A DNA stretch of 64,000 bases, taken from Acidobacteriaceae bacterium (lineage in GTDB: Bacteria; Acidobacteriota; Terriglobia; Terriglobales; Acidobacteriaceae). The notes beneath the pieces are model-generated. The model saw only the letters and a program-made list of their open reading frames with translations. It made no database searches and was not told where the DNA came from. Location of the stretch: assembly GCA_027449965.1 (NCBI GenBank), contig DAIDKP010000026.1, forward strand, positions 186,001-250,000. The letters are read 5' to 3'. The translations under genes and the position numbers were made by a program. This document shows, one piece after another, positions 1 to 64,000 of this stretch (its first letter is position 1; each line of letters starts with the position of its first letter).

Positions 1-1697
1 ATCGCGATGGTCTTCTGCTCCAGCTTCGTCTCCGTCGCCTGCCACTCCGCCGTCTCCGCCGCCGTTGCCACCGGATACTCACGGTACGTCGAGCTGGCGA
101 AGATGCCCACCATCGCGTAGTAATCCTTCTGCGTAATCGGATCGTACTTGTGGTTGTGGCATCGCGCGCACGCCACCGTCATGCCAAGCAGACCGCGCGA
201 CACGGCGTCCACGCGCTCATTGCGCTCATCCGCGCGTCCCTGCACCGGCTCCGCCTGGTCCCACACCCACGGTCCCGCGCCCAGATACGTCGTCGCCGTC
301 AGGTTTTCGTCGCGCTGCTCGGCTGTCTTCGTCGGCAACTGGTCGCCCGCCAGTTGCATCTTCACAAACTGGCCATACGGCACGTCCCGATTGAACGCCT
401 CAATCACCCAGTCGCGATACCGATACGCACCCTCAAACGGCATATACCCGCGTCCCTTCGGGTCCAGCCCGCGCACGTCGTCCTCCGAATATCGAGCCAC
501 GTCCAGCCAGTGCCTGCCCCAGCGCTGCCCATAGCGCGGCGACGCCAGCAGCCGATCCACCACCTTCGTCCAGGCCTGCGGGGTGCGATCCTGTTCAAAC
601 GCTTCCACCTCGGCCTCCGTCGGTGGAATTCCCCACATATCAAACGTCGCCCGCCGTATCAGCGTTCGCCGATCCACCTGCGGAGCCGGATGCAGGCCCG
701 CCGTAAGCAGCTTCGCCAGCACAAACCGATCAATCGGCGTCCGTGCCCAGCCTGCCCACTTCGCATCGTGAATCTCCGGCACGGCCACCGGCTTCAGCGG
801 CTGGAACGACCAGAACTTCCGCTGCTCCGCAGTAATAATTCCCGTCGTCGCCGTCGAAGAAAACGTCAGTCCCGGCGCGCTCTTCGGCCACACCGCGCCG
901 CGTCGCACCCACTCCTTCAGATCGGCAATCTGCTGCGCCGTCAGATGTCCACCCTTGGGCATCTTCAGCGCCGTCGTCTGCTCCACAGCGGTAATCATCA
1001 GACTCTTGTCCGGCTGCCCCGGCACCATCGCCGCGCCGTGAAATCCACCCTTCAGCGCTGCCTCGCGCGTATTCAGCGCCAGCCCGCCATTGTCTCCGTC
1101 CGTATGGCAGCTCAGGCAGTTGTCCGCCAGAATCGGACGCACCCGATTCTCAAAAAAATCCGCATCCGACATCGCCGCAGGCTCGTTCACTGTCACCAGC
1201 TTCGCTGGCACGCTCGCCGCCGTTGTCGCCGCACTCGCCGCCGCGGGCATGGCCTCGTCGTCTCCATCGTCCTGCGGCAGATCCTTGCCCTTTGCCCCGG
1301 CGCGAATCCACTCCACCAGCGTCGCCACCTGGTCGTCCGTCAGCGCGTGCCGCGGCGGCATCTTCAGCGTGCTCGTTCGCCGAATCGCCTTCACCAGCAG
1401 GCTCGCCTCCGCATCCCCGGCCACGATCACCTTCCCGTGTCGTCCGCCCTGGATCATCGCGCTGTAACTGTCCAGCCGCAGCCCGCCCGACGCTGAATCC
1501 GCATGGCATCCATTGCACTGGTCATCGAGCAGCGGCTGCACACGTTGCGTATAGAAGGCCATGGTCCCAGCCGCCGAGCCAGTGCTTGAGCCAGCACCCG
1601 CAGCCTGCTGCGCCTTCACTCCATGCACCGGCATCAGCGCAAAGACCGCTGCGCACGCCGCCGCTGTTCCGGCTGTCAGCATCGCCTGTGTCTTCAT
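1..1697 (-). CDS. DUF1549/PSCyt1-like (planctomycete-type) multiheme cytochrome c domain protein, C-terminus truncated by window edge
   Basis: Read manually on the minus strand from ATG at 1697 (MKTQAMLTAGTAAACAAVFALMPVHG...). Contains CNGCH, CLSCH and CARCH haem motifs plus 'WGRHWLDVARYSEDD', typical of DUF1549 proteins. Absent from the ORF track because it has no stop inside the window. Confidence 0.85.
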   Translation of the reverse strand, partial: MKTQAMLTAGTAAACAAVFALMPVHGVKAQQAAGAGSSTGSAAGTMAFYTQRVQPLLDDQCNGCHADSASGGLRLDSYSAMIQGGRHGKVIVAGDAEASLLVKAIRRTSTLKMPPRHALTDDQVATLVEWIRAGAKGKDLPQDDGDDEAMPAAASAATTAASVPAKLVTVNEPAAMSDADFFENRVRPILADNCLSCHTDGDNGGLALNTREAALKGGFHGAAMVPGQPDKSLMITAVEQTTALKMPKGGHLTAQQIADLKEWVRRGAVWPKSAPGLTFSSTATTGIITAEQRKFWSFQPLKPVAVPEIHDAKWAGWARTPIDRFVLAKLLTAGLHPAPQVDRRTLIRRATFDMWGIPPTEAEVEAFEQDRTPQAWTKVVDRLLASPRYGQRWGRHWLDVARYSEDDVRGLDPKGRGYMPFEGAYRYRDWVIEAFNRDVPYGQFVKMQLAGDQLPTKTAEQRDENLTATTYLGAGPWVWDQAEPVQGRADERNERVDAVSRGLLGMTVACARCHNHKYDPITQKDYYAMVGIFASSTYREYPVATAAETAEWQATETKLEQKTIA

Positions 1698-2641
1698 TCC
1701 GCCGCATCTCCTCGCCGTGGCATCTCCTGCACCAATCCTGTCGGCACCAGCTCTGTCCCTCCATCCGACTCGCGAAAAGCAAGCTGTTTCACATGCTCAT
1801 GCAGTTGCTCAAACTCCCGCGTCCTGCGCCTCACGGAGAGAGGCTCATTCGTATGCGGCACCTGCATATCCACCAGCACATTGCTCTCCGTCTCGCCCTC
1901 AGCGTGCGGCCGCAGCACCAGCACCCGCGTCGCCAGCAGCAGCGCCTCGCTCGTGTTGTGCGTCACAAACAGCACCGTCGGCTTCGTCTCCTGCCACGCA
2001 TCTTTCAGTTGCTGTTGCAGGCTGGCTCGCGTCGACGGGTCCAGCGCGCTGAACGCTTCATCCATCAGCAGCACTGGCGGCCGCATCATCAGCGCCTGCG
2101 CAATCGCCACCCGCTGCTGCATTCCGCCTGACAACTGCCCCGGATACTTCGAGAAATCCCCACTCTTCAGGCCCATGCGCAACAGCATCTGCGTCGCCTC
2201 GGCGCGCAGTTCGCGCCGGAACCGCCAGAACCGCGGCCTTGCCCGTCCCATCCATCCGCAGAACGCATTCTCCGGCCCATAGAGCACGTTCTGCATCACC
2301 GACCGATCCGGAAACAGGGCATATTTCTGCGGCACATATCCGCATCGCGCGTCGATCCGCCGCACCGGCTTCCCATCCACCACCACCGCGCCCTCGTTCG
2401 GAAACTCCTGCCCCAGCACCATCCGCAGCAGCGTGCTTTTTCCGCAGCCCGTCTCGCCCAGCACGGCCACAAACTCCCCGGCGCGAATCTCCACATTCAG
2501 CCTGTGCAGCACCGTCTTGCTGCCCCCGCCTGCCAGCTTGTAGCGCACCGTCACATCGCGCAGCGCAATCTCCGTCTCTGCCGCGGCGCGCACCGGCATC
2601 ACGCGCTGTTTCGCCCGTCGCTCCATCGCTCTCAGTACCAT
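1694..2641 (-). CDS. ABC transporter ATP-binding protein (nitrate/taurine/urea-carboxylase-associated type)
   Basis: Walker A GETGCGKST, signature LSGGMQQR, Walker B VLLMDEAFSALD. Start placed at MVLRAMERR (2641); ATGA overlap with the downstream cytochrome gene. Confidence 0.92.
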   Translation of the reverse strand: MVLRAMERRAKQRVMPVRAAAETEIALRDVTVRYKLAGGGSKTVLHRLNVEIRAGEFVAVLGETGCGKSTLLRMVLGQEFPNEGAVVVDGKPVRRIDARCGYVPQKYALFPDRSVMQNVLYGPENAFCGWMGRARPRFWRFRRELRAEATQMLLRMGLKSGDFSKYPGQLSGGMQQRVAIAQALMMRPPVLLMDEAFSALDPSTRASLQQQLKDAWQETKPTVLFVTHNTSEALLLATRVLVLRPHAEGETESNVLVDMQVPHTNEPLSVRRRTREFEQLHEHVKQLAFRESDGGTELVPTGLVQEMPRRGDAAE

Positions 2642-3495
2642 GGATTGAGCCTCCGATTCACCAGCCGCAGCGTCCCATCCAGCACAAACAGCAGCAGCGC
2701 CACCCACAGCAGATACGGCAGAATAATATCCATCCCCATATGCCGCCGCATCAGCGCAATCCGATACGCGAGGCCATCGGTCGATGCAATCATCTCCCCG
2801 GCAAACAGAAACAGTGCCAGCGGCTTCAGGTTCAGCCGCACGCTGTTGATCACCTGCGGCAGAATCTGCTTCAGCACCACCCGATAGGCCACGTCCAGAT
2901 TCGACGACTTCAGCGTGAACGCCTTCACCACCTGCTCTCTCGGCACAGCCTTCGCCAGGTTGTATGTGTCCAGCACCAGCGTCGGACCCACCCCAATCAC
3001 CATCAGCATGATCTTCGACCACTGATCGATCCCGAAGACGATAAACAGAATCGGCAACAGAGACAGCGCCACAATCTTGTCAAAGAACAGGAAGAAGCGC
3101 AGAAACACCGACTCCGCCAGCGGAAACACTGCCATGTGCAGACCCAGCAGAATCGCGGGAATGAGCAGCAGCAGGCTGATCCCGAACCGCTCGCCGCTGG
3201 CCACGGTATCCTTCCACAACATCCCGTGCGTCACACGCTCCCACCGGCTCGCTCCATCCGCCAGCGGATCATCTTCCTCCGGCTGGTCCATCACCGCGCT
3301 GTGAACCCCGGCCATCAGTTGCGTCCCCGTCGGCATCACTCGGTCGTCGGGATTCTCCCGGTGTCGCGCAATCGAAAACTGCAGATACACCGCCACGCCC
3401 AGCGCAAACAGCACCCACGACAGCGACTGCGTCCACATTCGCTTCGGTCGCCCCTGAATATCGGCCAGCTCCAGCCATCCGCTCATCGCGCTCAT
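2632..3495 (-). CDS. ABC transporter permease
   Basis: 287 aa multi-TM protein with an EAA-like region. Overlaps the ATPase gene start; same operon. Confidence 0.88.
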   Translation of the reverse strand: MSAMSGWLELADIQGRPKRMWTQSLSWVLFALGVAVYLQFSIARHRENPDDRVMPTGTQLMAGVHSAVMDQPEEDDPLADGASRWERVTHGMLWKDTVASGERFGISLLLLIPAILLGLHMAVFPLAESVFLRFFLFFDKIVALSLLPILFIVFGIDQWSKIMLMVIGVGPTLVLDTYNLAKAVPREQVVKAFTLKSSNLDVAYRVVLKQILPQVINSVRLNLKPLALFLFAGEMIASTDGLAYRIALMRRHMGMDIILPYLLWVALLLFVLDGTLRLVNRRLNPWY

Positions 3496-3505
3496 CGTCA
3501 GCTCC

Positions 3506-4744
3506 TCACAGCTTGCCCGCCGCGGCCAGCTTCATATACGTGTCGTCCACCCTCAGCCTCACGCGATCCTTGCGCCCCTGCACCGTCCCGTCCGGATAGC
3601 GAATCGCCACCTCATCCACCGAGTGCGTTCCCTCGCCCAGCAACTGGTGCCGGAAGCAGAACTGCCGCACCAGATCCATCTTCTGTTTCAACCCCGCGCT
3701 CTCGGCATACTGCGCCGCCATCTGCGGCGTCGAAAACAGATACGTCGTCTTCAACTGATCCTTGTACGAGGCCACCGAATCCTCTGACGCCGCCGCACTG
3801 CCCGCAATCGCCGCCGCATTCCCCGCCGCCAGTTGCTTCACCGTCTCATACCACGCGCCCGTGATCGCCTTCGCAAACCGCACACCCGATCCATCCGGAC
3901 GATTCAACACCTCCGTCCGCACCACCAGCAGGTCCAGAATCTCGCCGGGAATCCGCGACGAATCAAACACCGCCCGCACTCCGCGATCCTGCGCCAGAAT
4001 CTCCGACACCAGCGGCTTCCAGGTCACTGCAACCTCGTTGCCCCTGTTGCCCAGAAACGCGCCCACCAGGTCCGAGTCGCTCGTATTCACCAGCCGCAAC
4101 CGTCCCGCCTGCGCGCCCAGCCCATTCAACTCCATCGCCCGCTCCAGCAGATACTCCGAGACGGTCTTCTGCACCAGCAGAACCCGCTTGCCCGGCAACT
4201 GCGCCAGCGTCAGCCCATTCCTCACCAGCACAGCGTCGTTCCCATTGGAATAGTCGCCGACAATCATCGCCGTCGAATCCACGCCCGCCGCCGCTGGCAT
4301 ATCCAGTGCTTCCATATTTGTCATCGTGCAGGCGTCGATGTTCTTGCCCACAAAGGCATCGAGCGACGCTGCATAATCAAACCGCTCCACCTTGATGACG
4401 ATGCCGTACTTGTCTGCCCACCGCTTCAGAATCCCCGACCGCGCCATATAAAAGTAGGGATTCCATCCCGCATAAACGCTCCAGCCGACAGTAAAGGTCG
4501 GCGCAGCTTCCATCTTCGGCCCGGCCGCGATCAACGCTCCGGCCAGCACCACCCAAACCGCTGCCCCAACCGCCGCTTGACCCACCGTTCGTGTTAACGA
4601 CAGCGTTCGCGCCCCGCTCCAGTGCCTTTTGGGGTTGTCATTCCCGCAGGGAATCCGTTTTTCGCGTTCCCACACCCCGCTCTCGATCGCTTTCCCTTGT
4701 CGTTGCTGCCTGTTTCCCAACTCGCGCGCGAAAAAGAACCTCAT
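3506..4744 (-). CDS. ABC transporter substrate-binding protein, resembling the urea carboxylase-region (uca) family
   Basis: FTVGWSVYAGWNPYFYMARSGILKRWADKYGI...CTMTNMEALDMPAAAGVDSTAMIVGDYSNGNDA matches my recollection of the uca-type ABC binding proteins. Start position approximate (ORF open to 4768). Confidence 0.8.
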   Translation of the reverse strand: MRFFFARELGNRQQRQGKAIESGVWEREKRIPCGNDNPKRHWSGARTLSLTRTVGQAAVGAAVWVVLAGALIAAGPKMEAAPTFTVGWSVYAGWNPYFYMARSGILKRWADKYGIVIKVERFDYAASLDAFVGKNIDACTMTNMEALDMPAAAGVDSTAMIVGDYSNGNDAVLVRNGLTLAQLPGKRVLLVQKTVSEYLLERAMELNGLGAQAGRLRLVNTSDSDLVGAFLGNRGNEVAVTWKPLVSEILAQDRGVRAVFDSSRIPGEILDLLVVRTEVLNRPDGSGVRFAKAITGAWYETVKQLAAGNAAAIAGSAAASEDSVASYKDQLKTTYLFSTPQMAAQYAESAGLKQKMDLVRQFCFRHQLLGEGTHSVDEVAIRYPDGTVQGRKDRVRLRVDDTYMKLAAAGKL

Positions 4745-4924
4745 GCACCCAAGATACCCGCAGGTCAACTCCGCTCAACCCGGTATCAAATTCATTGATG
4801 CCCTCAATAAACAAACCCCGATACTCCCACATCAACCTCCACCACGCCCCACCCGCGCGAACGCAGAGGGGCGGAATGCAATGCTGCAATGGATTTCGCG
4901 CGGTTGTGGCATACTGACGTCAAC

Positions 4925-4961
4925 GCGGTCCGTCTGCCCAGCAGACGGACCGCTTCTTTTT
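4925..4961 (+). terminator. Intrinsic-terminator-like hairpin in the leader of the next gene
   Basis: GCGGTCCGTCTGC-CCA-GCAGACGGACCGC (perfect 13-bp stem, 3-nt loop) followed by TTCTTTTT. Confidence 0.75.
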
Positions 4962-4973
4962 GGAGGCAAGATC

Positions 4974-5651
4974 ATGACAGAAGAGCAACTTGAAGCCGAA
5001 CTGGAGCGCCTGAAGACCATCCTCCGCCGTCCCGGAGCCACCATTCACGACAAAAAGCGCTTCATCGATCTCATTCAGCGCATCCTGCAAAACCGCGGCG
5101 ACAAGCACTGCATTGAGCTTCGTGGACTCGCCGCTGGCCATCCCGCACTCTACCTCTGCGCCGCCGAGTACAACACGACCTACTTTGAGGAGATGAACGC
5201 CAATACGCCCCGACCCGAGGCGCAGCGCCTCGGACAAACCGCCTGGCTCAGCGCTCTGCCGCCACTCAACTCGGCCCAATCCATCTCCGACTTCATCACC
5301 TGTGTCAGTTTTGGCATCGCCAGGGACATCATCACGTCCGACAAAGGCATGCGCCTGCTCTATGCCGCCCAGATCGCACAAGCCAACTACCGCATCGTCG
5401 AGCGTCAGAACGCGGAAAAGGCCGATCGCCGCCGAGGCCCCTACCGCAAAACCCAGGAATCTGACCCAGGACAAAGCGGCGAAGCGAAACCGACAGACAG
5501 TTCTAACCCGGAAATGGGTTCAGACTCAGGTACAGACCCAGCGACCGATCAGGCTCCGGTGGCAAATCCACACGTCACGCTGAAAAAGGGTCCGAATGTA
5601 ATTCGCGAAAATTCCGCAAGCATAATGCAATCAATAGGATACAAAAAATGA
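4974..5651 (+). CDS. Hypothetical protein (225 aa)
   Basis: GGAGG at 4962-4966 precedes ATG 4974 (MTEEQLEAELERLKTILRRPG...). The ORF is also open in frame upstream to 4629. Confidence 0.75.
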   Translation: MTEEQLEAELERLKTILRRPGATIHDKKRFIDLIQRILQNRGDKHCIELRGLAAGHPALYLCAAEYNTTYFEEMNANTPRPEAQRLGQTAWLSALPPLNSAQSISDFITCVSFGIARDIITSDKGMRLLYAAQIAQANYRIVERQNAEKADRRRGPYRKTQESDPGQSGEAKPTDSSNPEMGSDSGTDPATDQAPVANPHVTLKKGPNVIRENSASIMQSIGYKK

Positions 5652-5735
5652 AATTTCGCGAAAGTTGAGCAAGATGCATGGAATCAATAACATGCGCAAA
5701 AACACCCCACCCCCCCCCCGGGGGGTATCCGCAAA

Positions 5736-5780
5736 GTCAAAGCGGCGAGACGCAGGATTCTGCGAAATCGCCGCTTTGAC
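5736..5780. repeat. Long inverted repeat / compound hairpin in convergent intergenic region
   Basis: GTCAAAGCGGCGA ... TCGCCGCTTTGAC (13/13 bp) enclosing a second stem CGCAG-GATT-CTGCG. Confidence 0.85.
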
Positions 5781-5844
5781 TGTCGATGTTGGGCCTGAAT
5801 ACGAGGGGCCTGGCTAACGGGGGATGGATTCAGCGGGGATGGAT

Positions 5845-6816
5845 TCAGCGGGGATTGATGCGAACACCCATGCCATTCAACCGGCTGCGCGCCTGCATCG
5901 CCTCCGGCGTCTGCGGATAGCGGTGGATCAGCGCGCGATACTCGCGAATCCCGGCCTCACGCTGGCCCAGCGTAATCAGGGCCTGCCCTTTGCGAAGCTG
6001 CGCCGCTGGAGCCTTCACATTGCCGCTGAAGTTATTCAGCACCGCGTTGTCATACCTGATGGTGCCCTTGTAATCATGTTGGCGAAAGGCGATCTCGCCC
6101 AGATAGTACTCGGCGTTGCCGGCCAGAGAATCGTTCGGGTAGTACTGCGCCACGGCGCCAAACTCCGACTGCGCCGCATCGTAGTGCGCTGCGTTGAAGT
6201 CGCGCAAACCGCCCAGATAGGTCTCACGCAGGGGGGGTGCCTGTGCGGTGGCTGGCTGGGATGCTGCGGGAGCAGCACCGGCTCCGGCAGCACCAGTTCC
6301 GGGAACACCAGCAACTCCAGCGCCAGCATCGTTCGCCGCATCGGGGGTAGCCGGAGCAGCGCCCGATGGAGTCATGCCCGGCTGCTGCGCCGGTTGCTGC
6401 GGCGCCGTCTGCGCCTGCACCGTCTGCATCTCCGACTGCAGCGTCTGCAACTGCGTCTCCAGCTTGCCCAGACGCGTCTTCAACTCGTCGATCGAGTCGT
6501 TCATCGTCTGCACCTGGCCGGAGACGGTGTCCACCTTGCCGTTGGTCGCCTCCGACTCAGCAGCCAGTTTTTGCTGCATGGCGTTCAGCGCCGTGCTCAT
6601 CTGGCTCACGCTGGCCGTGCTTTGCTGCACCAGATTTTCCATCTGGCCAAAGTGCGAGTCCACTGTCGATTGCAGCCGCTGCACCATTTCCACGAGCTGC
6701 TGCACCTGCGTCTGGATCTGGATGATCTCCTTCGATGCAGCGTGGGCTGGAACCGAGGGCAGCGCCAGCAGCAATGTGCCGACAATCGCCCAGCGAAGCT
6801 GATGTGTGCGCGCCAT
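5845..6816 (-). CDS. ybgF: Tol-Pal system protein YbgF/CpoB-like (coiled coil plus TPR)
   Basis: Signal peptide, coiled-coil N-terminus, C-terminal TPR (YLGGLRDFNAAHYDAAQSEFGAVAQYYPNDSLAGNAEYYLGE). Sits at the end of the tol-pal cluster. Confidence 0.88.
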   Translation of the reverse strand: MARTHQLRWAIVGTLLLALPSVPAHAASKEIIQIQTQVQQLVEMVQRLQSTVDSHFGQMENLVQQSTASVSQMSTALNAMQQKLAAESEATNGKVDTVSGQVQTMNDSIDELKTRLGKLETQLQTLQSEMQTVQAQTAPQQPAQQPGMTPSGAAPATPDAANDAGAGVAGVPGTGAAGAGAAPAASQPATAQAPPLRETYLGGLRDFNAAHYDAAQSEFGAVAQYYPNDSLAGNAEYYLGEIAFRQHDYKGTIRYDNAVLNNFSGNVKAPAAQLRKGQALITLGQREAGIREYRALIHRYPQTPEAMQARSRLNGMGVRINPR

Positions 6817-6915
6817 GAACGTTCTCTCAATCCTTGGATTTGCGAACCGGCGGCGCGCAGGGTTCTACTCTGCGCGCCGCCGTCGCTGTTACCAGTATAG
6901 TTTCACGCGTCGACT

Positions 6916-7743
6916 TCAGTTGCCCGACGAGCTGTCCATCGAGAATCCAGCACGGCGATTCTGCTGCCAGCAGGATTCCGTCTCCTCGGTGCAGAACGGT
7001 CGCTCCTTGCCATAGCTGACCACGCGCAGACGATTCGGCGCCACGCCATCCTGCACCAGCATCTTCTTCGCGGCATTGGCTCGGTTCTCGCCCAGCGCCA
7101 GGTTGTACTCGTTCGATCCGCGATCGTCGCAGTAGCCGCCAATGACCACCTTGATCTCCGGGTGCGCCGCCAGATACGCCGCCGCCTTCGACAGCACGCT
7201 GTTGTCGCTCGTCCGCACGTCATAGCTGTCATAGTCAAAGAAGATGTCCTGCACATTGGCCTTGAACATCTGTTCGGCGGTCATCGTCTGGTTGTTCTCC
7301 GGCACAGCCACCGCGGCCTGCGCCGGGTTCACCGTCACGGTCGCCGTCGCGTCCGTCGATCCACCCTCGCCCCGCGCGGTCAGGTGATAGGTCGTGGTCA
7401 TCGTCGGCGTCACGGTCTTCACGCCGCTGCTGGGCACGGTACCGATGCCGTCGATCGACACCGAGGTGGCGTCGGTCGTCTTCCAGCTCAGCACCACCTG
7501 GTCGCCTGCCGTAATCGTCGAGGGGGTCGCCGTCAGTTGGGCTACCGGCGAGGGGGCGGTTGCCACCGGCGCAGTGGCCGTCTGCGGCGCGGGTTTCTTC
7601 TTGCATCCGCTCACCACGGCAAGGGATGCGATCAAAACGAGGGACAAGGCAAAAGTCTTGCGAGTAATCAAGGGAATGCTCCTTTTCGAGATCGATTTTG
7701 TAGGGTGCGTTGCCATCTGCCTCAGGTTTTGGTGCATATTCAT
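6916..7743 (-). CDS. pal: Peptidoglycan-associated lipoprotein (OmpA family)
   Basis: Lipobox VVSGC; OmpA-like domain (VIGGYCDDRGSNEYNLALGENRANAAKKMLV). Confidence 0.92.
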   Translation of the reverse strand: MNMHQNLRQMATHPTKSISKRSIPLITRKTFALSLVLIASLAVVSGCKKKPAPQTATAPVATAPSPVAQLTATPSTITAGDQVVLSWKTTDATSVSIDGIGTVPSSGVKTVTPTMTTTYHLTARGEGGSTDATATVTVNPAQAAVAVPENNQTMTAEQMFKANVQDIFFDYDSYDVRTSDNSVLSKAAAYLAAHPEIKVVIGGYCDDRGSNEYNLALGENRANAAKKMLVQDGVAPNRLRVVSYGKERPFCTEETESCWQQNRRAGFSMDSSSGN

Positions 7744-9101
7744 TTCCAGCTCCAGTTTGGCATGAAGTCTTTGCCGGTTCGAGTCAACTGCTGTTGTTCT
7801 GTACCATCGGCCAGCATCGTCCAGATGGACGTGTGACCGTTGATGCTTCGTTCAAAGACCAGGTGTCGGCTGTCTGGTGACCAGCTTGGAAAGTCATTGC
7901 TTCCCGAGTCATGCGTCAGTTGCAGCCAGCGCAGAGAGGCAATGTCCATCACGTAAATATCCTGACCGCCCGGCGCGCCAGGGCCGTATTTGCGATTCCA
8001 GCTGAAGGCCAGAAACTGTCCATTGGGCGACCATGAGGGCGAGATTGCGTAGCCACCGTCGGTCATCCGCTGCACATTGCCGCCGTCGGTATCCATGATG
8101 TAAATCTGCGGCAGCCCGGTCCGTCCGCTCACCCAGGCAATCTGCGCTCCGGTCCGTGGATTCCACACTGGCGAGACATCCGGCCCGCGAAACGCTGTCA
8201 GTCTCTTCAGATTGCCGCCGTTGGTGTCACAGGTCCATATCTCCGGATCGCCGGAGCGCGACGAGGAAAACGCGATATGGTTTCCATCTGCCGACCATGC
8301 CGGCGACAGATTGCTGCCGCCCTGTGTGCCGGGTGGAAACGCGACGAAACGTCCGAGGTCGAACGAGTACATACGAATAGCCCAGCCGGAGTTGCTCAGA
8401 GAAGCGAAGGCAAGACGGCTGTTATCTGGCGAGATGCGCGGTGAAAGTGAAAGGATGCCCGCGCGCGCCACCTGATGCTGGTTTTCTCCGTCGTAGTCCA
8501 TCGCCCAGATCTGCTTGCTGCCGCCGCGCGCGCTCACAAAGTAGATCTTTGTCTCCGCGATGCCGCGGACGCCGCCACCCAGCGCGGCAATGATGTCGTC
8601 GGCAAACTGGTGCGCCAGCGTCCGCGCCTGGTCGTCGTTGGCATCGCCGGAGTACTGTTTGGTCAGGATCGGCGGCGTACCCGCATTGCGGTCATCCTGA
8701 AGCCAGCCGTAGACCACCAGATGCCCGCCCGTGGAAGACAGCGCGCCATAGGCCACAAAGGCTGCATTGGCCGGAGCCGCCGCCCACTGCGCCAGGTTGA
8801 TCTCCTGCGGCGAACCGGGCATCGCGGTCGGGGCCATGCTTTTCGAAACCATTTCGAAGATGCCCGCATTGGCCAGGTCATGGAAGAGCGTCGTGTCGAA
8901 AGTGGCCTTCATCACCGGCGTCTGCGGGTCGTTGCCCACCGGCTTCATATCTGCCGCCGCCAGCCGAATGCGCTGCGTACCGACGGGAATATTGCTGCCA
9001 ATGTGAACCCAGTCCTGCGCCTGGACCGGCAATGCCATGAGCGCACAGCAGGCAGCGCCGACCCACGCCAACCTTCGGAGGAAACGGAAATCAAAGATCA
9101 T
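7740..9101 (-). CDS. tolB: Tol-Pal system beta-propeller protein TolB
   Basis: WD40-like TolB repeats (AWSADGNHIAFSSSRSGDPEIWTCDTNGGNLKRLT). Confidence 0.95.
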   Translation of the reverse strand: MIFDFRFLRRLAWVGAACCALMALPVQAQDWVHIGSNIPVGTQRIRLAAADMKPVGNDPQTPVMKATFDTTLFHDLANAGIFEMVSKSMAPTAMPGSPQEINLAQWAAAPANAAFVAYGALSSTGGHLVVYGWLQDDRNAGTPPILTKQYSGDANDDQARTLAHQFADDIIAALGGGVRGIAETKIYFVSARGGSKQIWAMDYDGENQHQVARAGILSLSPRISPDNSRLAFASLSNSGWAIRMYSFDLGRFVAFPPGTQGGSNLSPAWSADGNHIAFSSSRSGDPEIWTCDTNGGNLKRLTAFRGPDVSPVWNPRTGAQIAWVSGRTGLPQIYIMDTDGGNVQRMTDGGYAISPSWSPNGQFLAFSWNRKYGPGAPGGQDIYVMDIASLRWLQLTHDSGSNDFPSWSPDSRHLVFERSINGHTSIWTMLADGTEQQQLTRTGKDFMPNWSWK

Positions 9102-9115
9102 GACAATCCTTTTTT

Positions 9116-9943
9116 CTAATACTCACAATAATAGGAGACATGCAGCGGCCCATCGGTTACCGGAGAAGGCAATGGACCGAAAGAGTCAACTCGCTGCGCC
9201 GCGCGCAGACAAGCCTGATCAAGCGTGGGACTGCCACTCGAACGGTCCATGCGAATCTCCGTCGGCGCGCCGTTGCGTTGGATGGTAAACAGAATGTAAG
9301 CCTGCGCGCCTTTGGCGGTGCGCGGGTCAATCTCGCCGCGATAAAGGCTTTGCAGCATCCGCCGCTTGATGTTCTCGACGTAGAACGGATAGTTGAAGCC
9401 GCGCGTGCCAGAGGTCACCGACACCGGCCCGTCGCTGGTCGCCGTCACGGAGCGCTGCATCTGCGAGCTGGCCTGCTCGCCATAAGCGGCGCGGTTCTGC
9501 GGCACCGGCTTGCTGTAGGGGTTGGAGCGTTGCTGCGGCAGCGGCAGCGGCAAGGGCAGCCGCTGCGTCTCATGCTGCTGCTGTTTTGCCTGCTTCTTGG
9601 GCGGAGCCACTTGGGTGGCAATGGGAATCGCGTCCTGATCCTGCGTCGCCTTCACATGGGCGGCTGGCGGTGCCGGTGCCTGGCTTGGCGTCTCGGTGGC
9701 CAGCACATTGTCGTTCGGCTTCTGGTCGGCGGGCAGCGGAAGCGCGTTTGAGACAAGCTGCACGGCGACCGCACCACCTTCGTTGCTGCCCCAGTTGTTG
9801 TGGGACCACCAGCCGTGAATCAGCGCCCAGGCGACGATGCCACCGGCCAGCAGCAGATGTGCCGCAATTGCGGTGAGCATGGGCTTGCCCAGTGGCTCCG
9901 GGGCAAGGGGTGCGGTTCGGCTTGTGTAGAAGGTCGCGCTCAT
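9116..9943 (-). CDS. TonB/TolA C-terminal domain energy transducer
   Basis: Single N-terminal TM, Pro/Gln-rich middle, TonB/TolA-type C-terminus (YILFTIQRNGAPTEIRMDRSSGSPTLDQACLRAAQRVDSFGPLP). Position between tolR and tolB. Confidence 0.88.
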   Translation of the reverse strand: MSATFYTSRTAPLAPEPLGKPMLTAIAAHLLLAGGIVAWALIHGWWSHNNWGSNEGGAVAVQLVSNALPLPADQKPNDNVLATETPSQAPAPPAAHVKATQDQDAIPIATQVAPPKKQAKQQQHETQRLPLPLPLPQQRSNPYSKPVPQNRAAYGEQASSQMQRSVTATSDGPVSVTSGTRGFNYPFYVENIKRRMLQSLYRGEIDPRTAKGAQAYILFTIQRNGAPTEIRMDRSSGSPTLDQACLRAAQRVDSFGPLPSPVTDGPLHVSYYCEY

Positions 9944-9980
9944 GGTTGGTTGTTCAGGGGCGGCTGTTCTGGGTCGGCTT

Positions 9981-10412
9981 TCAGGGCGCGTTCGTGCCGG
10001 TTGAGTTCACGGGTTGTGTCACAATGCTGATATTGGTGATGCCTGCCTGCTTGATCGCGTCCATGACCGTGGCAAACGCGCCAAAGGGCACGCGCTCATC
10101 GGCGCGGAGATAGATAATCTGCTTCGACGGGTCGGTGTTCTGCTCGTGGAGCCGCCCGGCCAGGTCGTGCAGGTTCACCGGCTGGTCGCCCAGATAAACC
10201 TCCTGATCGCGCGTGACGGTGACCACCAGCCGTGGCACGGTGATCTCGCGTACAGTGCGCGTCCTGGGCACGTTGACCTCGATGCCCGATTGCAGAACCG
10301 GCGCGGTAATCATGAAGATGACCAGCAACACCAGCACCACGTCCACCAGCGGCGTGATGTTGATCTCGGCCAGCGAGCTTTGGGTTCGTCCATTGGCTCC
10401 GGTAAACGCCAT
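9981..10412 (-). CDS. tolR: ExbD/TolR family biopolymer transport protein
   Basis: INITPLVDVVLVLLVIFMITAPVLQSGIEVNVPRT signature. Confidence 0.95.
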   Translation of the reverse strand: MAFTGANGRTQSSLAEINITPLVDVVLVLLVIFMITAPVLQSGIEVNVPRTRTVREITVPRLVVTVTRDQEVYLGDQPVNLHDLAGRLHEQNTDPSKQIIYLRADERVPFGAFATVMDAIKQAGITNISIVTQPVNSTGTNAP

Positions 10413-10414
10413 CG

Positions 10415-11185
10415 TTATACCTCGCGCTCAGGAGATCGCAGGTCCTGTGATCGAGCCGGTCCGGCAGCAACCGCCGCGCTGCCTCGAGCGGGAATCTCTT
10501 CGAGCGAGTTGAGCAGCTCGCGCGCGAAGTCGTCGATGCCGGAGGCGAAGACGCGCAGCCGCGCCGCGAACTGGTTATAGGCGATGCCGGCCGGCACGGC
10601 GACGAAGATGCCGGCGGCGGTGGTGATGAGCGCCTCCGAGATGCCCGGAGCCACGGCTCGCAGCGTGGCCGAGCCGGCCGTGCCCAACCCGTGAAAGGCA
10701 TCGACGACGCCCATCACCGTGCCGAAGAGTCCAACAAAGGTGCTCATGGAGGCGATCGTCGCAAGCCACGTCAGACGCTGCTCCAGGCGTGTAAGGGCTT
10801 CGCTGCTGGCCGTCTGCGCGGCGCGTTCGAGCGGTGTGATGTTGCGCGGTGGGCCGTAGCCGCCTGTTTGCCGCTTGTAGGCTTCATAGACTTCATCGAA
10901 GACGGCGGCCAGCGGACTGGGCTGAAACTCGCTGGTGGCCGCGGCAATCTCCTGCAGGCGCGTGGCCTTGCGGAAGATGCGCAGGAAGCGGCGGCTCTGC
11001 TGCGTAGCCTTTTTGAAGCCGCTCATCTTGGAAAAGATGAGCGTCCAGGAGTAGATGCTGGCCAGCGCGAGCAGCACCAGCACGCCCAGCGCAATCGGGC
11101 CGCTGTTGCTGAGCATCTCGACAAAAACATTGGAACCGCTGGATGCACCGGCAGCAGCAGGCGCGGCGGCGTCGGCTTGAAGCAT
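10415..11185 (-). CDS. tolQ: MotA/TolQ/ExbB proton channel family protein
   Basis: VGLFGTVMGVVDAFHGLGTAGSATLRAVAPGISEALITTAAGIFVAVPAGIAYN; start set at MLQADAAAP. Confidence 0.94.
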   Translation of the reverse strand: MLQADAAAPAAAGASSGSNVFVEMLSNSGPIALGVLVLLALASIYSWTLIFSKMSGFKKATQQSRRFLRIFRKATRLQEIAAATSEFQPSPLAAVFDEVYEAYKRQTGGYGPPRNITPLERAAQTASSEALTRLEQRLTWLATIASMSTFVGLFGTVMGVVDAFHGLGTAGSATLRAVAPGISEALITTAAGIFVAVPAGIAYNQFAARLRVFASGIDDFARELLNSLEEIPARGSAAVAAGPARSQDLRSPEREV

Positions 11186-11387
11186 GAGTATCAGAATCGA
11201 GGGAAGAATCGGCGTATACCTCTCACTTTGAACGTAGCAGATGCTGGAATGTGGCTCCAAGTTGTCAATCAGGTACGTTCTGCGCGGAGCGAGCGTCGGA
11301 ATCGGGATGCAAAGCTGGATTCCCATCCTGAACCGTGAGCCGACGGGTGCTGGCGCGAGAAGCCGTGAATATGCGCATAATGGGTTC

Positions 11388-13073
11388 ATGCTGCTTGAAT
11401 TGCGCGCAGAGAATTATGCGGTGATCGACCACGCGATCGTGCTGCTGGGTTCGGGACTGAACCTGCTGACCGGCGAGACGGGCGCGGGCAAGTCGATTCT
11501 GGTGGATGCGCTGGCGCTGCTGATGGGCGGCAAGGCTTCGGCGGAGGTGATTCGCCACGGCGCGGAGAAAGCGGTGGTGGCCTGCGTCTTTGAATCGACG
11601 CCGGGCGCTGAAGCTGTGCTTGAGGCGAACGGAATCGACGCAAGCGGCACGGAGATTATCCTGCGGCGCGAGGTGATGCTGAACGGCAAGGGTCGCGTCT
11701 TTGTGAATAATCAGCCCGCGACGGTGGCCGTGCTGCGGCAGCTTGCGCCGGAGCTTGCGCTGGTGCATGCGCAGAGTGAGACGCTGTCGAGTTTTGACCA
11801 GGCGCAGCAGCGGGTGCTGCTGGATCGCTTTGCCGCGTTGAGCACGGAAGATGTGGCTCGCGCGCATGGGCAGTGGCGGGCGGCTGCGGAAAAACTGGCG
11901 GAGATGGAGCGCGGCGAGCAGGAGCGTTTGCAGATGGCCGATCTGTGGAGCTATCAGAGCCGCGAGATTGCCGAAGCGCGGCTGAAGCCGCAGGAAGATG
12001 CGGAGCTGGAGAGCGAAAAACGGATTCTGGCCAATGCGGAAAAGCTGTATACGGCGGCGATGAGCGCCTTTGAACAGTTGTATGAAGGCAGCGCTTCGGC
12101 GGAGACGACGCTGCGCGCGGCGCTGCGCCATGTGGAGGAGCTGGCGCGGTACGATGCGCGGTTTGGCGCAGCCGTCGAGCAGCTTGGTTCGGCGCGCGCG
12201 ATGGTGGATGACGTAGCGGAGTCGGTGCGGGATTATGCTGAGTCGATTCACGCCTCGCCCGAGCGGCTGGCGGAGATTGAGGACCGGCTGGCGCTGATCG
12301 ACCGGCTGAAGCGGAAGTATGGCGCGACGGTGGATGAGGTGATGGCGCTGGGTGAAAGCGTGGCCCAGCGGCTGGCCGAGGTGGAGGATCGCGAGAGTCT
12401 TCTGCGCGGATTGCAGGCTGAGGTGGAGGCGGCGCAGGCGCGCTATGTCGTCGCGGCCAAAGCGCTGACCGACCGTCGGCAGAAGGCCGCCGAACGGCTG
12501 GCGAAGAACGCGGAAAAACAGATCAACGAACTGGCGATGAAGGTGCGTTTCGAGGTGGCCGTGGCCGCGCAGCCTGAGACTGCGCACTGGATGGCGCAGG
12601 GCTGGGACAGCGTGGAGTATCGCATTGCCACGAATGCGGGCGAGCCGCTGAAGCCGCTGGACGAAATCGCCTCTGGCGGCGAGATGAGCCGCGTGATGCT
12701 GGCGCTGAAGGTGACGGTGGAGGATGGGGCGCGAACCCACCATACGCGGGCGCTGGCGGCTCCGCGCACACTGGTCTTTGACGAGATCGATATTGGCATT
12801 GGCGGACGCGCGGCCGAGGCCGTGGGCAACAAGCTGAAGGCGCTGAGCCGCGGCCAGCAGGTGCTCTGCGTGACCCACCTGCCGCAGATTGCCGCCTTTG
12901 CCGACCAGCATTTCCTGATCGAAAAACAGGAAAGGCAAGGACGTACGCAGACGCAGGTGCGGCTGCTGGACGAAACCAGCCGCGTGCAGGAGGTGGCGCG
13001 GATGCTGAGCGGAGCCGTGGTGACCGAGGCCAGCGAACGCCACGCCAGCCAGATGATTGCCGCCAGCCGCTGA
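11388..13073 (+). CDS. recN: DNA repair protein RecN
   Basis: MLLELRAENYAVIDHAIVLLGSGLNLLTGETGAGKSILVDALALLMGG; C-terminal ABC signature ASGGEMSRVMLALK and VFDEIDIGIGG. Confidence 0.96.
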   Translation: MLLELRAENYAVIDHAIVLLGSGLNLLTGETGAGKSILVDALALLMGGKASAEVIRHGAEKAVVACVFESTPGAEAVLEANGIDASGTEIILRREVMLNGKGRVFVNNQPATVAVLRQLAPELALVHAQSETLSSFDQAQQRVLLDRFAALSTEDVARAHGQWRAAAEKLAEMERGEQERLQMADLWSYQSREIAEARLKPQEDAELESEKRILANAEKLYTAAMSAFEQLYEGSASAETTLRAALRHVEELARYDARFGAAVEQLGSARAMVDDVAESVRDYAESIHASPERLAEIEDRLALIDRLKRKYGATVDEVMALGESVAQRLAEVEDRESLLRGLQAEVEAAQARYVVAAKALTDRRQKAAERLAKNAEKQINELAMKVRFEVAVAAQPETAHWMAQGWDSVEYRIATNAGEPLKPLDEIASGGEMSRVMLALKVTVEDGARTHHTRALAAPRTLVFDEIDIGIGGRAAEAVGNKLKALSRGQQVLCVTHLPQIAAFADQHFLIEKQERQGRTQTQVRLLDETSRVQEVARMLSGAVVTEASERHASQMIAASR

Positions 13074-13084
13074 GGAAGTCGGCT

Positions 13085-14356
13085 TCAGCAGGCCGGACTG
13101 TCGAGATCGGGTCTATCGAGCGGCGGGGCGTGGCGCGCACCGCGAAACAGCAGCGCGGCGGAGACGACGAGCGTGGCGAGTGTGGCGGCGAGGCCGATGC
13201 GCAGGTTGCTGTGGTCGGAGATGGCTCCGATGATCTGCGGCGAAAAGGTATCGCCCAACATGTGAATCAGAAAGAGATTGAGCGCCAGCGCGCTGGAGCG
13301 GACCGAGGCGCTGACGGAGTTGCAGACGGCGGCGTTGAGCGGGCCGGTGTTCAGGAAGAGGCAGAACTCTGCGGCCAGCAAAGCGGGTAGCGACCAGCCA
13401 GCCGGGCCGAAGAAGACCAGCGCGGCCAGCGGCAGCGTGAGCAGCACGCTCCAGGCCGAGAGCAGATACAGCGCGCGCGGATTGGTGCGCAGCCAGCGCT
13501 CGGCGAGCCAGCCTCCGAACCAGGTTCCGGCCAGGCCATCGACGACGGTGATCGCGCCCAGCACGGTGCCTGCTGTGGCCACGCTCATGCCGCTGAAGCG
13601 ATAGAGAAAGGTCGGCATCCAGGCTGAGATGCCGCCCATGGTGAAGACCATCATGGCCATGCCGAGCGTGGCCAGCATGTAGGCGGGATTGCTCAGCAGT
13701 GCGAGCATCTGCTGACGCTGCGGGCGTGAGTCGATGTGAGTTCTGAGCACAATTTCACTGGCTCCGCGCTCCGGTTCCACGCCAAGGAGCGCGTAGGCCA
13801 GTGCGAGCAGCAGGCCGGGAATGGCGCCGATGAGAAAGGGTGCGCGCCAGCCGAAGCGTGCTCCAAGCTGGCCGCCCAGCAGGTAGCCGAGCGCGGCGCC
13901 GAGGGGGATGGTGAGGTAGAAGATGGAGAGGATGCGATTGCGCGCGCGGGCCGGGAAGAAATCGGAGAGCACGGCGGGCGCGAAGATGCCAAAGGTGGCC
14001 TCGCCGACACCCACCAGCGCGTGGCGGAAGTAGAGTGAACCGTAGCTGTGGACGCTGAAGGTGAAGAGCGTGGTCAGGCTCCAGAGTGTGGCACCGGCGA
14101 CGATCAGCGGTTTGCGACGGAAGCGGTCGCCGAGCCAGCCGGTGAGCGGCGCGGTGAGCATGTAGGTGACGAAAAGCGCGGTGGTGAGCGCGCCGAGCTT
14201 TTCATCGGAGAGATGGAATTCGCTTTGCACCAGTGGCTGTGTGCCGGGCAGCAGATAGCGGTCGATGTAGTTGAGCAGACTAAGCCCGAGCAGCAGCAGA
14301 AAGGTGATGAGCACAGGCCGCGCTCGAAGTCCGTCGCTCTGCGCCAGTGTGCTCAT
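13085..14356 (-). CDS. MFS transporter (Spinster-like)
   Basis: 12-TM protein; GWLGDRFRRKPLIVAGATLWSLTT motif. Start at MSTLAQSDG. Confidence 0.9.
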   Translation of the reverse strand: MSTLAQSDGLRARPVLITFLLLLGLSLLNYIDRYLLPGTQPLVQSEFHLSDEKLGALTTALFVTYMLTAPLTGWLGDRFRRKPLIVAGATLWSLTTLFTFSVHSYGSLYFRHALVGVGEATFGIFAPAVLSDFFPARARNRILSIFYLTIPLGAALGYLLGGQLGARFGWRAPFLIGAIPGLLLALAYALLGVEPERGASEIVLRTHIDSRPQRQQMLALLSNPAYMLATLGMAMMVFTMGGISAWMPTFLYRFSGMSVATAGTVLGAITVVDGLAGTWFGGWLAERWLRTNPRALYLLSAWSVLLTLPLAALVFFGPAGWSLPALLAAEFCLFLNTGPLNAAVCNSVSASVRSSALALNLFLIHMLGDTFSPQIIGAISDHSNLRIGLAATLATLVVSAALLFRGARHAPPLDRPDLDSPAC

Positions 14357-14381
14357 GAAGGCTCTTTCGATGGGGGCGGAT

Positions 14382-14789
14382 TCAGACCTGCGGGCGGGGC
14401 CAGCGCGCTTCAACGATGGTGGAGATGCCGCCGCGGGGGCGGAAGTCGCCGCGAATGACGGCCCAGACCGGGTCGCAGGCTTTGACCACATCGTGCAGCA
14501 CCTGGTTGACGATGTTTTCCTGAAAGATGCCGAGGTTGCGATAGCAGAAGAGATACTCTTTGAGGCTCTTCAGCTCGAGGCAGCGCTCGCGCGGCATGTA
14601 GCGGACGGTGAGTGCGCCAAAGTCGGGCAGGCCGGTCTTGGGACAGACGGAGGTGAACTCCGGATCGTCGATCAGAATTTCGTACGCAGGGAACTGGTTG
14701 GGCCAGGTCTCGATGGCGGGAAACGGGAAATCGAGGCCAGCCTTGGCGTGTTCATCGGTATAACGTGGTTCAAGTGCCATGCACATCAT
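14382..14789 (-). CDS. queF: NADPH-dependent 7-cyano-7-deazaguanine reductase QueF
   Basis: FTSVCPKTGLPDFGALTVRYMPRERCLELKSLKEYLFCYRNLGIFQENIVNQVL. Confidence 0.95.
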   Translation of the reverse strand: MMCMALEPRYTDEHAKAGLDFPFPAIETWPNQFPAYEILIDDPEFTSVCPKTGLPDFGALTVRYMPRERCLELKSLKEYLFCYRNLGIFQENIVNQVLHDVVKACDPVWAVIRGDFRPRGGISTIVEARWPRPQV

Positions 14790-15009
14790 TCTAGCTGGTC
14801 GAAGTCATGCTGGCGTAGTCAAGGATGGGCGCAGTGGGTGAGGAAATTCATGGAGGGTTCATCTGGCGGGCTTGCGGTGGAGATTGTTGCATGGTTCTGA
14901 ACCCTGAGCCGCCATCGATGCGTCCTATATACTGACGACTGGCCGAGGGGGCGCTCGCGCAGAGTTTTGCGGTGGCTCTGCTCAGCGATGCGCACGAGAA
15001 CGAGCAGGC

Positions 15010-16248
15010 ATGGCAGAGGAAGCAAAGCAGAAGCGACGGTACTGGTTGTGGGCGGGCATCGCGGTGATTTTGATCGCGGTCTTTGCGGTTTCACGGCAGT
15101 TGACACAGGACGAGATTCCGATTCATGCGGCGGTGGTGGCGCGGAGTACTCTGCGCAGCACGTTGAGCACGAACGGACTGGTGGAGCCGGTCAAAAACTA
15201 TGAGTTTTACAGTCCGCTGGCGACCTCGGTGGTGCGGATTCCGGTCCACGAGGGAGACGCGGTAAAGGCGGGCCAGGTGCTGATGCAACTGGACGCGGTG
15301 AATGCGCGGGCGCGTGTGTCGTCCGCTTTGAGCGGTTTGCGCGCAGCCGAGGCTTCGCTGGAAGCTCTGCGGCAGGGTGGTTCACTGGCTGAGCAGCAGA
15401 CGCTGGCCTCGAACCTGCGTCGGGCCAGGCTGGATCTGCAACAGGCGCAAAGCGAGTACAAGGCGCTGTCGATGCTGCTCTCAAGCGGCGCTTCGTCGCC
15501 GAGTGAGGTGGCGGCGAGCCGACAGCGAGTGCTGCTGGCCGAGGAAGCGGTGCAGTCGCTGGAGCAGCGGCAAAGCAAACCGTATTCGCCGACTGAACTG
15601 GAGCGGGCACAGGCCAGTGTGAGCGAAGCGCAGACGGCGCTCGATGCGGCGCGAGCGGTGCTGGCGCAGACGACGGTTGTGGCACCGATTGCGGGCACGG
15701 TCTATTCGGTGAATGTGGGCGTCTCGGATTTTGTGGAGCAGGGCAAGCTGCTGCTGGAGATGGCGGACCTGAAGAAGGTGCGCGTGGTGGCGTACTTTGA
15801 CGAGCCGGAGATTGGTCGGCTGGCCGTCGGGCAGAAGATTCGCATTGTCTGGGATGCGCGTCCCGGGCAGGAGTGGCACGGGCATATTACGCAGCTGCCT
15901 TCGACGATTGTGAGCTATGGCACGCGGAATGTGGGCGAGGTGCAGGTGGCGATTGATGACTCGGACGAGGGCCTGCTGCCGGAGACGCACGTGACGGTGA
16001 CGGTGACCACGGCGAGCCAGGTCAATGTCCTGACGGTGCCGCGCGAGGCACTGCACAGCGAAGCGGGCAAGCCGTATGTCTATCGAGTGGAAGATGGCAA
16101 GCTGGTGCATACGCAGGTGACGACGGGCACGATTAACCTGACCGATGTCGCGATTCTCTCCGGGTTGCACGAGGGCGATGTGGTGGCGACCGGATCGCTG
16201 AGTGGAATGGCGCTGGCGGACGGTGATCCGGTGAAGGTTGTGCGGTGA
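15010..16248 (+). CDS. HlyD/MacA-like efflux periplasmic adaptor
   Basis: N-terminal TM, biotinyl-lipoyl-like half motifs (VHEGDAVKAGQVLMQLDA; VVAPIAGTVYSVNVGVSDFVEQGKLL), coiled coil. Confidence 0.9.
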   Translation: MAEEAKQKRRYWLWAGIAVILIAVFAVSRQLTQDEIPIHAAVVARSTLRSTLSTNGLVEPVKNYEFYSPLATSVVRIPVHEGDAVKAGQVLMQLDAVNARARVSSALSGLRAAEASLEALRQGGSLAEQQTLASNLRRARLDLQQAQSEYKALSMLLSSGASSPSEVAASRQRVLLAEEAVQSLEQRQSKPYSPTELERAQASVSEAQTALDAARAVLAQTTVVAPIAGTVYSVNVGVSDFVEQGKLLLEMADLKKVRVVAYFDEPEIGRLAVGQKIRIVWDARPGQEWHGHITQLPSTIVSYGTRNVGEVQVAIDDSDEGLLPETHVTVTVTTASQVNVLTVPREALHSEAGKPYVYRVEDGKLVHTQVTTGTINLTDVAILSGLHEGDVVATGSLSGMALADGDPVKVVR

Positions 16249-17219
16249 CGAACAGGCTGCGGAGCGGAGTGGTAGCCGGATTTGCGGTGTTGGTGTGGCT
16301 GGCGGGGTACGGTCTTGCGCGGACGCCGTTGCAGCAGGCGCATCAGGAACTGGAAGCCGGCGAAGCCGATGCGGCGCGCGCTGATCTGCACACGCTGCTT
16401 GAGAGCGAGCCAGACAATGCCGAGGCGTGGAATCTGCTTGGGCGCGTTGCTTTTACGACGCAGGATTGGCGTGGCGCGGTGAACGATGATGAGCAGGCGG
16501 TGCGCCTTGCACCGCAGAATGGCGAGTATCATCTGTGGCTGGCGCGGGCGCTGGGCGAAGAGGCTGGCCATGTCTCCTTTCTGACCGCGTTTGGGTTGGC
16601 GCGGCGGGCGCGGGTGGAGTTTGAAGCAGCCGTGCGGCTGGCTCCGCGGAGTGCGCAGGCGCTGATGGATCTGGCGGAGTTTGACATGGAAGCGCCATCG
16701 GTGCTGGGTGGCGGATTGGACAAGGCCGAGGGTGTGGCGCGACAACTGGATGCGGTGGACGCTCGACGCGGCCATGAGCTGCGCGCCGAGCTGGCGGAAA
16801 AAGAGGGTGATCCGCGACGCGCCGCTCAACATCTGAAGCAGGCGATGGAGGGTGCTCCACATCCGGCGTTTGTGTGGCTGGCGATGGCGCGGCTGGAGAT
16901 GCACCAGAAGCAGTGGACGGCGATGGGCGAAGCGCTGCACCACGCGGCGGATGCGGCAGCGCACGATCCTGGAGCGACGATTGTGCTTTACGATGCGGCT
17001 TCCCTGATGGCGCGAACACATCAGCAGACGGCGGAGTCGATCCAGTGGATGGAGACGTATGTAGCCTCGCCGACAAAGACGGAAGAGGGACCGGCGTTTG
17101 AGGCGCTGGTGCGGCTGGCGCGCTGGTACGATCAGACTGGGAATCCTGCAGCGGCGGCACGAGATCGAGCGGCGGCGCTGGCGCTGGCGCGGGATTACGC
17201 ACCGGCGAAACAACACTAG
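16245..17219 (+). CDS. Tetratricopeptide repeat protein
   Basis: GTGA overlap with the adaptor; TPR units such as AHQELEAGEADAARADLHTLLESEPDNAEAWNLLGRVAF. Confidence 0.85.
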   Translation: MTNRLRSGVVAGFAVLVWLAGYGLARTPLQQAHQELEAGEADAARADLHTLLESEPDNAEAWNLLGRVAFTTQDWRGAVNDDEQAVRLAPQNGEYHLWLARALGEEAGHVSFLTAFGLARRARVEFEAAVRLAPRSAQALMDLAEFDMEAPSVLGGGLDKAEGVARQLDAVDARRGHELRAELAEKEGDPRRAAQHLKQAMEGAPHPAFVWLAMARLEMHQKQWTAMGEALHHAADAAAHDPGATIVLYDAASLMARTHQQTAESIQWMETYVASPTKTEEGPAFEALVRLARWYDQTGNPAAAARDRAAALALARDYAPAKQH

Positions 17220-17258
17220 AAGACGAAAGACGACGCAGGACGTATTCAAGCCGAGCAG

Positions 17259-18647
17259 ATGATGGGACAGAGGTCAGGCAGAAAATTCGGGAAGCGATGG
17301 CGTGGCGTGGTCGCGCTGATGCTGGCGTGCGGATGGTGCGCGACGGGTGTTTCGGCACGGGCGCAGATTTCGCTTTCGACCGTGGTGGACCTGGCGCAGC
17401 GCAACAGCAGCAGCGTGAAGCTGGCCGAGGCGGACGTGCAGAAGACACGCGCAGTGTTGACGGAGATGAACGACGTCTATATCCCGAATCTGGATGTTGG
17501 TTCAAGCATTGGACCGCCCACGATTGGATTTCCCGCCGGACAGCCGTCCATTGCCAATGCGACGATGTCTTCGCTGGTCTTCAGCTTTTCGCAGCGTTCG
17601 TATACACAGGCAGCGGAGGCTGGATACCGGTCAGCGCAACTGGCGCTGAAGGATGCGGCGGAGCAGACGGCGCTGGATGCTTCAAGCGCGTATTTGGAAC
17701 TGGACACGGTGACGCGCGAGATGGATGCGGCAGCGGCGCAGCAGCAGGATGCGCAGCGGCTGGAGTCGATTGAAGAGCAGCGCGTGACGGCAGGTGTGGA
17801 TTCACACAGCGACCTGCTGGAGAGCAAGCTGACACTGGCGCAGCTTCACCTGAAGCAGATTCAGCTTGGAAACCGGGCGGCAATTCTGCGGGCACAACTG
17901 GCGACGATGACGGGTCTGCCGGCGGCTTCCGTTGCGACGCTGCATGATTCGATACCGCAGATTCCGGCGGTCAACACCCCGGTGCAGCCGATGGCTGGAC
18001 TGGCGGCGGCGCAGGAACATGCTCGTTCGCTGCTGTTGCAGGCGCGAGGCGATGCGCAGGTGAATCATCTGCCGCTGATTACCTTTGGCGCGCAGTACAA
18101 TCGCGACTCCAACTCGCTGAACAACTACAGCACGTATTATCAGCACTTCAAGGCGGACAACTTCAGCATTGGGGTGACGATTCAGATTCCACTGTTTGAT
18201 CTGGTGCATCGGGACAAGGCTCGGGAGTCGGCCGCCGATGCCTTGCGCTCGCGCGTGGAGGCCGAGCAGGTGAGCCGACAAAACGATGTGCAGGTGGCGA
18301 CGCTGAATGCGCAACTGGCCGAACTGGCGACGCTTGAAGAGATTGCCTCGCTGAAGCAGGAGATTGCGCAGGACCAGTTGCGGCAGGTGCAAAGCGAGTT
18401 GCAGTATGGCAATGGATCGGGCGCGGGCGCTGATGCTGCGCCGCAGGTGACGCCGAAAGCGCTGCAACTGGCCGAGATTGACGAGCAGACAAAAGTGATG
18501 GACGCCGAAGAGACGGAGTTCAACCTGAGCAAGGCGCGGCTGAGCCTGTTGCGAGCGCTGGGCCACATGCAGGATTGGCTGAGCACGCTGGGTGCAAAAG
18601 CCGGTGGAGCGGCCACAGATATTGCTGCGCCGGGCCGTGGACGGTGA
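17259..18647 (+). CDS. TolC family outer membrane efflux protein
   Basis: Signal peptide and OEP coiled-coil repeats (LSTVVDLAQRNSSSVKLAEADVQKTRAVLTEMNDVYIPNLDVG). Confidence 0.9.
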   Translation: MMGQRSGRKFGKRWRGVVALMLACGWCATGVSARAQISLSTVVDLAQRNSSSVKLAEADVQKTRAVLTEMNDVYIPNLDVGSSIGPPTIGFPAGQPSIANATMSSLVFSFSQRSYTQAAEAGYRSAQLALKDAAEQTALDASSAYLELDTVTREMDAAAAQQQDAQRLESIEEQRVTAGVDSHSDLLESKLTLAQLHLKQIQLGNRAAILRAQLATMTGLPAASVATLHDSIPQIPAVNTPVQPMAGLAAAQEHARSLLLQARGDAQVNHLPLITFGAQYNRDSNSLNNYSTYYQHFKADNFSIGVTIQIPLFDLVHRDKARESAADALRSRVEAEQVSRQNDVQVATLNAQLAELATLEEIASLKQEIAQDQLRQVQSELQYGNGSGAGADAAPQVTPKALQLAEIDEQTKVMDAEETEFNLSKARLSLLRALGHMQDWLSTLGAKAGGAATDIAAPGRGR

Positions 18648-18726
18648 GTCCAAGGGGACGCTGACTGGAAGATTCCTCACGCTGTGGCGTGAAAATTCGA
18701 CGAAAATGCTAAACTGGAAGTGACTT

Positions 18727-20196
18727 ATGCCATTGAAGACACTGTTTCTGAATCCGCCCTCGTTTGAAAACTTTGATGGTGGCGCCAGCTCCCGCTGGCC
18801 AGCCACACGCGAGATTGAGTCCTACTGGTATCCAGTGTGGCTGACGTATCCTGCGGGACTGCTGGAAGGCTCGCGTCTGCTGGATGCTCCGCCGCACCAT
18901 GTGAGTGCCGACGAGACGATCCAAATCTGTAAGGACTACGAGTTTCTTGTGCTGTTTACCTCGACGGTGGGCTGGACGGGAGACCAGAAGCTGGCCGAGG
19001 CGATCAAGGCGGCGAATCCGTCGATCCGCATAGCGTTTGTGGGGCCGCCGGTGACGACTTCGCCGGATAAGGCACTGAATGAGTGCCCGGTGCTGGACTT
19101 TATCTGTCGCCGCGAGTTTGACTACTCCATCGTGGAGTATGCCAATGGCAAGCCGTTGAATGAGATTCTGGGCATCAGCTATCGCGAAAACGGGAAGGTG
19201 GTGCATAATCCTGACCGTCCGCAGATTGAAGATCTGGACGCGATGCCGTGGGCGACGAAGATCTACAAGCGCGACCTGGACGTGACGCGCTACAACGTGC
19301 CGTTTCTGCTGCATCCTTACATTTCGCTGTATTCGACACGTGGCTGCCCGGCGCAGTGTACCTTCTGCCTGTGGCCGCAGACGCTCTCGGGCCATGCGTG
19401 GCGGAAGCGCTCGACCGACGATGTGGCGGCGGAGCTGAAGTGGGCCAAGGAGAATTTCCCGGAGGTCAAGGAGTTCTTCTTTGACGACGATACGTTCAAT
19501 ATCCAGAAGGCGCGGACGATTGAACTGTGTGAGAAGCTGAAGCCGCTGAAGCTGACCTGGAGCTGCACCTCGCGTGTGACCACGGATCGCGAGACGCTGA
19601 AGGCGATGAAGGATGCCGGCTGCCGGCTGCTGATTGTCGGCTTTGAGTCGGGCGATCCGCAGATTCTGAAGAACATCAAAAAGGGCGCCACTGTCGAGCG
19701 TGCGCGCGCCTTCGCCAAGGACTGCAACGAGCTTGGTCTGACGATTCATGGCGACTTTATTCTGGGCCTGCCGGGCGAGACGAAAGAGTCGATCCAGAAC
19801 ACGATCCGGTTTGCCAAGTCGCTGGATGTGGAGACGATTCAGGTCTCGATCGCACATGCGTATCCGGGCACGGAGTTCTTTGATTACGCCGAGAAGAACG
19901 GCTTCATCACGAACGAAGATGCGATGAGCGATGCGGGCGGGCACCAGATGGCGCACATCGAGTATCCGGGGCTGCCGAAGGAGTATGTGCTGGAGATGGT
20001 GCATCGCTTCTATGATGCCTACTATTTCCGGCCCAAGGCTGCCTTCCGCGTGATCTGGAAAGCCGTGGTGAATCGTGACCTGCCGCGGCTGTATGTGGAG
20101 GCGAAGGCCTTTCTGAAGCTGCGTGGCGAGCGCAATCGCATGGTGAAGGAAGCAAAGAAATTGCAAGCGAAGACGCCGGATCCGGTGAGCGCGTAG
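18727..20196 (+). CDS. hpnJ: Hopanoid biosynthesis associated radical SAM protein HpnJ
   Basis: Radical SAM CxxxCxxC (TRGCPAQCTFC), B12-binding-like N-terminus, and overall HpnJ-like sequence. Confidence 0.9.
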   Translation: MPLKTLFLNPPSFENFDGGASSRWPATREIESYWYPVWLTYPAGLLEGSRLLDAPPHHVSADETIQICKDYEFLVLFTSTVGWTGDQKLAEAIKAANPSIRIAFVGPPVTTSPDKALNECPVLDFICRREFDYSIVEYANGKPLNEILGISYRENGKVVHNPDRPQIEDLDAMPWATKIYKRDLDVTRYNVPFLLHPYISLYSTRGCPAQCTFCLWPQTLSGHAWRKRSTDDVAAELKWAKENFPEVKEFFFDDDTFNIQKARTIELCEKLKPLKLTWSCTSRVTTDRETLKAMKDAGCRLLIVGFESGDPQILKNIKKGATVERARAFAKDCNELGLTIHGDFILGLPGETKESIQNTIRFAKSLDVETIQVSIAHAYPGTEFFDYAEKNGFITNEDAMSDAGGHQMAHIEYPGLPKEYVLEMVHRFYDAYYFRPKAAFRVIWKAVVNRDLPRLYVEAKAFLKLRGERNRMVKEAKKLQAKTPDPVSA

Positions 20197-20205
20197 ATTG
20201 TCGAA

Positions 20206-20237
20206 CAGGGCCGGGCGAGCCGCTGCCTGCCCGGCCT
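20206..20237 (+). terminator. Hairpin after hpnJ (possible weak terminator)
   Basis: GGCCGGGC ... GCCCGGCC stem followed by TTCGATGTATTTTC. Confidence 0.45.
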
Positions 20238-20307
20238 TCGATGTATTTTCCCCGCACGACATCCTGTTTTCATTTGACGGCTGAGGCCGAAGAGAAAGCT
20301 CCGGAGC

Positions 20308-20733
20308 ATGTCCCATCGGCGACTGAAGGCCAGCCAGTACCTGATTCTGCTGCTGGTGGCGCTGTGTGCGCCGCTGGGCGATAGCTGCCTGTCGCGGGGC
20401 ATGAGCATGATGCCTGCGATCTCGCTGGCGCATCCGCTGCTGCTGTTGCAGGCGGTGTTTACGCCATGGATTGCGGGCGGGATCCTGCTGCTGATCGCAT
20501 TTTTTGCCTGTTATCTGACAGCGCTCTCCTGGGCTGACCTGACGTATGTATTGCCGACGACGGCCTTTGGCTATGTGCTGATTGCGCTGCTGGGGCGGTT
20601 CTGGCTGCATGAGCATATTTCGCCGATGCGATGGGCGGGAATCCTGCTGATTACGCTGGGTGTGGGATTTGTGGCGCAGGGACCATCCCGGACCGAGTCG
20701 GAAACGGCTTCGGGCGAAGGGGAACAGGCATGA
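20308..20733 (+). CDS. Half-size EamA/SMR-like transporter subunit
   Basis: 141 aa, ~4 TM; LSWADLTYVLPTTAFGYVLIALLGRFWLHEHISPMRWAGILLITLGVGFV. Confidence 0.85.
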   Translation: MSHRRLKASQYLILLLVALCAPLGDSCLSRGMSMMPAISLAHPLLLLQAVFTPWIAGGILLLIAFFACYLTALSWADLTYVLPTTAFGYVLIALLGRFWLHEHISPMRWAGILLITLGVGFVAQGPSRTESETASGEGEQA

Positions 20734-21140
20734 TGGCGGGGTGGGTGGCCGGTTTGCCGCCGGGGTTCTGGCCCGGCGCAGGAATGATTGTGGCTGTGTC
20801 GATTACCTCGACGATTGGCGAGGTGCTGACGGCGGCAGCGATGAAATCGATTGGCGACCTGGATGACATTCGCGCGCACAGCGGATTGACTGGGGCGATT
20901 CGTGCGGTGCTGACCTGCCCGCTGTTTTTTGTCGGAGTCAGTTTTCTGTCAATGGCGTTTTTCGCACTGCTGTTTGCCCTGAATCATCTGGACCTGAGCC
21001 TGGCGGCACCGGCTTCGGCTTCGCTGACGCTGGTGACAAATGCGATTGCGGCCAAGCTTTTTCTGCACGAGAATGTGGACCGGCGGCGGTGGCTGGCGGC
21101 GGGTTTGGTGTGCGTGGGCGTCTATCTGATTGCGCACTGA
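20730..21140 (+). CDS. Half-size EamA/SMR-like transporter subunit (second)
   Basis: 136 aa; ATGA overlap with previous gene. LNHLDLSLAAPASASLTLVTNAIAAKLFLHENVDRRRWLAAGLVCVGVYLIAH. Confidence 0.85.
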   Translation: MMAGWVAGLPPGFWPGAGMIVAVSITSTIGEVLTAAAMKSIGDLDDIRAHSGLTGAIRAVLTCPLFFVGVSFLSMAFFALLFALNHLDLSLAAPASASLTLVTNAIAAKLFLHENVDRRRWLAAGLVCVGVYLIAH

Positions 21141-21186
21141 AGAGGACGTAGACCGCGACGCGAAAGCGACGGGTTACACTGCGAAT

Positions 21187-21804
21187 ATGCTTCATCTGCT
21201 GGTTGCATCGACCAATCCTGGGAAGTTGGAAGAGTTTCGGCTGGCCGCCGACGGTGTTGCGGTGCAGATTGATACGCTTCCTGCATTGAGGACGATTCCC
21301 GCGCCGGAAGAGGATGGGCAAAGTTTCGAGGAGAATGCCATCCGCAAGGCTGTTTACTATAGCCAGTTTGCGCCGGGCCAGTGGGTGATGGCCGATGATT
21401 CGGGATTGGAAGTGGATGCGCTGGAGGGCGCGCCGGGGATTCGTTCGGCGCGATTTGCCGCCGACAGCGGGCTGGTGGATTCGCCGGATGCCAATGACAA
21501 CACCGATGTGTGGAACAACATTGTGCTGCTGCAGAAGCTGGAAGGCGTGGCGATGCGGGATCGGACGGCGCGCTATCGGTGCGCGCTGGGGCTGGCTCGG
21601 AATGGCGTGGTGATTACCACGGCCGAGGGCAGCGTGGAGGGCGTGATCCTGGAAGCGCCGCATGGGACAGGCGGATTTGGCTACGATCCGCTGTTTTATC
21701 TGCCGGAGCTGGACCAGACGATGGCCGACCTGGACCCGGCGGTGAAGCTTTCACTGAGCCATCGCGGACGAGCGCTGGATGAGCTGCTGGCGAAGCTGAT
21801 GTAG
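21187..21804 (+). CDS. rdgB: XTP/dITP diphosphatase (RdgB/HAM1)
   Basis: LLVASTNPGKLEEFR; VMADDSGLEVDALEGAPGIRSARFA; GTGGFGYDPLFYLPE. Confidence 0.95.
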   Translation: MLHLLVASTNPGKLEEFRLAADGVAVQIDTLPALRTIPAPEEDGQSFEENAIRKAVYYSQFAPGQWVMADDSGLEVDALEGAPGIRSARFAADSGLVDSPDANDNTDVWNNIVLLQKLEGVAMRDRTARYRCALGLARNGVVITTAEGSVEGVILEAPHGTGGFGYDPLFYLPELDQTMADLDPAVKLSLSHRGRALDELLAKLM

Positions 21805-21808
21805 GCCC

Positions 21809-22345
21809 CTAGAATGAGACGTCGGCTGGGACTGTGACTTTGAGTACGGATTGCTCACCGGTCATCTGCTTCCATGCGGAGCGGATGGCGTCGATTCGAG
21901 CCTCGTTCTGCGGGTTTTCCGGGTAGTCGATGATGAGCACCCTGGAGCGACCGCGATGGGGTGTGGCGTCGTGTGCGCCCTTCCACTGGCCATAGACGTT
22001 GAGCACACTGAGACCGTCGGGAAAGCGCGGCGTGACTTCGCGGTCGAGGAAGCGCATCCACTGCGCATCCGTGACGGGCTTGTGGTGAGGATGCCAGATG
22101 GCGTGAGGATCGGGATGTGTGCCGGGCGGCAGATATGGACCAAGTTCAAAGTAGAGATGCGTATCGACCCAGTGATCGGCGTGGGCCGGGTGCGCCGGAT
22201 CACCGGCGAGCGTGGCGGAGGCTTGTGAAGAAGATGGCGCGGAAGTTTGTTCCGTGACCTGCCGGGCCGCTGCTCCTGCTGCTGCTCCAGAAGGGAGCAG
22301 CAGCAGGAGTGGAAGGATGGCTGGGAGTTTGCGGGTGTGGATCAT
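21809..22345 (-). CDS. DUF3574-like secreted protein
   Basis: Leu-rich signal peptide, then DTHLYFELG...VTDAQWMRFLDREVTPRFPDGLSVLNVYGQWKG...RSRVLIIDYPEN. Confidence 0.75.
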   Translation of the reverse strand: MIHTRKLPAILPLLLLLPSGAAAGAAARQVTEQTSAPSSSQASATLAGDPAHPAHADHWVDTHLYFELGPYLPPGTHPDPHAIWHPHHKPVTDAQWMRFLDREVTPRFPDGLSVLNVYGQWKGAHDATPHRGRSRVLIIDYPENPQNEARIDAIRSAWKQMTGEQSVLKVTVPADVSF

Positions 22346-22363
22346 CGTGCGAGGGAGTCCGCG

Positions 22364-22945
22364 TTATTTTGTTGGCCGTGTGGGCATGGCTGGCATGGCG
22401 GCAACCGGCGGCACATCGTAGGAGAGCGGCGTCTTCAGCAGATTGAGCGCATCGGGCGGCAGGGGCTTGTCGGCGTTGGCCAGCAGGACGCTGACCTGCC
22501 ACATCTGCGTTTCGGTCAGAATGTGATCGTAGGCGGGCATTCCGGTAAGGCGGATGCCGTTGGCGACCTTCCAGTATGTTTCTCCGGCGGGGTCGTCACT
22601 GACGCCGACGACGCCATCACGATGTTTCTCCCAAAGCTGCGGCACGTGAGGGAACATGTTGGCACCGACTGCGGACGGGTTGCTGTGGACGCCATGACAG
22701 AAAGCGCACTGCTCGCGGTAGATGTGCGCTCCGGCGATGAGGTTATCGGCGGAGGGCTGGATGGGCACGGTTTTGGGCATGTCGCGGTGAATGCGCGCGT
22801 GGAGGGGAATATGCGTAATCTGGCGTTCGAAGGGAAGCGGCGCATCGGCAACGGCCACGGGCGGGTTGCCGCGCGTGAACCAGAGGTAGACCAGAACGGG
22901 GCAAAGCAGGACACCGACGACAATTCCAAAGAGCAAACGAAACAT
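22364..22945 (-). CDS. Membrane-anchored class I cytochrome c
   Basis: N-terminal TM, haem motif CAFCHG, distal GMPAYDHILTETQMWQVS. Confidence 0.88.
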   Translation of the reverse strand: MFRLLFGIVVGVLLCPVLVYLWFTRGNPPVAVADAPLPFERQITHIPLHARIHRDMPKTVPIQPSADNLIAGAHIYREQCAFCHGVHSNPSAVGANMFPHVPQLWEKHRDGVVGVSDDPAGETYWKVANGIRLTGMPAYDHILTETQMWQVSVLLANADKPLPPDALNLLKTPLSYDVPPVAAMPAMPTRPTK

Positions 22946-23073
22946 AGAACCTCCGTCTGGCTATTCTACGCGCGGGATCGACGAGTGGTTATTGCGCCGC
23001 GAAGAAAAAACTTTACGGTGCATCGAGTGGCTTGGTCGCGATATGCTGGGGAGCAAAGCAGGGGGATGGAACG

Positions 23074-23823
23074 ATGGCCGATCATTCGCAGATGAAACTG
23101 GGGCGGCGCGGGGTGAAGACGGACAGCCGCACGCTGAAGCTGTCCAACTATGTGAAGCCGACACTGCCGCCGGCTCCGCCGACGAGCGATTGGACGAAGG
23201 GTGTGACGAGCTGGGGCGTGATGCTGAATGACCGGCTGGGCGATTGCACGATTGCCGGCGCAGGGCACGCTGTGCAGGTGTGGTCAGTGAATACGGGCAC
23301 GATGGTGACGGTGCCGGATGAGGTGATCCTGAGCTACTACGAAAAGTGGGATGGATATAATCCGGCGAATCCGGCGTCGGATATTGGCGGCATCGAGATG
23401 AACGTGCTCAACGACTGGAAGAAGCAGGGATTTGATGGGCACAAGCTGCTGGCATTTGCGGATCCGGTGTGGACGAATCTGGAGGAGATTCGGCAGGCGA
23501 TTCACCTGTTTGGCGGAGTGTATGTGGGGCTGAATCTGCCCATGTCGGCGCAGACGCAGGATGTGTGGGATGTGGTTGCGAATGGCGGCCCGAATACGCA
23601 GCCCGGCTCGTGGGGCGGTCACTGCGTCTTTGTTCCCGCCTATGATGCGAACGGGTTTACGTGCATCACGTGGGGCATTCTGAAGACGATGACGCTGGCT
23701 TTCTGGAAGACGTATGTGGATGAGGCACATGCGCTGCTGAGCCAGGACTGGCTGGATCAGAAAGGCTCGCCTGCGGGCTTTGATCTGGCGCAGTTGCAGA
23801 CGGATCTTGGTTTGATTCGATGA
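23074..23823 (+). CDS. Uncharacterised protein with papain-fold-like motifs (candidate C1-like peptidase)
   Basis: WGVMLNDRLGDCTIAGAGHAVQVW (putative Cys region) and GSWGGHCVFVPAYDANGFTCITWG (putative His/TWG region). Confidence 0.65.
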   Translation: MADHSQMKLGRRGVKTDSRTLKLSNYVKPTLPPAPPTSDWTKGVTSWGVMLNDRLGDCTIAGAGHAVQVWSVNTGTMVTVPDEVILSYYEKWDGYNPANPASDIGGIEMNVLNDWKKQGFDGHKLLAFADPVWTNLEEIRQAIHLFGGVYVGLNLPMSAQTQDVWDVVANGGPNTQPGSWGGHCVFVPAYDANGFTCITWGILKTMTLAFWKTYVDEAHALLSQDWLDQKGSPAGFDLAQLQTDLGLIR

Positions 23824-23893
23824 GCGGTTGCGTTGAGGATAGCGAGCGAGGCCGACGGGCAGCCGATGCGTCGAAGTGGATACAATCGGGAGC

Positions 23894-25240
23894 ATGTCTT
23901 CCAAAGAACATACGACGCAGGCTGGCAATGAAACACCATTGATTCGCGCATTGCTCGAGTTGGAGCCGACAGACGCGGTGCTGAGCGAGCGTCTGGAGCA
24001 GTGTCTGCTTCGGTCCAATGGGAATGCCCATCACAATACGTATCTGTGGCAGGACGCGGAGTGGTCAAGGCGCGAGCTGGACAGGACGCTGGAACGGCGC
24101 GCTGCGGCAGGTGGCCAAACGCGCGGGATGACAAGCGGAATGGAACTGGCGGGCGTGCCGGTTTCGCTGAAGGACTGCTTTGATCTGGCGGGCACGCGGA
24201 CGACGCTGGGATCGCAGTTCTATGCGGAGCGGAATCCGGTGGCGCCGGCTGATTCATGGGTCGCGGCGCGACTGCGCGGGATGGGCGCGGTGATTACGGG
24301 CAAGACGCATCTGCATGCGCTGGCGTATGGAATTACGGGAGAGAATCGCGACTATGGCGACTGCGTGCAGCCGCGGAATGAGTTGTGGCTGACGGGTGGC
24401 TCGTCCAGCGGCGCAGTGGCCAGCGTGCAGGAGGGTTCGGCGCTGGCGGCGATTGGCACGGATACGGGCGGGTCAGTGCGTGTGCCGGCGGCGCTGTGCG
24501 GCCTGGTGGGCTACAGGTCTTCACTGGGCTGGGGGAGCTGGGAGGGTGGTCATCATCTGGCGCAGAGCTTTGACACGATTGGCTGGCTCTTTCGCCATCT
24601 GGAAGACGCGCCGCTGCTGGCGCGGCTGTTTGAGACGGAGTGGAAGTCGGCGACGTCGTCGTCTACGCGGTTTGCCTATGTCGATGAGGCGTTTCTGCAG
24701 GATTGTGAGCCGGAGGTGAAAGCTTCGCTGAACGCGTGTGTGGAAGAGCTGCGCGAACTGGGGATGACCGGGACCGAGGTGCGCGTGCCGTGGTGGGAAG
24801 AAGCGCAGGAGATTTTTGCGGCGGTGCAGGCGTGGGAGGCGGCGCGGATTCATGCCGAGCATGTTGCGGGAGATTTCTCGGTGTTTGAAGCGCCGATTCA
24901 GCAGCGGCTGGAGTGGGGCGCAAGAATTACTGACGATGAGATCGCTGCGCTGCGGCAGCGACATCGGGAGTTTGGGGCGCGGATGGGTGCGCTGGTGGGC
25001 GAGCATGAGTTGGTGGTGCTGCCCTGCGCTCCGGTGGCTTGCCTGCGAGCAGGGGAAGACCATACGAGCATTCGCGCGCGGTTGCTGCGCTATACGGCTC
25101 CTGCGAGTCTGGGCGGGCTGCCAGCGCTGGCGGTGCCGTTTGTCGCCGGGGGAATGCAGGTGCTGGCCGCGAACGGCAGCGATGCGCGCCTGTTGACGCT
25201 GGCTGAGCGAATGGGCCAGGCGCGACGCGCTGCGCGGTGA
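23894..25240 (+). CDS. Amidase signature family protein
   Basis: GKTHLHALAYG; GGSSSGAVASVQEGSALAAIGTDTGGSVRVPAALCGLVGYR (Ser-cisSer-Lys triad pattern). Confidence 0.92.
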   Translation: MSSKEHTTQAGNETPLIRALLELEPTDAVLSERLEQCLLRSNGNAHHNTYLWQDAEWSRRELDRTLERRAAAGGQTRGMTSGMELAGVPVSLKDCFDLAGTRTTLGSQFYAERNPVAPADSWVAARLRGMGAVITGKTHLHALAYGITGENRDYGDCVQPRNELWLTGGSSSGAVASVQEGSALAAIGTDTGGSVRVPAALCGLVGYRSSLGWGSWEGGHHLAQSFDTIGWLFRHLEDAPLLARLFETEWKSATSSSTRFAYVDEAFLQDCEPEVKASLNACVEELRELGMTGTEVRVPWWEEAQEIFAAVQAWEAARIHAEHVAGDFSVFEAPIQQRLEWGARITDDEIAALRQRHREFGARMGALVGEHELVVLPCAPVACLRAGEDHTSIRARLLRYTAPASLGGLPALAVPFVAGGMQVLAANGSDARLLTLAERMGQARRAAR

Positions 25241-25284
25241 CGTTCTTTCGCTTTTGATCTGTACAGGCCAGAGGTGAAGATGCG

Positions 25285-25938
25285 CTAAAGCCAGCGAGCA
25301 AGCGACTGCTGCGCGCGCCAAAACGAGTAAGCGAGTGCTTCATGGAGTATCTCCTGCGTCTCCGGCTCGGCCGCGCCGCCGTCCTGGAGTGGTTTGCGTG
25401 GAGAGGCAAGAACGCGCACGCCGCTGGCGGCGAAGATGGCCTGAATGCGAAAGACGTGCGTGGGGTCGCTGACGATAAGGATGCGATGGAAGTGATTCTC
25501 CTGCGCGATGGTGAGGACGCGAGTGACGGATTCTTCCGTGGAGCGACTGCTGGTTTCTGCGATGATGGCGCTGGCGGGTACGCCGTTGGCGCGCAGGAAG
25601 GCTTCGCCGACCTGGCCCTCGGAGAAACGATCTCCGGGAGCGCTGCCGCCGAGCGTGATGAGAATGGGTGCAAGGCCGCGCTGATAGAGGTTGAGCGCGT
25701 GTTCCAGCCGTGCGCGCAGGACGCGCGAGGGACGTCCGTTATACTCCGCGGCGCCGAAGACGCAGATGACGTCAGCAGGGGCAGTCTGGTCGGTGCTGGC
25801 GGCGTGGGTGATCTGCGCATCGACCCAGCGGAACCAGCCCGCCAGCGCGATGATGCCGACGAGGAGGATGAGGGCAAGGCTTGCGCCGAGGGCAGTCTGG
25901 AGCCGGGTGAGGCGATGGGGTCGAAGAGTTCGAGTCAT
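25285..25938 (-). CDS. YdcF/SanA/ElyC family protein (DUF218)
   Basis: DVICVFGAAEYNGRPSRVLRARLEHALNLYQRGLAPILITLGGSAPGDRFSEGQ. Confidence 0.88.
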   Translation of the reverse strand: MTRTLRPHRLTRLQTALGASLALILLVGIIALAGWFRWVDAQITHAASTDQTAPADVICVFGAAEYNGRPSRVLRARLEHALNLYQRGLAPILITLGGSAPGDRFSEGQVGEAFLRANGVPASAIIAETSSRSTEESVTRVLTIAQENHFHRILIVSDPTHVFRIQAIFAASGVRVLASPRKPLQDGGAAEPETQEILHEALAYSFWRAQQSLARWL

Positions 25939-25950
25939 CGCGCGGCGGCC

Positions 25951-26595
25951 CTAGCGTTGCAGAGTCATCACGATTTCGTGGGTGGGGATGACGCCTTCGC
26001 GAAGAATCTCCCAGGAATTCTCATGGTCGGCAAGATTGACGATGGTGGTGGGCAGGGAATGGGCTGACGGGCCGCCATCGACGATGAGCGGAATGCGGTC
26101 GCCGATCTGGTCGCGGACACAGGCAGCGTGAGAGCATTCGCTGGCGTTGTGAAGGTTGGCCGAGGTGGCGGTGATGGGCATGCCGTACTGCTCGACGACG
26201 GCGCGAGGGATGGCGGAGTCCGGGACGCGCAGGGCGACGTTGCCGGTGTTGGCGGTGGAGCGCAGGGGGAGCTTGCTGCCGGCGCGGACGATGATGGTGA
26301 GCGGGCCGGGCCAGAAGCGCTCAGCGAGCTTGTCGAAGCGGTCGTCGATGTCGCGCGCCAGCTCATAGGCCTGAGCGACGGAGGCGATGAGCAACGAGAG
26401 CGGCTTGTGCTTCAGCCGGGACTTGATCTGGTAAATGCGCTCGACAGCGTGGAGATTGACGGGGTCGACGGCGAGTCCGTAGAAGGTGTCTGTGGGAAGC
26501 GCGACGACATCGCCGCGACGCAGGCAGGAGACGACATAAGCGATGCGCTCTGCCTCTGGTTCATCCGGGTTGACCCGAATTATCTCTGCTGACAA
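25951..26595 (-). CDS. tsaC: L-threonylcarbamoyladenylate synthase (TsaC/YrdC/Sua5)
   Basis: RRGDVVALPTDTFYGLAVDPVNLHAVERIYQIKSRLKHKPLSLLIA. Confidence 0.94.
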   Translation of the reverse strand: MSAEIIRVNPDEPEAERIAYVVSCLRRGDVVALPTDTFYGLAVDPVNLHAVERIYQIKSRLKHKPLSLLIASVAQAYELARDIDDRFDKLAERFWPGPLTIIVRAGSKLPLRSTANTGNVALRVPDSAIPRAVVEQYGMPITATSANLHNASECSHAACVRDQIGDRIPLIVDGGPSAHSLPTTIVNLADHENSWEILREGVIPTHEIVMTLQR

Positions 26596-26690
26596 AGGCT
26601 ATCCTCGACGGTGAAAAAATCTCAAAAAAAGCGGAATCCTGAAGCTGCGCGAAGACGAAAGGATTGTGCCCCGGCATCTCTTTCAGCATT

Positions 26691-27815
26691 CTACAGTTTG
26701 CGCGATTCGTCCAGTCCAGCGGCTGTCTCCTGGGCCATGTAATCCACGACGGCCTTCAGGTCGCCGTGGCTGCTCTCAAAGACGGCAAGCTGGCGGTCGG
26801 CTCCGGTGCCGGTTTCGAGGATGCGTTCAATGCCGGCGATGGCCTGGCGGCTGCCTAACTCGTCGAGGACGGGATCGATGAGCGCGAGATATTCGCGAAT
26901 GAGGGTGCGTTCGGGCACTTCAGCCTGCTTGCCAAAGTCGATGAGCATGCCGTCAAGGCCGTAACGGACGGCTCGGAATTTGTTTTCCATCAACAGAGGA
27001 CGAGCAAATTGACGGAAGTCCTGATTCTGCTCGTGGAGGCGATAGAGATAGGCCGCGGTGGCCTGGATGAGCGCGGCGACGGCGATGGACTCAGAAGCGC
27101 GCAGGGGAATGTCGCAGGCGCGGACCTCGATGGTGTTGAAGTGTGGGTGCGGGCGGATGTCCCACCAGATTTTTTTTGCGTCGTCGATGCAGTTGGTTTT
27201 GACCAGAAGATTGACGTAGTTTTCAAATTCGGAGTAGCTGGCAAAGGCATCGGGGATGCCGGTGCGTGGGAAGTTTTCAAAGACTTTGGCGCGATAGCCT
27301 TTGTAGCCGGTGTTGAGGCCGAGCCAGAAGGGTGAGTTGGTGGTGAGCGCCATGATGTGGGGCAGGAAATAGCGCATGGAATTCATGATGCGGATGGCGG
27401 CTTCGCGGTCTTCGATGCCCACGTGAACGTGAAGACCGAAGATGAGATTGGAGCGGGCGACGAGTTGGAGATCTTTGACCACCTGACGGTACCGCGGGTC
27501 AGGATAAATCTCCTGTGTGCGCCAGTCGGCAAAGGGATGCGTGGCGCCGGCGACAAGCTGGAGATTGTGTTCGGCAGCAAGATGAATCATGCTGCGGCGC
27601 AGATGGAAGAGGTCTTCTCTGGCTTCTTCGATATTGCGGCAGATGCGTGTGCCAACCTCGACGACAGACTGATGCATCTCGGCTTTGACGCGCTCTTCGA
27701 GGCGCATTTTCCCCTGGGCAAGCATCTCGGTGGCGATGTGGGAGCGCAGGTCGCGAGTGACCGGATCAATGGTCTGGTATTCCTCTTCGATGCCGAGTGT
27801 GAAGGATGGCCGCAT
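26691..27815 (-). CDS. ybdK: Carboxylate-amine ligase YbdK (GCS2 family)
   Basis: MRPSFTLGIEEEYQTIDPVTRDLR; start at 27815. HVHVGIEDREAAIRIMN. Confidence 0.92.
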   Translation of the reverse strand: MRPSFTLGIEEEYQTIDPVTRDLRSHIATEMLAQGKMRLEERVKAEMHQSVVEVGTRICRNIEEAREDLFHLRRSMIHLAAEHNLQLVAGATHPFADWRTQEIYPDPRYRQVVKDLQLVARSNLIFGLHVHVGIEDREAAIRIMNSMRYFLPHIMALTTNSPFWLGLNTGYKGYRAKVFENFPRTGIPDAFASYSEFENYVNLLVKTNCIDDAKKIWWDIRPHPHFNTIEVRACDIPLRASESIAVAALIQATAAYLYRLHEQNQDFRQFARPLLMENKFRAVRYGLDGMLIDFGKQAEVPERTLIREYLALIDPVLDELGSRQAIAGIERILETGTGADRQLAVFESSHGDLKAVVDYMAQETAAGLDESRKL

Positions 27816-28074
27816 GATAACTCCGGATGAAGAATCTCTGATGCGTTGGCTCATTGTAGGACAAAGCGCGCGGTGAAGACAGCGCAAAATGCGCGTGGTT
27901 GCAGCACGGATTGATCCCGCAGCAAGCTCCGTGAGGATTTTCTGATGACTCTGGTGACTTTCTAAGACGGTTGCAGCGAGCGATGAACTCCGTGGAGGCG
28001 TGATTTGGATGCCGGATCGGGATGAGTGAGCACGACCCGAAGTCTGGAATAGCAGAACGCCGCGGAATGTGGAC

Positions 28075-31000
28075 ATGCGTTCGAGAGACTTGCAATTACG
28101 TGAGAGTGTGCGGGTGTGCGCGAAGGTGGCCGTGTTGCTGGGCTTGTGCGCAAACGGACGTTTGCTGGCGCAGGTGAGCTTTCTGGGGACGCAGAATGTG
28201 CTGCCGACTACGAATCTGGCGGCGCCGTATGGGGTGGTGGAGGATGCGGCTGGGAATATCTACGTCTCAGATACGACACTGCATGAGGTGACGTGCGTGA
28301 CTGCGACGGGCGCAGCGTGTGGAGCGCCGTTTCCGATGCAGCAGGGGCTGAGCGAGCCGAAAGGCATGGCGATCGATGGGCAGGGTGACTTGTTTGTGGC
28401 CGACGCGGGCGCGGGCACGGTGGTGGAGATTGTCCACGCGGCGTCGGGATATCAGCAACCGGTGACGCTGGCCGATTCGCTGAATGATCCGGAGGCTGTG
28501 GCACTGGACCCGAACGATAACCTGTTTGTGGCTGTGGCAGGCAGCGGCGAGGTTGTGGAACTAGCCTTGGGCCATGGTCAGTACGGCGCGCCAAACGTGA
28601 TTCTTCAGGGGCTTGGGCAGCCGGTGGGGATCGCGTTTGATGCCTACTTTACGATGTATCTCTCCGATGCAGATTCCCGAATGATTTACACCAGTAAGCA
28701 GCAGTTGGGAGTGTATTCCACGCCAGAGAGTTTTTTGGGTATTCCGAGCAGTAACAGTTATCCCGGGGTGCCCGGCAGTTTGATGATGGATGCATCGATG
28801 GTGCTCTATGTGACCGATCAATCGATCCATCAGGTGTTTGCTTACCAAGTTAATCCCAATATTCCACATCCAGTGGCCTCGTGGAATATCGGGGGCGGTT
28901 TGCAGAGTCCTGGACAGGTTGCCGAGAATGCGGCTGGCAACATAGTGCTGACCGACAGTGGAAGTGGGGAAGTGGTATTTTTTTCCACACAGGCCTTGCC
29001 GTTCATGAGCCAAGAGATGGGTGCCGCACCAGTGAGCCAGACATTTCTTTTCACTGTAGCGCAAGGCAGCAGCATTGGCTCAATCGACGTTTCGACATCC
29101 GGTAATTTGCAGGGAGACTTTCGTGCCGGATCGGGCAGCAACTGCTTTATTGGCACGTATTCCACTGCGACAGTGTGTAGCGTCGTCGTGACTTTTTCTC
29201 CTGCTCAATCGGGAGAACGAGCGGGGGCAATCTCGATCTTCGACGAAGGCGGCAAGCCACTGCTTTCGACGTATATCTCCGGTACAGGAAATACGAGCCG
29301 ACTGATCACTCTTCCGGCTGCAATGAGCACGATCGTCAGTGGATTGCTGATGCCGACGGGGATAGCGGTAGATGGCAGCGGTGACGTGTATGTAACGGAT
29401 GGCGAGACATACACGGTTACGGAATACGGCCAGAGCGGGGGCAGTGTTTCTTCGCCGGAAACTCTGCCAATTGAAGCGTTGAATGTTCCGATGGGTATGG
29501 CCGTGGACGGTGCAGGAAACCTGCTCGTGGCATCGAGTGGAAACGACCGTGTAATCCGGATGACGTGGAATGGCTCGTCGTTTGTCGACCAACAGAGCGA
29601 GGGTTCCGGGATGTATGTGCCATCGGGTGTGGCGGTGGCGCCAGATGGCGTGATGTGTGCTGCGAATACCTATGAGAACCAGGTGAATTGCTATATCTGG
29701 ACGGGTACCAGTTATGTTCGTCAGCCGCTAGAACAAAACTATGCCGCGGGCGGAACTTTTGTCACGTACTTTCCTTTGTCGGTGGCAGGGGATGGATTGG
29801 GCGATGTTTTCTGGGTGCAGCCATATCAGAATCAGGTAACAGAGTTCAATAACAGCAGCCAATGGGTAAGAAATCTGTGGCAGGGTTACTTTCAGTTTCC
29901 GACGGCAGTGGCTGTGGATGGCGAGGGTGACCTGTATGTGCTGGACTCCGGACGCAACCAAGTGATGATGATGGTGCCGGTGAATGGGGTATATCAGAAG
30001 CCGGTGCTGGTGGCGGATGGATTGAATGCTCCGCAGGGCCTGGCTGTGGATGCGGCGGGAAACCTGTATGTGGCGGACACGGGGAATCATCGTGTAGTGA
30101 AGATTGTGATGACCCAGACCGCACCACTTGTGTTCACGCCGACGGCAAGCGGAGGGAACAGCACCGCGACGCAGACGATCGAAGTGTTGAGCGTGGGTGC
30201 GCAGCCGGCGACGATCACGGGCGTGAGTTATCCGCAGGATTTTGTAGCAGCCAGCGTTTCAGGCTCCTCTGCTTCGAGCAGTGTGACATGCGCCGCGGGA
30301 GTTCAGTTGCAACAGGGACAAGGCTGCACGGTTTCGACGGCGTTTGCGCCGCAGAAAGCGAATGCGCAGATGCAGGAGAGTATCGCAATTACGGCACAGG
30401 CGGCGACAGGTCAGGCGCTCTTGTACACCGTCCCGGTGCAGGGAACAAGCGCGAACCTGGCGGCGCAGACAATCCAGTTTACGACGCAGGCTGCGGAGGT
30501 TTATGGGCAGGGGATGGTGAGCGGACACATGAATTTTCCACTCGTAGCGAAGTCGAGCGCGGGGCTGCCGGTGACCTTTGCTGTGGTGAGCGGGCCGGGC
30601 GTGATCTCGGGCGGTAATACGCTGGAGGCGACAGGTACGGGAAGCATTGTGGTGCAGGCGATGCAGGCCGGCAATGCGATGTATGCTGCGGCAACGCCGG
30701 TGGAGCAGACGTTCACCGTGCTGCCGGCGACGTTGACGGTGACGGCAAGCAATCAGCAGGTGGTCTACGGCAGTTCCGCGTCGTCGTTTGGTTACACGAT
30801 TGTGGGCTTTGTCGGGGGTGATTCGGGGAGTGTGGTCAGCGGGAATCCGACGATCACATCGAGCGCCGGGAGGTGGCCATCTGTGGGCAGCTATCCTATT
30901 TCGATCGGTGCTGGGACGCTGACGGCAGCCAACTATACATTTGTCTTTGTACCAGGGACGCTGACGGTGACACCGGCGAGCCTGACGCTGATTCCGAACG

Positions 31001-31782
31001 CAGTGGTGATGACTGTGGGCAGCGCGGTGCCGACGTTGACTTACTCGGCGGAGGGGCTGCTGGGCGCAGATACGCTGGCGAGCGCAACGAACGGAGCGCC
31101 GGTGTTGAGCACGACGGCGACGGCGCAATCTCCACCGGGGACCTATCCGATTCAGATTGCTGCCGGGACGGTGCAATCGAGGAATTACACGCTTGCATTT
31201 CAGTTGGGGGTGCTGCTGGTGACGCGGGTGGGAAATCTGGGATTCAATCCGCCGGGTGGATTGGCTCCGCCGCCGTATCGGCTGCACGGTGCTCCGGTAC
31301 TGCCTTTTGTGGGCACTTTGGCGGAGGATCGGCGGAGTCGCGCCGGAGTGGAAATGAGTGGGACGCATTCGGGATGGCCAACGCTGGGCGGCACGGACGG
31401 GGGTGTGACCGGCGGAGCGGAGGCGCCGAACTGGATCCCGGTGGAGATATGGAGCGAGACGACGGGTGGAAGCTTGGCGAACGGCAGCGGCGTGAACGGC
31501 GGTGTAACGAGCGGAAGTGATCTGAGCAGCAGCGGTGCAGGCAGCAATGCCACGAGCGGAAGCGGCGCGAATGGAAGTGCTGTGAACGGAAGCGCTGTAT
31601 GCACAAAAGCGCTCGATGGTATTGGGAGCCAATCGTCGGGAAGCCGGTTGTCTGGAAGCAATCAGGATCGGAGTCAACCGGCTGGACCGAAGCGCAGCGA
31701 AGACGGGAGCGCAGCCGCGACGGGCTATTGCGGGGCGAGCGCTCCGGCAGCAGCAGCTCCCGCAGCGATGGATGAGAGATAG
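28075..31782 (+). CDS. Large secreted NHL-repeat / MBG-domain protein with low-complexity C-terminus
   Basis: Multiple NHL blades ([25 protein letters not shown]), MBG-type repeats ([35 protein letters not shown]), Gly/Ser/Asn-rich tail. Confidence 0.88.
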
Positions 31783-32789
31783 GGCGCTTGCAGGACGCCG
31801 CACTCAGTGATGATGGCGGTGACGTAGCGAGCGGGCGTGACGTCGAAGGCGGGGTTGCAGATGCCGACGCCATGGGGCGTGAGTTGGCGTCCGCCGTGGT
31901 GCGTAACCTCGATGGCGGCGCGCTCTTCGATGGGGATGGCATCGCCGGTGGCGGTGGCGGGGTCGATGGTGGACCAGGGCGCGGCGACATAGAACGGGAT
32001 GCCGTGTTCGTGAGCGAGGACGGCGACGCTGTAGGTGCCGATCTTGTTGGCAACATCGCCGTTGGCGGCGATGCGGTCCGCACCGACGACGACGGCCTGG
32101 ATGCGACCCTGACGCATGAGGCTGCCGGCCATGTTGTCGCAAAGAACGGTGGTAGGGATGCCGTCTGCCATCAGCTCCCATGCGGTGAGGCGCGCGCCCT
32201 GAAGGAAGGGCCGCGTTTCGTCGGCGAAGACATGGATGCGCTTGCCGCGCTCGACGGCTCCGCGAATGACGCCGAGAGCGGTGCCGTAGCCGCAGGTGGC
32301 CAGCGCGCCGGCGTTACAGTGGGTGAGCACGGTTCCCTCGTCGGGCATGAGATCGGCTCCGAAGGCACCCATGGCGCGGCAGGCGGCGATGTCCTCGTCA
32401 TACATGGTGCGCGCCTCTGCCTCCAGACGGTCGCGAACGGTAGCCATGCTGCTGCCGGCGGCAAGCAGTTGAGCAAAGACGCGCTTCATGCGGTCGATGG
32501 CCCAGAAGAGATTGACGGCGGTGGGACGGGTACCGGCGAGCAGATCGCAGCTTGCGGCAAAGGATGGGGCAAAGGTCTCTGCGGTGGCGGCAGAGGCGGA
32601 TTTGGCGGCCAGCGCGAGTCCCATGGCCGCGCTGACGCCGATGGCTGGTGCACCGCGGACGACCATGGTGGTGATGATGGTGGCGACCTGGTCGGGCGTG
32701 GTGGCGAGCAGATAGGTTTCTTCGAGGGGAAGTTTGGTCTGGTCAAGGAACCGGACACCTTCGCGGGTCCATTCAAGAGTAGGAATCAT
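31725..32789 (-). CDS. mtnA: S-methyl-5-thioribose-1-phosphate isomerase
   Basis: [68 protein letters not shown]. Start at MIPTLEW. Confidence 0.95.
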
Positions 32790-32925
32790 CAGAAACAGTG
32801 TATCTGTTTGAGGGGAGTGGGGGTGCTTCGTAAAGGTTTTCATTTTTCTCTGGACTCTGCTGCCCGGACCTAGGTAGAGTAAGTTGCGGCAGGTCGCAAG
32901 CGCCCTTCCCGAGAACTCCGATCTG

Positions 32926-34776
32926 ATGATTGAGGATGAACTCTTGTTTGGACATACACAACTCACCGCGATTGACTGGCTGATCATGCTGCTCTACTTC
33001 GTCTTTGTGCTGGGCATCGGCTTTGCGCTGAAGCGGTACATGAAGACGAGCAAGGATTTTTTTCAGGCCGGTCGTGCGTTGCCGGCCTGGATATGCGGCC
33101 TGGCCTTTATGAGTGCCAATCTGGGCGCTCAGGAAGTGATCGGTATGGGGGCCTCGGGCGCGAAGTACGGTATTGCGACGAGCCATTTCTACTGGATTGG
33201 CGCGATTCCGGCGATGATCTTTGTGGGCATCTTCATGATGCCGTTCTACTATGGTTCGAAGGCGCGGTCGGTGCCGGAGTTTCTGCTGCTGCGCTTTGAC
33301 GAAAAGACGCGCGCGCTGAATGCCTGTTCCTTTGCGGTGATGACGGTTTTTTCCTCAGGTATCTCGATGTATGCGATGGCGCTGCTGATTCAGACGCTGC
33401 ATATCTTCGACGGACTGTTCCTGACGCTGGGTCTGCCGTTGGGCTGGATCTTTCACTTCTCGATGCTGCTGTCGGCAATCATTGTGCTGGGCTATATCTT
33501 TCTGGGCGGATTGACGAGCGCGATCTATAACGAGGTGTTGCAGTTTGCGCTGATCATCGCGGGATTTCTGCCTCTGGTGCTGATTGGCCTGCACAATGTG
33601 GGCGGACTGAGCGGATTGCGCGCGGCGCTGCCGACGGCCTATATGCACTCCTGGCGCGGGATGGAACATGCGAGCACGAATCCGCTGGGTGTGGATGCGT
33701 TTGGGCTGGCGATGGGGTTGGGATTTGTGTTGTCGTTTGGCTACTGGTGTACGGATTTTCTGGTGATTCAGACGGCGATGGCCACCGATACGCAGGAGAA
33801 TGCGCGGCGTGTGCCGCTGATTGCGGCGATTCCCAAGATGTTTTTTCCGTTCCTGGTGATTCTGCCTGGTTTGCTGGCGATTGCCGCGACGACGCCGCAC
33901 AACGTGACAACCGAGACGGTGGTGAATGGGACGATTGTGCGCGAGACGCGCGTGGTGAGCAAGGCCGAGGCGGAAGGACACGGGCTGGTGCCGGCGAAGA
34001 TGGATCCGCTGACAGGAAAGATTGTGCTGGATGCGAGCGGCAAGCCGGAGCTGGATTACGATCTGGCGATTCCGTCGATGCTGCTGCACTATCTGCCGTC
34101 GGGCCTGCTGGGACTTGGATTGACGGCGCTGCTGGCCAGTTTTATGAGCGGAATGGCGGGCAATGTGACAGCATTCAATACGGTCTGGACCTATGACCTC
34201 TATCAGTCCTACATTCGCAAGGGGGCTTCGGATCAGCACTATCTGAAGATGGGTCGCTGGGCTACCGTGGGAGGTATTGTTTTATCGATGGCAACGGCGT
34301 ATGCGGCCTCGAATTTCAACAACATCATGGATACGCTCCAGCTTGTCTTCAGCCTGGTGAATGCGCCTCTGTTTGCGACCTTTTTGCTGGGCATGTTCTG
34401 GAAGCGGACGACAGGCAACGGCGCCTTTGCCGGGTTGATTGCGGGGACTGCGGCGGCGATGGTGCATCACGGACTGACGTTGCCGATTGAGGCGCATCCG
34501 GGATTGCATGGCGGATGGATCGCCGTGCTGCACCACTATCCGAGCGATATGGCGCAGAACTTCTGGACGGCGATCTGGGCGTTCAGCACGAACTTTGTGG
34601 TGGCGATTGGGGTGAGCCTGTTTGGCAAGCCGAAGCCGGAGTCGGAACTGGTGGGCCTGGTGCATTCGCTGACGCCGCGAGCCAAGGCAACGGAACGCAT
34701 CTGGTGGAAGCGACCGGAGGCGCTGGCAGTGGTGCTGCTGGTGACGGTGGTTGTGCTGAATGTGATCTTCCGATAG
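32926..34776 (+). CDS. Sodium:solute symporter family (SSS/SLC5) transporter
   Basis: Many TM segments; [38 protein letters not shown] region typical of SSS proteins (read as [11 protein letters not shown]). Confidence 0.92.
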
Positions 34777-34833
34777 GCGCACGGAGCAAGTGGGCGGAAA
34801 GCTGCACGCTGGGGTGCGAAAAGGAGAGGGATT

Positions 34834-35100
34834 GTGAATCTGGATTTGAGAATTCCAATGGGCCTGATGTTTACGCTGGTGGGCCTGATTCTGACGCTGT
34901 ACGGCTGGGCAACACGCGGGAGTGTGCTGTATCTGCGGGCGGACAATCTGGATGTGAATTTGTATTGGGGCCTGGTGCTGCTGGTCTTTGGCCTGGGGAT
35001 GTTTCTGCTGGGCAGACGCGGCGAGCGCAGAGCGCGCGAGGAGATGCGCAGGAAGCCGCCGCAAGCCGAGGCGGCGGGTGGACGCCGACGCGGACACTGA
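34834..35100 (+). CDS. Small two-TM membrane protein, hypothetical
   Basis: GGAG-like RBS upstream; 88 aa with two hydrophobic helices and an Arg-rich tail. Confidence 0.7.
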   Translation: MNLDLRIPMGLMFTLVGLILTLYGWATRGSVLYLRADNLDVNLYWGLVLLVFGLGMFLLGRRGERRAREEMRRKPPQAEAAGGRRRGH

Positions 35101-35303
35101 GGCGAATCTGTTGCGACCGGCGAGTGCTGAATCGGACGCGTTGTGCGCGCGTGGAAGAATCCGGAACAGGCAGGCAAGGAACATGGTTGTGAGGGTGCTT
35201 TGCATAGATGAACTGTATTCGTGAATCGCACTCGGAAACAGCAGGCGCGAACTGCCTTGTGAGCCGGAGTTGTGGACTACACTCTTGGTAAAGGGAGAAC
35301 GCC

Positions 35304-35939
35304 ATGGAAATCGAGTTCACTGGCAGACAGACGAAGATCAGCAAGACAACGCGGGAAGCGGCGCAGGAGGGAATCGAACGGGTAGCGCGGATTCTCGGTC
35401 CGCTGACGGCGGCATCGTGCATTTTACGGGAGGAGCGACACCTGCAGGTGGTGGAGATTCATCTGCAGAGCCGACGGCACCCGCTGGTGGCGCAGGGTTC
35501 GGCGACAACGCAGGCCGCCGCGCTGCGACTGGCTCTGGAGCATGCGGAGAGTCAGTCGCTGCGCTTTCGAGATCGGTTGCGCAGCCAAAAACGCAAGCCT
35601 GAGGCTTCGCTTACGGCGGAGGCGCGTGTTGGTGTTGTGGCGAGTGCAACGGGGAAGAAGAGATCGCGCGGCGTGGCGACGGAGACCTCGGCGACTCGAA
35701 GCAGCGCGCGTAAGGCGACCAGTCTGGCCGTGATTCCGACCGGGCGCCGGAGCGTGACGGAGCCGCACCTGATCAGCGCGGCGGATGCGATTCTGCCAGA
35801 TCCAGTGACGGTGGAGCAAGCGGTGAAGCGAGCCGAAAGCGATGATCGCGACCTGCTGATCTTTCGCAGCCCGGAGGGGACACAGTTTGTGCTGCATCGG
35901 CGACGAGATGGCCAGATGTCGATGGTGGCGCTGGGCTGA
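35304..35939 (+). CDS. hpf: Ribosome hibernation promoting factor, long-form-like
   Basis: N-terminal RaiA/HPF-like domain and C-terminal DPVTVEQAVKRAESDDRDLLIFRSPEGTQFVLHRRRDGQMSMV, which matches the long-HPF dimerisation tail pattern. Confidence 0.85.
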   Translation: MEIEFTGRQTKISKTTREAAQEGIERVARILGPLTAASCILREERHLQVVEIHLQSRRHPLVAQGSATTQAAALRLALEHAESQSLRFRDRLRSQKRKPEASLTAEARVGVVASATGKKRSRGVATETSATRSSARKATSLAVIPTGRRSVTEPHLISAADAILPDPVTVEQAVKRAESDDRDLLIFRSPEGTQFVLHRRRDGQMSMVALG

Positions 35940-36102
35940 ACGGCGAATGAGTTTCTTCTGAAAAATCCGATCGAAGCAGGCCCTTGTTGTGCTTACATGA
36001 AGTAACAGGGGAGTTTGCGAATCGAGTGGCATGACTGCTGTGTGCTGCACCGGACAAATGCTTTGTATTGACAAAGTTGCGTCGGGTGCAAGTTGAGCTG
36101 GA

Positions 36103-37872
36103 ATGCCGTGCGATGCGGGGATGATTTGGATGGAAGAGAAGCGGAGAGGTGGGCGCGCAGCGGATCAGAATCTTTCGCAGGGATCGTGTGAGTTGCTGCG
36201 TGGTCTGGTGCGCTCACTGCCGGAGGCTGTGGCGGTGACGCGGGGCGAAGAGGTGATCTTCGTCAATCCTGAGTTTACCGAACTGTTTGGATATACGCCG
36301 AAGCAGGTGATTGGGGCTTTGCTGCGCGATTTGCTGGTTCCGGAAGAGCGCAGAGAAGAGTCTTTGACGTTGCTGGAGTTGGCGCGTCGTCGCGGGCGTG
36401 TGGCCATTGATACGGTGCGGATGGATTCCCGTGGCAATCCTGTGGATGTGTCGATTGCGCTTGCAGTCTTTCAGGAGGACGGTCAGGAGCCGGGGCTGAT
36501 TGCGAGCTTTCGGGATATTCGCGGTCGACGGCAGAGTGAGGCGCGATTGCAGCACTACGCTCTGCATGATGTGTTGACGGGACTGCCGAATCGAGCGTTA
36601 TTTCTGGATCGGTTGAAGCTGGCGATGGCGCGGCGCGCACGTCGACGCAACCAGAATTGCGCCGTGATGTTTGTCGATCTGGACCGATTCAAGGAGATCA
36701 ACGATCTTCATGGTCATGCAGCGGGAGATGCGTTGCTGGTGGAGGTGGCCGAACGGTTGCGTGGGGCCTTGCGCCCGCATGATACGGCGGCGCGGCTGAG
36801 CGGCGATGAGTTTGCGCTGTTGCTGGACAACCTGACATCGATGGATGACCTGCGCGTGATAGCTGCGCGAATTCTGGCAGAGTTTCAGAGGACGTTTGTG
36901 CTGGAAGGCAAGATGCTTGCCGTGGGCGCGAGCATCGGCGTGGCGATGTGTGCCGAGGATCATCAGCTTCCGGAGCAACTGTTGCGGGATGCTGATTTTG
37001 CGATGTATCGCGCGAAGCAGCAGGGTGGGCTGCGGTGTGAGATCTTCGATTCGCAGATGCAGGTGCATCTGATTCTGCGCAATGAGCGCGAGTCTGAGAT
37101 GCGAGCGCTGCTGGACCGGCGGGATTTTGCGGTGTGGTATCAGCCGTACTATCATCTGCAATCCGGAACGCTGCAGGGATTTGAGTCGCTGCTGCGGTGG
37201 AGGCGGCAGAATGGCACGTATGAGTCCCTGCAGGAGATGTTGCAGGTGGCCGACCATGCCGGCTATGCGATGCACCTGAATCGGGAGACGATGCGGACCA
37301 GTTGCGAGCAGTTGCAGGCGTGGTCTCAGCAGTGGCGGGATCGGACGTTTTCGCTGAGCATCAATCTTTCAGCGCGGCAACTGTACCATCCGGAGTTGCT
37401 TGGGCTTTTTTCTTCGGTGTTGGAGTCGTCATCGATTGATCCGCATCGGTTGATTGTGGAGATCTCCGAAGGTGCGCTGAGTGAAGATCCGAAAGCGGCG
37501 CTGCGCATTGTGGATCGACTGGCGGAGCGCGGAGTGCAAATTGCGGTGGATAATTTTGGATCACAGCTTGCGCCGCTGAGTCAGTTGCTGCGGTTTCCGA
37601 TTGACATCATCAAGCTGGATCGCGAGTTGGTGGCTTCCGTGAGTTTGAATGGAAAGCACCAGGCCGCGCTACGCTCGATCACCGAGCTGGGACACTCCCT
37701 GGGACTGACGGTTTTTGCGCAGGGCGTGGAAGATGCGGCACAGATGGAAGCGCTGCGAGCCGCAGGTTGCGATATCGTGCAGGGATACCTGTTTGCCCCC
37801 GCTCTGGAGCCTGGAGCGGCAACGCATCTGCTGACGCAGCAGAGCGGGTCGCCGGCATGGGGGCAGGCGTAG
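36103..37872 (+). CDS. PAS-GGDEF-EAL domain protein
   Basis: PAS region (FTELFGYTPKQVIG), GGDEF region with SGDEF (ARLSGDEFALLLDNL), EAL region (GFESLLRW ... VDNFGSQLAPLSQLLRFPIDIIKLDRELV). Confidence 0.93.
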   Translation: MPCDAGMIWMEEKRRGGRAADQNLSQGSCELLRGLVRSLPEAVAVTRGEEVIFVNPEFTELFGYTPKQVIGALLRDLLVPEERREESLTLLELARRRGRVAIDTVRMDSRGNPVDVSIALAVFQEDGQEPGLIASFRDIRGRRQSEARLQHYALHDVLTGLPNRALFLDRLKLAMARRARRRNQNCAVMFVDLDRFKEINDLHGHAAGDALLVEVAERLRGALRPHDTAARLSGDEFALLLDNLTSMDDLRVIAARILAEFQRTFVLEGKMLAVGASIGVAMCAEDHQLPEQLLRDADFAMYRAKQQGGLRCEIFDSQMQVHLILRNERESEMRALLDRRDFAVWYQPYYHLQSGTLQGFESLLRWRRQNGTYESLQEMLQVADHAGYAMHLNRETMRTSCEQLQAWSQQWRDRTFSLSINLSARQLYHPELLGLFSSVLESSSIDPHRLIVEISEGALSEDPKAALRIVDRLAERGVQIAVDNFGSQLAPLSQLLRFPIDIIKLDRELVASVSLNGKHQAALRSITELGHSLGLTVFAQGVEDAAQMEALRAAGCDIVQGYLFAPALEPGAATHLLTQQSGSPAWGQA

Positions 37873-37971
37873 AACGGCGCGGTGGTGGCGCTTTTGACCG
37901 CTGGTCGCTGGCTGCAAATTTTGTATCGTCGGACGCTCAAAAGCATTGCCGCGTGCATGTACGATACACGC

Positions 37972-38916
37972 ATGGCCGATGATTCACTCCGAGACGAGAA
38001 AGCTGCGCCGCCAGGCAAACACTCGTTGGCGGGCGAAGAAAAACTGTTGGTGGTAGTGACGGGAATCTCGGGCGCTGGCAAGGGTTCGGCGCTGAAGGCG
38101 TTTGAGGATCTTGGCTTCTATTCGGTGGAAAATCTGCCGCTGGAACTGCTGCTGGCATTTGCGGATCTGATTCGCGATTCGACGGAGATGGCACGCGCGG
38201 CGATTGTGGTGGATGTGCGCGAGGGGCCGGCGCTGGATCGATTGCCTTCGATTCTGCAACAGGTGCGGCAGCGGTTGCGCACGACGGTGTTATTTCTGGA
38301 TGCTTCCGATGCGGTGCTGATTCGTCGCTACTCGGAGACGCGCCGACCGCATCCGTTGAGTTTTACGGAGGTGAGCCGGTCACAGGTGGTGACGCGTTCG
38401 ATTACTGATGAGCGACAGATGCTGGATGCGGTGCGTAATATGGCCGACAGCATTGTCGATACCTCCGGGCTGAATGTGCATGAGCTGCGCGCGTATATTC
38501 AGGCGCGGTTTCATCCTCAGTCGGAGGATGCGCGGGAGCGCGGCCAGATGCTGGTGACGTGCCTGAGTTTCGGCTTCAAAAATGGTGTACCGCTGGATGC
38601 GGATCTGCTGTTTGATGTGCGTTTTTTGCCGAATCCGCACTTTGTGCCCGAGTTTCGCAGACATACGGGACTGGACCCGGCGGTGGCAGAGTATATTTGC
38701 GGATTTCCGCAGTCGTCGGAGTTTCTGGAGCGAACGATGGGGCTGCTGGATTTTCTGCTGCCGCACTATCTGCGCGAAGGGAAGAGCTATCTGACGATTG
38801 GATTTGGCTGCACGGGCGGGCAGCATAGGTCTGTGATGATGGCCGAGGAGTTTGCCAAGCGACTGGGTGAGCAGGGCTTTCGCGTGAAGGCGCTGCATCG
38901 CGATATGCCGCGGTGA
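37972..38916 (+). CDS. rapZ: RNase adapter RapZ / YvcJ family nucleotide-binding protein
   Basis: VVTGISGAGKGSALKAFEDLGFYSVENLP; LTIGFGCTGGQHRSVMMAEEFAKRL. Confidence 0.94.
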   Translation: MADDSLRDEKAAPPGKHSLAGEEKLLVVVTGISGAGKGSALKAFEDLGFYSVENLPLELLLAFADLIRDSTEMARAAIVVDVREGPALDRLPSILQQVRQRLRTTVLFLDASDAVLIRRYSETRRPHPLSFTEVSRSQVVTRSITDERQMLDAVRNMADSIVDTSGLNVHELRAYIQARFHPQSEDARERGQMLVTCLSFGFKNGVPLDADLLFDVRFLPNPHFVPEFRRHTGLDPAVAEYICGFPQSSEFLERTMGLLDFLLPHYLREGKSYLTIGFGCTGGQHRSVMMAEEFAKRLGEQGFRVKALHRDMPR

Positions 38917-39045
38917 ATTTGCGCCGGACCGAAGAGCGCTCAGCTGAGCGCGGGACGGATACAATACTGGGATGAGTCAGGTGAAACCAGCAATGCTTCG
39001 GAGGGTGCTTCGAAGTCAGACAGAGTCCGTAACGGAGGCCATCCG

Positions 39046-40896
39046 TTGACCCGTTCTCTGCGCCTGTTGCGCTATGTGTTGCCCTACTCGTTTCAGGCTT
39101 TGCTGGGCATCATTCTGCTGGCTGCGGTGGGAATGCTGGAGGCGCTGCGGTTGCTGATTCTGGGGCCGGTGCTGAAGACGGTGCTGAACCCTGGAACGCC
39201 GGGCAACACTATCACGCTGCTGCCGAATCTCAGTGGTCCCTGGCGTATGAATCTGCTGCAATGGGTTCCGCGGGGCATTCATCTGCACAATGCGTGGGCG
39301 GTGGTGGCGGTGGCGCTGATTGGCTCGACTCTGCTCAAGGGGATTTGCGATTTCAGCGGGACGTATCTGGTGAACTATGCCGGATATGGGATGATTACCG
39401 ATCTTCGCAATGATCTGTATGAGACGATTCTGCGCAGCTCGGCAAGTTTTTTCCATCGACACGCGACGGGAACGATTCTCTCGACGTTGATCAACGATGT
39501 GGAGCGAGTGCAGACGGCCGTGAGCGCGGTGCTGGGAGATTTTCTCCAGCAGATTTTTACTTTTCTTTTTACGATGGCCGCGGTGATTGCGCTGGGTGGT
39601 CGGCTGAGCTGGGCGCTGCTGATCTTTGTGCCGGTGGTGATTACTTCAGCGCGCAAGATTGGGCGCTCGGTGCGCGTTCGCACGCGCACCGGGCAGGATC
39701 GCGTGGCGGAGATTCAGAATATCCTGCATGAGACGATCACGGGCAATCGGATCGTCAAAGCGTTTTCGACCGAGATCTGGGAGATTCTGCGATTCAAGAA
39801 AGCGGCGCGTCGGCTCTTTCGCGCGAACCTGCACTCGGTGCGTGTGCAGTCGATCAGTTCGCCGCTGATGGATGTGATTGGCTCGGTGGCGATTGTGCTG
39901 CTGCTGCTGATTGGCCGCAACGAGATCAAGGCTGGACGGATGGAGATGCAGACCTTTGTGGTCTTCATTATTGCGCTGTTCAAGCTCTATGATCCGGTTC
40001 GAAAGTTTGCTTATTTTTACAACAGCTTTCAGCAGGCGATGGGCGCTTCGGTTTCGATCTTTGAATTTTTTGAGATTGAGAACGATGTGGCGGAGCAACC
40101 GCGAGCGCATGTTCTGAAGGGCTTTCACGATCGTATCGAGTTTGATCATGTCGGCTTTCGCTACAGCAGTGAGGACGGCGAGCATCCGATCCTGCATGAC
40201 ATCAACCTGAGTGTACATCGGGGAGAGATGCTGGCGCTGGTGGGGCCAAGTGGCGCAGGTAAATCGACGCTGGTGAACCTGTTGCCGCGTTTCTATGATG
40301 TGTCGGAAGGACGACTGCGGATTGACGGCAGGGATGTTCGAGAGCTGACACTGGATTCGCTGCGAGGACAGATCGCGCAGGTGACGCAGGAGACGGTGCT
40401 GTTCAACGATACGGTGCGCAACAACATCGCCTATGGTCAGCCGGAGACTGCGCAACGAATGGTGGAAGAGGCGGCGCGCAATGCTCTGGCGCATGACTTC
40501 ATTCTGCGGATGCCACAGGGCTATGACACGGTGATTGGCGAGAAGGGATTTCGCCTGTCTGGAGGCGAACGGCAGCGGATTGCGATTGCGCGTGCGATTC
40601 TGAAAAATGCGCCGATTCTGATTCTGGATGAAGCGACCTCGGCGTTGGATGCGGAGAGCGAATCGCTGGTGCAGTCGGCGCTGGCGAATCTGATGCAGGG
40701 TCGAACAGCGATTGTGATTGCACACCGGCTGTCTACGGTGCGGATGGCGAATCGCATAGCGGTGATTGAGGATGGACGGATTACGGCCATTGCGCCACAT
40801 GAGGAACTACTGCGAGTTTCCGCTACCTATCAACGATTGAGCCAGTTGCAGTTTTTGAGCGTTCCCGAGCCTGCCTTGGCGGCGGACGGCAAATGA
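39046..40896 (+). CDS. ABC transporter ATP-binding/permease (MsbA-like)
   Basis: TM domain followed by Walker A GPSGAGKST, LSGGERQRIAIARA, LILDEATSALD. Confidence 0.93.
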   Translation: MTRSLRLLRYVLPYSFQALLGIILLAAVGMLEALRLLILGPVLKTVLNPGTPGNTITLLPNLSGPWRMNLLQWVPRGIHLHNAWAVVAVALIGSTLLKGICDFSGTYLVNYAGYGMITDLRNDLYETILRSSASFFHRHATGTILSTLINDVERVQTAVSAVLGDFLQQIFTFLFTMAAVIALGGRLSWALLIFVPVVITSARKIGRSVRVRTRTGQDRVAEIQNILHETITGNRIVKAFSTEIWEILRFKKAARRLFRANLHSVRVQSISSPLMDVIGSVAIVLLLLIGRNEIKAGRMEMQTFVVFIIALFKLYDPVRKFAYFYNSFQQAMGASVSIFEFFEIENDVAEQPRAHVLKGFHDRIEFDHVGFRYSSEDGEHPILHDINLSVHRGEMLALVGPSGAGKSTLVNLLPRFYDVSEGRLRIDGRDVRELTLDSLRGQIAQVTQETVLFNDTVRNNIAYGQPETAQRMVEEAARNALAHDFILRMPQGYDTVIGEKGFRLSGGERQRIAIARAILKNAPILILDEATSALDAESESLVQSALANLMQGRTAIVIAHRLSTVRMANRIAVIEDGRITAIAPHEELLRVSATYQRLSQLQFLSVPEPALAADGK

Positions 40897-40936
40897 TGGA
40901 TGACAGGCAGGAAGAATTTTTTGGCAAGGAACAGCG

Positions 40937-41932
40937 ATGAATCCAACGATGGAAACGGAACAAGGGGCGGGCCTGACCGCGGCGGGCAGTGCGGAAGAGA
41001 GCTTCTCTGCTGCGGAGAGCTGCGCCAGCGTGTATTCGATGACGGGCTTTGCCGGATCAACGAGCGCAGTTGTGCTGCCCCAGATGGGCGAGACGCGCGT
41101 GCTGCTGGCATTGAAGAGCGTGAATCATCGTTTTCTGGATATTCAGCTGCGGCTGCCGACGGGATATGACGCGCTGGAGATGGAGCTTCGGCGCGTTCTG
41201 AAGGAAGAGTTTGTGCGAGGCCACATCGAGTTTGGCCTGACGCTGGATCGCAACGCGCAGCGCGGATTCACTTTGAACCGAACGGCGCTGTCGGCCTGCG
41301 TGGATGCGTTTCGTAGCGCAGCACGAGAATACACACTGGATGCGCAGCCGGATCTGAATGTGCTGCTGCGATTGCCTGGAGTGTTGCAGCAGGAGGCGAT
41401 GTATAGCGAAGAGGATCAGAAGGCGCTGGCGGAGTTTGTGGTGGAAGAGACGCGGCGCCTGATTCCCAAACTGAAGGCGATGCGTGCGCGTGAGGGAAGG
41501 GAGCTTGCGCGACTGTTGCGGCGGGCCATGCTGGAGATGGACGAGATCGTGCAAAGTCTGGAGCGGTTGCATCCTGAGATCGCGGCTCGACATGAGCAAC
41601 GGCTGCAACAAAAGGTGACGGCGTTGATTGGCAGCGAAGTGAGTCGCCAGCGGCTGCTGGAAGAGGTGGCGCTGCTGGCGGATCGCAACGATGTGAGCGA
41701 GGAATTGCAGCGATTGCACACCCATATTCAGCATTTCTGTGAGTTGCTGGAGCAGGGCGGTGAGGTTGGCAAGAAGCTGGATTTTCTGTTGCAGGAGCTG
41801 AATCGCGAAGCGAATACGCTGCTGTCGAAGACGACCGGGATTGCGGGCAAGGGAACGGAAGTGACGGAACTTGGACTGGCGCTGAAGGCGAATATCGAAA
41901 AGGCGCGCGAACAGATTCAGAATCTGGAATAG
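40937..41932 (+). CDS. yicC: YicC family protein
   Basis: YSMTGFAGSTS...LKSVNHRFLDIQLRLP; C-terminal REANTLLSKTTGIAGKGTEVTELGLALKANIEKAREQIQNLE. Confidence 0.95.
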   Translation: MNPTMETEQGAGLTAAGSAEESFSAAESCASVYSMTGFAGSTSAVVLPQMGETRVLLALKSVNHRFLDIQLRLPTGYDALEMELRRVLKEEFVRGHIEFGLTLDRNAQRGFTLNRTALSACVDAFRSAAREYTLDAQPDLNVLLRLPGVLQQEAMYSEEDQKALAEFVVEETRRLIPKLKAMRAREGRELARLLRRAMLEMDEIVQSLERLHPEIAARHEQRLQQKVTALIGSEVSRQRLLEEVALLADRNDVSEELQRLHTHIQHFCELLEQGGEVGKKLDFLLQELNREANTLLSKTTGIAGKGTEVTELGLALKANIEKAREQIQNLE

Positions 41933-41959
41933 CATCAGACAGGTTGAGAGTCGGCGTTT

Positions 41960-42742
41960 GTGTGGCAAGGGATCAGAAAGATTGCGCAGGAGGAAAAATC
42001 GCGCTTGGCAGGAATTCTTTTCATCATCTCGGCACCTTCGGGTTCGGGGAAAAGCACGCTGGTGAATGCGCTGCGTTCGCAGGTGGGCGGGCTGGATTTT
42101 TCGATCTCCTGGACGACGCGTAAACCGCGCGGATCAGAGGAGGATGGTCGTGAGTACCACTTCACCTCACGAGAGACTTTTGAGTCGATGCGTGATGCGG
42201 GAGAGTTTCTGGAGTATGCCGAGGTCTTTGGCAACTACTATGGAACGGCGCGGCGCTCGCTGGATGAGGCACGAGCTGCGGGGCGCGATTTGCTGCTGGA
42301 TATCGATGTGCAGGGTGCGCGGCAGGTGGTGGCGCGATTGCCACAGGCGGTGACGATCTTCATTGCGCCTCCCAACCCAAAGGTGTTGCGAACGCGATTA
42401 CGCAATCGTAGTCGCGCGGAGGGGCATGTCGATGAGCAAATTCTCTTTCGCAGGCTGAGCGAGGCGAGCAGGGAGATTGAGAATTGTCACGAATATCGAT
42501 ATATTCTGGTCAACGACGTTCTGGAGCGCGCAGTGGCTCAACTGGAAGCGATCGTCGTTGTCGAACGCATACTTCAGTCGGGTGGAGTGGTCGATCTGGA
42601 GCATCGTCGCGATTTTGAGATTGCTGAAAGCTGCCTGGAGCGCAATGTGCGGGAACGCCTGCAGCCGGTGTTGGAAGCCTTTGGCATCGGCCCACGTGGC
42701 AGTGAGCAACGCTATCTTTTTCTGGAGGATGCGGATGATTGA
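41960..42742 (+). CDS. gmk: Guanylate kinase
   Basis: ILFIISAPSGSGKSTLVNAL; SISWTTRKPRGSEEDGREYHF. GTG start position uncertain. Confidence 0.94.
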   Translation: MWQGIRKIAQEEKSRLAGILFIISAPSGSGKSTLVNALRSQVGGLDFSISWTTRKPRGSEEDGREYHFTSRETFESMRDAGEFLEYAEVFGNYYGTARRSLDEARAAGRDLLLDIDVQGARQVVARLPQAVTIFIAPPNPKVLRTRLRNRSRAEGHVDEQILFRRLSEASREIENCHEYRYILVNDVLERAVAQLEAIVVVERILQSGGVVDLEHRRDFEIAESCLERNVRERLQPVLEAFGIGPRGSEQRYLFLEDADD

Positions 42743-42989
42743 CGGAACCCCGGACGAACCGATGATAGAGACGAACTTCAGCTCGAACTATCGCAAGGTG
42801 ATGGTGGCGGCACGACGAGCGCGGCAGTTGCAAGGCGGCGCTCCGCCGCTGGTGACAAGCAAAAGCAACAAGGCCTGTCGTCAGGCTCAGGATGAGATTC
42901 GTGCGGGAAAGATCTCGTATGTGCAGACTGGTTTACCGCCAGAAAGTCTGGATACGGATGACAGCGGGATTCCGATTCTGGCGGTGTAG
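42735..42989 (+). CDS. rpoZ: DNA-directed RNA polymerase omega subunit
   Basis: NYRKVMVAARRARQLQGG...NKACRQAQDEIRAGKISY; overlaps the gmk stop by 8 nt, a common gene order. Confidence 0.88.
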   Translation: MIDGTPDEPMIETNFSSNYRKVMVAARRARQLQGGAPPLVTSKSNKACRQAQDEIRAGKISYVQTGLPPESLDTDDSGIPILAV

Positions 42990-43043
42990 CGCCCGGGGAC
43001 GAACGGTGAGATGGAATCGCGCGCTTCGGGATACAATCGCACT

Positions 43044-44378
43044 ATGAAGGTGATGGTTGGCGTCTCCGGGGGCATAGCTGCATACAAGGCAGCAGAATTG
43101 GTTCGCGCTCTCCAACGTCATGCGCTGGATGTGCGCGTGACGATGACCCAGGCTGCGACGCGGTTTGTGCAGCCGCTCACGTTTGCTGCGCTGACCGGAC
43201 ATCGGGTGATGACCAGCTTGTGGGAGATGCCCGGCAATGGTGGTCCGGAAGCTCCGATTGATCACATTGCCGAGGCTCAGTGGGCCGACTTGCTGGTGGT
43301 GGCACCAGCGACGGCAGATGTTCTTGCGCGATTTGCACACGGAATCGCCGACGATTTTCTGACAACGATGTATCTGGCGACGCCAGCGCCAGTGGTGGTG
43401 GCTCCGGCGATGAATTCTGTGATGTGGGAGCACGCGGCGACACAGGTCAATGTAGAGAAGCTGCGCGAGCGCGGTGTGCGTGTGGTGGAGCCGGATGCGG
43501 GCCAGCTTGCCTGTGGGATGGTGGGTCCGGGGCGCATGGCCGAGCCGGAGCAGATTGCGAATGTGGTGCTGAATGCGCTGGGTCGAAGTCACGATCTGGC
43601 GGGTGAAGTGGTGTTGATTACCGCAGCAGGAACGCGGGAAGCGCTGGACCCGGTGCGCTTTCTGGGCAATCGATCAAGCGGCAAGATGGGATATGCGCTG
43701 GCTGAGGCGGCGCAGAGCCGCGGGGCGCGTGTGGTCCTGGTGAGCGGTCCTTCGGCACTGCATCCGCCGATTCACTGCGAGTTGGTGCGCGTGACGACCG
43801 CCGAAGAGATGCGTCAGGCCGTGCTGACGAGACAAGCGGAAGCGACGCTGATTATCAAATCCGCTGCGGTTGCCGATTATCGCCCGGTGGTGGTGGCGGA
43901 GCAGAAGATGCGTCGACAGGGGCCGCTGACACTGGAGTTGCAGCCGACGGAGGATATTCTGGCGGAGGTGGTGCGTCGGCGCAGGCCAGGACAACTGATT
44001 GTGGGCTTTGCGGCAGAGACCGAAGACTCCGTGGAACAGGGCCGCGCGAAGCTGCTGCGGAAGGGCGCGGATGCCATTGTGGTGAATGATGTGGGCCGCG
44101 AGGATATCGGTTTTGACTCTGACCACAATGCGGCAACGTTTCTGACGCTGAGCACGGCGATTGATCTGCCGTTTATGCCGAAGCGCAAGCTGGCAGACAG
44201 GATTCTGGATGAGATTGTGGGGCTGCGGCGTCCGCAGTCTCTGCTGGTGGAGTTGTCTTCGACAGAACTGGAGTTGCAGAGGGAGACGCATGTGCGAGAG
44301 GGAAGTGCCGTGCAGCAGGATGAGACGGTGCTGCGTGAGTCTGCTGCGCCCAGACGCAAAGCGCTCATGATCGAATAG
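43044..44378 (+). CDS. coaBC: Bifunctional phosphopantothenoylcysteine decarboxylase/phosphopantothenate-cysteine ligase
   Basis: VGVSGGIAAYKAAELVRAL; APAMNSVMWEHAATQVNVEKLRERG; TAAGTREALDPVRFLGNRSSGKMGYALAEAA. Confidence 0.96.
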   Translation: MKVMVGVSGGIAAYKAAELVRALQRHALDVRVTMTQAATRFVQPLTFAALTGHRVMTSLWEMPGNGGPEAPIDHIAEAQWADLLVVAPATADVLARFAHGIADDFLTTMYLATPAPVVVAPAMNSVMWEHAATQVNVEKLRERGVRVVEPDAGQLACGMVGPGRMAEPEQIANVVLNALGRSHDLAGEVVLITAAGTREALDPVRFLGNRSSGKMGYALAEAAQSRGARVVLVSGPSALHPPIHCELVRVTTAEEMRQAVLTRQAEATLIIKSAAVADYRPVVVAEQKMRRQGPLTLELQPTEDILAEVVRRRRPGQLIVGFAAETEDSVEQGRAKLLRKGADAIVVNDVGREDIGFDSDHNAATFLTLSTAIDLPFMPKRKLADRILDEIVGLRRPQSLLVELSSTELELQRETHVREGSAVQQDETVLRESAAPRRKALMIE

Positions 44379-44379
44379 C

Positions 44380-45249
44380 ATGGATGCAATCAACCGTATG
44401 GACACGGGTATGGACACGGGCACCCAGGTTGAATGGAGGACCGCGCTCGAAGCGCGTCTGCGTTTTTATCGTGATCTTGGCGTGGCGGAATTCTATCGGC
44501 GCGAGGCTCCGGAAACAATCATGAATGCGCTGGCCGCTCCTGCCGCGGCTGCCCCGTCGTCGAATTTGATTGCAAATCCTGGTTCATCACAAGTTGGGGC
44601 TACTGCTCCCCCGGAGGCTGTTATCGCACGTGAGTCTGTTTTGTTATCTGCCGACAGAGTGGTGCTGCCGCCCGCTGAGCGCGGAGCCGCGCTGGAGGTG
44701 CTACGTGCGGAGATTGGCGACTGTACACGCTGCAAATTGCATGAGGGCCGCAATAAACTGGTCTTTGGCGACGGTGATCCGGCAGCGCGGCTGATGTTTG
44801 TGGGTGAAGGACCGGGTGCGGATGAAGATGCGCAGGGAATTCCGTTTGTGGGCCGCGGCGGACAGTTGCTGAACAACATGATTGGCGCGATGGGACTGCG
44901 GCGCGATCAGGTCTATATTGCCAATGTGGTGAAGTGCCGTCCGCCGGGCAATCGCACGCCGGAAAGCGATGAAGGCGCGACCTGCTCTCCGTTTTTGCTG
45001 CGGCAGATTGAGGTGGTTGCGCCGGAGGTGGTGGTGGCGCTGGGGCAGACGGCGGTGACGTGGCTGACGGGGCAGAAACGTCCGCTGAATGCGTGGCGTG
45101 GCACGGTGCACAACCTGCAAGGCCGGAAGCTGATTGTGACCTATCATCCGGCGTATCTGTTGCGCGACCCGAACCAGAAGAAGTTTGCCTGGGAGGATCT
45201 GCAACTGGCGATGCGAGAGCTGGGTTTGCAGCCGCCGCAGAGGAGATAG
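44380..45249 (+). CDS. Uracil-DNA glycosylase, Fe-S family 4 type
   Basis: GEGPGADEDAQGIPFVGRGGQLL; CTRC and KCRPPGNRTP...ATC cysteines; HPAYLLRDP. Confidence 0.93.
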   Translation: MDAINRMDTGMDTGTQVEWRTALEARLRFYRDLGVAEFYRREAPETIMNALAAPAAAAPSSNLIANPGSSQVGATAPPEAVIARESVLLSADRVVLPPAERGAALEVLRAEIGDCTRCKLHEGRNKLVFGDGDPAARLMFVGEGPGADEDAQGIPFVGRGGQLLNNMIGAMGLRRDQVYIANVVKCRPPGNRTPESDEGATCSPFLLRQIEVVAPEVVVALGQTAVTWLTGQKRPLNAWRGTVHNLQGRKLIVTYHPAYLLRDPNQKKFAWEDLQLAMRELGLQPPQRR

Positions 45250-45260
45250 CGCAGGGCGAG

Positions 45261-46043
45261 TTATGGCGTGTCGCGCCAAAGGGCGACTCCGCCGAGCAGG
45301 CCGTCTTCGTTGGGCACGATTTTGACGTTTGCAGGCAGATCCATCGTGAGGTGCTTCGCGTTTCCGCCACCCAGGTAGAGCGTATCCCAGTTGAAGAGGG
45401 CCTGGGTCTGGGTGATGGCTCTGGCTACGTGCCTGTTCCACTTTTCCTTGCCGTGCTTTTCCAGGCCGCGCTTACCCAGGTCATCTTCGTAGGTTTTCTT
45501 CCTGCGCCAGATGTGATGAGCAAGCTCCAGTCCTGGACAGAGACGGCCGTCGGTAAAAAGGGAAGAGCCGAGTCCGGTGCCGAGCGTTAGGCAAAGTTCG
45601 ACGCCCTTGCCGCGGATTGCGCCCAGGCCCTGAATCGCTGCATCGTTGGCGGCGCGCACGGGGCGCTTCCACATTTTGCACAGCCTGGACTCCAGCGGGA
45701 AGTTTGCCCAGGCGGGATCAAGATTGAAAGCACCAAGTGTGCGTCCGTGCTTGAGGACTCCTGGAAATCCAACGGAGATGCGATCATACGGGCCAACTTT
45801 TTTCTGCATGGCGTCGAGCACGGCGAGGATATTCTGCGGGGTTGGTTCTTCCGGCGTCAACTCGCGCAGGCGCTCAGTCACGGACTTTCCTTCCGCGTTG
45901 AGCACCATCATCTTCAGGCCGGTTCCGCCGATGTCGATGCACAAAGTGAATGGCCGAAGCTTATCTGCGGCAGGTGAAGACGGTTTTGCCGGCGATTTTG
46001 CGAGTGCGGGTTTTTGGGAGGAGAAAGATTGCGTTGCAGTCAT
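45261..46043 (-). CDS. ROK family polyphosphate glucokinase-like protein
   Basis: LCIDIGGTGLKMMVLNAEGK; ISVGFPGVLKHGRT; LTLGTGLGSSLFTDGRLCPGLELAHH. Confidence 0.88.
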   Translation of the reverse strand: MTATQSFSSQKPALAKSPAKPSSPAADKLRPFTLCIDIGGTGLKMMVLNAEGKSVTERLRELTPEEPTPQNILAVLDAMQKKVGPYDRISVGFPGVLKHGRTLGAFNLDPAWANFPLESRLCKMWKRPVRAANDAAIQGLGAIRGKGVELCLTLGTGLGSSLFTDGRLCPGLELAHHIWRRKKTYEDDLGKRGLEKHGKEKWNRHVARAITQTQALFNWDTLYLGGGNAKHLTMDLPANVKIVPNEDGLLGGVALWRDTP

Positions 46044-46133
46044 CACACGAGCATTGTAGTCCACAACGCAGAGACGAGCGTGAGCAAAGCGTGGCAGTGA
46101 GCGCGGGCAGTAGACTGAAACTGGACCCAGACG

Positions 46134-48614
46134 ATGCCTCGCTGCTGTGAAGTTGCGCTTCCCGTTCCGCTCGATCAGACCTTTACTTATCGTCTGCCGG
46201 AGGGATTTTGCCCGCTGCCGGGTGCGCGGGTGATTGTACCGTTTCGCAGGGAGCAGCTGATTGGTGTGGTGACGGCGGTGCATGAGGCTGAACCGCAAGG
46301 CATGGATCTGCGAGCCGTGGTGACGGTGCTGGATGAGGAGCCGCTGTTACCACCTGCGTTGCTGGAGATCGCGCGCTGGATTGCGGAGTATTATCTGGCT
46401 CCGCAGGGCGAAGTGCTGCGCGCGATGCTGCCGCTGACGGCGGAGCTGCGTCGTCAGGTCTCGCTGCGGATCACGCAGGCGGGTCTGGATGCTTTGGCGC
46501 AGAGTCTGGATGGGCGATCTGGGCAGGATGAAGCGACCGGGCGATCGCGACGTGCGCTGATTGTGCAGGATTCGGCGGAGTTCAGAGTGCTGTCTCAATT
46601 GGCAGAAGGCGAGGCTGTGCGGATGACGGCCGTGCGCACCGCGAGTGGAGCCAGTGTGCAGCAGATCAACGCGATGGTGCGGCGCAAGTGGATTATGCGC
46701 GAGGCCAGTGCGGAAGAGCGCGATGCACGGCGTCGTGAGAGATTTGCGGTGCTGGTGCCGGATACGAGATTGCCTTCGTTAACCGAGCGTCAACAGCATG
46801 TGTTGGCGGAGTTGGCTGCGGTGGGTGGCGAGGAGCGATTGCGCGATCTGTATCGTCGCCTGCCCGCGCAAAGCACGCTGCAAACACTGGTGCGGCGCGG
46901 ACTGGTGCGTATTGAGGAGCGAGCGCAGTCGTTTCGCCTGAGTTCTCTGAATGCGTCGAAGACCCGCTACAGCTTGAATCCTGCGCAGGAAGAGGCACTG
47001 GAAGCGATATCGGCTGCATTGGGTGGGTATCAATCGATCTTGCTGCATGGCGTGACAGGATCGGGCAAGACGGCTGTGTACCTGTCTGCGATGCAGCGCG
47101 CGCTGGATCGTGGACAAAGCGCGCTGCTGCTGGTACCGGAGATTGGGTTGACGCCGGCGATTACGGCGCAACTGGATGCAGCCTTTGGTTCGCACGTGGC
47201 GCTGTTGCATTCCGCGCTTACGCCGCCCGAACGAGCCGAGCAGTGGCACAGGATACGACGAGGCGAGGCGCCGATTGTGGTGGGCACGCGCTCGGCGATC
47301 TTTGCGCCGGTGCCGAATCTGGGCCTGATTCTGGTGGATGAGGAGCATGACTCCAGCTATAAGCAGGAGGAAGCGCCACGGTATCATGCGCGTGACGTGG
47401 CGGTGATGCTGGCGCACCTGCTTGGCATTCCGATTGTGCTGGGGTCGGCGACGCCTTCGCTGGAGAGCTGGCAGAATGCGGCGGCGGGGAAGTACAAGCT
47501 GGTGCGCATGGATACGCGCATTCTGGATCGGCCCTTGCCAGAGGTGCAGCTTGTGGATATGCGTGAGGAATACAGGCAGGTGGGTCAGGATCAGCTTTTT
47601 TCGCGCTTGCTGACAGAGGAGATTCACCAGACGCTGGAGCGGGGCGAACAGGCTATTCTGCTGCTGAATCGGCGGGGTTACTCGTTTGCGATTCTGTGTC
47701 GCAGCTGCGGAGAGAAACTGGAATGCGTGAACTGCGCCATTGCGATGACCTATCACAAAGCGGTGGGGTCGAGCGATGCGCCGGTGCCGGTCGGGCAACG
47801 GCTGGAGTGCCACTACTGCGGCTATCGACGCACGGTGCCGAAGCGCTGTCCGAAGTGTGAGAGCGAACATCTGTACTATCTTGGCGCGGGATCTCAGCAA
47901 GCCGAAGAGCGCTTGCAGGAGATATTTCCCGGTGCGCGGATCGGTCGCATGGATCGCGACACAGTGCGTGGTCGAGACGATATGGAGTCGTTGCTGGGAC
48001 GACTCCATTCGGGTGAGATCAATCTGCTGGTGGGCACGCAGATGATTGCCAAAGGCCATGATATTCACGGCGTGACGACGGTGGGCGTGGTGGGCTGCGA
48101 TCATGCGCTTTCGATGCCGGATTTTCGCGCCGCAGAGCGCGTTTTTCAGCTCATCACGCAGGTGTCTGGACGCGCTGGGCGCGGCGTGCTGCCGGGTCGC
48201 GTGGTGGTGCAGACATGGCATCCGGATCACTACTCGATCGTGAATGCTGCTGCGCATGATTATGTTTGCTTTGCCGAGCGAGAGTTGAAATATCGAGGCT
48301 GGATGCACTATCCACCGTTTGGCTATCTGGCGAATGTACTGTTCAAGTCGCGCAATGCCGACGAGGCGGCGCAGTGGGCGGAGCGCGCCGCAGTGTGGCT
48401 GCGCGCACATTCTGTGGAGGGCGTGCGGATTCTTGGTCCGTGCGCTGCTCCAATTGCGCGAGTGAAAGAAACATGGCGATTTCATCTGGTGGTGAAGGCA
48501 GCTGGGCGTAGCGCTTTGAATGGTCTGTTGCGCGCGCTGGTGCGTAATCTGGAAGCACTGGAGATTCCGCGACGCAACATGATTGTGGACATTGATCCGC
48601 AGCGCCTGATGTAG
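46134..48614 (+). CDS. priA: Primosomal protein N' (replication restart helicase)
   Basis: LLHGVTGSGKTAVYLSAM; DEEHDSSYKQEEAPRYHARDVA; zinc-binding Cys cluster (CRSCGEKLECVNC...CHYCGYRRTVPKRCPKC). Confidence 0.96.
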   Translation: MPRCCEVALPVPLDQTFTYRLPEGFCPLPGARVIVPFRREQLIGVVTAVHEAEPQGMDLRAVVTVLDEEPLLPPALLEIARWIAEYYLAPQGEVLRAMLPLTAELRRQVSLRITQAGLDALAQSLDGRSGQDEATGRSRRALIVQDSAEFRVLSQLAEGEAVRMTAVRTASGASVQQINAMVRRKWIMREASAEERDARRRERFAVLVPDTRLPSLTERQQHVLAELAAVGGEERLRDLYRRLPAQSTLQTLVRRGLVRIEERAQSFRLSSLNASKTRYSLNPAQEEALEAISAALGGYQSILLHGVTGSGKTAVYLSAMQRALDRGQSALLLVPEIGLTPAITAQLDAAFGSHVALLHSALTPPERAEQWHRIRRGEAPIVVGTRSAIFAPVPNLGLILVDEEHDSSYKQEEAPRYHARDVAVMLAHLLGIPIVLGSATPSLESWQNAAAGKYKLVRMDTRILDRPLPEVQLVDMREEYRQVGQDQLFSRLLTEEIHQTLERGEQAILLLNRRGYSFAILCRSCGEKLECVNCAIAMTYHKAVGSSDAPVPVGQRLECHYCGYRRTVPKRCPKCESEHLYYLGAGSQQAEERLQEIFPGARIGRMDRDTVRGRDDMESLLGRLHSGEINLLVGTQMIAKGHDIHGVTTVGVVGCDHALSMPDFRAAERVFQLITQVSGRAGRGVLPGRVVVQTWHPDHYSIVNAAAHDYVCFAERELKYRGWMHYPPFGYLANVLFKSRNADEAAQWAERAAVWLRAHSVEGVRILGPCAAPIARVKETWRFHLVVKAAGRSALNGLLRALVRNLEALEIPRRNMIVDIDPQRLM

Positions 48615-48660
48615 TGATCGTGCGAGCAGAAACCTGTCACTCTGCAGGTGGCAAGGCGAG

Positions 48661-49422
48661 TTATCTTTGCAGCGCGGCAGTCATCTCTGACAGGATTGCG
48701 GCGGCGGCGGCGGCGGGCTCCGGAGCCTGCACGATGGGCCTGCCGACGACCAGGTGGCTCGCTCCGTTTTGCAATGCCAGAGTGGGCGTAGCGACGCGCT
48801 GCTGGTCGCCGAGTGCAGCTCCTGCTGGACGGATGCCAGGAACTACAAGCGAAGTCTCGGCGCCGCAGATGGCGCGCAGTTGCGCAGACTCTTCCGCGGA
48901 GCAAACAAATCCGCGTATGCCGACAGCCATGCCCATGCGCGCCAGCAGTTCTACTTGCTGGGCCGGTGGCTGCGGGATGCCAGTTGCTTGCAGTTGCTGC
49001 GAGTTCATGCTGGTGAGCACGGTGACGGCAAGCAGCGCGGGAGCTTTGGGCATGGATGCCGCGGCATCCAGCGCTGCGTGAAGCATCTGCGGGCCGCCTG
49101 CGGCATGGAGCGTGAGCAGAGAAGCGCCCAGCGTGGAGGCGGTCTTCACCGCGCCAGCAACCGTATTGGGGATGTCATGCAGTTTGAGATCAAGAAAGAC
49201 GGAGTAACCCGAGTCTACGAGTTCTGAGACGATGGCTGGACCCGTTGCGACAAAGAGTTCCAGTCCGACTTTGAGCCACTGGATTTGCCCTTCGAGTCGT
49301 GGAAGAAATTGCCGAACACGAACTGCATCTGGCAGATCGAGAGCCACGATGAGGCGGTTGCGTGCAGCGGTGAAAGCGGAGAGCGGAGCTGCGGAGTCGG
49401 CGATGTGGTGTGGCGTAGCCAT
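48661..49422 (-). CDS. pyrF: Orotidine 5'-phosphate decarboxylase
   Basis: LIVALDLPDAVRVRQFL; VFLDLKLHDIPNTVAGAVK; LVVGRPIVQAPEP. Confidence 0.95.
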   Translation of the reverse strand: MATPHHIADSAAPLSAFTAARNRLIVALDLPDAVRVRQFLPRLEGQIQWLKVGLELFVATGPAIVSELVDSGYSVFLDLKLHDIPNTVAGAVKTASTLGASLLTLHAAGGPQMLHAALDAAASMPKAPALLAVTVLTSMNSQQLQATGIPQPPAQQVELLARMGMAVGIRGFVCSAEESAQLRAICGAETSLVVPGIRPAGAALGDQQRVATPTLALQNGASHLVVGRPIVQAPEPAAAAAAILSEMTAALQR

Positions 49423-49563
49423 GCTTTGAGTGTAGCGTTTCGGGCGTTGTGCTCGAAGCTGATCCAGTCAGACGTGGACGAGTCAAGCTCGGTATCAGCG
49501 TGGACAGGCATGGATGTCGCTACTCGGTACGGGCTTCACTGGCTGCGGTGCGCGCAAACTGGC

Positions 49564-50067
49564 TCAGCGGCCTGGTACGGGTTCCTGAGTCGCCTCTGGC
49601 CAGTCTACCTGCGCCATCTGTGCGCCTTCGATGCGCTCCAGGCGGACTCTTTCAACCCCGATACGACGGAACCCCAGCGCGTGCGCAGCAGCGTAGGAGA
49701 GATCGACGATGCGCCCGGGAGCGATGGGTCCGCGGTCGTTGACGCGTACCATGATGGAGCGATGGTTGGTGAGGTTGGTGACCTTGATCAGAGAACCGAT
49801 GGGAAGGGTGGGGTGAGCGCAGGTCAGTAACGTACGATCAAACGGCTCACCGCTTGCAGTGGGGCGACCCTGAAATCGATCGCGACCATACCAGGAGGCG
49901 CGTCCTACCTGTGTCCAGGTATGAGACGATTCAGTTTTTTTTGCACGCTGTCGATGAGCGCCCGTCGAAGCTGGAGTTGAGGAACCGGCCACCGCAGCAA
50001 GAAGAACGAAGATCGAAGTGGTCCAACCCAGATTCATGGCAGACCGCTTGGCTGAAATACTTAACAT
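49564..50067 (-). CDS. rlpA: Septal ring lytic transglycosylase RlpA family
   Basis: GRASWYGRDRFQGRPTASGEPFDRTLLTCAHPTLPIGSLIKVTNLTNHRSIMVRVNDRGP. Confidence 0.93.
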   Translation of the reverse strand: MLSISAKRSAMNLGWTTSIFVLLAAVAGSSTPASTGAHRQRAKKTESSHTWTQVGRASWYGRDRFQGRPTASGEPFDRTLLTCAHPTLPIGSLIKVTNLTNHRSIMVRVNDRGPIAPGRIVDLSYAAAHALGFRRIGVERVRLERIEGAQMAQVDWPEATQEPVPGR

Positions 50068-50430
50068 TCTTTAACTATGGGAACATATCGCCGCCAAACA
50101 TTCAAGGCATCCGGGGTAACACAGTGGCTATTTGCGCTCTAAACTGCTGAAGAATCAGGTTCTATATTTTTCTGGGCCATGGCGCGAGCTGTTTGAAAAC
50201 AGGACATATTCTCGAATTTAGGTCATGTGAGATTGCTCAAAGGTCACAAGTTATGGTCCTGTGACTTGCAGAAGTTATGTGGAAAGCTTCCGGTGCGCAA
50301 GTGCTGATGTTTGCTGGAATAGTCATGCAGCGAGGTTATGAAAGTTGACTTGCAAGAGCGCGTGCAGGCACAGAATCTGTCTACAAAATCATCAGAGTCT
50401 GTGTGTGATGGGAGCAGCGACCATGCCGTT

Positions 50431-50844
50431 TTATGGACGCTGGGGCAGAGTATTTTCCGCAACAGGCAAAAAGCGACGAAGGTAGTTGAGCGGGTCTTTG
50501 CAAATGACCATCTGCTGCAGGTGATATTGCCAGGCATCGGTCTTGGTAGTGCGCCGTGTGAACGGTCGTCGCGTGACGGTTACGAATTCGCCGTAGCGAT
50601 TTTTTTGTGTGTAGGTTTTGGTGGGGACCATGATGTGCATCTGTTCGCCAGGCTTCCAGATCGCCCTGGCAAATTCATGGGAGTAGAGCAGCGCGATGTA
50701 GCGGCTCTCTTGTGTGAGATGACGGATGGCTTCGCCCGGACCCGGCCATTGCGGATCGATGTAGACCTGATACCAGCTTTGCAAATCGAATCCGTTGGTC
50801 TGTGCGAGCTTCAGGCCCATGATCAGAATTTCGATTCGCTTCAT
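50431..50844 (-). CDS. Hypothetical protein (137 aa)
   Basis: Coherent ORF MKRIEILIMGLKLAQTNGFDLQSWYQVYIDPQWPG...; no family recognised. Confidence 0.55.
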   Translation of the reverse strand: MKRIEILIMGLKLAQTNGFDLQSWYQVYIDPQWPGPGEAIRHLTQESRYIALLYSHEFARAIWKPGEQMHIMVPTKTYTQKNRYGEFVTVTRRPFTRRTTKTDAWQYHLQQMVICKDPLNYLRRFLPVAENTLPQRP

Positions 50845-50970
50845 CGTGGATTCACCGAAGGGGAAGGATTGTTTCTGAGGATGAAATCTGCAGCCTGAAT
50901 GCGGGCATGATCTATATTAACGAATCTGCGCTCGCCGCCAGCTTTGCTGTTCGTTTTAAGATGAGTGCAG

Positions 50971-52218
50971 ATGATTCAAGATCATGAGCACCCCAGATCA
51001 GTAAGTTCGTTCCTCCAGCGAGCGAGCACTTGTTTCGGATGGCTGCTGCTGTTTTGCGTAGCAGCGCATAGCGCTTTCGCGCAGATACACAGCGACCCTC
51101 TGAATCAGAATCCAGAGGTGAGAAGCGCCTTTCAGCACTTTTACAACCTGGATTATCCGGTTTGCATTGCAGCGATGGAGACGGTGAAAGCACAGCATCC
51201 TGGCGATCCGGAGGCAACGACGCTGCTGCTCGAAGCGGTGGTGTTTCAGGAACTCTATCGCCAGGACTTGCTGGACACAACTTTCTATGCGACGGACGGA
51301 TTCCTGACCGGTAAACATCCCACGCCCGAGAATGCTGCGGTGCGGAATCAAGTTTTTTCATTGGAAGATGAAGTGGAGCGCGAGTCTGATGCGAGGTTGC
51401 AGCGGAACCCTCGCGATGTGGATGCGTTGTATGCGCGTGGCTGGGCGCGGAGTCTTCGTTCGACATACATTGCCATGGTCGAGCGGTCATTTGGCACGGC
51501 GTTTCATCTGGCGCTCCAAGCGCACAGCGATGAGGCGCATGTGTTGCAGATGGACCCGAACTATGTGGATGCGGAACTGGTGGTGGGCACCTATCAGTAC
51601 GTGATTGGCGCGCTGCCCTTTGCTTTCAAGCTGATCTTTGGATTTGCCGGCATCACAGGGTCAAAGACGCGCGGAATGCAACTGCTGCAGGACGACGCGG
51701 CGCGCGGGCCGATGACGAAGGTGGAAGCGGCGACGGTGATTGCGCTGTTTCTGCGCCGCGAAGGGAAGTATGCGCAGGCTATCGCCGTGGTGCAGTCGCT
51801 GGAGTCACGCTATCCGCATGATTTTCTGTTTGCGCTGGAAGAGGCAAATTTGCGCAAGGACGCAGGACAGGGGATGGTGGCCGTAGCGGCTTATCAAAAG
51901 CTGGTGGCGGAAGCCGATGATCCGAAGTATTTCCCTTCAGCTCATGTGGAGCTTGCATATTTTGGGCTGGGCGAGGCACTGAAAGGGCAGCGACACTTTA
52001 CGGAAGCCGCTGCCGCGTATGAACACGGGGCATGGCTGCCGGCGACAGGTGCGGAGTTGAAGCGGCGTTCGCTGGTGGCCGCCGGCAAGGCACGGGATTT
52101 GGCCGGGGAGCGCTCGCTTGCAATTCGCGACTATCAGGCGGCCATCGACAACGGCGGTCCGGATACGACGCAGGGACAGTTGGCTCGACGACTGTTGCGC
52201 TCGCCGTATCGCGAGTAA
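50971..52218 (+). CDS. Secreted TPR-like repeat protein
   Basis: Signal-peptide-like N-terminus ending AFA; tetratricopeptide-like helices. Start approximate (track start 50965). Confidence 0.78.
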   Translation: MIQDHEHPRSVSSFLQRASTCFGWLLLFCVAAHSAFAQIHSDPLNQNPEVRSAFQHFYNLDYPVCIAAMETVKAQHPGDPEATTLLLEAVVFQELYRQDLLDTTFYATDGFLTGKHPTPENAAVRNQVFSLEDEVERESDARLQRNPRDVDALYARGWARSLRSTYIAMVERSFGTAFHLALQAHSDEAHVLQMDPNYVDAELVVGTYQYVIGALPFAFKLIFGFAGITGSKTRGMQLLQDDAARGPMTKVEAATVIALFLRREGKYAQAIAVVQSLESRYPHDFLFALEEANLRKDAGQGMVAVAAYQKLVAEADDPKYFPSAHVELAYFGLGEALKGQRHFTEAAAAYEHGAWLPATGAELKRRSLVAAGKARDLAGERSLAIRDYQAAIDNGGPDTTQGQLARRLLRSPYRE

Positions 52219-52317
52219 ATTTTCCGGGATGGTTGGGAGCGGGGCAGGGAACTTTTGAAGCTCGATGCTCGTATGCTCTTATGGTCGGGAGCGCCGACTT
52301 GAAAAGGATGGTTTGCG

Positions 52318-52623
52318 ATGAACAACTTTTGCAGTGCCTGCGGTTCTTCGGTTCCTGCCGATGCTCGATTCTGCCCTGCCTGCGGCGCTGGCACCCGCTT
52401 TGCGCAGCCAGCAACGGCCACGCGCCAGCTTTTTCGCCCGCTGTATGACCGCCGCATCGCTGGCGTTTGTGCAGCGATGAGCCGCGCGTGGGGCTGGGAT
52501 ATTGGTCTGCTGCGCGTGTTGACGGTCATTTGCGGCATCTTTCTTTTTCCGCTGACGGAAATTGTCTACCTTGCCTGCTGGATTGGGATTCCGGAAGAGC
52601 TGCCAGCGCAACCCATGCTGTAA
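52318..52623 (+). CDS. Zinc-ribbon plus PspC domain protein
   Basis: CSACGSSVPADARFCPACG followed by LYDRRIAGVCAAMSRAWGWDIGLLRVLTVICGIFLFPLTEIVYLACWIGIPEE. Confidence 0.9.
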   Translation: MNNFCSACGSSVPADARFCPACGAGTRFAQPATATRQLFRPLYDRRIAGVCAAMSRAWGWDIGLLRVLTVICGIFLFPLTEIVYLACWIGIPEELPAQPML

Positions 52624-52798
52624 ACGAGATAGAAAACCCGGCCATATTCTGAAGGGATGCCGAGAGGCAATCCGCAGTTCTGCTATCGTCTATAGGAAGC
52701 AATTTGATTTTTACGATTTGCATATAGGCAGAGACGTGGCGTACGCATCAGGATTGCACGGATCAGGATCACACAGGTCGAGGTTGCAAACATCAGGG

Positions 52799-54085
52799 TT
52801 GGCATCTTCCCGGCCATTTCAGTACAAGATCGTCTCTGGGCGCGGAGAAGAGTTGCACTGTGGTCCAGTACGGCTGGCTTCGCTGGCTGAGCGATTTGGT
52901 ACTCCGTTGTATGTCTATAGCGCTGACCAGATGCTGGAGCGTCTGACGCTGTTCGAGCGCGCTCTGTCTGATCGTGACCATCTGCTTTGCTATGCGGTCA
53001 AGGCCAACTCCGCGTTGGCTCTGCTTCGGCTTTTTGCGACGCATGGAGCGGGATTTGACATTGTCTCCGGCGGGGAGTTGGAACGTGTGCGCACGGCCGC
53101 ACCAGAGGCGCTGGATCGTGTTGTTTTTTCTGGCGCGGGCAAGACATCTGACGAGCTGGATCTTGCGCTGAAGGCCGAGATTCTGTCGTTCCAGGTGGAA
53201 AGTGAAGCGGAGCTGGCGTTGCTGGCCCAGCGCGCTGCCAGGATGAGGCGCAGGGCGCGCTTTTCACTTCGAGTCAATCCTGATGTCTTTGCCGAGACGC
53301 ATCCCTATATTTCGACCGGGCTGAGCGAGCACAAGTTTGGAATTCCGATTGCGCAGGCGCGAAGGATCTATCGCGCGGCGCGGGAGCAGCGCTGGCTGGA
53401 GGCGCATGGCGTGAGCGTTCACATCGGCTCACAGATCCGTTCGGCGGAGCCTTTTGGTGCGGCGATGGCTCGTGTGGCGCGTCTGGTGCGCGAGCTGGCT
53501 GAGGATGGCATTCCACTGCATAGCGTGGACGCCGGCGGTGGGTTGGGCATTGATTATGAGGATGGTTCGAGCTTTGATGCTGCAGCCACAGTGCGGGAGT
53601 ACATCGAGTCGATGGAAACGGCGCTGGCTGGGTTGAAGGTGAGACTGGTACTGGAGCCGGGACGGTTTCTGGTGGCACAGTCTGGAGCGCTGCTGACGCG
53701 CGTCTTGTATGTGAAGAAGAATGGCCGGAAGACATTTGTGATTACAGATGCGGGCATGAACGACCTGATCCGCCCGGCGCTCTATCAGGCCTGGCATGAG
53801 ATTGTGCCGGTTGAACCGAGACGGGGACGCCGGAGCACGGTGGATGTGGTTGGTCCGGTTTGCGAATCCGGAGATTTCTTTGCCCGGGATCGTCGGCTGG
53901 CTCCGTTGAAGCCGGGCGATCTGGTGGCGATTCTGGATGCGGGAGCGTATGGTATGGCGCAAAGCTCGAACTATAACTCGCGCCCGCGTCCCGCAGAGGT
54001 GCTGGTGACGGGAAGAAATGCAAGGATGATTCGTCGACGAGAGACAGTGACGGATTTATTTGCACCTGAGCTGGGGCTATCGTGA
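52799..54085 (+). CDS. lysA: Diaminopimelate decarboxylase
   Basis: FGTPLYVYSADQML; CYAVKANSALALL; GAGFDIVSGGELERV; GAYGMAQSSNYNSRPRPAEVLV. Start codon (TTG at 52799) is a guess; frame open from 52562. Confidence 0.92.
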   Translation: MASSRPFQYKIVSGRGEELHCGPVRLASLAERFGTPLYVYSADQMLERLTLFERALSDRDHLLCYAVKANSALALLRLFATHGAGFDIVSGGELERVRTAAPEALDRVVFSGAGKTSDELDLALKAEILSFQVESEAELALLAQRAARMRRRARFSLRVNPDVFAETHPYISTGLSEHKFGIPIAQARRIYRAAREQRWLEAHGVSVHIGSQIRSAEPFGAAMARVARLVRELAEDGIPLHSVDAGGGLGIDYEDGSSFDAAATVREYIESMETALAGLKVRLVLEPGRFLVAQSGALLTRVLYVKKNGRKTFVITDAGMNDLIRPALYQAWHEIVPVEPRRGRRSTVDVVGPVCESGDFFARDRRLAPLKPGDLVAILDAGAYGMAQSSNYNSRPRPAEVLVTGRNARMIRRRETVTDLFAPELGLS

Positions 54086-54321
54086 TTGAGGATAAGTTGC
54101 ATAAATAATTGAAAATAAGAATCTTACAATGATATTCGCGTTAGGGCTTTCGTCGACGGCCGGGCTTGTGTTTTTCTATGAAAATTGGTACTCTGAATGA
54201 GTTGAATGTATGAGGGGTTGTAGAGTTATGCAGCCATCCCCCGGCGGACCCCGAAGCATCGTTCACTTCATAATCAAGCCAGCGAAGAAACACTACCCCT
54301 TGAAAAGAGGACATCTTATTC

Positions 54322-54549
54322 ATGGCAAAACGTCGCGGAAATCCCAATTGGGGTAAGCCCGAACCGATCGGCCCTGTGGTTCCAACCGTCACATCGTTTG
54401 AGCAGATTGTGAAAGAGTTCAAGCTGACTCCGGATCAATATATCCGTTCGACACGCCTGCGTGAGTGGGCGCGCAGGAATCGCAACTCGAAGTACATTCC
54501 GGAGGCGCTGCTGGAGGCCTGGGGCTTCGAGATCGAGTCCACTTTGTAA
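54322..54549 (+). CDS. Small conserved-looking hypothetical protein (75 aa)
   Basis: GAAAAGAGGA RBS upstream of ATG 54322; MAKRRGNPNWGKPEPIGPVVPTVTSFEQIVKEFKL...; followed by an intrinsic terminator. Confidence 0.75.
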   Translation: MAKRRGNPNWGKPEPIGPVVPTVTSFEQIVKEFKLTPDQYIRSTRLREWARRNRNSKYIPEALLEAWGFEIESTL

Positions 54550-54575
54550 TTCTTTTTCAGGTTTTTTGCGAATGG

Positions 54576-54618
54576 AAGGCGCTTTGCGGATTTGCCGCCA
54601 AGCGCCTTTCTTCTTTGC
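54576..54618 (+). terminator. Intrinsic terminator
   Basis: AAGGCGCTT-T-GCGG-ATTTG-CCGC-C-AAGCGCCTT followed by TCTTCTTT. Confidence 0.8.
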
Positions 54619-54657
54619 CGCAGGCTGGGCGACAATAGGGGCTGGGAGTTGATCGGG

Positions 54658-55863
54658 ATGACGACGGAAACCATGCTGGACGAAGCGGCGACAATCTACT
54701 CACCGTTTGTGGATGTACCTACGGCGCTGGATGAGATTCGCGCCGGACGGATGCTGATTGTGGTGGATGACGAGGATCGTGAGAACGAAGGTGATCTGAC
54801 GCTGGCGGCGCAGTTTGTGACTCCCGAGGCGATCAACTTCATGGCTCGCTTTGGACGTGGGTTGATCTGTCTGACGCTGACGGAGGATCGCGCTGACTAT
54901 CTGAGTCTGCCGCCGATGACGCAGACGAACTCCTCGCGTTTTGGCACAGCCTTTACGGAGTCGATTGAAGCGCGAGAGGGTGTGACGACCGGTATCTCCG
55001 CGCATGATCGAGCGCATACGATTCGGACGGCGATTGCGCCACAATCGACGGCTGCAGACCTGGCACGTCCGGGGCACGTGTTTCCGCTGCGCGCGCGTCG
55101 TGGCGGAGTGCTTGTGCGCGCTGGACAGACTGAAGCATCGGTGGATCTTGCGCGGCTGGCAGGGCTGGAACCGGCAGGAGTGATCTGCGAGATCATGAAC
55201 GAGGACGGAACGATGGCGCGCGTTCCGGACCTGATTCAGTTCTGTGAGCAGCATGGGCTGAAGATGCTTACTGTGGCGGAACTGATTCGCTATCGTCTGC
55301 AAAACGAGCGCTACATTCGTCGCGTGGGACAAAGCGAACTGACGAATCGGTTTGGCAAGTTTCGTCTGATTGCGTATGAGAGCGAGATCAACGGCGGCGA
55401 GAGTCATCTGGCGCTCGTGCATGGCCGGATTGACGAACCGGAATCGTGTGTTGCAGCGGCCAAGCCGGTGCTGGTGCGCGTTCACACGCGCTGCACTGCG
55501 GGCGATATCTTTGCCGCAGATTGTCGTTGCCGACAGATGCTGGATGCTTCGATGCGCGCAATCGTCAAGGAAGGCTGCGGGGCGATTCTTTACCTACACA
55601 ATACCAGCCGCGGTTTTGAGTGGTCGGGCCAGGGTGTTGAACTTCAGATGCTGCTGCATCCGGAGTTGCGAGCTGCCGAGGAGAACGAGGATCGTCATCG
55701 CAGGATTGTGCGCGCGGTGGGTTTGGGCGGGCAGATCCTCAGCGATCTGGGCATTCATCGTATCCGCATTCTTTCGAATACGCCGATGCACGTTCCTGCG
55801 TTGCAGGGGTTTGGCCTGGAGATTGTGGAGCAGGTGCCAGTTCCACTGGACTTCGACTGCTGA
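54658..55863 (+). CDS. ribBA: Bifunctional 3,4-dihydroxy-2-butanone-4-phosphate synthase / GTP cyclohydrolase II
   Basis: [60 protein letters not shown]. Confidence 0.93.
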
Positions 55864-55893
55864 GGGATGAAGCTGCGGAGATGGCTGCGTGTT

Positions 55894-56352
55894 TTAGGAA
55901 CTCGTTGAAATTCGCCTGATTGCAGCAGTTCTGTTGGGGATTTGCATTTCTTTCCGCTGAAAATCTGTATGCATTGCGGTTCGGACCGCTGTTTCCAGGG
56001 GGCTGCGAGCCTCCGGGAAGATCTCCGGAGGCCTGCAACCATCCTTCAGGCGCACGAACCAGCGAAACAACAGGTTGTAGTCGATCTGCTCGACCAGCAG
56101 CCGCTCCGAGCGCACTGAGTAGAACACCTGCAACAACTGGGCACGAAGAATGTACTCCAGCGCGGTCGAAGGACGGCCAGAGTCGGCATACAGCGTATCA
56201 AACTCTGCGTCCAACCTCCGCAACACCATGTCCGTCAACTCACGAACCGCACGCAGTGGATGGCCCTGCGGCACCCGCTGCTCCAATGAAACAGAGCTGA
56301 ACATCCCGTCCTGAATCCGCTCGTCTCCACGCATACTCGTTAAACGCTCCAC
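55894..56352 (-). pseudogene. Truncated IS5/IS1182-family transposase N-terminus
   Basis: MRGDERIQDGMFSSVSLEQRVPQGHPLRAVRELTDMVLRRLDAEFDTLYADSGRPS...LLQVFYSVRSERLLVEQIDYNLLFRWFV; catalytic downstream part absent. Confidence 0.88.
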
Positions 56353-56400
56353 CCCTTGTGGATCGCCGCAAAATCGATGCCTATTTCAACAAGTTCCTAA
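55894..56400 (-). mobile_element. Internally deleted IS5/IS1182-like element with terminal inverted repeats
   Basis: Left end TTAGGAACTCGTTGAAAT (55894) and right end ATTTCAACAAGTTCCTAA (to 56400): 18-bp TIRs with one mismatch, enclosing the transposase N-terminus. Confidence 0.82.
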
Positions 56401-56962
56401 GTGCGCCAATCCACGCGGGCCGATCGCTACCTTCCCTGGGAATCGTACGACAACTGACGACGGCAGTGTGACGATGGACCCGGTACACCAGATCATTCGC
56501 ACGCTGGCTTCCTATTGTAGTCAGATTAGCTTTCCGCCTCCTGTTCCGAAGCAGTGGTCTGCTGCGCTCCTCGCTATTTCAGCGCTGAGATGCGGGATAC
56601 GTTCTACACGGGCGAATACATATCGTAACCCAATGCTTGTGATCGTCAGAGAAGCCGTGCCAGCTGGCCGGTGGTAACGACCATGACCTACAGACCGATA
56701 GATCGGAAAGCAAGCAGTGACGGATTGCGAAGCAGGTTGTGGCGCTCGAAGAATCGGTACGAAGAAACGGAAAAGTTCATAGCATTTAGCGTCTATCCAG
56801 AATGTCTCTCTGGTAGATTTTCTGTCTCATGGGCGGCTCATGCTAGCATCGATTCCAACGTTCCGATTGGTATCGCGCCGGGTTGCTCATTGCTGATCGC
56901 TACTCGTTTCAACTCTTCGTTTGGATCGCGTACATCTCGATCTTTCATCGGTATCACTATGA

Positions 56963-59059
56963 ATGGGGGCCTGCTTGCTGACTGCATCTTTCTCTCGTTT
57001 TTCCGTATGCTTTTCATCGACACATAGAGTGACACGTGCAGTCTTGCGAAGTGTGACGCATTGCGTTGCCTGTCTGTCGGCGCTGATGCTGATCTGTGGA
57101 GCGGTGGTTTCGCCGGCGCAGACATCGACGGAAGGCGCGGCTGCGAGCGCTGCCTTTGATCCACGTGTGACCTTTGCTCCTTTGACGCTGCCTGATCCGG
57201 TGAATATCTACCGCTCGAGCAATGGCGCGCCCGGGCCAAACTACTGGCAGAACCGTGCCGATTATCAGCTTCATGCCACGCTGGACACGGTGGGAAAAGA
57301 GCTGCGAACGACGGAGACGATCACCTATACCAACAACAGCCCGGACTTGCTGCCGAGCGTGTGGCTCCGGCTGGAGCAGAATATCTATCGTCAGGATTCG
57401 CGAGCGCACATTGTGTTGAGCGGAATGATGGGCAGGCGCAGGCGCGGTGCGGCGCAGCAGGGTGAGCAGGCTACACCGGAGAAGACGTGGAGCGATGGTT
57501 TCATCTTCGACTCGGTGAAGATAGAACAGGGTAAGACGCTGGTAAAGGCCGATTATCTGGTAAGCGATACGCGAATGCAGATTCGGCTGCCGGAGCCACT
57601 GCGCGGGCATGGTGCGCAACTCCGCATTCACATTACATATCACTATGCGATTCCGGGAATCTGGGGCGGTCGTACGTCTTGGGGCAAATCGGCACAGGGC
57701 GATATTTATGACATGGCGCAGTGGTATCCGCGGATGGCCGTGTATGACGATCTGCGCGGGTGGGATACGCTGCCGTATCTGGGCAACGAATTTTATCTAG
57801 AGTATGGCGATTTCGACTATTGGGTGACGGCGCCGTGGAATATGATCGTGGCCGGTTCCGGGCAACTGATGAATCCTGCCGAGGTGCTGACAAAGACAGA
57901 GATGGAACGGCTGACCGAGGCGCGAAGCAGCGACAAGACGATCTATATTCGCAAGCCGTCGGAGGTGAACGATCCGACGAGCCGACCGAAACAGCAGGGA
58001 ACGCTGACGTGGCACTTTCACATGGACCAGACCCGTGATGTGGCCTGGAGCGCTTCGCCGGTTTTTGTGTGGGACGCGGCGCGGATCAACCTGCCTCATG
58101 GCAAGACGGCGCTGGCGATGAGCGTCTATCCGCCGGAGAGCGTGGGCGCTGACGCATGGGATCGTTCGACTGAGTATGTGAAGGATACTGTGGAGCGATT
58201 TTCGCGGAAGTGGTATCCGTATCCGTGGCCGGCTGCGATCAACGTGGCGGGATTTTCAACCGGGATGGAGTATCCGGGAATTGTCTTTGACGGCGTACCA
58301 GACAAGGGGAAGTTCCTCTTCTGGGTGACGGCCCATGAGATTGGCCATGACTGGTTTCCGATGATCGTCGGATCGAACGAACGGCGGCACGCGTTCATGG
58401 ATGAAGGCTTCAACACATTCATTGATATCGGGGAGTCAGCCGAGTTTGGCGGCGGCAAATTCGGACCCAAGCGTGATTCGGAGTATTCGGCAGGTGGTGA
58501 GCCTGCGGATATGATTCTGAAGGTGTTGGACGACCCATCAGCTCCGACGCTGATGATGCCTGCGGACGCGTATCCGTGGCAGCTGGGCCATCCTATCAGC
58601 TACTTCAAGGGCGCATATGGAATGGTCCTTTTGCGCGAGCAGATTCTGGGGCCGCAGCGCTTTGACTGGGCGTTTCGCAAGTACATTCGCGACTGGGCAT
58701 TCAAGCATCCTTCACCTTCCGATTTCTTTCGCGAGATGCAAAGCGAAGGCGGCGAGGAGTTGAACTGGTTCTGGCGCGGCTGGTACATGAACAACTGGAG
58801 GTATGACGTGGCCGTGGAGAAGATTGACGGCGACGCCGTAACACTGCGCAATCTTGGCCAGCTCGTTTTGCCGACGCCAGTCGAGGTGAGCTTCCGGGAC
58901 GGGACAAAGACGCGCGTGGTGCTGCCGGTGGAGACGTGGCTGAAAAGCGGAACCTACTCGTGGTCAGGCGAGAAGCCGATTGCCTCCGTGGTGGTCGATC
59001 CGGATCATGTGTTGCCCGACGACAATCGCACGAACAATCAACTCAGTGCGCATGAGTGA
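56963..59059 (+). CDS. M1 family zinc metallopeptidase
   Basis: TAHEIGHDWFPMIVGSNERRHAFMDEGFNTF (HExxH-x18-E) plus secretion-signal-like N-terminus. Confidence 0.92.
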   Translation: MGACLLTASFSRFSVCFSSTHRVTRAVLRSVTHCVACLSALMLICGAVVSPAQTSTEGAAASAAFDPRVTFAPLTLPDPVNIYRSSNGAPGPNYWQNRADYQLHATLDTVGKELRTTETITYTNNSPDLLPSVWLRLEQNIYRQDSRAHIVLSGMMGRRRRGAAQQGEQATPEKTWSDGFIFDSVKIEQGKTLVKADYLVSDTRMQIRLPEPLRGHGAQLRIHITYHYAIPGIWGGRTSWGKSAQGDIYDMAQWYPRMAVYDDLRGWDTLPYLGNEFYLEYGDFDYWVTAPWNMIVAGSGQLMNPAEVLTKTEMERLTEARSSDKTIYIRKPSEVNDPTSRPKQQGTLTWHFHMDQTRDVAWSASPVFVWDAARINLPHGKTALAMSVYPPESVGADAWDRSTEYVKDTVERFSRKWYPYPWPAAINVAGFSTGMEYPGIVFDGVPDKGKFLFWVTAHEIGHDWFPMIVGSNERRHAFMDEGFNTFIDIGESAEFGGGKFGPKRDSEYSAGGEPADMILKVLDDPSAPTLMMPADAYPWQLGHPISYFKGAYGMVLLREQILGPQRFDWAFRKYIRDWAFKHPSPSDFFREMQSEGGEELNWFWRGWYMNNWRYDVAVEKIDGDAVTLRNLGQLVLPTPVEVSFRDGTKTRVVLPVETWLKSGTYSWSGEKPIASVVVDPDHVLPDDNRTNNQLSAHE

Positions 59060-59110
59060 TCGATGCGAATTCCGAGCCTGGCTGCGGAGCAGTCTGGTAG
59101 AGTGAGAGGC

Positions 59111-61186
59111 ATGTTCGGGAAGCTGATTTCTACCCCTCTGTTCTTAACGGGAGTTGCCTTCGTTTTCACCGCCGCAGGCATGGCGCAAACTGCGAGTTCC
59201 CACGCGCATGCAACGGATGGCAGCTCGCCGCTACGTGTCTTCGATCCAACATTGATCGACGCAACGGCCAACCCCTGCCAGGATTTTTTCCAGTACTCAT
59301 GCGGGAACTGGATGAAGAAGCATCCGCTGCCGGCGGATCGGTCCTATTATGGGCGGTTCAGCGAACTCTATGACCTGAACCTGCTGCATCTGCGGGGGAT
59401 TCTGGAGCAGGCGGAGACGGGCGCGCATCGCACGCCGAACGAGCAGAAGATTGGCGATGAGTATGCGAGCTGCATGGACGTGAAGGCGATTGATGCCAAC
59501 GGCATTCGCCCCCTTGAGCCGATGCTGCGGAAGATTGACGCGCTCCACGCGCGAGCGGAGCTTCCAGCGTTGGTGGGGGAGTTGCAGCGGATGGGTGTGC
59601 GCGTTTTTTTTGATATGGGATCGAGTCCGGATTATGCAGATTCCAGCCGCGAGATTGCGTTTTATGATGCGGGCGGCAAGGGATTGCCGGAGCGGGGATT
59701 CTATACGCGCACGGATGCGAAATCGGCAGAGATTCGCAAGCAGTATGTGGCGCACATTGCCAGGATGCTGACGTTGGCGGGCGAGTCTGCCACGCAGGCC
59801 AGCGAAGATGCTGCCAAGGTGATGGCACTCGAAACGAAGATGGCAGAGACCTCGCTGACGGCGGTGGAAGAGCGCGATCCGCAGTCGGGAAACCATCCGA
59901 GCGACGTGGCAAAGCTCAGCGCACAGATGACCGCCTTTTCGTTGGACACTTATCTGAAAGCCTATGGCGGACCGACAAGCGGCAAAATCAATGTCACGCA
60001 GCCGAAGTTTTATGCTGCGCTGAATGAAATGTTGGCAACGGCACCGCTGGATTCATTGCGTGCCTATCTGCGCTGGCATCTGCTGCATACCTTTGCGGCA
60101 ACGAGCCTTCCAGAAAGCTTTGAGCAGGAGAACTGGCACTTCTATTCGCATGTGCTGGGCGGCGCGGAGAAGCAGCAGGAGCGATGGAAGACGTGCGTGA
60201 GCCGCGTGGATCACGAAATGGGCGACGCACTGGGCCAGGTGTATGTGGCGCGGTATTTTCCGCCCGCCGACAAACAGCGGACGCTGGAGCTGACCGAGGC
60301 GATTGAGCAGGCGATGGGGCGGGATATTGAGAGCGTGGACTGGATGAGCGCGGCGACCAAGGCGCAGGCGATGGTGAAGCTGCATGGGGTGATGAACAAG
60401 ATCGGATATCCGGACAAGTGGAAGAGCTACACGACGCTTACGATTGTGTTGGGCGACGCGGCGGGCAACCAGATGCGCGTGAGCGAGTACAGGACAGCGC
60501 GGGACCTGGCCAAGATTGGCAAGCCTGTGGATCGCAAGGAGTGGGAGATGACGCCGCCGACGGTGAACGCGTACTACGATCCGCAGGAGAACAATGTGAA
60601 CTTTCCGGCGGGGTACTTGCAGCCGCCGTTCTTCAGCGGCAAGGAGGATGACGCTGCGAATTATGGCGACATGGGATCGACGATCGGGCACGAGCTGACG
60701 CATGGATTTGACGACGAGGGACGGCAGTTCGACGCGACGGGCAACCTGAAGGACTGGTGGACGAAGAGCGACGAGGCAAACTTCAATGCGCGGGCCGAGT
60801 GCATGGTGAAGCAGTATGACGCGATTGAGGTGGTGCCGGGCGTGCACCTGAACGGGAAGCTGACGCTGGGCGAGAATCTGGCGGACCTGGGCGGGCTGAG
60901 GCTGGCGCTGATGGCGTGGGTGGTGAAGGCGGATGACGCGCATGTGGACAGGTCGGCGAAGATGGATGGGTACACGCCGGAGCAGCGGTTCTGGATTGCG
61001 TATGCGCAGCAGTGGTGCTCGGAGACGCGGCCGGAGGCACTGCGGACGCAGGCGCAGACCGATCCTCATGCGCCGGACAAGTACAGGACGAACACGATCC
61101 TCCAGGACATGCCGGAGTTTGCGAAGAGCTTCTCCTGCAAGCAGGGCGATGCGATGGTGATTGCGCAGCCCTGCCGCATCTGGTGA
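59111..61186 (+). CDS. M13 family metallopeptidase (neprilysin/PepO-like)
   Basis: PCQDFFQYSCGNWMKKHPLPADRSYYGRFSELYDLN; GHELTHGFDDEGRQFDATGNLKDWW; ENLADLGGLRLA. Confidence 0.95.
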   Translation: MFGKLISTPLFLTGVAFVFTAAGMAQTASSHAHATDGSSPLRVFDPTLIDATANPCQDFFQYSCGNWMKKHPLPADRSYYGRFSELYDLNLLHLRGILEQAETGAHRTPNEQKIGDEYASCMDVKAIDANGIRPLEPMLRKIDALHARAELPALVGELQRMGVRVFFDMGSSPDYADSSREIAFYDAGGKGLPERGFYTRTDAKSAEIRKQYVAHIARMLTLAGESATQASEDAAKVMALETKMAETSLTAVEERDPQSGNHPSDVAKLSAQMTAFSLDTYLKAYGGPTSGKINVTQPKFYAALNEMLATAPLDSLRAYLRWHLLHTFAATSLPESFEQENWHFYSHVLGGAEKQQERWKTCVSRVDHEMGDALGQVYVARYFPPADKQRTLELTEAIEQAMGRDIESVDWMSAATKAQAMVKLHGVMNKIGYPDKWKSYTTLTIVLGDAAGNQMRVSEYRTARDLAKIGKPVDRKEWEMTPPTVNAYYDPQENNVNFPAGYLQPPFFSGKEDDAANYGDMGSTIGHELTHGFDDEGRQFDATGNLKDWWTKSDEANFNARAECMVKQYDAIEVVPGVHLNGKLTLGENLADLGGLRLALMAWVVKADDAHVDRSAKMDGYTPEQRFWIAYAQQWCSETRPEALRTQAQTDPHAPDKYRTNTILQDMPEFAKSFSCKQGDAMVIAQPCRIW

Positions 61187-61201
61187 GGCGAGCGCAGAGG
61201 A

Positions 61202-61238
61202 AAAACGAAGGCCCGCCGGGATGGCGGGCCTTCGTTTT
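61202..61238. terminator. Bidirectional intrinsic terminator between pepO-like gene and sucD
   Basis: AAAACGAAGGCCCGCC-GGGAT-GGCGGGCCTTCGTTTT, perfect 16-bp stem with A/T tracts on both sides, between convergent genes. Confidence 0.92.
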
Positions 61239-61253
61239 GGAGCGTGACGGGAG

Positions 61254-62129
61254 CTACGCTTTGCCGATGACTTCGGCCAGCTTGGCGCCGATGTCGGCAG
61301 GCGAGACGACGACGTGGATGCCGGCCTCGGTCATGGCTTTCATCTTTTCGGCTGCCGTGCCCTGGCCGCCGGAGATGATGGCTCCGGCGTGGCCCATGCG
61401 GCGACCGGGAGGCGCAGTCTGGCCGGCGATGAATCCGACGACGGGCTTCCTGACGTGCTGTTTGACGTAGGCTGCGGCGGCCTCTTCGGCGGAGCCGCCG
61501 ATCTCGCCGATCATGATGATGGCCTCGGTGTCGGGGTCTTCATTGAGCAGCTTGAGGGCGTCGATGTGGGTGGTGCCGATGATGGGGTCGCCGCCGATGC
61601 CGATGGCTGTGGACTGGCCGATGCCGCGCTGGGTGAGCTGGTGGACGGCCTCATAGGTGAGCGTGCCGGATTTGGAGACGATGCCGACGGTGCCTTCCTT
61701 GTGGATGCGCGCGGGCATGATACCGATCTTGGCTTTGCCGGGCGAGATGACGCCGGGGCAGTTGGGGCCGATCAGTCGCGAGCTGGAGGTTTTGATCTTG
61801 CTCCAGACCTTGACCATGTCGAGCGTGGGAATGCCCTCGGTGATGCAGACGATGAGCGGCAGTCCGGCGTCCTCGGCTTCAAGGATGGCATCGGCGGCGA
61901 ATGGCGGCGGGACAAAGATGACGGTGGCGTTGGCTCCGGTCTTTTCCACGGCATCGGCGACGGTGTTGAAGACGGGCCAGCCCTCGTGGGTGGTGCCGCC
62001 TTTGCCGGGTGTGACGCCACCAACAACCTGGGTACCGTATTCGGCAGCGCCTTTGGCGTGGAAGGTGCCTTCCTTGCCGGTGATGCCCTGGACGATGAGA
62101 CGGGTGTTTTTATCGACGAGTACAGACAT
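61254..62129 (-). CDS. sucD: Succinate-CoA ligase alpha subunit
   Basis: [65 protein letters not shown]. Confidence 0.96.
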
Positions 62130-62130
62130 T

Positions 62131-63309
62131 TCAGGCCCCCGCTTTCGCAGCCGCAACGACGAGATCGGCGGCTTCTTTCATGGTTGCTCCTACCTGGAAG
62201 TTCAAGCCGGATTCCTGGAGAATCTTGCGGCCCTCTTCGACGTTGGTGCCTTCCAGTCGCAGGACGATGGGAATGGTGACGCTGAGCTTGCGCGCGGCGG
62301 CGACGACGCCGGTAGCGAGGCGATCGACGCGCAGGATGCCGCCGAAGATGTTGATGAAGATGGCCTTGACGTTCTTGTCGGAGAGCAGGATTTCAAAGGC
62401 GTGCTCGATCTGCTCCTGGGTGGCTCCGCCGCCCACGTCGAGGAAGTTGGCCGGGCTGCCGCCTGCGTACTGGATGATGTCCATGGTGGCCATGGCCAGG
62501 CCGGCACCGTTGACCATGCAGGCAATCGAACCGTCGAGCTTGATGTAGTTGAGCGAGTACTTGCTGGCTTCCACTTCAAGCGGATCTTCCTCGGCCACGT
62601 CACGCAGTGCCTTCACCTCCGGATGGCGGAAAAGCGCGTTGTCATCGAAGGTCATCTTGGCGTCGAGGGCGAAGAGCTTGTCGTCCTTTGTGGTGATGAA
62701 GGGGTTGATCTCGACCAGCGAAGCGTCGGACTCGACAAAAGCTTTGTAGAGGCTTTGGAAGAAGGCGACGGCCTGGTTGACCTGAGTCGGCTTGAGTCCC
62801 AGCGCGAAGGCCAGCTTGCGGCCCTGATAGGCTCCAAGACCGATGGCCGGGTCGATGACTTCCTTGATGATGGCATTGGGATCTTTTGCTGCGACCTCCT
62901 CGATCTCCATCCCGCCTGCCTGGGAGGCCATGAAGACGAACTTGCCGATGGCACGGTCAAGCACGATGCCCAGATACAGTTCGCGATCAATCGCCGCAGT
63001 CTCTTCAATGAGCAGTCGCTGCACCTTCTGCCCGGCGGGGCCGGTTTGATGCGTGACAAGCTGCATGCCGAGAATATTCTTGGCGTAGATCTCGGCGTCG
63101 GCGAGAGTGCGGGCGACCTTGACGCCGCCGCCTTTGCCACGGCCTCCGGCGTGAATCTGCGCTTTGACGACGATGCCCGTGGCTCCGTTGGCCAGCAGGG
63201 TTCTTGCAGCTTCCACTGCTTCCGGCAGCGTATTCGCCACCTCGCCTCGCGGAACGGGAACCCCGTACTTGGCGAGGATTGCCTTTGCCTGATACTCGTG
63301 TATCTTCAT
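62131..63309 (-). CDS. sucC: Succinate-CoA ligase beta subunit
   Basis: [57 protein letters not shown]. Confidence 0.96.
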
Positions 63310-63546
63310 AAATGCTGAGATGCGCTCTCTTGCGGCAGGGAAGATTCCGCTGTTCGAGAAGGTTTCGGAGTATGGTACGGAGTTCCGAGGCTTCGGAGCG
63401 GTGCGCGCCTGTCGCGACTTCATCGTATCGGACGAGGCGAGCGCGGAGCAAACGCGCGTCCCGCGCGGGTTGATGTTGTGAGTCCAGGCTGGAGCAGGCG
63501 GTTGTCAACGCAGCGGGATGCTGCAAAGGGGATAACGATTGTGTCG

Positions 63547-64000
63547 ATGGTGAAGGATTTGCTGAAGCCGGTGGCCGAGGATGGCGCGGCGCTGACGCGA
63601 GAGCAGGCGCGAGCTGCGCTGGTGGAGATGCTGGAGGGTCGCGCTTCAGAACTGGAAGCAGGCGCGCTGCTGACCTCGCTGGCCACACGCGGCGAACTGG
63701 CTCCCGAGCTGGCCGGATTTGTCGAGGAGATGCGTGCGCGCGCGACCGAGATTCCGCTCACCGAAGATGAGCGTCAGCAACTGGTGGATACCTGCGGCAC
63801 GGGCGGGGGTGGTCCGCAGACATTCAACATTTCGACGGGCGCGGCGCTGGTGGCTGCGGCTGCCGGGGCGCGCGTGGCCAAGCACGGCAATCGCGCTGTG
63901 ACCTCGCGCTGTGGCTCGGCAGATGTGCTGGAGGCGTTGGGCGTTCCGATTACGCTGGAGCCGAAGCTGGCCGCGGAGTGCCTGCGCGAGACGGGATTTG
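63547..64000 (+). CDS. trpD: Anthranilate phosphoribosyltransferase, 3' truncated by window
   Basis: DTCGTGGGGPQTFNISTGAALVAAAAGARVAKHGNRAVTSRCGSADVLEALG. Start at 63547 or in-frame GTG 63541. Confidence 0.93.
   Translation, partial: MVKDLLKPVAEDGAALTREQARAALVEMLEGRASELEAGALLTSLATRGELAPELAGFVEEMRARATEIPLTEDERQQLVDTCGTGGGGPQTFNISTGAALVAAAAGARVAKHGNRAVTSRCGSADVLEALGVPITLEPKLAAECLRETGF

Follow-up and report, generated by a model that had tools for sequence, protein, structure and literature searches.

The window, by which we mean the whole stretch of 64,000 nucleotides that was analysed, comes from contig C26 of an acidobacterial draft genome of 3.2 Mb (G000). The genomes nearest to it are of the Acidobacteriaceae type, and the window's own family bears the label f1 in our genome search. 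At the locus studied here an adaptor/TPR/TolC operon precedes hpnJ, which is followed by two small membrane protein genes, for whose products we introduce the names SmrA and SmrB. The features are as follows.

15010-16248, + strand: HlyD/RND-type periplasmic adaptor of the upstream operon (TIGR01730, 155.9 bits, over cut-off; synteny)
16245-17219, + strand: TPR-repeat protein of the upstream operon (TPR families; synteny)
17259-18647, + strand: TolC-family outer membrane factor of the upstream operon (PF02321, 99.6 bits; upstream in 49 of 52 informative relatives)
18727-20196, + strand: hpnJ, B12-binding radical SAM enzyme of hopanoid headgroup maturation (489 aa; TIGR03471, 759.6 bits against a cut-off of 577.6)
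20208-20237, + strand: GC-rich hairpin in the hpnJ-smrA spacer (RNA fold z = -2.31; no T-run, not a canonical terminator)
20308-20733, + strand: smrA, encoding subunit A, a half-size protein of the EamA/SMR type (141 aa, 4 TM; its conserved polar TM1 residue is Asp25)
20730-21140, + strand: smrB, encoding subunit B, a half-size protein of the EamA/SMR type (136 aa, 4 TM; its conserved acidic TM1 residue is Glu31)

An earlier, sequence-only reading of this DNA had described hpnJ followed by two half-size EamA genes of 141 and 136 aa overlapping at ATGA. These coordinates and lengths are correct and the overlap, in which 4 bases are shared, was confirmed; the in-frame smrB start lies within the smrA stop in the same ATGA manner in 73 of 78 relatives. 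A longer mechanical start for smrB exists at 20631. In one other genome (G103, C34:196718-198254) HpnJ is found in two frames, possibly a frameshift or a pseudogene, and the neighbouring pair is intact.

The hairpin that the same reading had proposed at 20206-20237 is real, with a stem at 20208-20217/20228-20237 that folds at z = -2.3. A role as a terminator was not supported, since the hairpin has no proper T-run and does not appear among the calls of the terminator scan. When the spacers of related loci and of the window were folded, six of the ten beat their shuffles at z <= -2, and these strong hairpins have no sequence in common.

Sequence, family and fold of SmrA and SmrB

Both proteins pass the Pfam gathering cut-off of the EamA family (PF00892, 28.2 bits), with 32.0 bits for SmrA and 31.9 for SmrB, the match covering only their C-terminal halves. 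The cut-off of the SMR family (PF00893) is not reached, SmrB scoring 17.3 bits against 23.7 and SmrA not being listed. The best NCBIfam match of SmrB is ArnE (E 1.7e-6); it scores 28.2 bits against a curated cut-off of 92 for this model (NF011625), to which SmrA has no match. Searches of the PDB by sequence with the family profiles gave weak DMT/SLC35 and NIPA matches only for SmrA and none for SmrB. The AlphaFold2 single-chain models (pLDDT 83 and 85) each show four long helices and one short helix after TM1, and among solved structures they best match Gdx-Clo and EmrE, both SMR transporters, with a Foldseek probability of 1.00 and a TM-score by target of about 0.68-0.75. As the E value of these matches is only about 0.1, the fold call rests on the probability and the TM-score; on that basis the models show an SMR-like four-TM fold of the EmrE/Gdx type in both proteins.

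The pair is conserved far above what chance would allow; when 42 SmrB sequences of the Acidobacteriaceae type are compared, 29 columns are invariant. Profiles of the A and B types separate in 23 loci, each of which has one of each, A then B, and the SmrB sequences form one clade with a support of 100/96 in a tree built on few columns and distant outgroups. SmrA and SmrB are old, distinct paralogues that have been retained as a pair, and they probably act together as an SMR/EamA-type heterodimer. The two subunits of a paired SMR are expected to differ in the sign of their Arg/Lys bias. When we compared the distribution of Arg and Lys, the bias was strong in SmrB (mean -8.2, negative in all 30 sequences) and near 0 in SmrA (-1.4 without the C-tail), where it is not opposite to that of SmrB. 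An enforced antiparallel arrangement of the dimer is therefore only plausible, given that one of the subunits has almost no charge bias.

One residue in TM1 stands out. It is Asp or Glu in all 30 SmrB sequences and Asp (21) or Asn (9) in all 30 SmrA sequences. In an ungapped comparison of SmrB (EVLTAAAMK) with EmrE (EVIGTTLMK), the SmrB acid falls on EmrE Glu14. However, MAFFT with E. coli outgroups opens a 2-column gap in TM1 that shifts the acid off Glu14, and hhalign against single E. coli proteins aligns only the C-terminal halves and so does not fix the register. We treat a shared register with Glu14 as a lead, and because of the MAFFT gap our claim for this residue is limited to its conservation within the SmrA and SmrB families.

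Linkage to the hopanoid headgroup genes

When 84,980 species genomes were scanned with SmrB, 80 loci were found, every one of them acidobacterial. At the 72 loci with hpnJ on the contig, hpnJ precedes smrA on the same strand, at a distance of no more than 650 bp in 70; in the other two the gap is 2.3 and 4.5 kb. A further locus (L069) has ample upstream sequence yet carries no hpnJ, and at five others the contigs are too short for the linkage to be judged. Many loci of close relatives, including that of Terracidiphilus gabretensis, continue downstream into a converging squalene/hopanoid cluster, in which similarity and gene order indicate putative hpnE, hpnD, hpnC, hpnG, hpnA, hpnH and shc. 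This concatenated cluster is described in a survey of acidobacterial hopanoid genes, which in the portion available to us also mentions two unnamed extra genes adjoining hpnJ in one strain and does not name a transporter pair there (PMC5462960). Our guess is that these two genes may be smrA and smrB. We dropped rdgB as part of the unit, as only near relatives of the window have it 3' of the pair.

The linkage was also followed from the side of HpnJ, which is over its cut-off in 60 of 396 Acidobacteriota genomes. SmrA was found in 57 of these 60 with a wide profile (A4; match of at least 133 bits), and in these genomes the partner is detected with the profile of SmrB (A3). In 54 of the 57, SmrA lies downstream of hpnJ on the same contig and strand (37 within 500 bp, 15 within 2 kb and 2 within 8 kb), and in the other three it is on a different contig. 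Families other than f1 show the order hpnJ-hpnK-smrA-smrB-hpnI (L127, L129, L130, L131 and L132), and in L127 and L130 both enzymes exceed their cut-offs, HpnK (cut-off 232.6) with 295 and 304 bits and HpnI (cut-off 310) with 367 and 392 bits. In families that lack hpnK, the order is hpnJ-smrA-smrB-hpnI (L133, L136 and L137), the HpnI of L137 being slightly under its cut-off at 294 bits. In two genomes with hpnJ elsewhere, the pair remains with hpnK (G267) or with both hpnK and hpnI (G291). A D-Ala-D-Ala dipeptidase gene of the VanX/DdpX type was seen inserted between smrB and hpnI in L127 (12716-13450).

The sequence-only reading had staked its proposal on the pair accompanying hpnJ in other genomes; it does so in 57 of 60, and the association extends to hpnI and hpnK. 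This phylum-wide linkage is our strongest reason for assigning the pair to the HpnI/HpnK/HpnJ branch, and we have very little doubt that the two are functionally connected.

The headgroup made in the window's own family is a separate matter. The window genome has an HpnI over its cut-off, on another contig and unlinked to hpnJ, and a search of it for HpnK found no true member, the best match reaching 177.7 bits against 232.6. We rejected this match as HpnK because it is a paralogue beside a family-4 glycosyltransferase. All f1 genomes carry the paralogue only, nearly all of them at 166-210 bits; most genomes with a true HpnK carry the paralogue as well. The acidobacterial survey also reports this lack of HpnK (PMC5462960). 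Since the family lacks an orthologous HpnK, its exact headgroup is uncertain: hpnJ itself is confirmed, but the bacteriohopanetetrol cyclitol ether to which it had been tied may not be the product in the window genome. The paralogue, a YdjC-family protein (178-187 bits) found in nearly all HpnJ genomes, lies directly 5' of the glycosyltransferase gene both on contig C11 of the window genome (L121:9345-11509) and in L025 (12907-15046), an arrangement that points to a possible second deacetylated glycolipid.

The adaptor/TPR/TolC operon had also been suggested as a partner of the pair. It lies upstream of hpnJ in 49 of the 52 informative Acidobacteriaceae-type loci and is linked in one other family (L133), and to that extent the suggestion stands. 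However, most hpnJ-hpnK-pair-hpnI loci, which belong to other families, have neither adaptor nor TolC, and the operon is therefore not an obligate partner. The pair could be the inner membrane part of this machine, whose cargo, hopanoids or something else, would go to the outer membrane. Such a role would draw on the linkage just described and on the question of outer membrane delivery. HpnN delivers hopanoids to the outer membrane in proteobacteria. No HpnN (TIGR03480) is over its cut-off in any of the 24 HpnJ-positive acidobacterial genomes tested (G000 and 23 others), and in the window genome nothing matches at E 1e-10. The delivery of acidobacterial hopanoids to the outer membrane is thus unexplained; the adaptor/TPR/TolC genes are a possible substitute for HpnN. 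On the other hand, the adaptor(-TPR)-TolC-type genes that precede hpnJ in L133 (10648-15566) and L135 (3621-7832) stand with a MacB/FtsX-type permease of their own, which the window's operon does not have, and together with the loci that lack adaptor and TolC this leads us to give very little credence to the pair as the inner membrane component.

HpnL-type proteins in the place of the pair

Only three HpnJ genomes lack the pair. The locus of one (G192) stops at a contig edge. The other two have the orders hpnI-hpnJ-hpnK-[HpnL-type] (G029) and hpnJ-hpnK-hpnI-[HpnL-type] (G278), and the best match of the last protein is HpnL (TIGR03476), at 112 and 149 bits, respectively, below the cut-off of 195.7. 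Among the genomes with the pair, none carries a PF03706 gene at a distance of 20 kb or less from hpnJ. An HpnL-type gene is thus present at 2 of 2 intact pairless loci and in 0 of 57 pair-bearing genomes, for which the exact chance is 1 in 1711, uncorrected for relatedness and drawn from two lineages only. The five proteobacterial hpnJ loci that we checked all carry HpnL, with matches to the TIGR00374 flippase-like domain and to PF03706, and none carries the pair. At the hpnJ loci covered here, then, the pair and HpnL exclude one another.

Two unrelated membrane proteins that fill the same slot and come from families containing flippases suggest a shared transport task, and we conclude that SmrA/SmrB probably carries out the job of HpnL. 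HpnL is described as having no established function (PMC12583986), and so its replacement does not prove flipping.

We weighed two other explanations of the pair. The pair could be a membrane scaffold or an essential accessory subunit of HpnI, HpnK and HpnJ, serving docking or substrate presentation and flipping no lipid. An identical linkage to hpnJ, hpnK and hpnI would then be expected, SmrA/SmrB could dock the peripheral HpnJ and HpnK, and HpnL could equally be a subunit of this kind. We consider it unlikely, however, given that the SMR/EamA fold and HpnL both come from families with lipid-translocating members and that the conserved acidic TM1 residue suits transport better. If the pair does transport, its cargo could be small and soluble (a sugar, an amine or a toxic compound that HpnJ or HpnK releases as a by-product), or the pair could be a multidrug exporter like the classic SMR pairs, many of which export small cations; an acidic TM1 residue is typical of the proton-coupled SMRs. 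But the pair stays under the Pfam SMR cut-off, a general exporter would not be expected to stay linked to hpnJ, hpnK and hpnI in several families, as the pair constantly does, and it is replaced by HpnL, a large MprF-like protein. Small-molecule export is accordingly quite unlikely in our estimation.

Proposed role and comparison with known systems

HpnJ, as a radical SAM enzyme, needs reducing conditions and must work in the cytoplasm, and to our knowledge no protein is known for the crossing of the inner membrane by hopanoids with polar heads. HpnI, HpnK and HpnJ act successively on bacteriohopanetetrol (PMC12583986). In the mechanism that we propose, HpnI works at the cytoplasmic face, where it attaches GlcNAc to bacteriohopanetetrol; HpnK then deacetylates the resulting hopanoid and HpnJ contracts the ring. 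Because HpnJ is confined to the cytoplasm, the head of its product starts on the cytoplasmic side, and the finished or nearly finished amino-sugar/cyclitol hopanoid would have to turn its large polar head to the periplasmic leaflet. SmrA/SmrB would be the heterodimeric translocator that performs this turn, dedicated to the HpnI-HpnK-HpnJ branch and standing in for the HpnL of proteobacterial and a few acidobacterial loci, after which the hopanoid would move on toward outer membrane delivery.

Taking family, fold and the replacement of HpnL together, we regard flipping of the HpnI/HpnK/HpnJ product by a SmrA/SmrB heterodimer as somewhat probable. A hopanoid headgroup flippase was already the suggestion of the sequence-only reading and is still the best one; the polyprenyl-linked intermediate offered there as another substrate found no support, the neighbours of the pair being HpnI, HpnJ and HpnK. 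The SMR family includes a subtype of glycolipid flippases, and lipid-type SMRs are often without the central Glu (PMC9574504); the acid retained in TM1 would fit an amino-headed lipid. More tentatively, and although we hold it less likely than not, the pair may represent a new lipid-type SMR/EamA heterodimer, a dedicated flippase of cationic amino-sugar hopanoids in Acidobacteriota that has replaced the unrelated HpnL and whose ionisable TM1 residue perhaps exchanges the amino headgroup for protons.

Acidobacteriota are abundant in soils and their lipids serve as geological biomarkers. Our analysis flags two unnamed hopanoid-linked genes in this phylum, and the alternation of HpnL and an SMR-type pair in one operon slot gives both a common, testable job. 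If the proposal is true, HpnL would be the hopanoid flippase of proteobacteria, and the pair would supply the missing step between HpnJ and outer membrane delivery.

Related pairs occur in a few HpnJ-less genomes, and the fold is thus not used for hopanoids only. We also noted, in an HpnJ genome (G370, L164:9158-14692), a second SMR-type pair that has an HpnI-like glycosyltransferase, a sugar epimerase and an asparagine synthase-like gene within 5 kb, and a single SMR-type gene between an HpnK-related YdjC deacetylase and a DegT aminotransferase in a genome with no HpnJ over the cut-off (G330, L166:7924-10825). These neighbourhoods suggest that there may be a wider group of amino-sugar lipid transporters.

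The known system to which the pair had been likened is ArnE/ArnF, the undecaprenyl-phosphate-Ara4N flippase of the lipid subtype of SMR. The likeness holds for the two half-size genes overlapping at ATGA beside headgroup enzymes (E. coli arnE and arnF overlap similarly), for the SMR/EamA fold, for a comparable way of working and for the weak similarity of SmrB to ArnE. Membership does not hold, since SmrB has 28 bits against 92, ArnF and SmrA have no profile match between them, and ArnE and ArnF both have Gln where SmrB has Asp or Glu and SmrA has Asp or Asn. The pair could still flip a polyprenyl-phosphate-linked sugar that is later put on a hopanoid or another envelope lipid at the periplasmic face, and the E value of the ArnE match, the gene overlap and the few hpnJ-less pairs or single relatives near sugar-modifying genes would agree with this. 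We find it distinctly improbable, however: besides the missed cut-off and the Gln, the pair loci carry hpnI, hpnJ, hpnK and squalene genes and not the Ara4N genes arnB, arnC, arnA, arnD and arnT, family searches among the neighbours examined found no polyprenyl-phosphate glycosyltransferase or ArnT-like gene, and a carrier lipid is not needed when the hopanoid itself is the substrate of HpnI, HpnK and HpnJ (PMC12583986).

EmrE and Gdx-Clo, which are proton-coupled SMR transporters, are the closest solved structures for both subunits and share the TM1 acid with SmrB, in the register of Glu14 only when the sequences are left ungapped; they differ in that our pair is under the Pfam SMR cut-off and consists of two different subunits. 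HpnN, an RND hopanoid transporter, has hopanoid trafficking in common with the pair but another fold, and acts at another step, transport to the outer membrane. HpnL (TIGR03476; LPG_synthase_TM, MprF-like) is of an unrelated family and a different size and was never found here at a pair-bearing hpnJ locus, but it occupies the same place beside hpnI, hpnJ and hpnK and is likewise an integral membrane protein of a flippase-like family.
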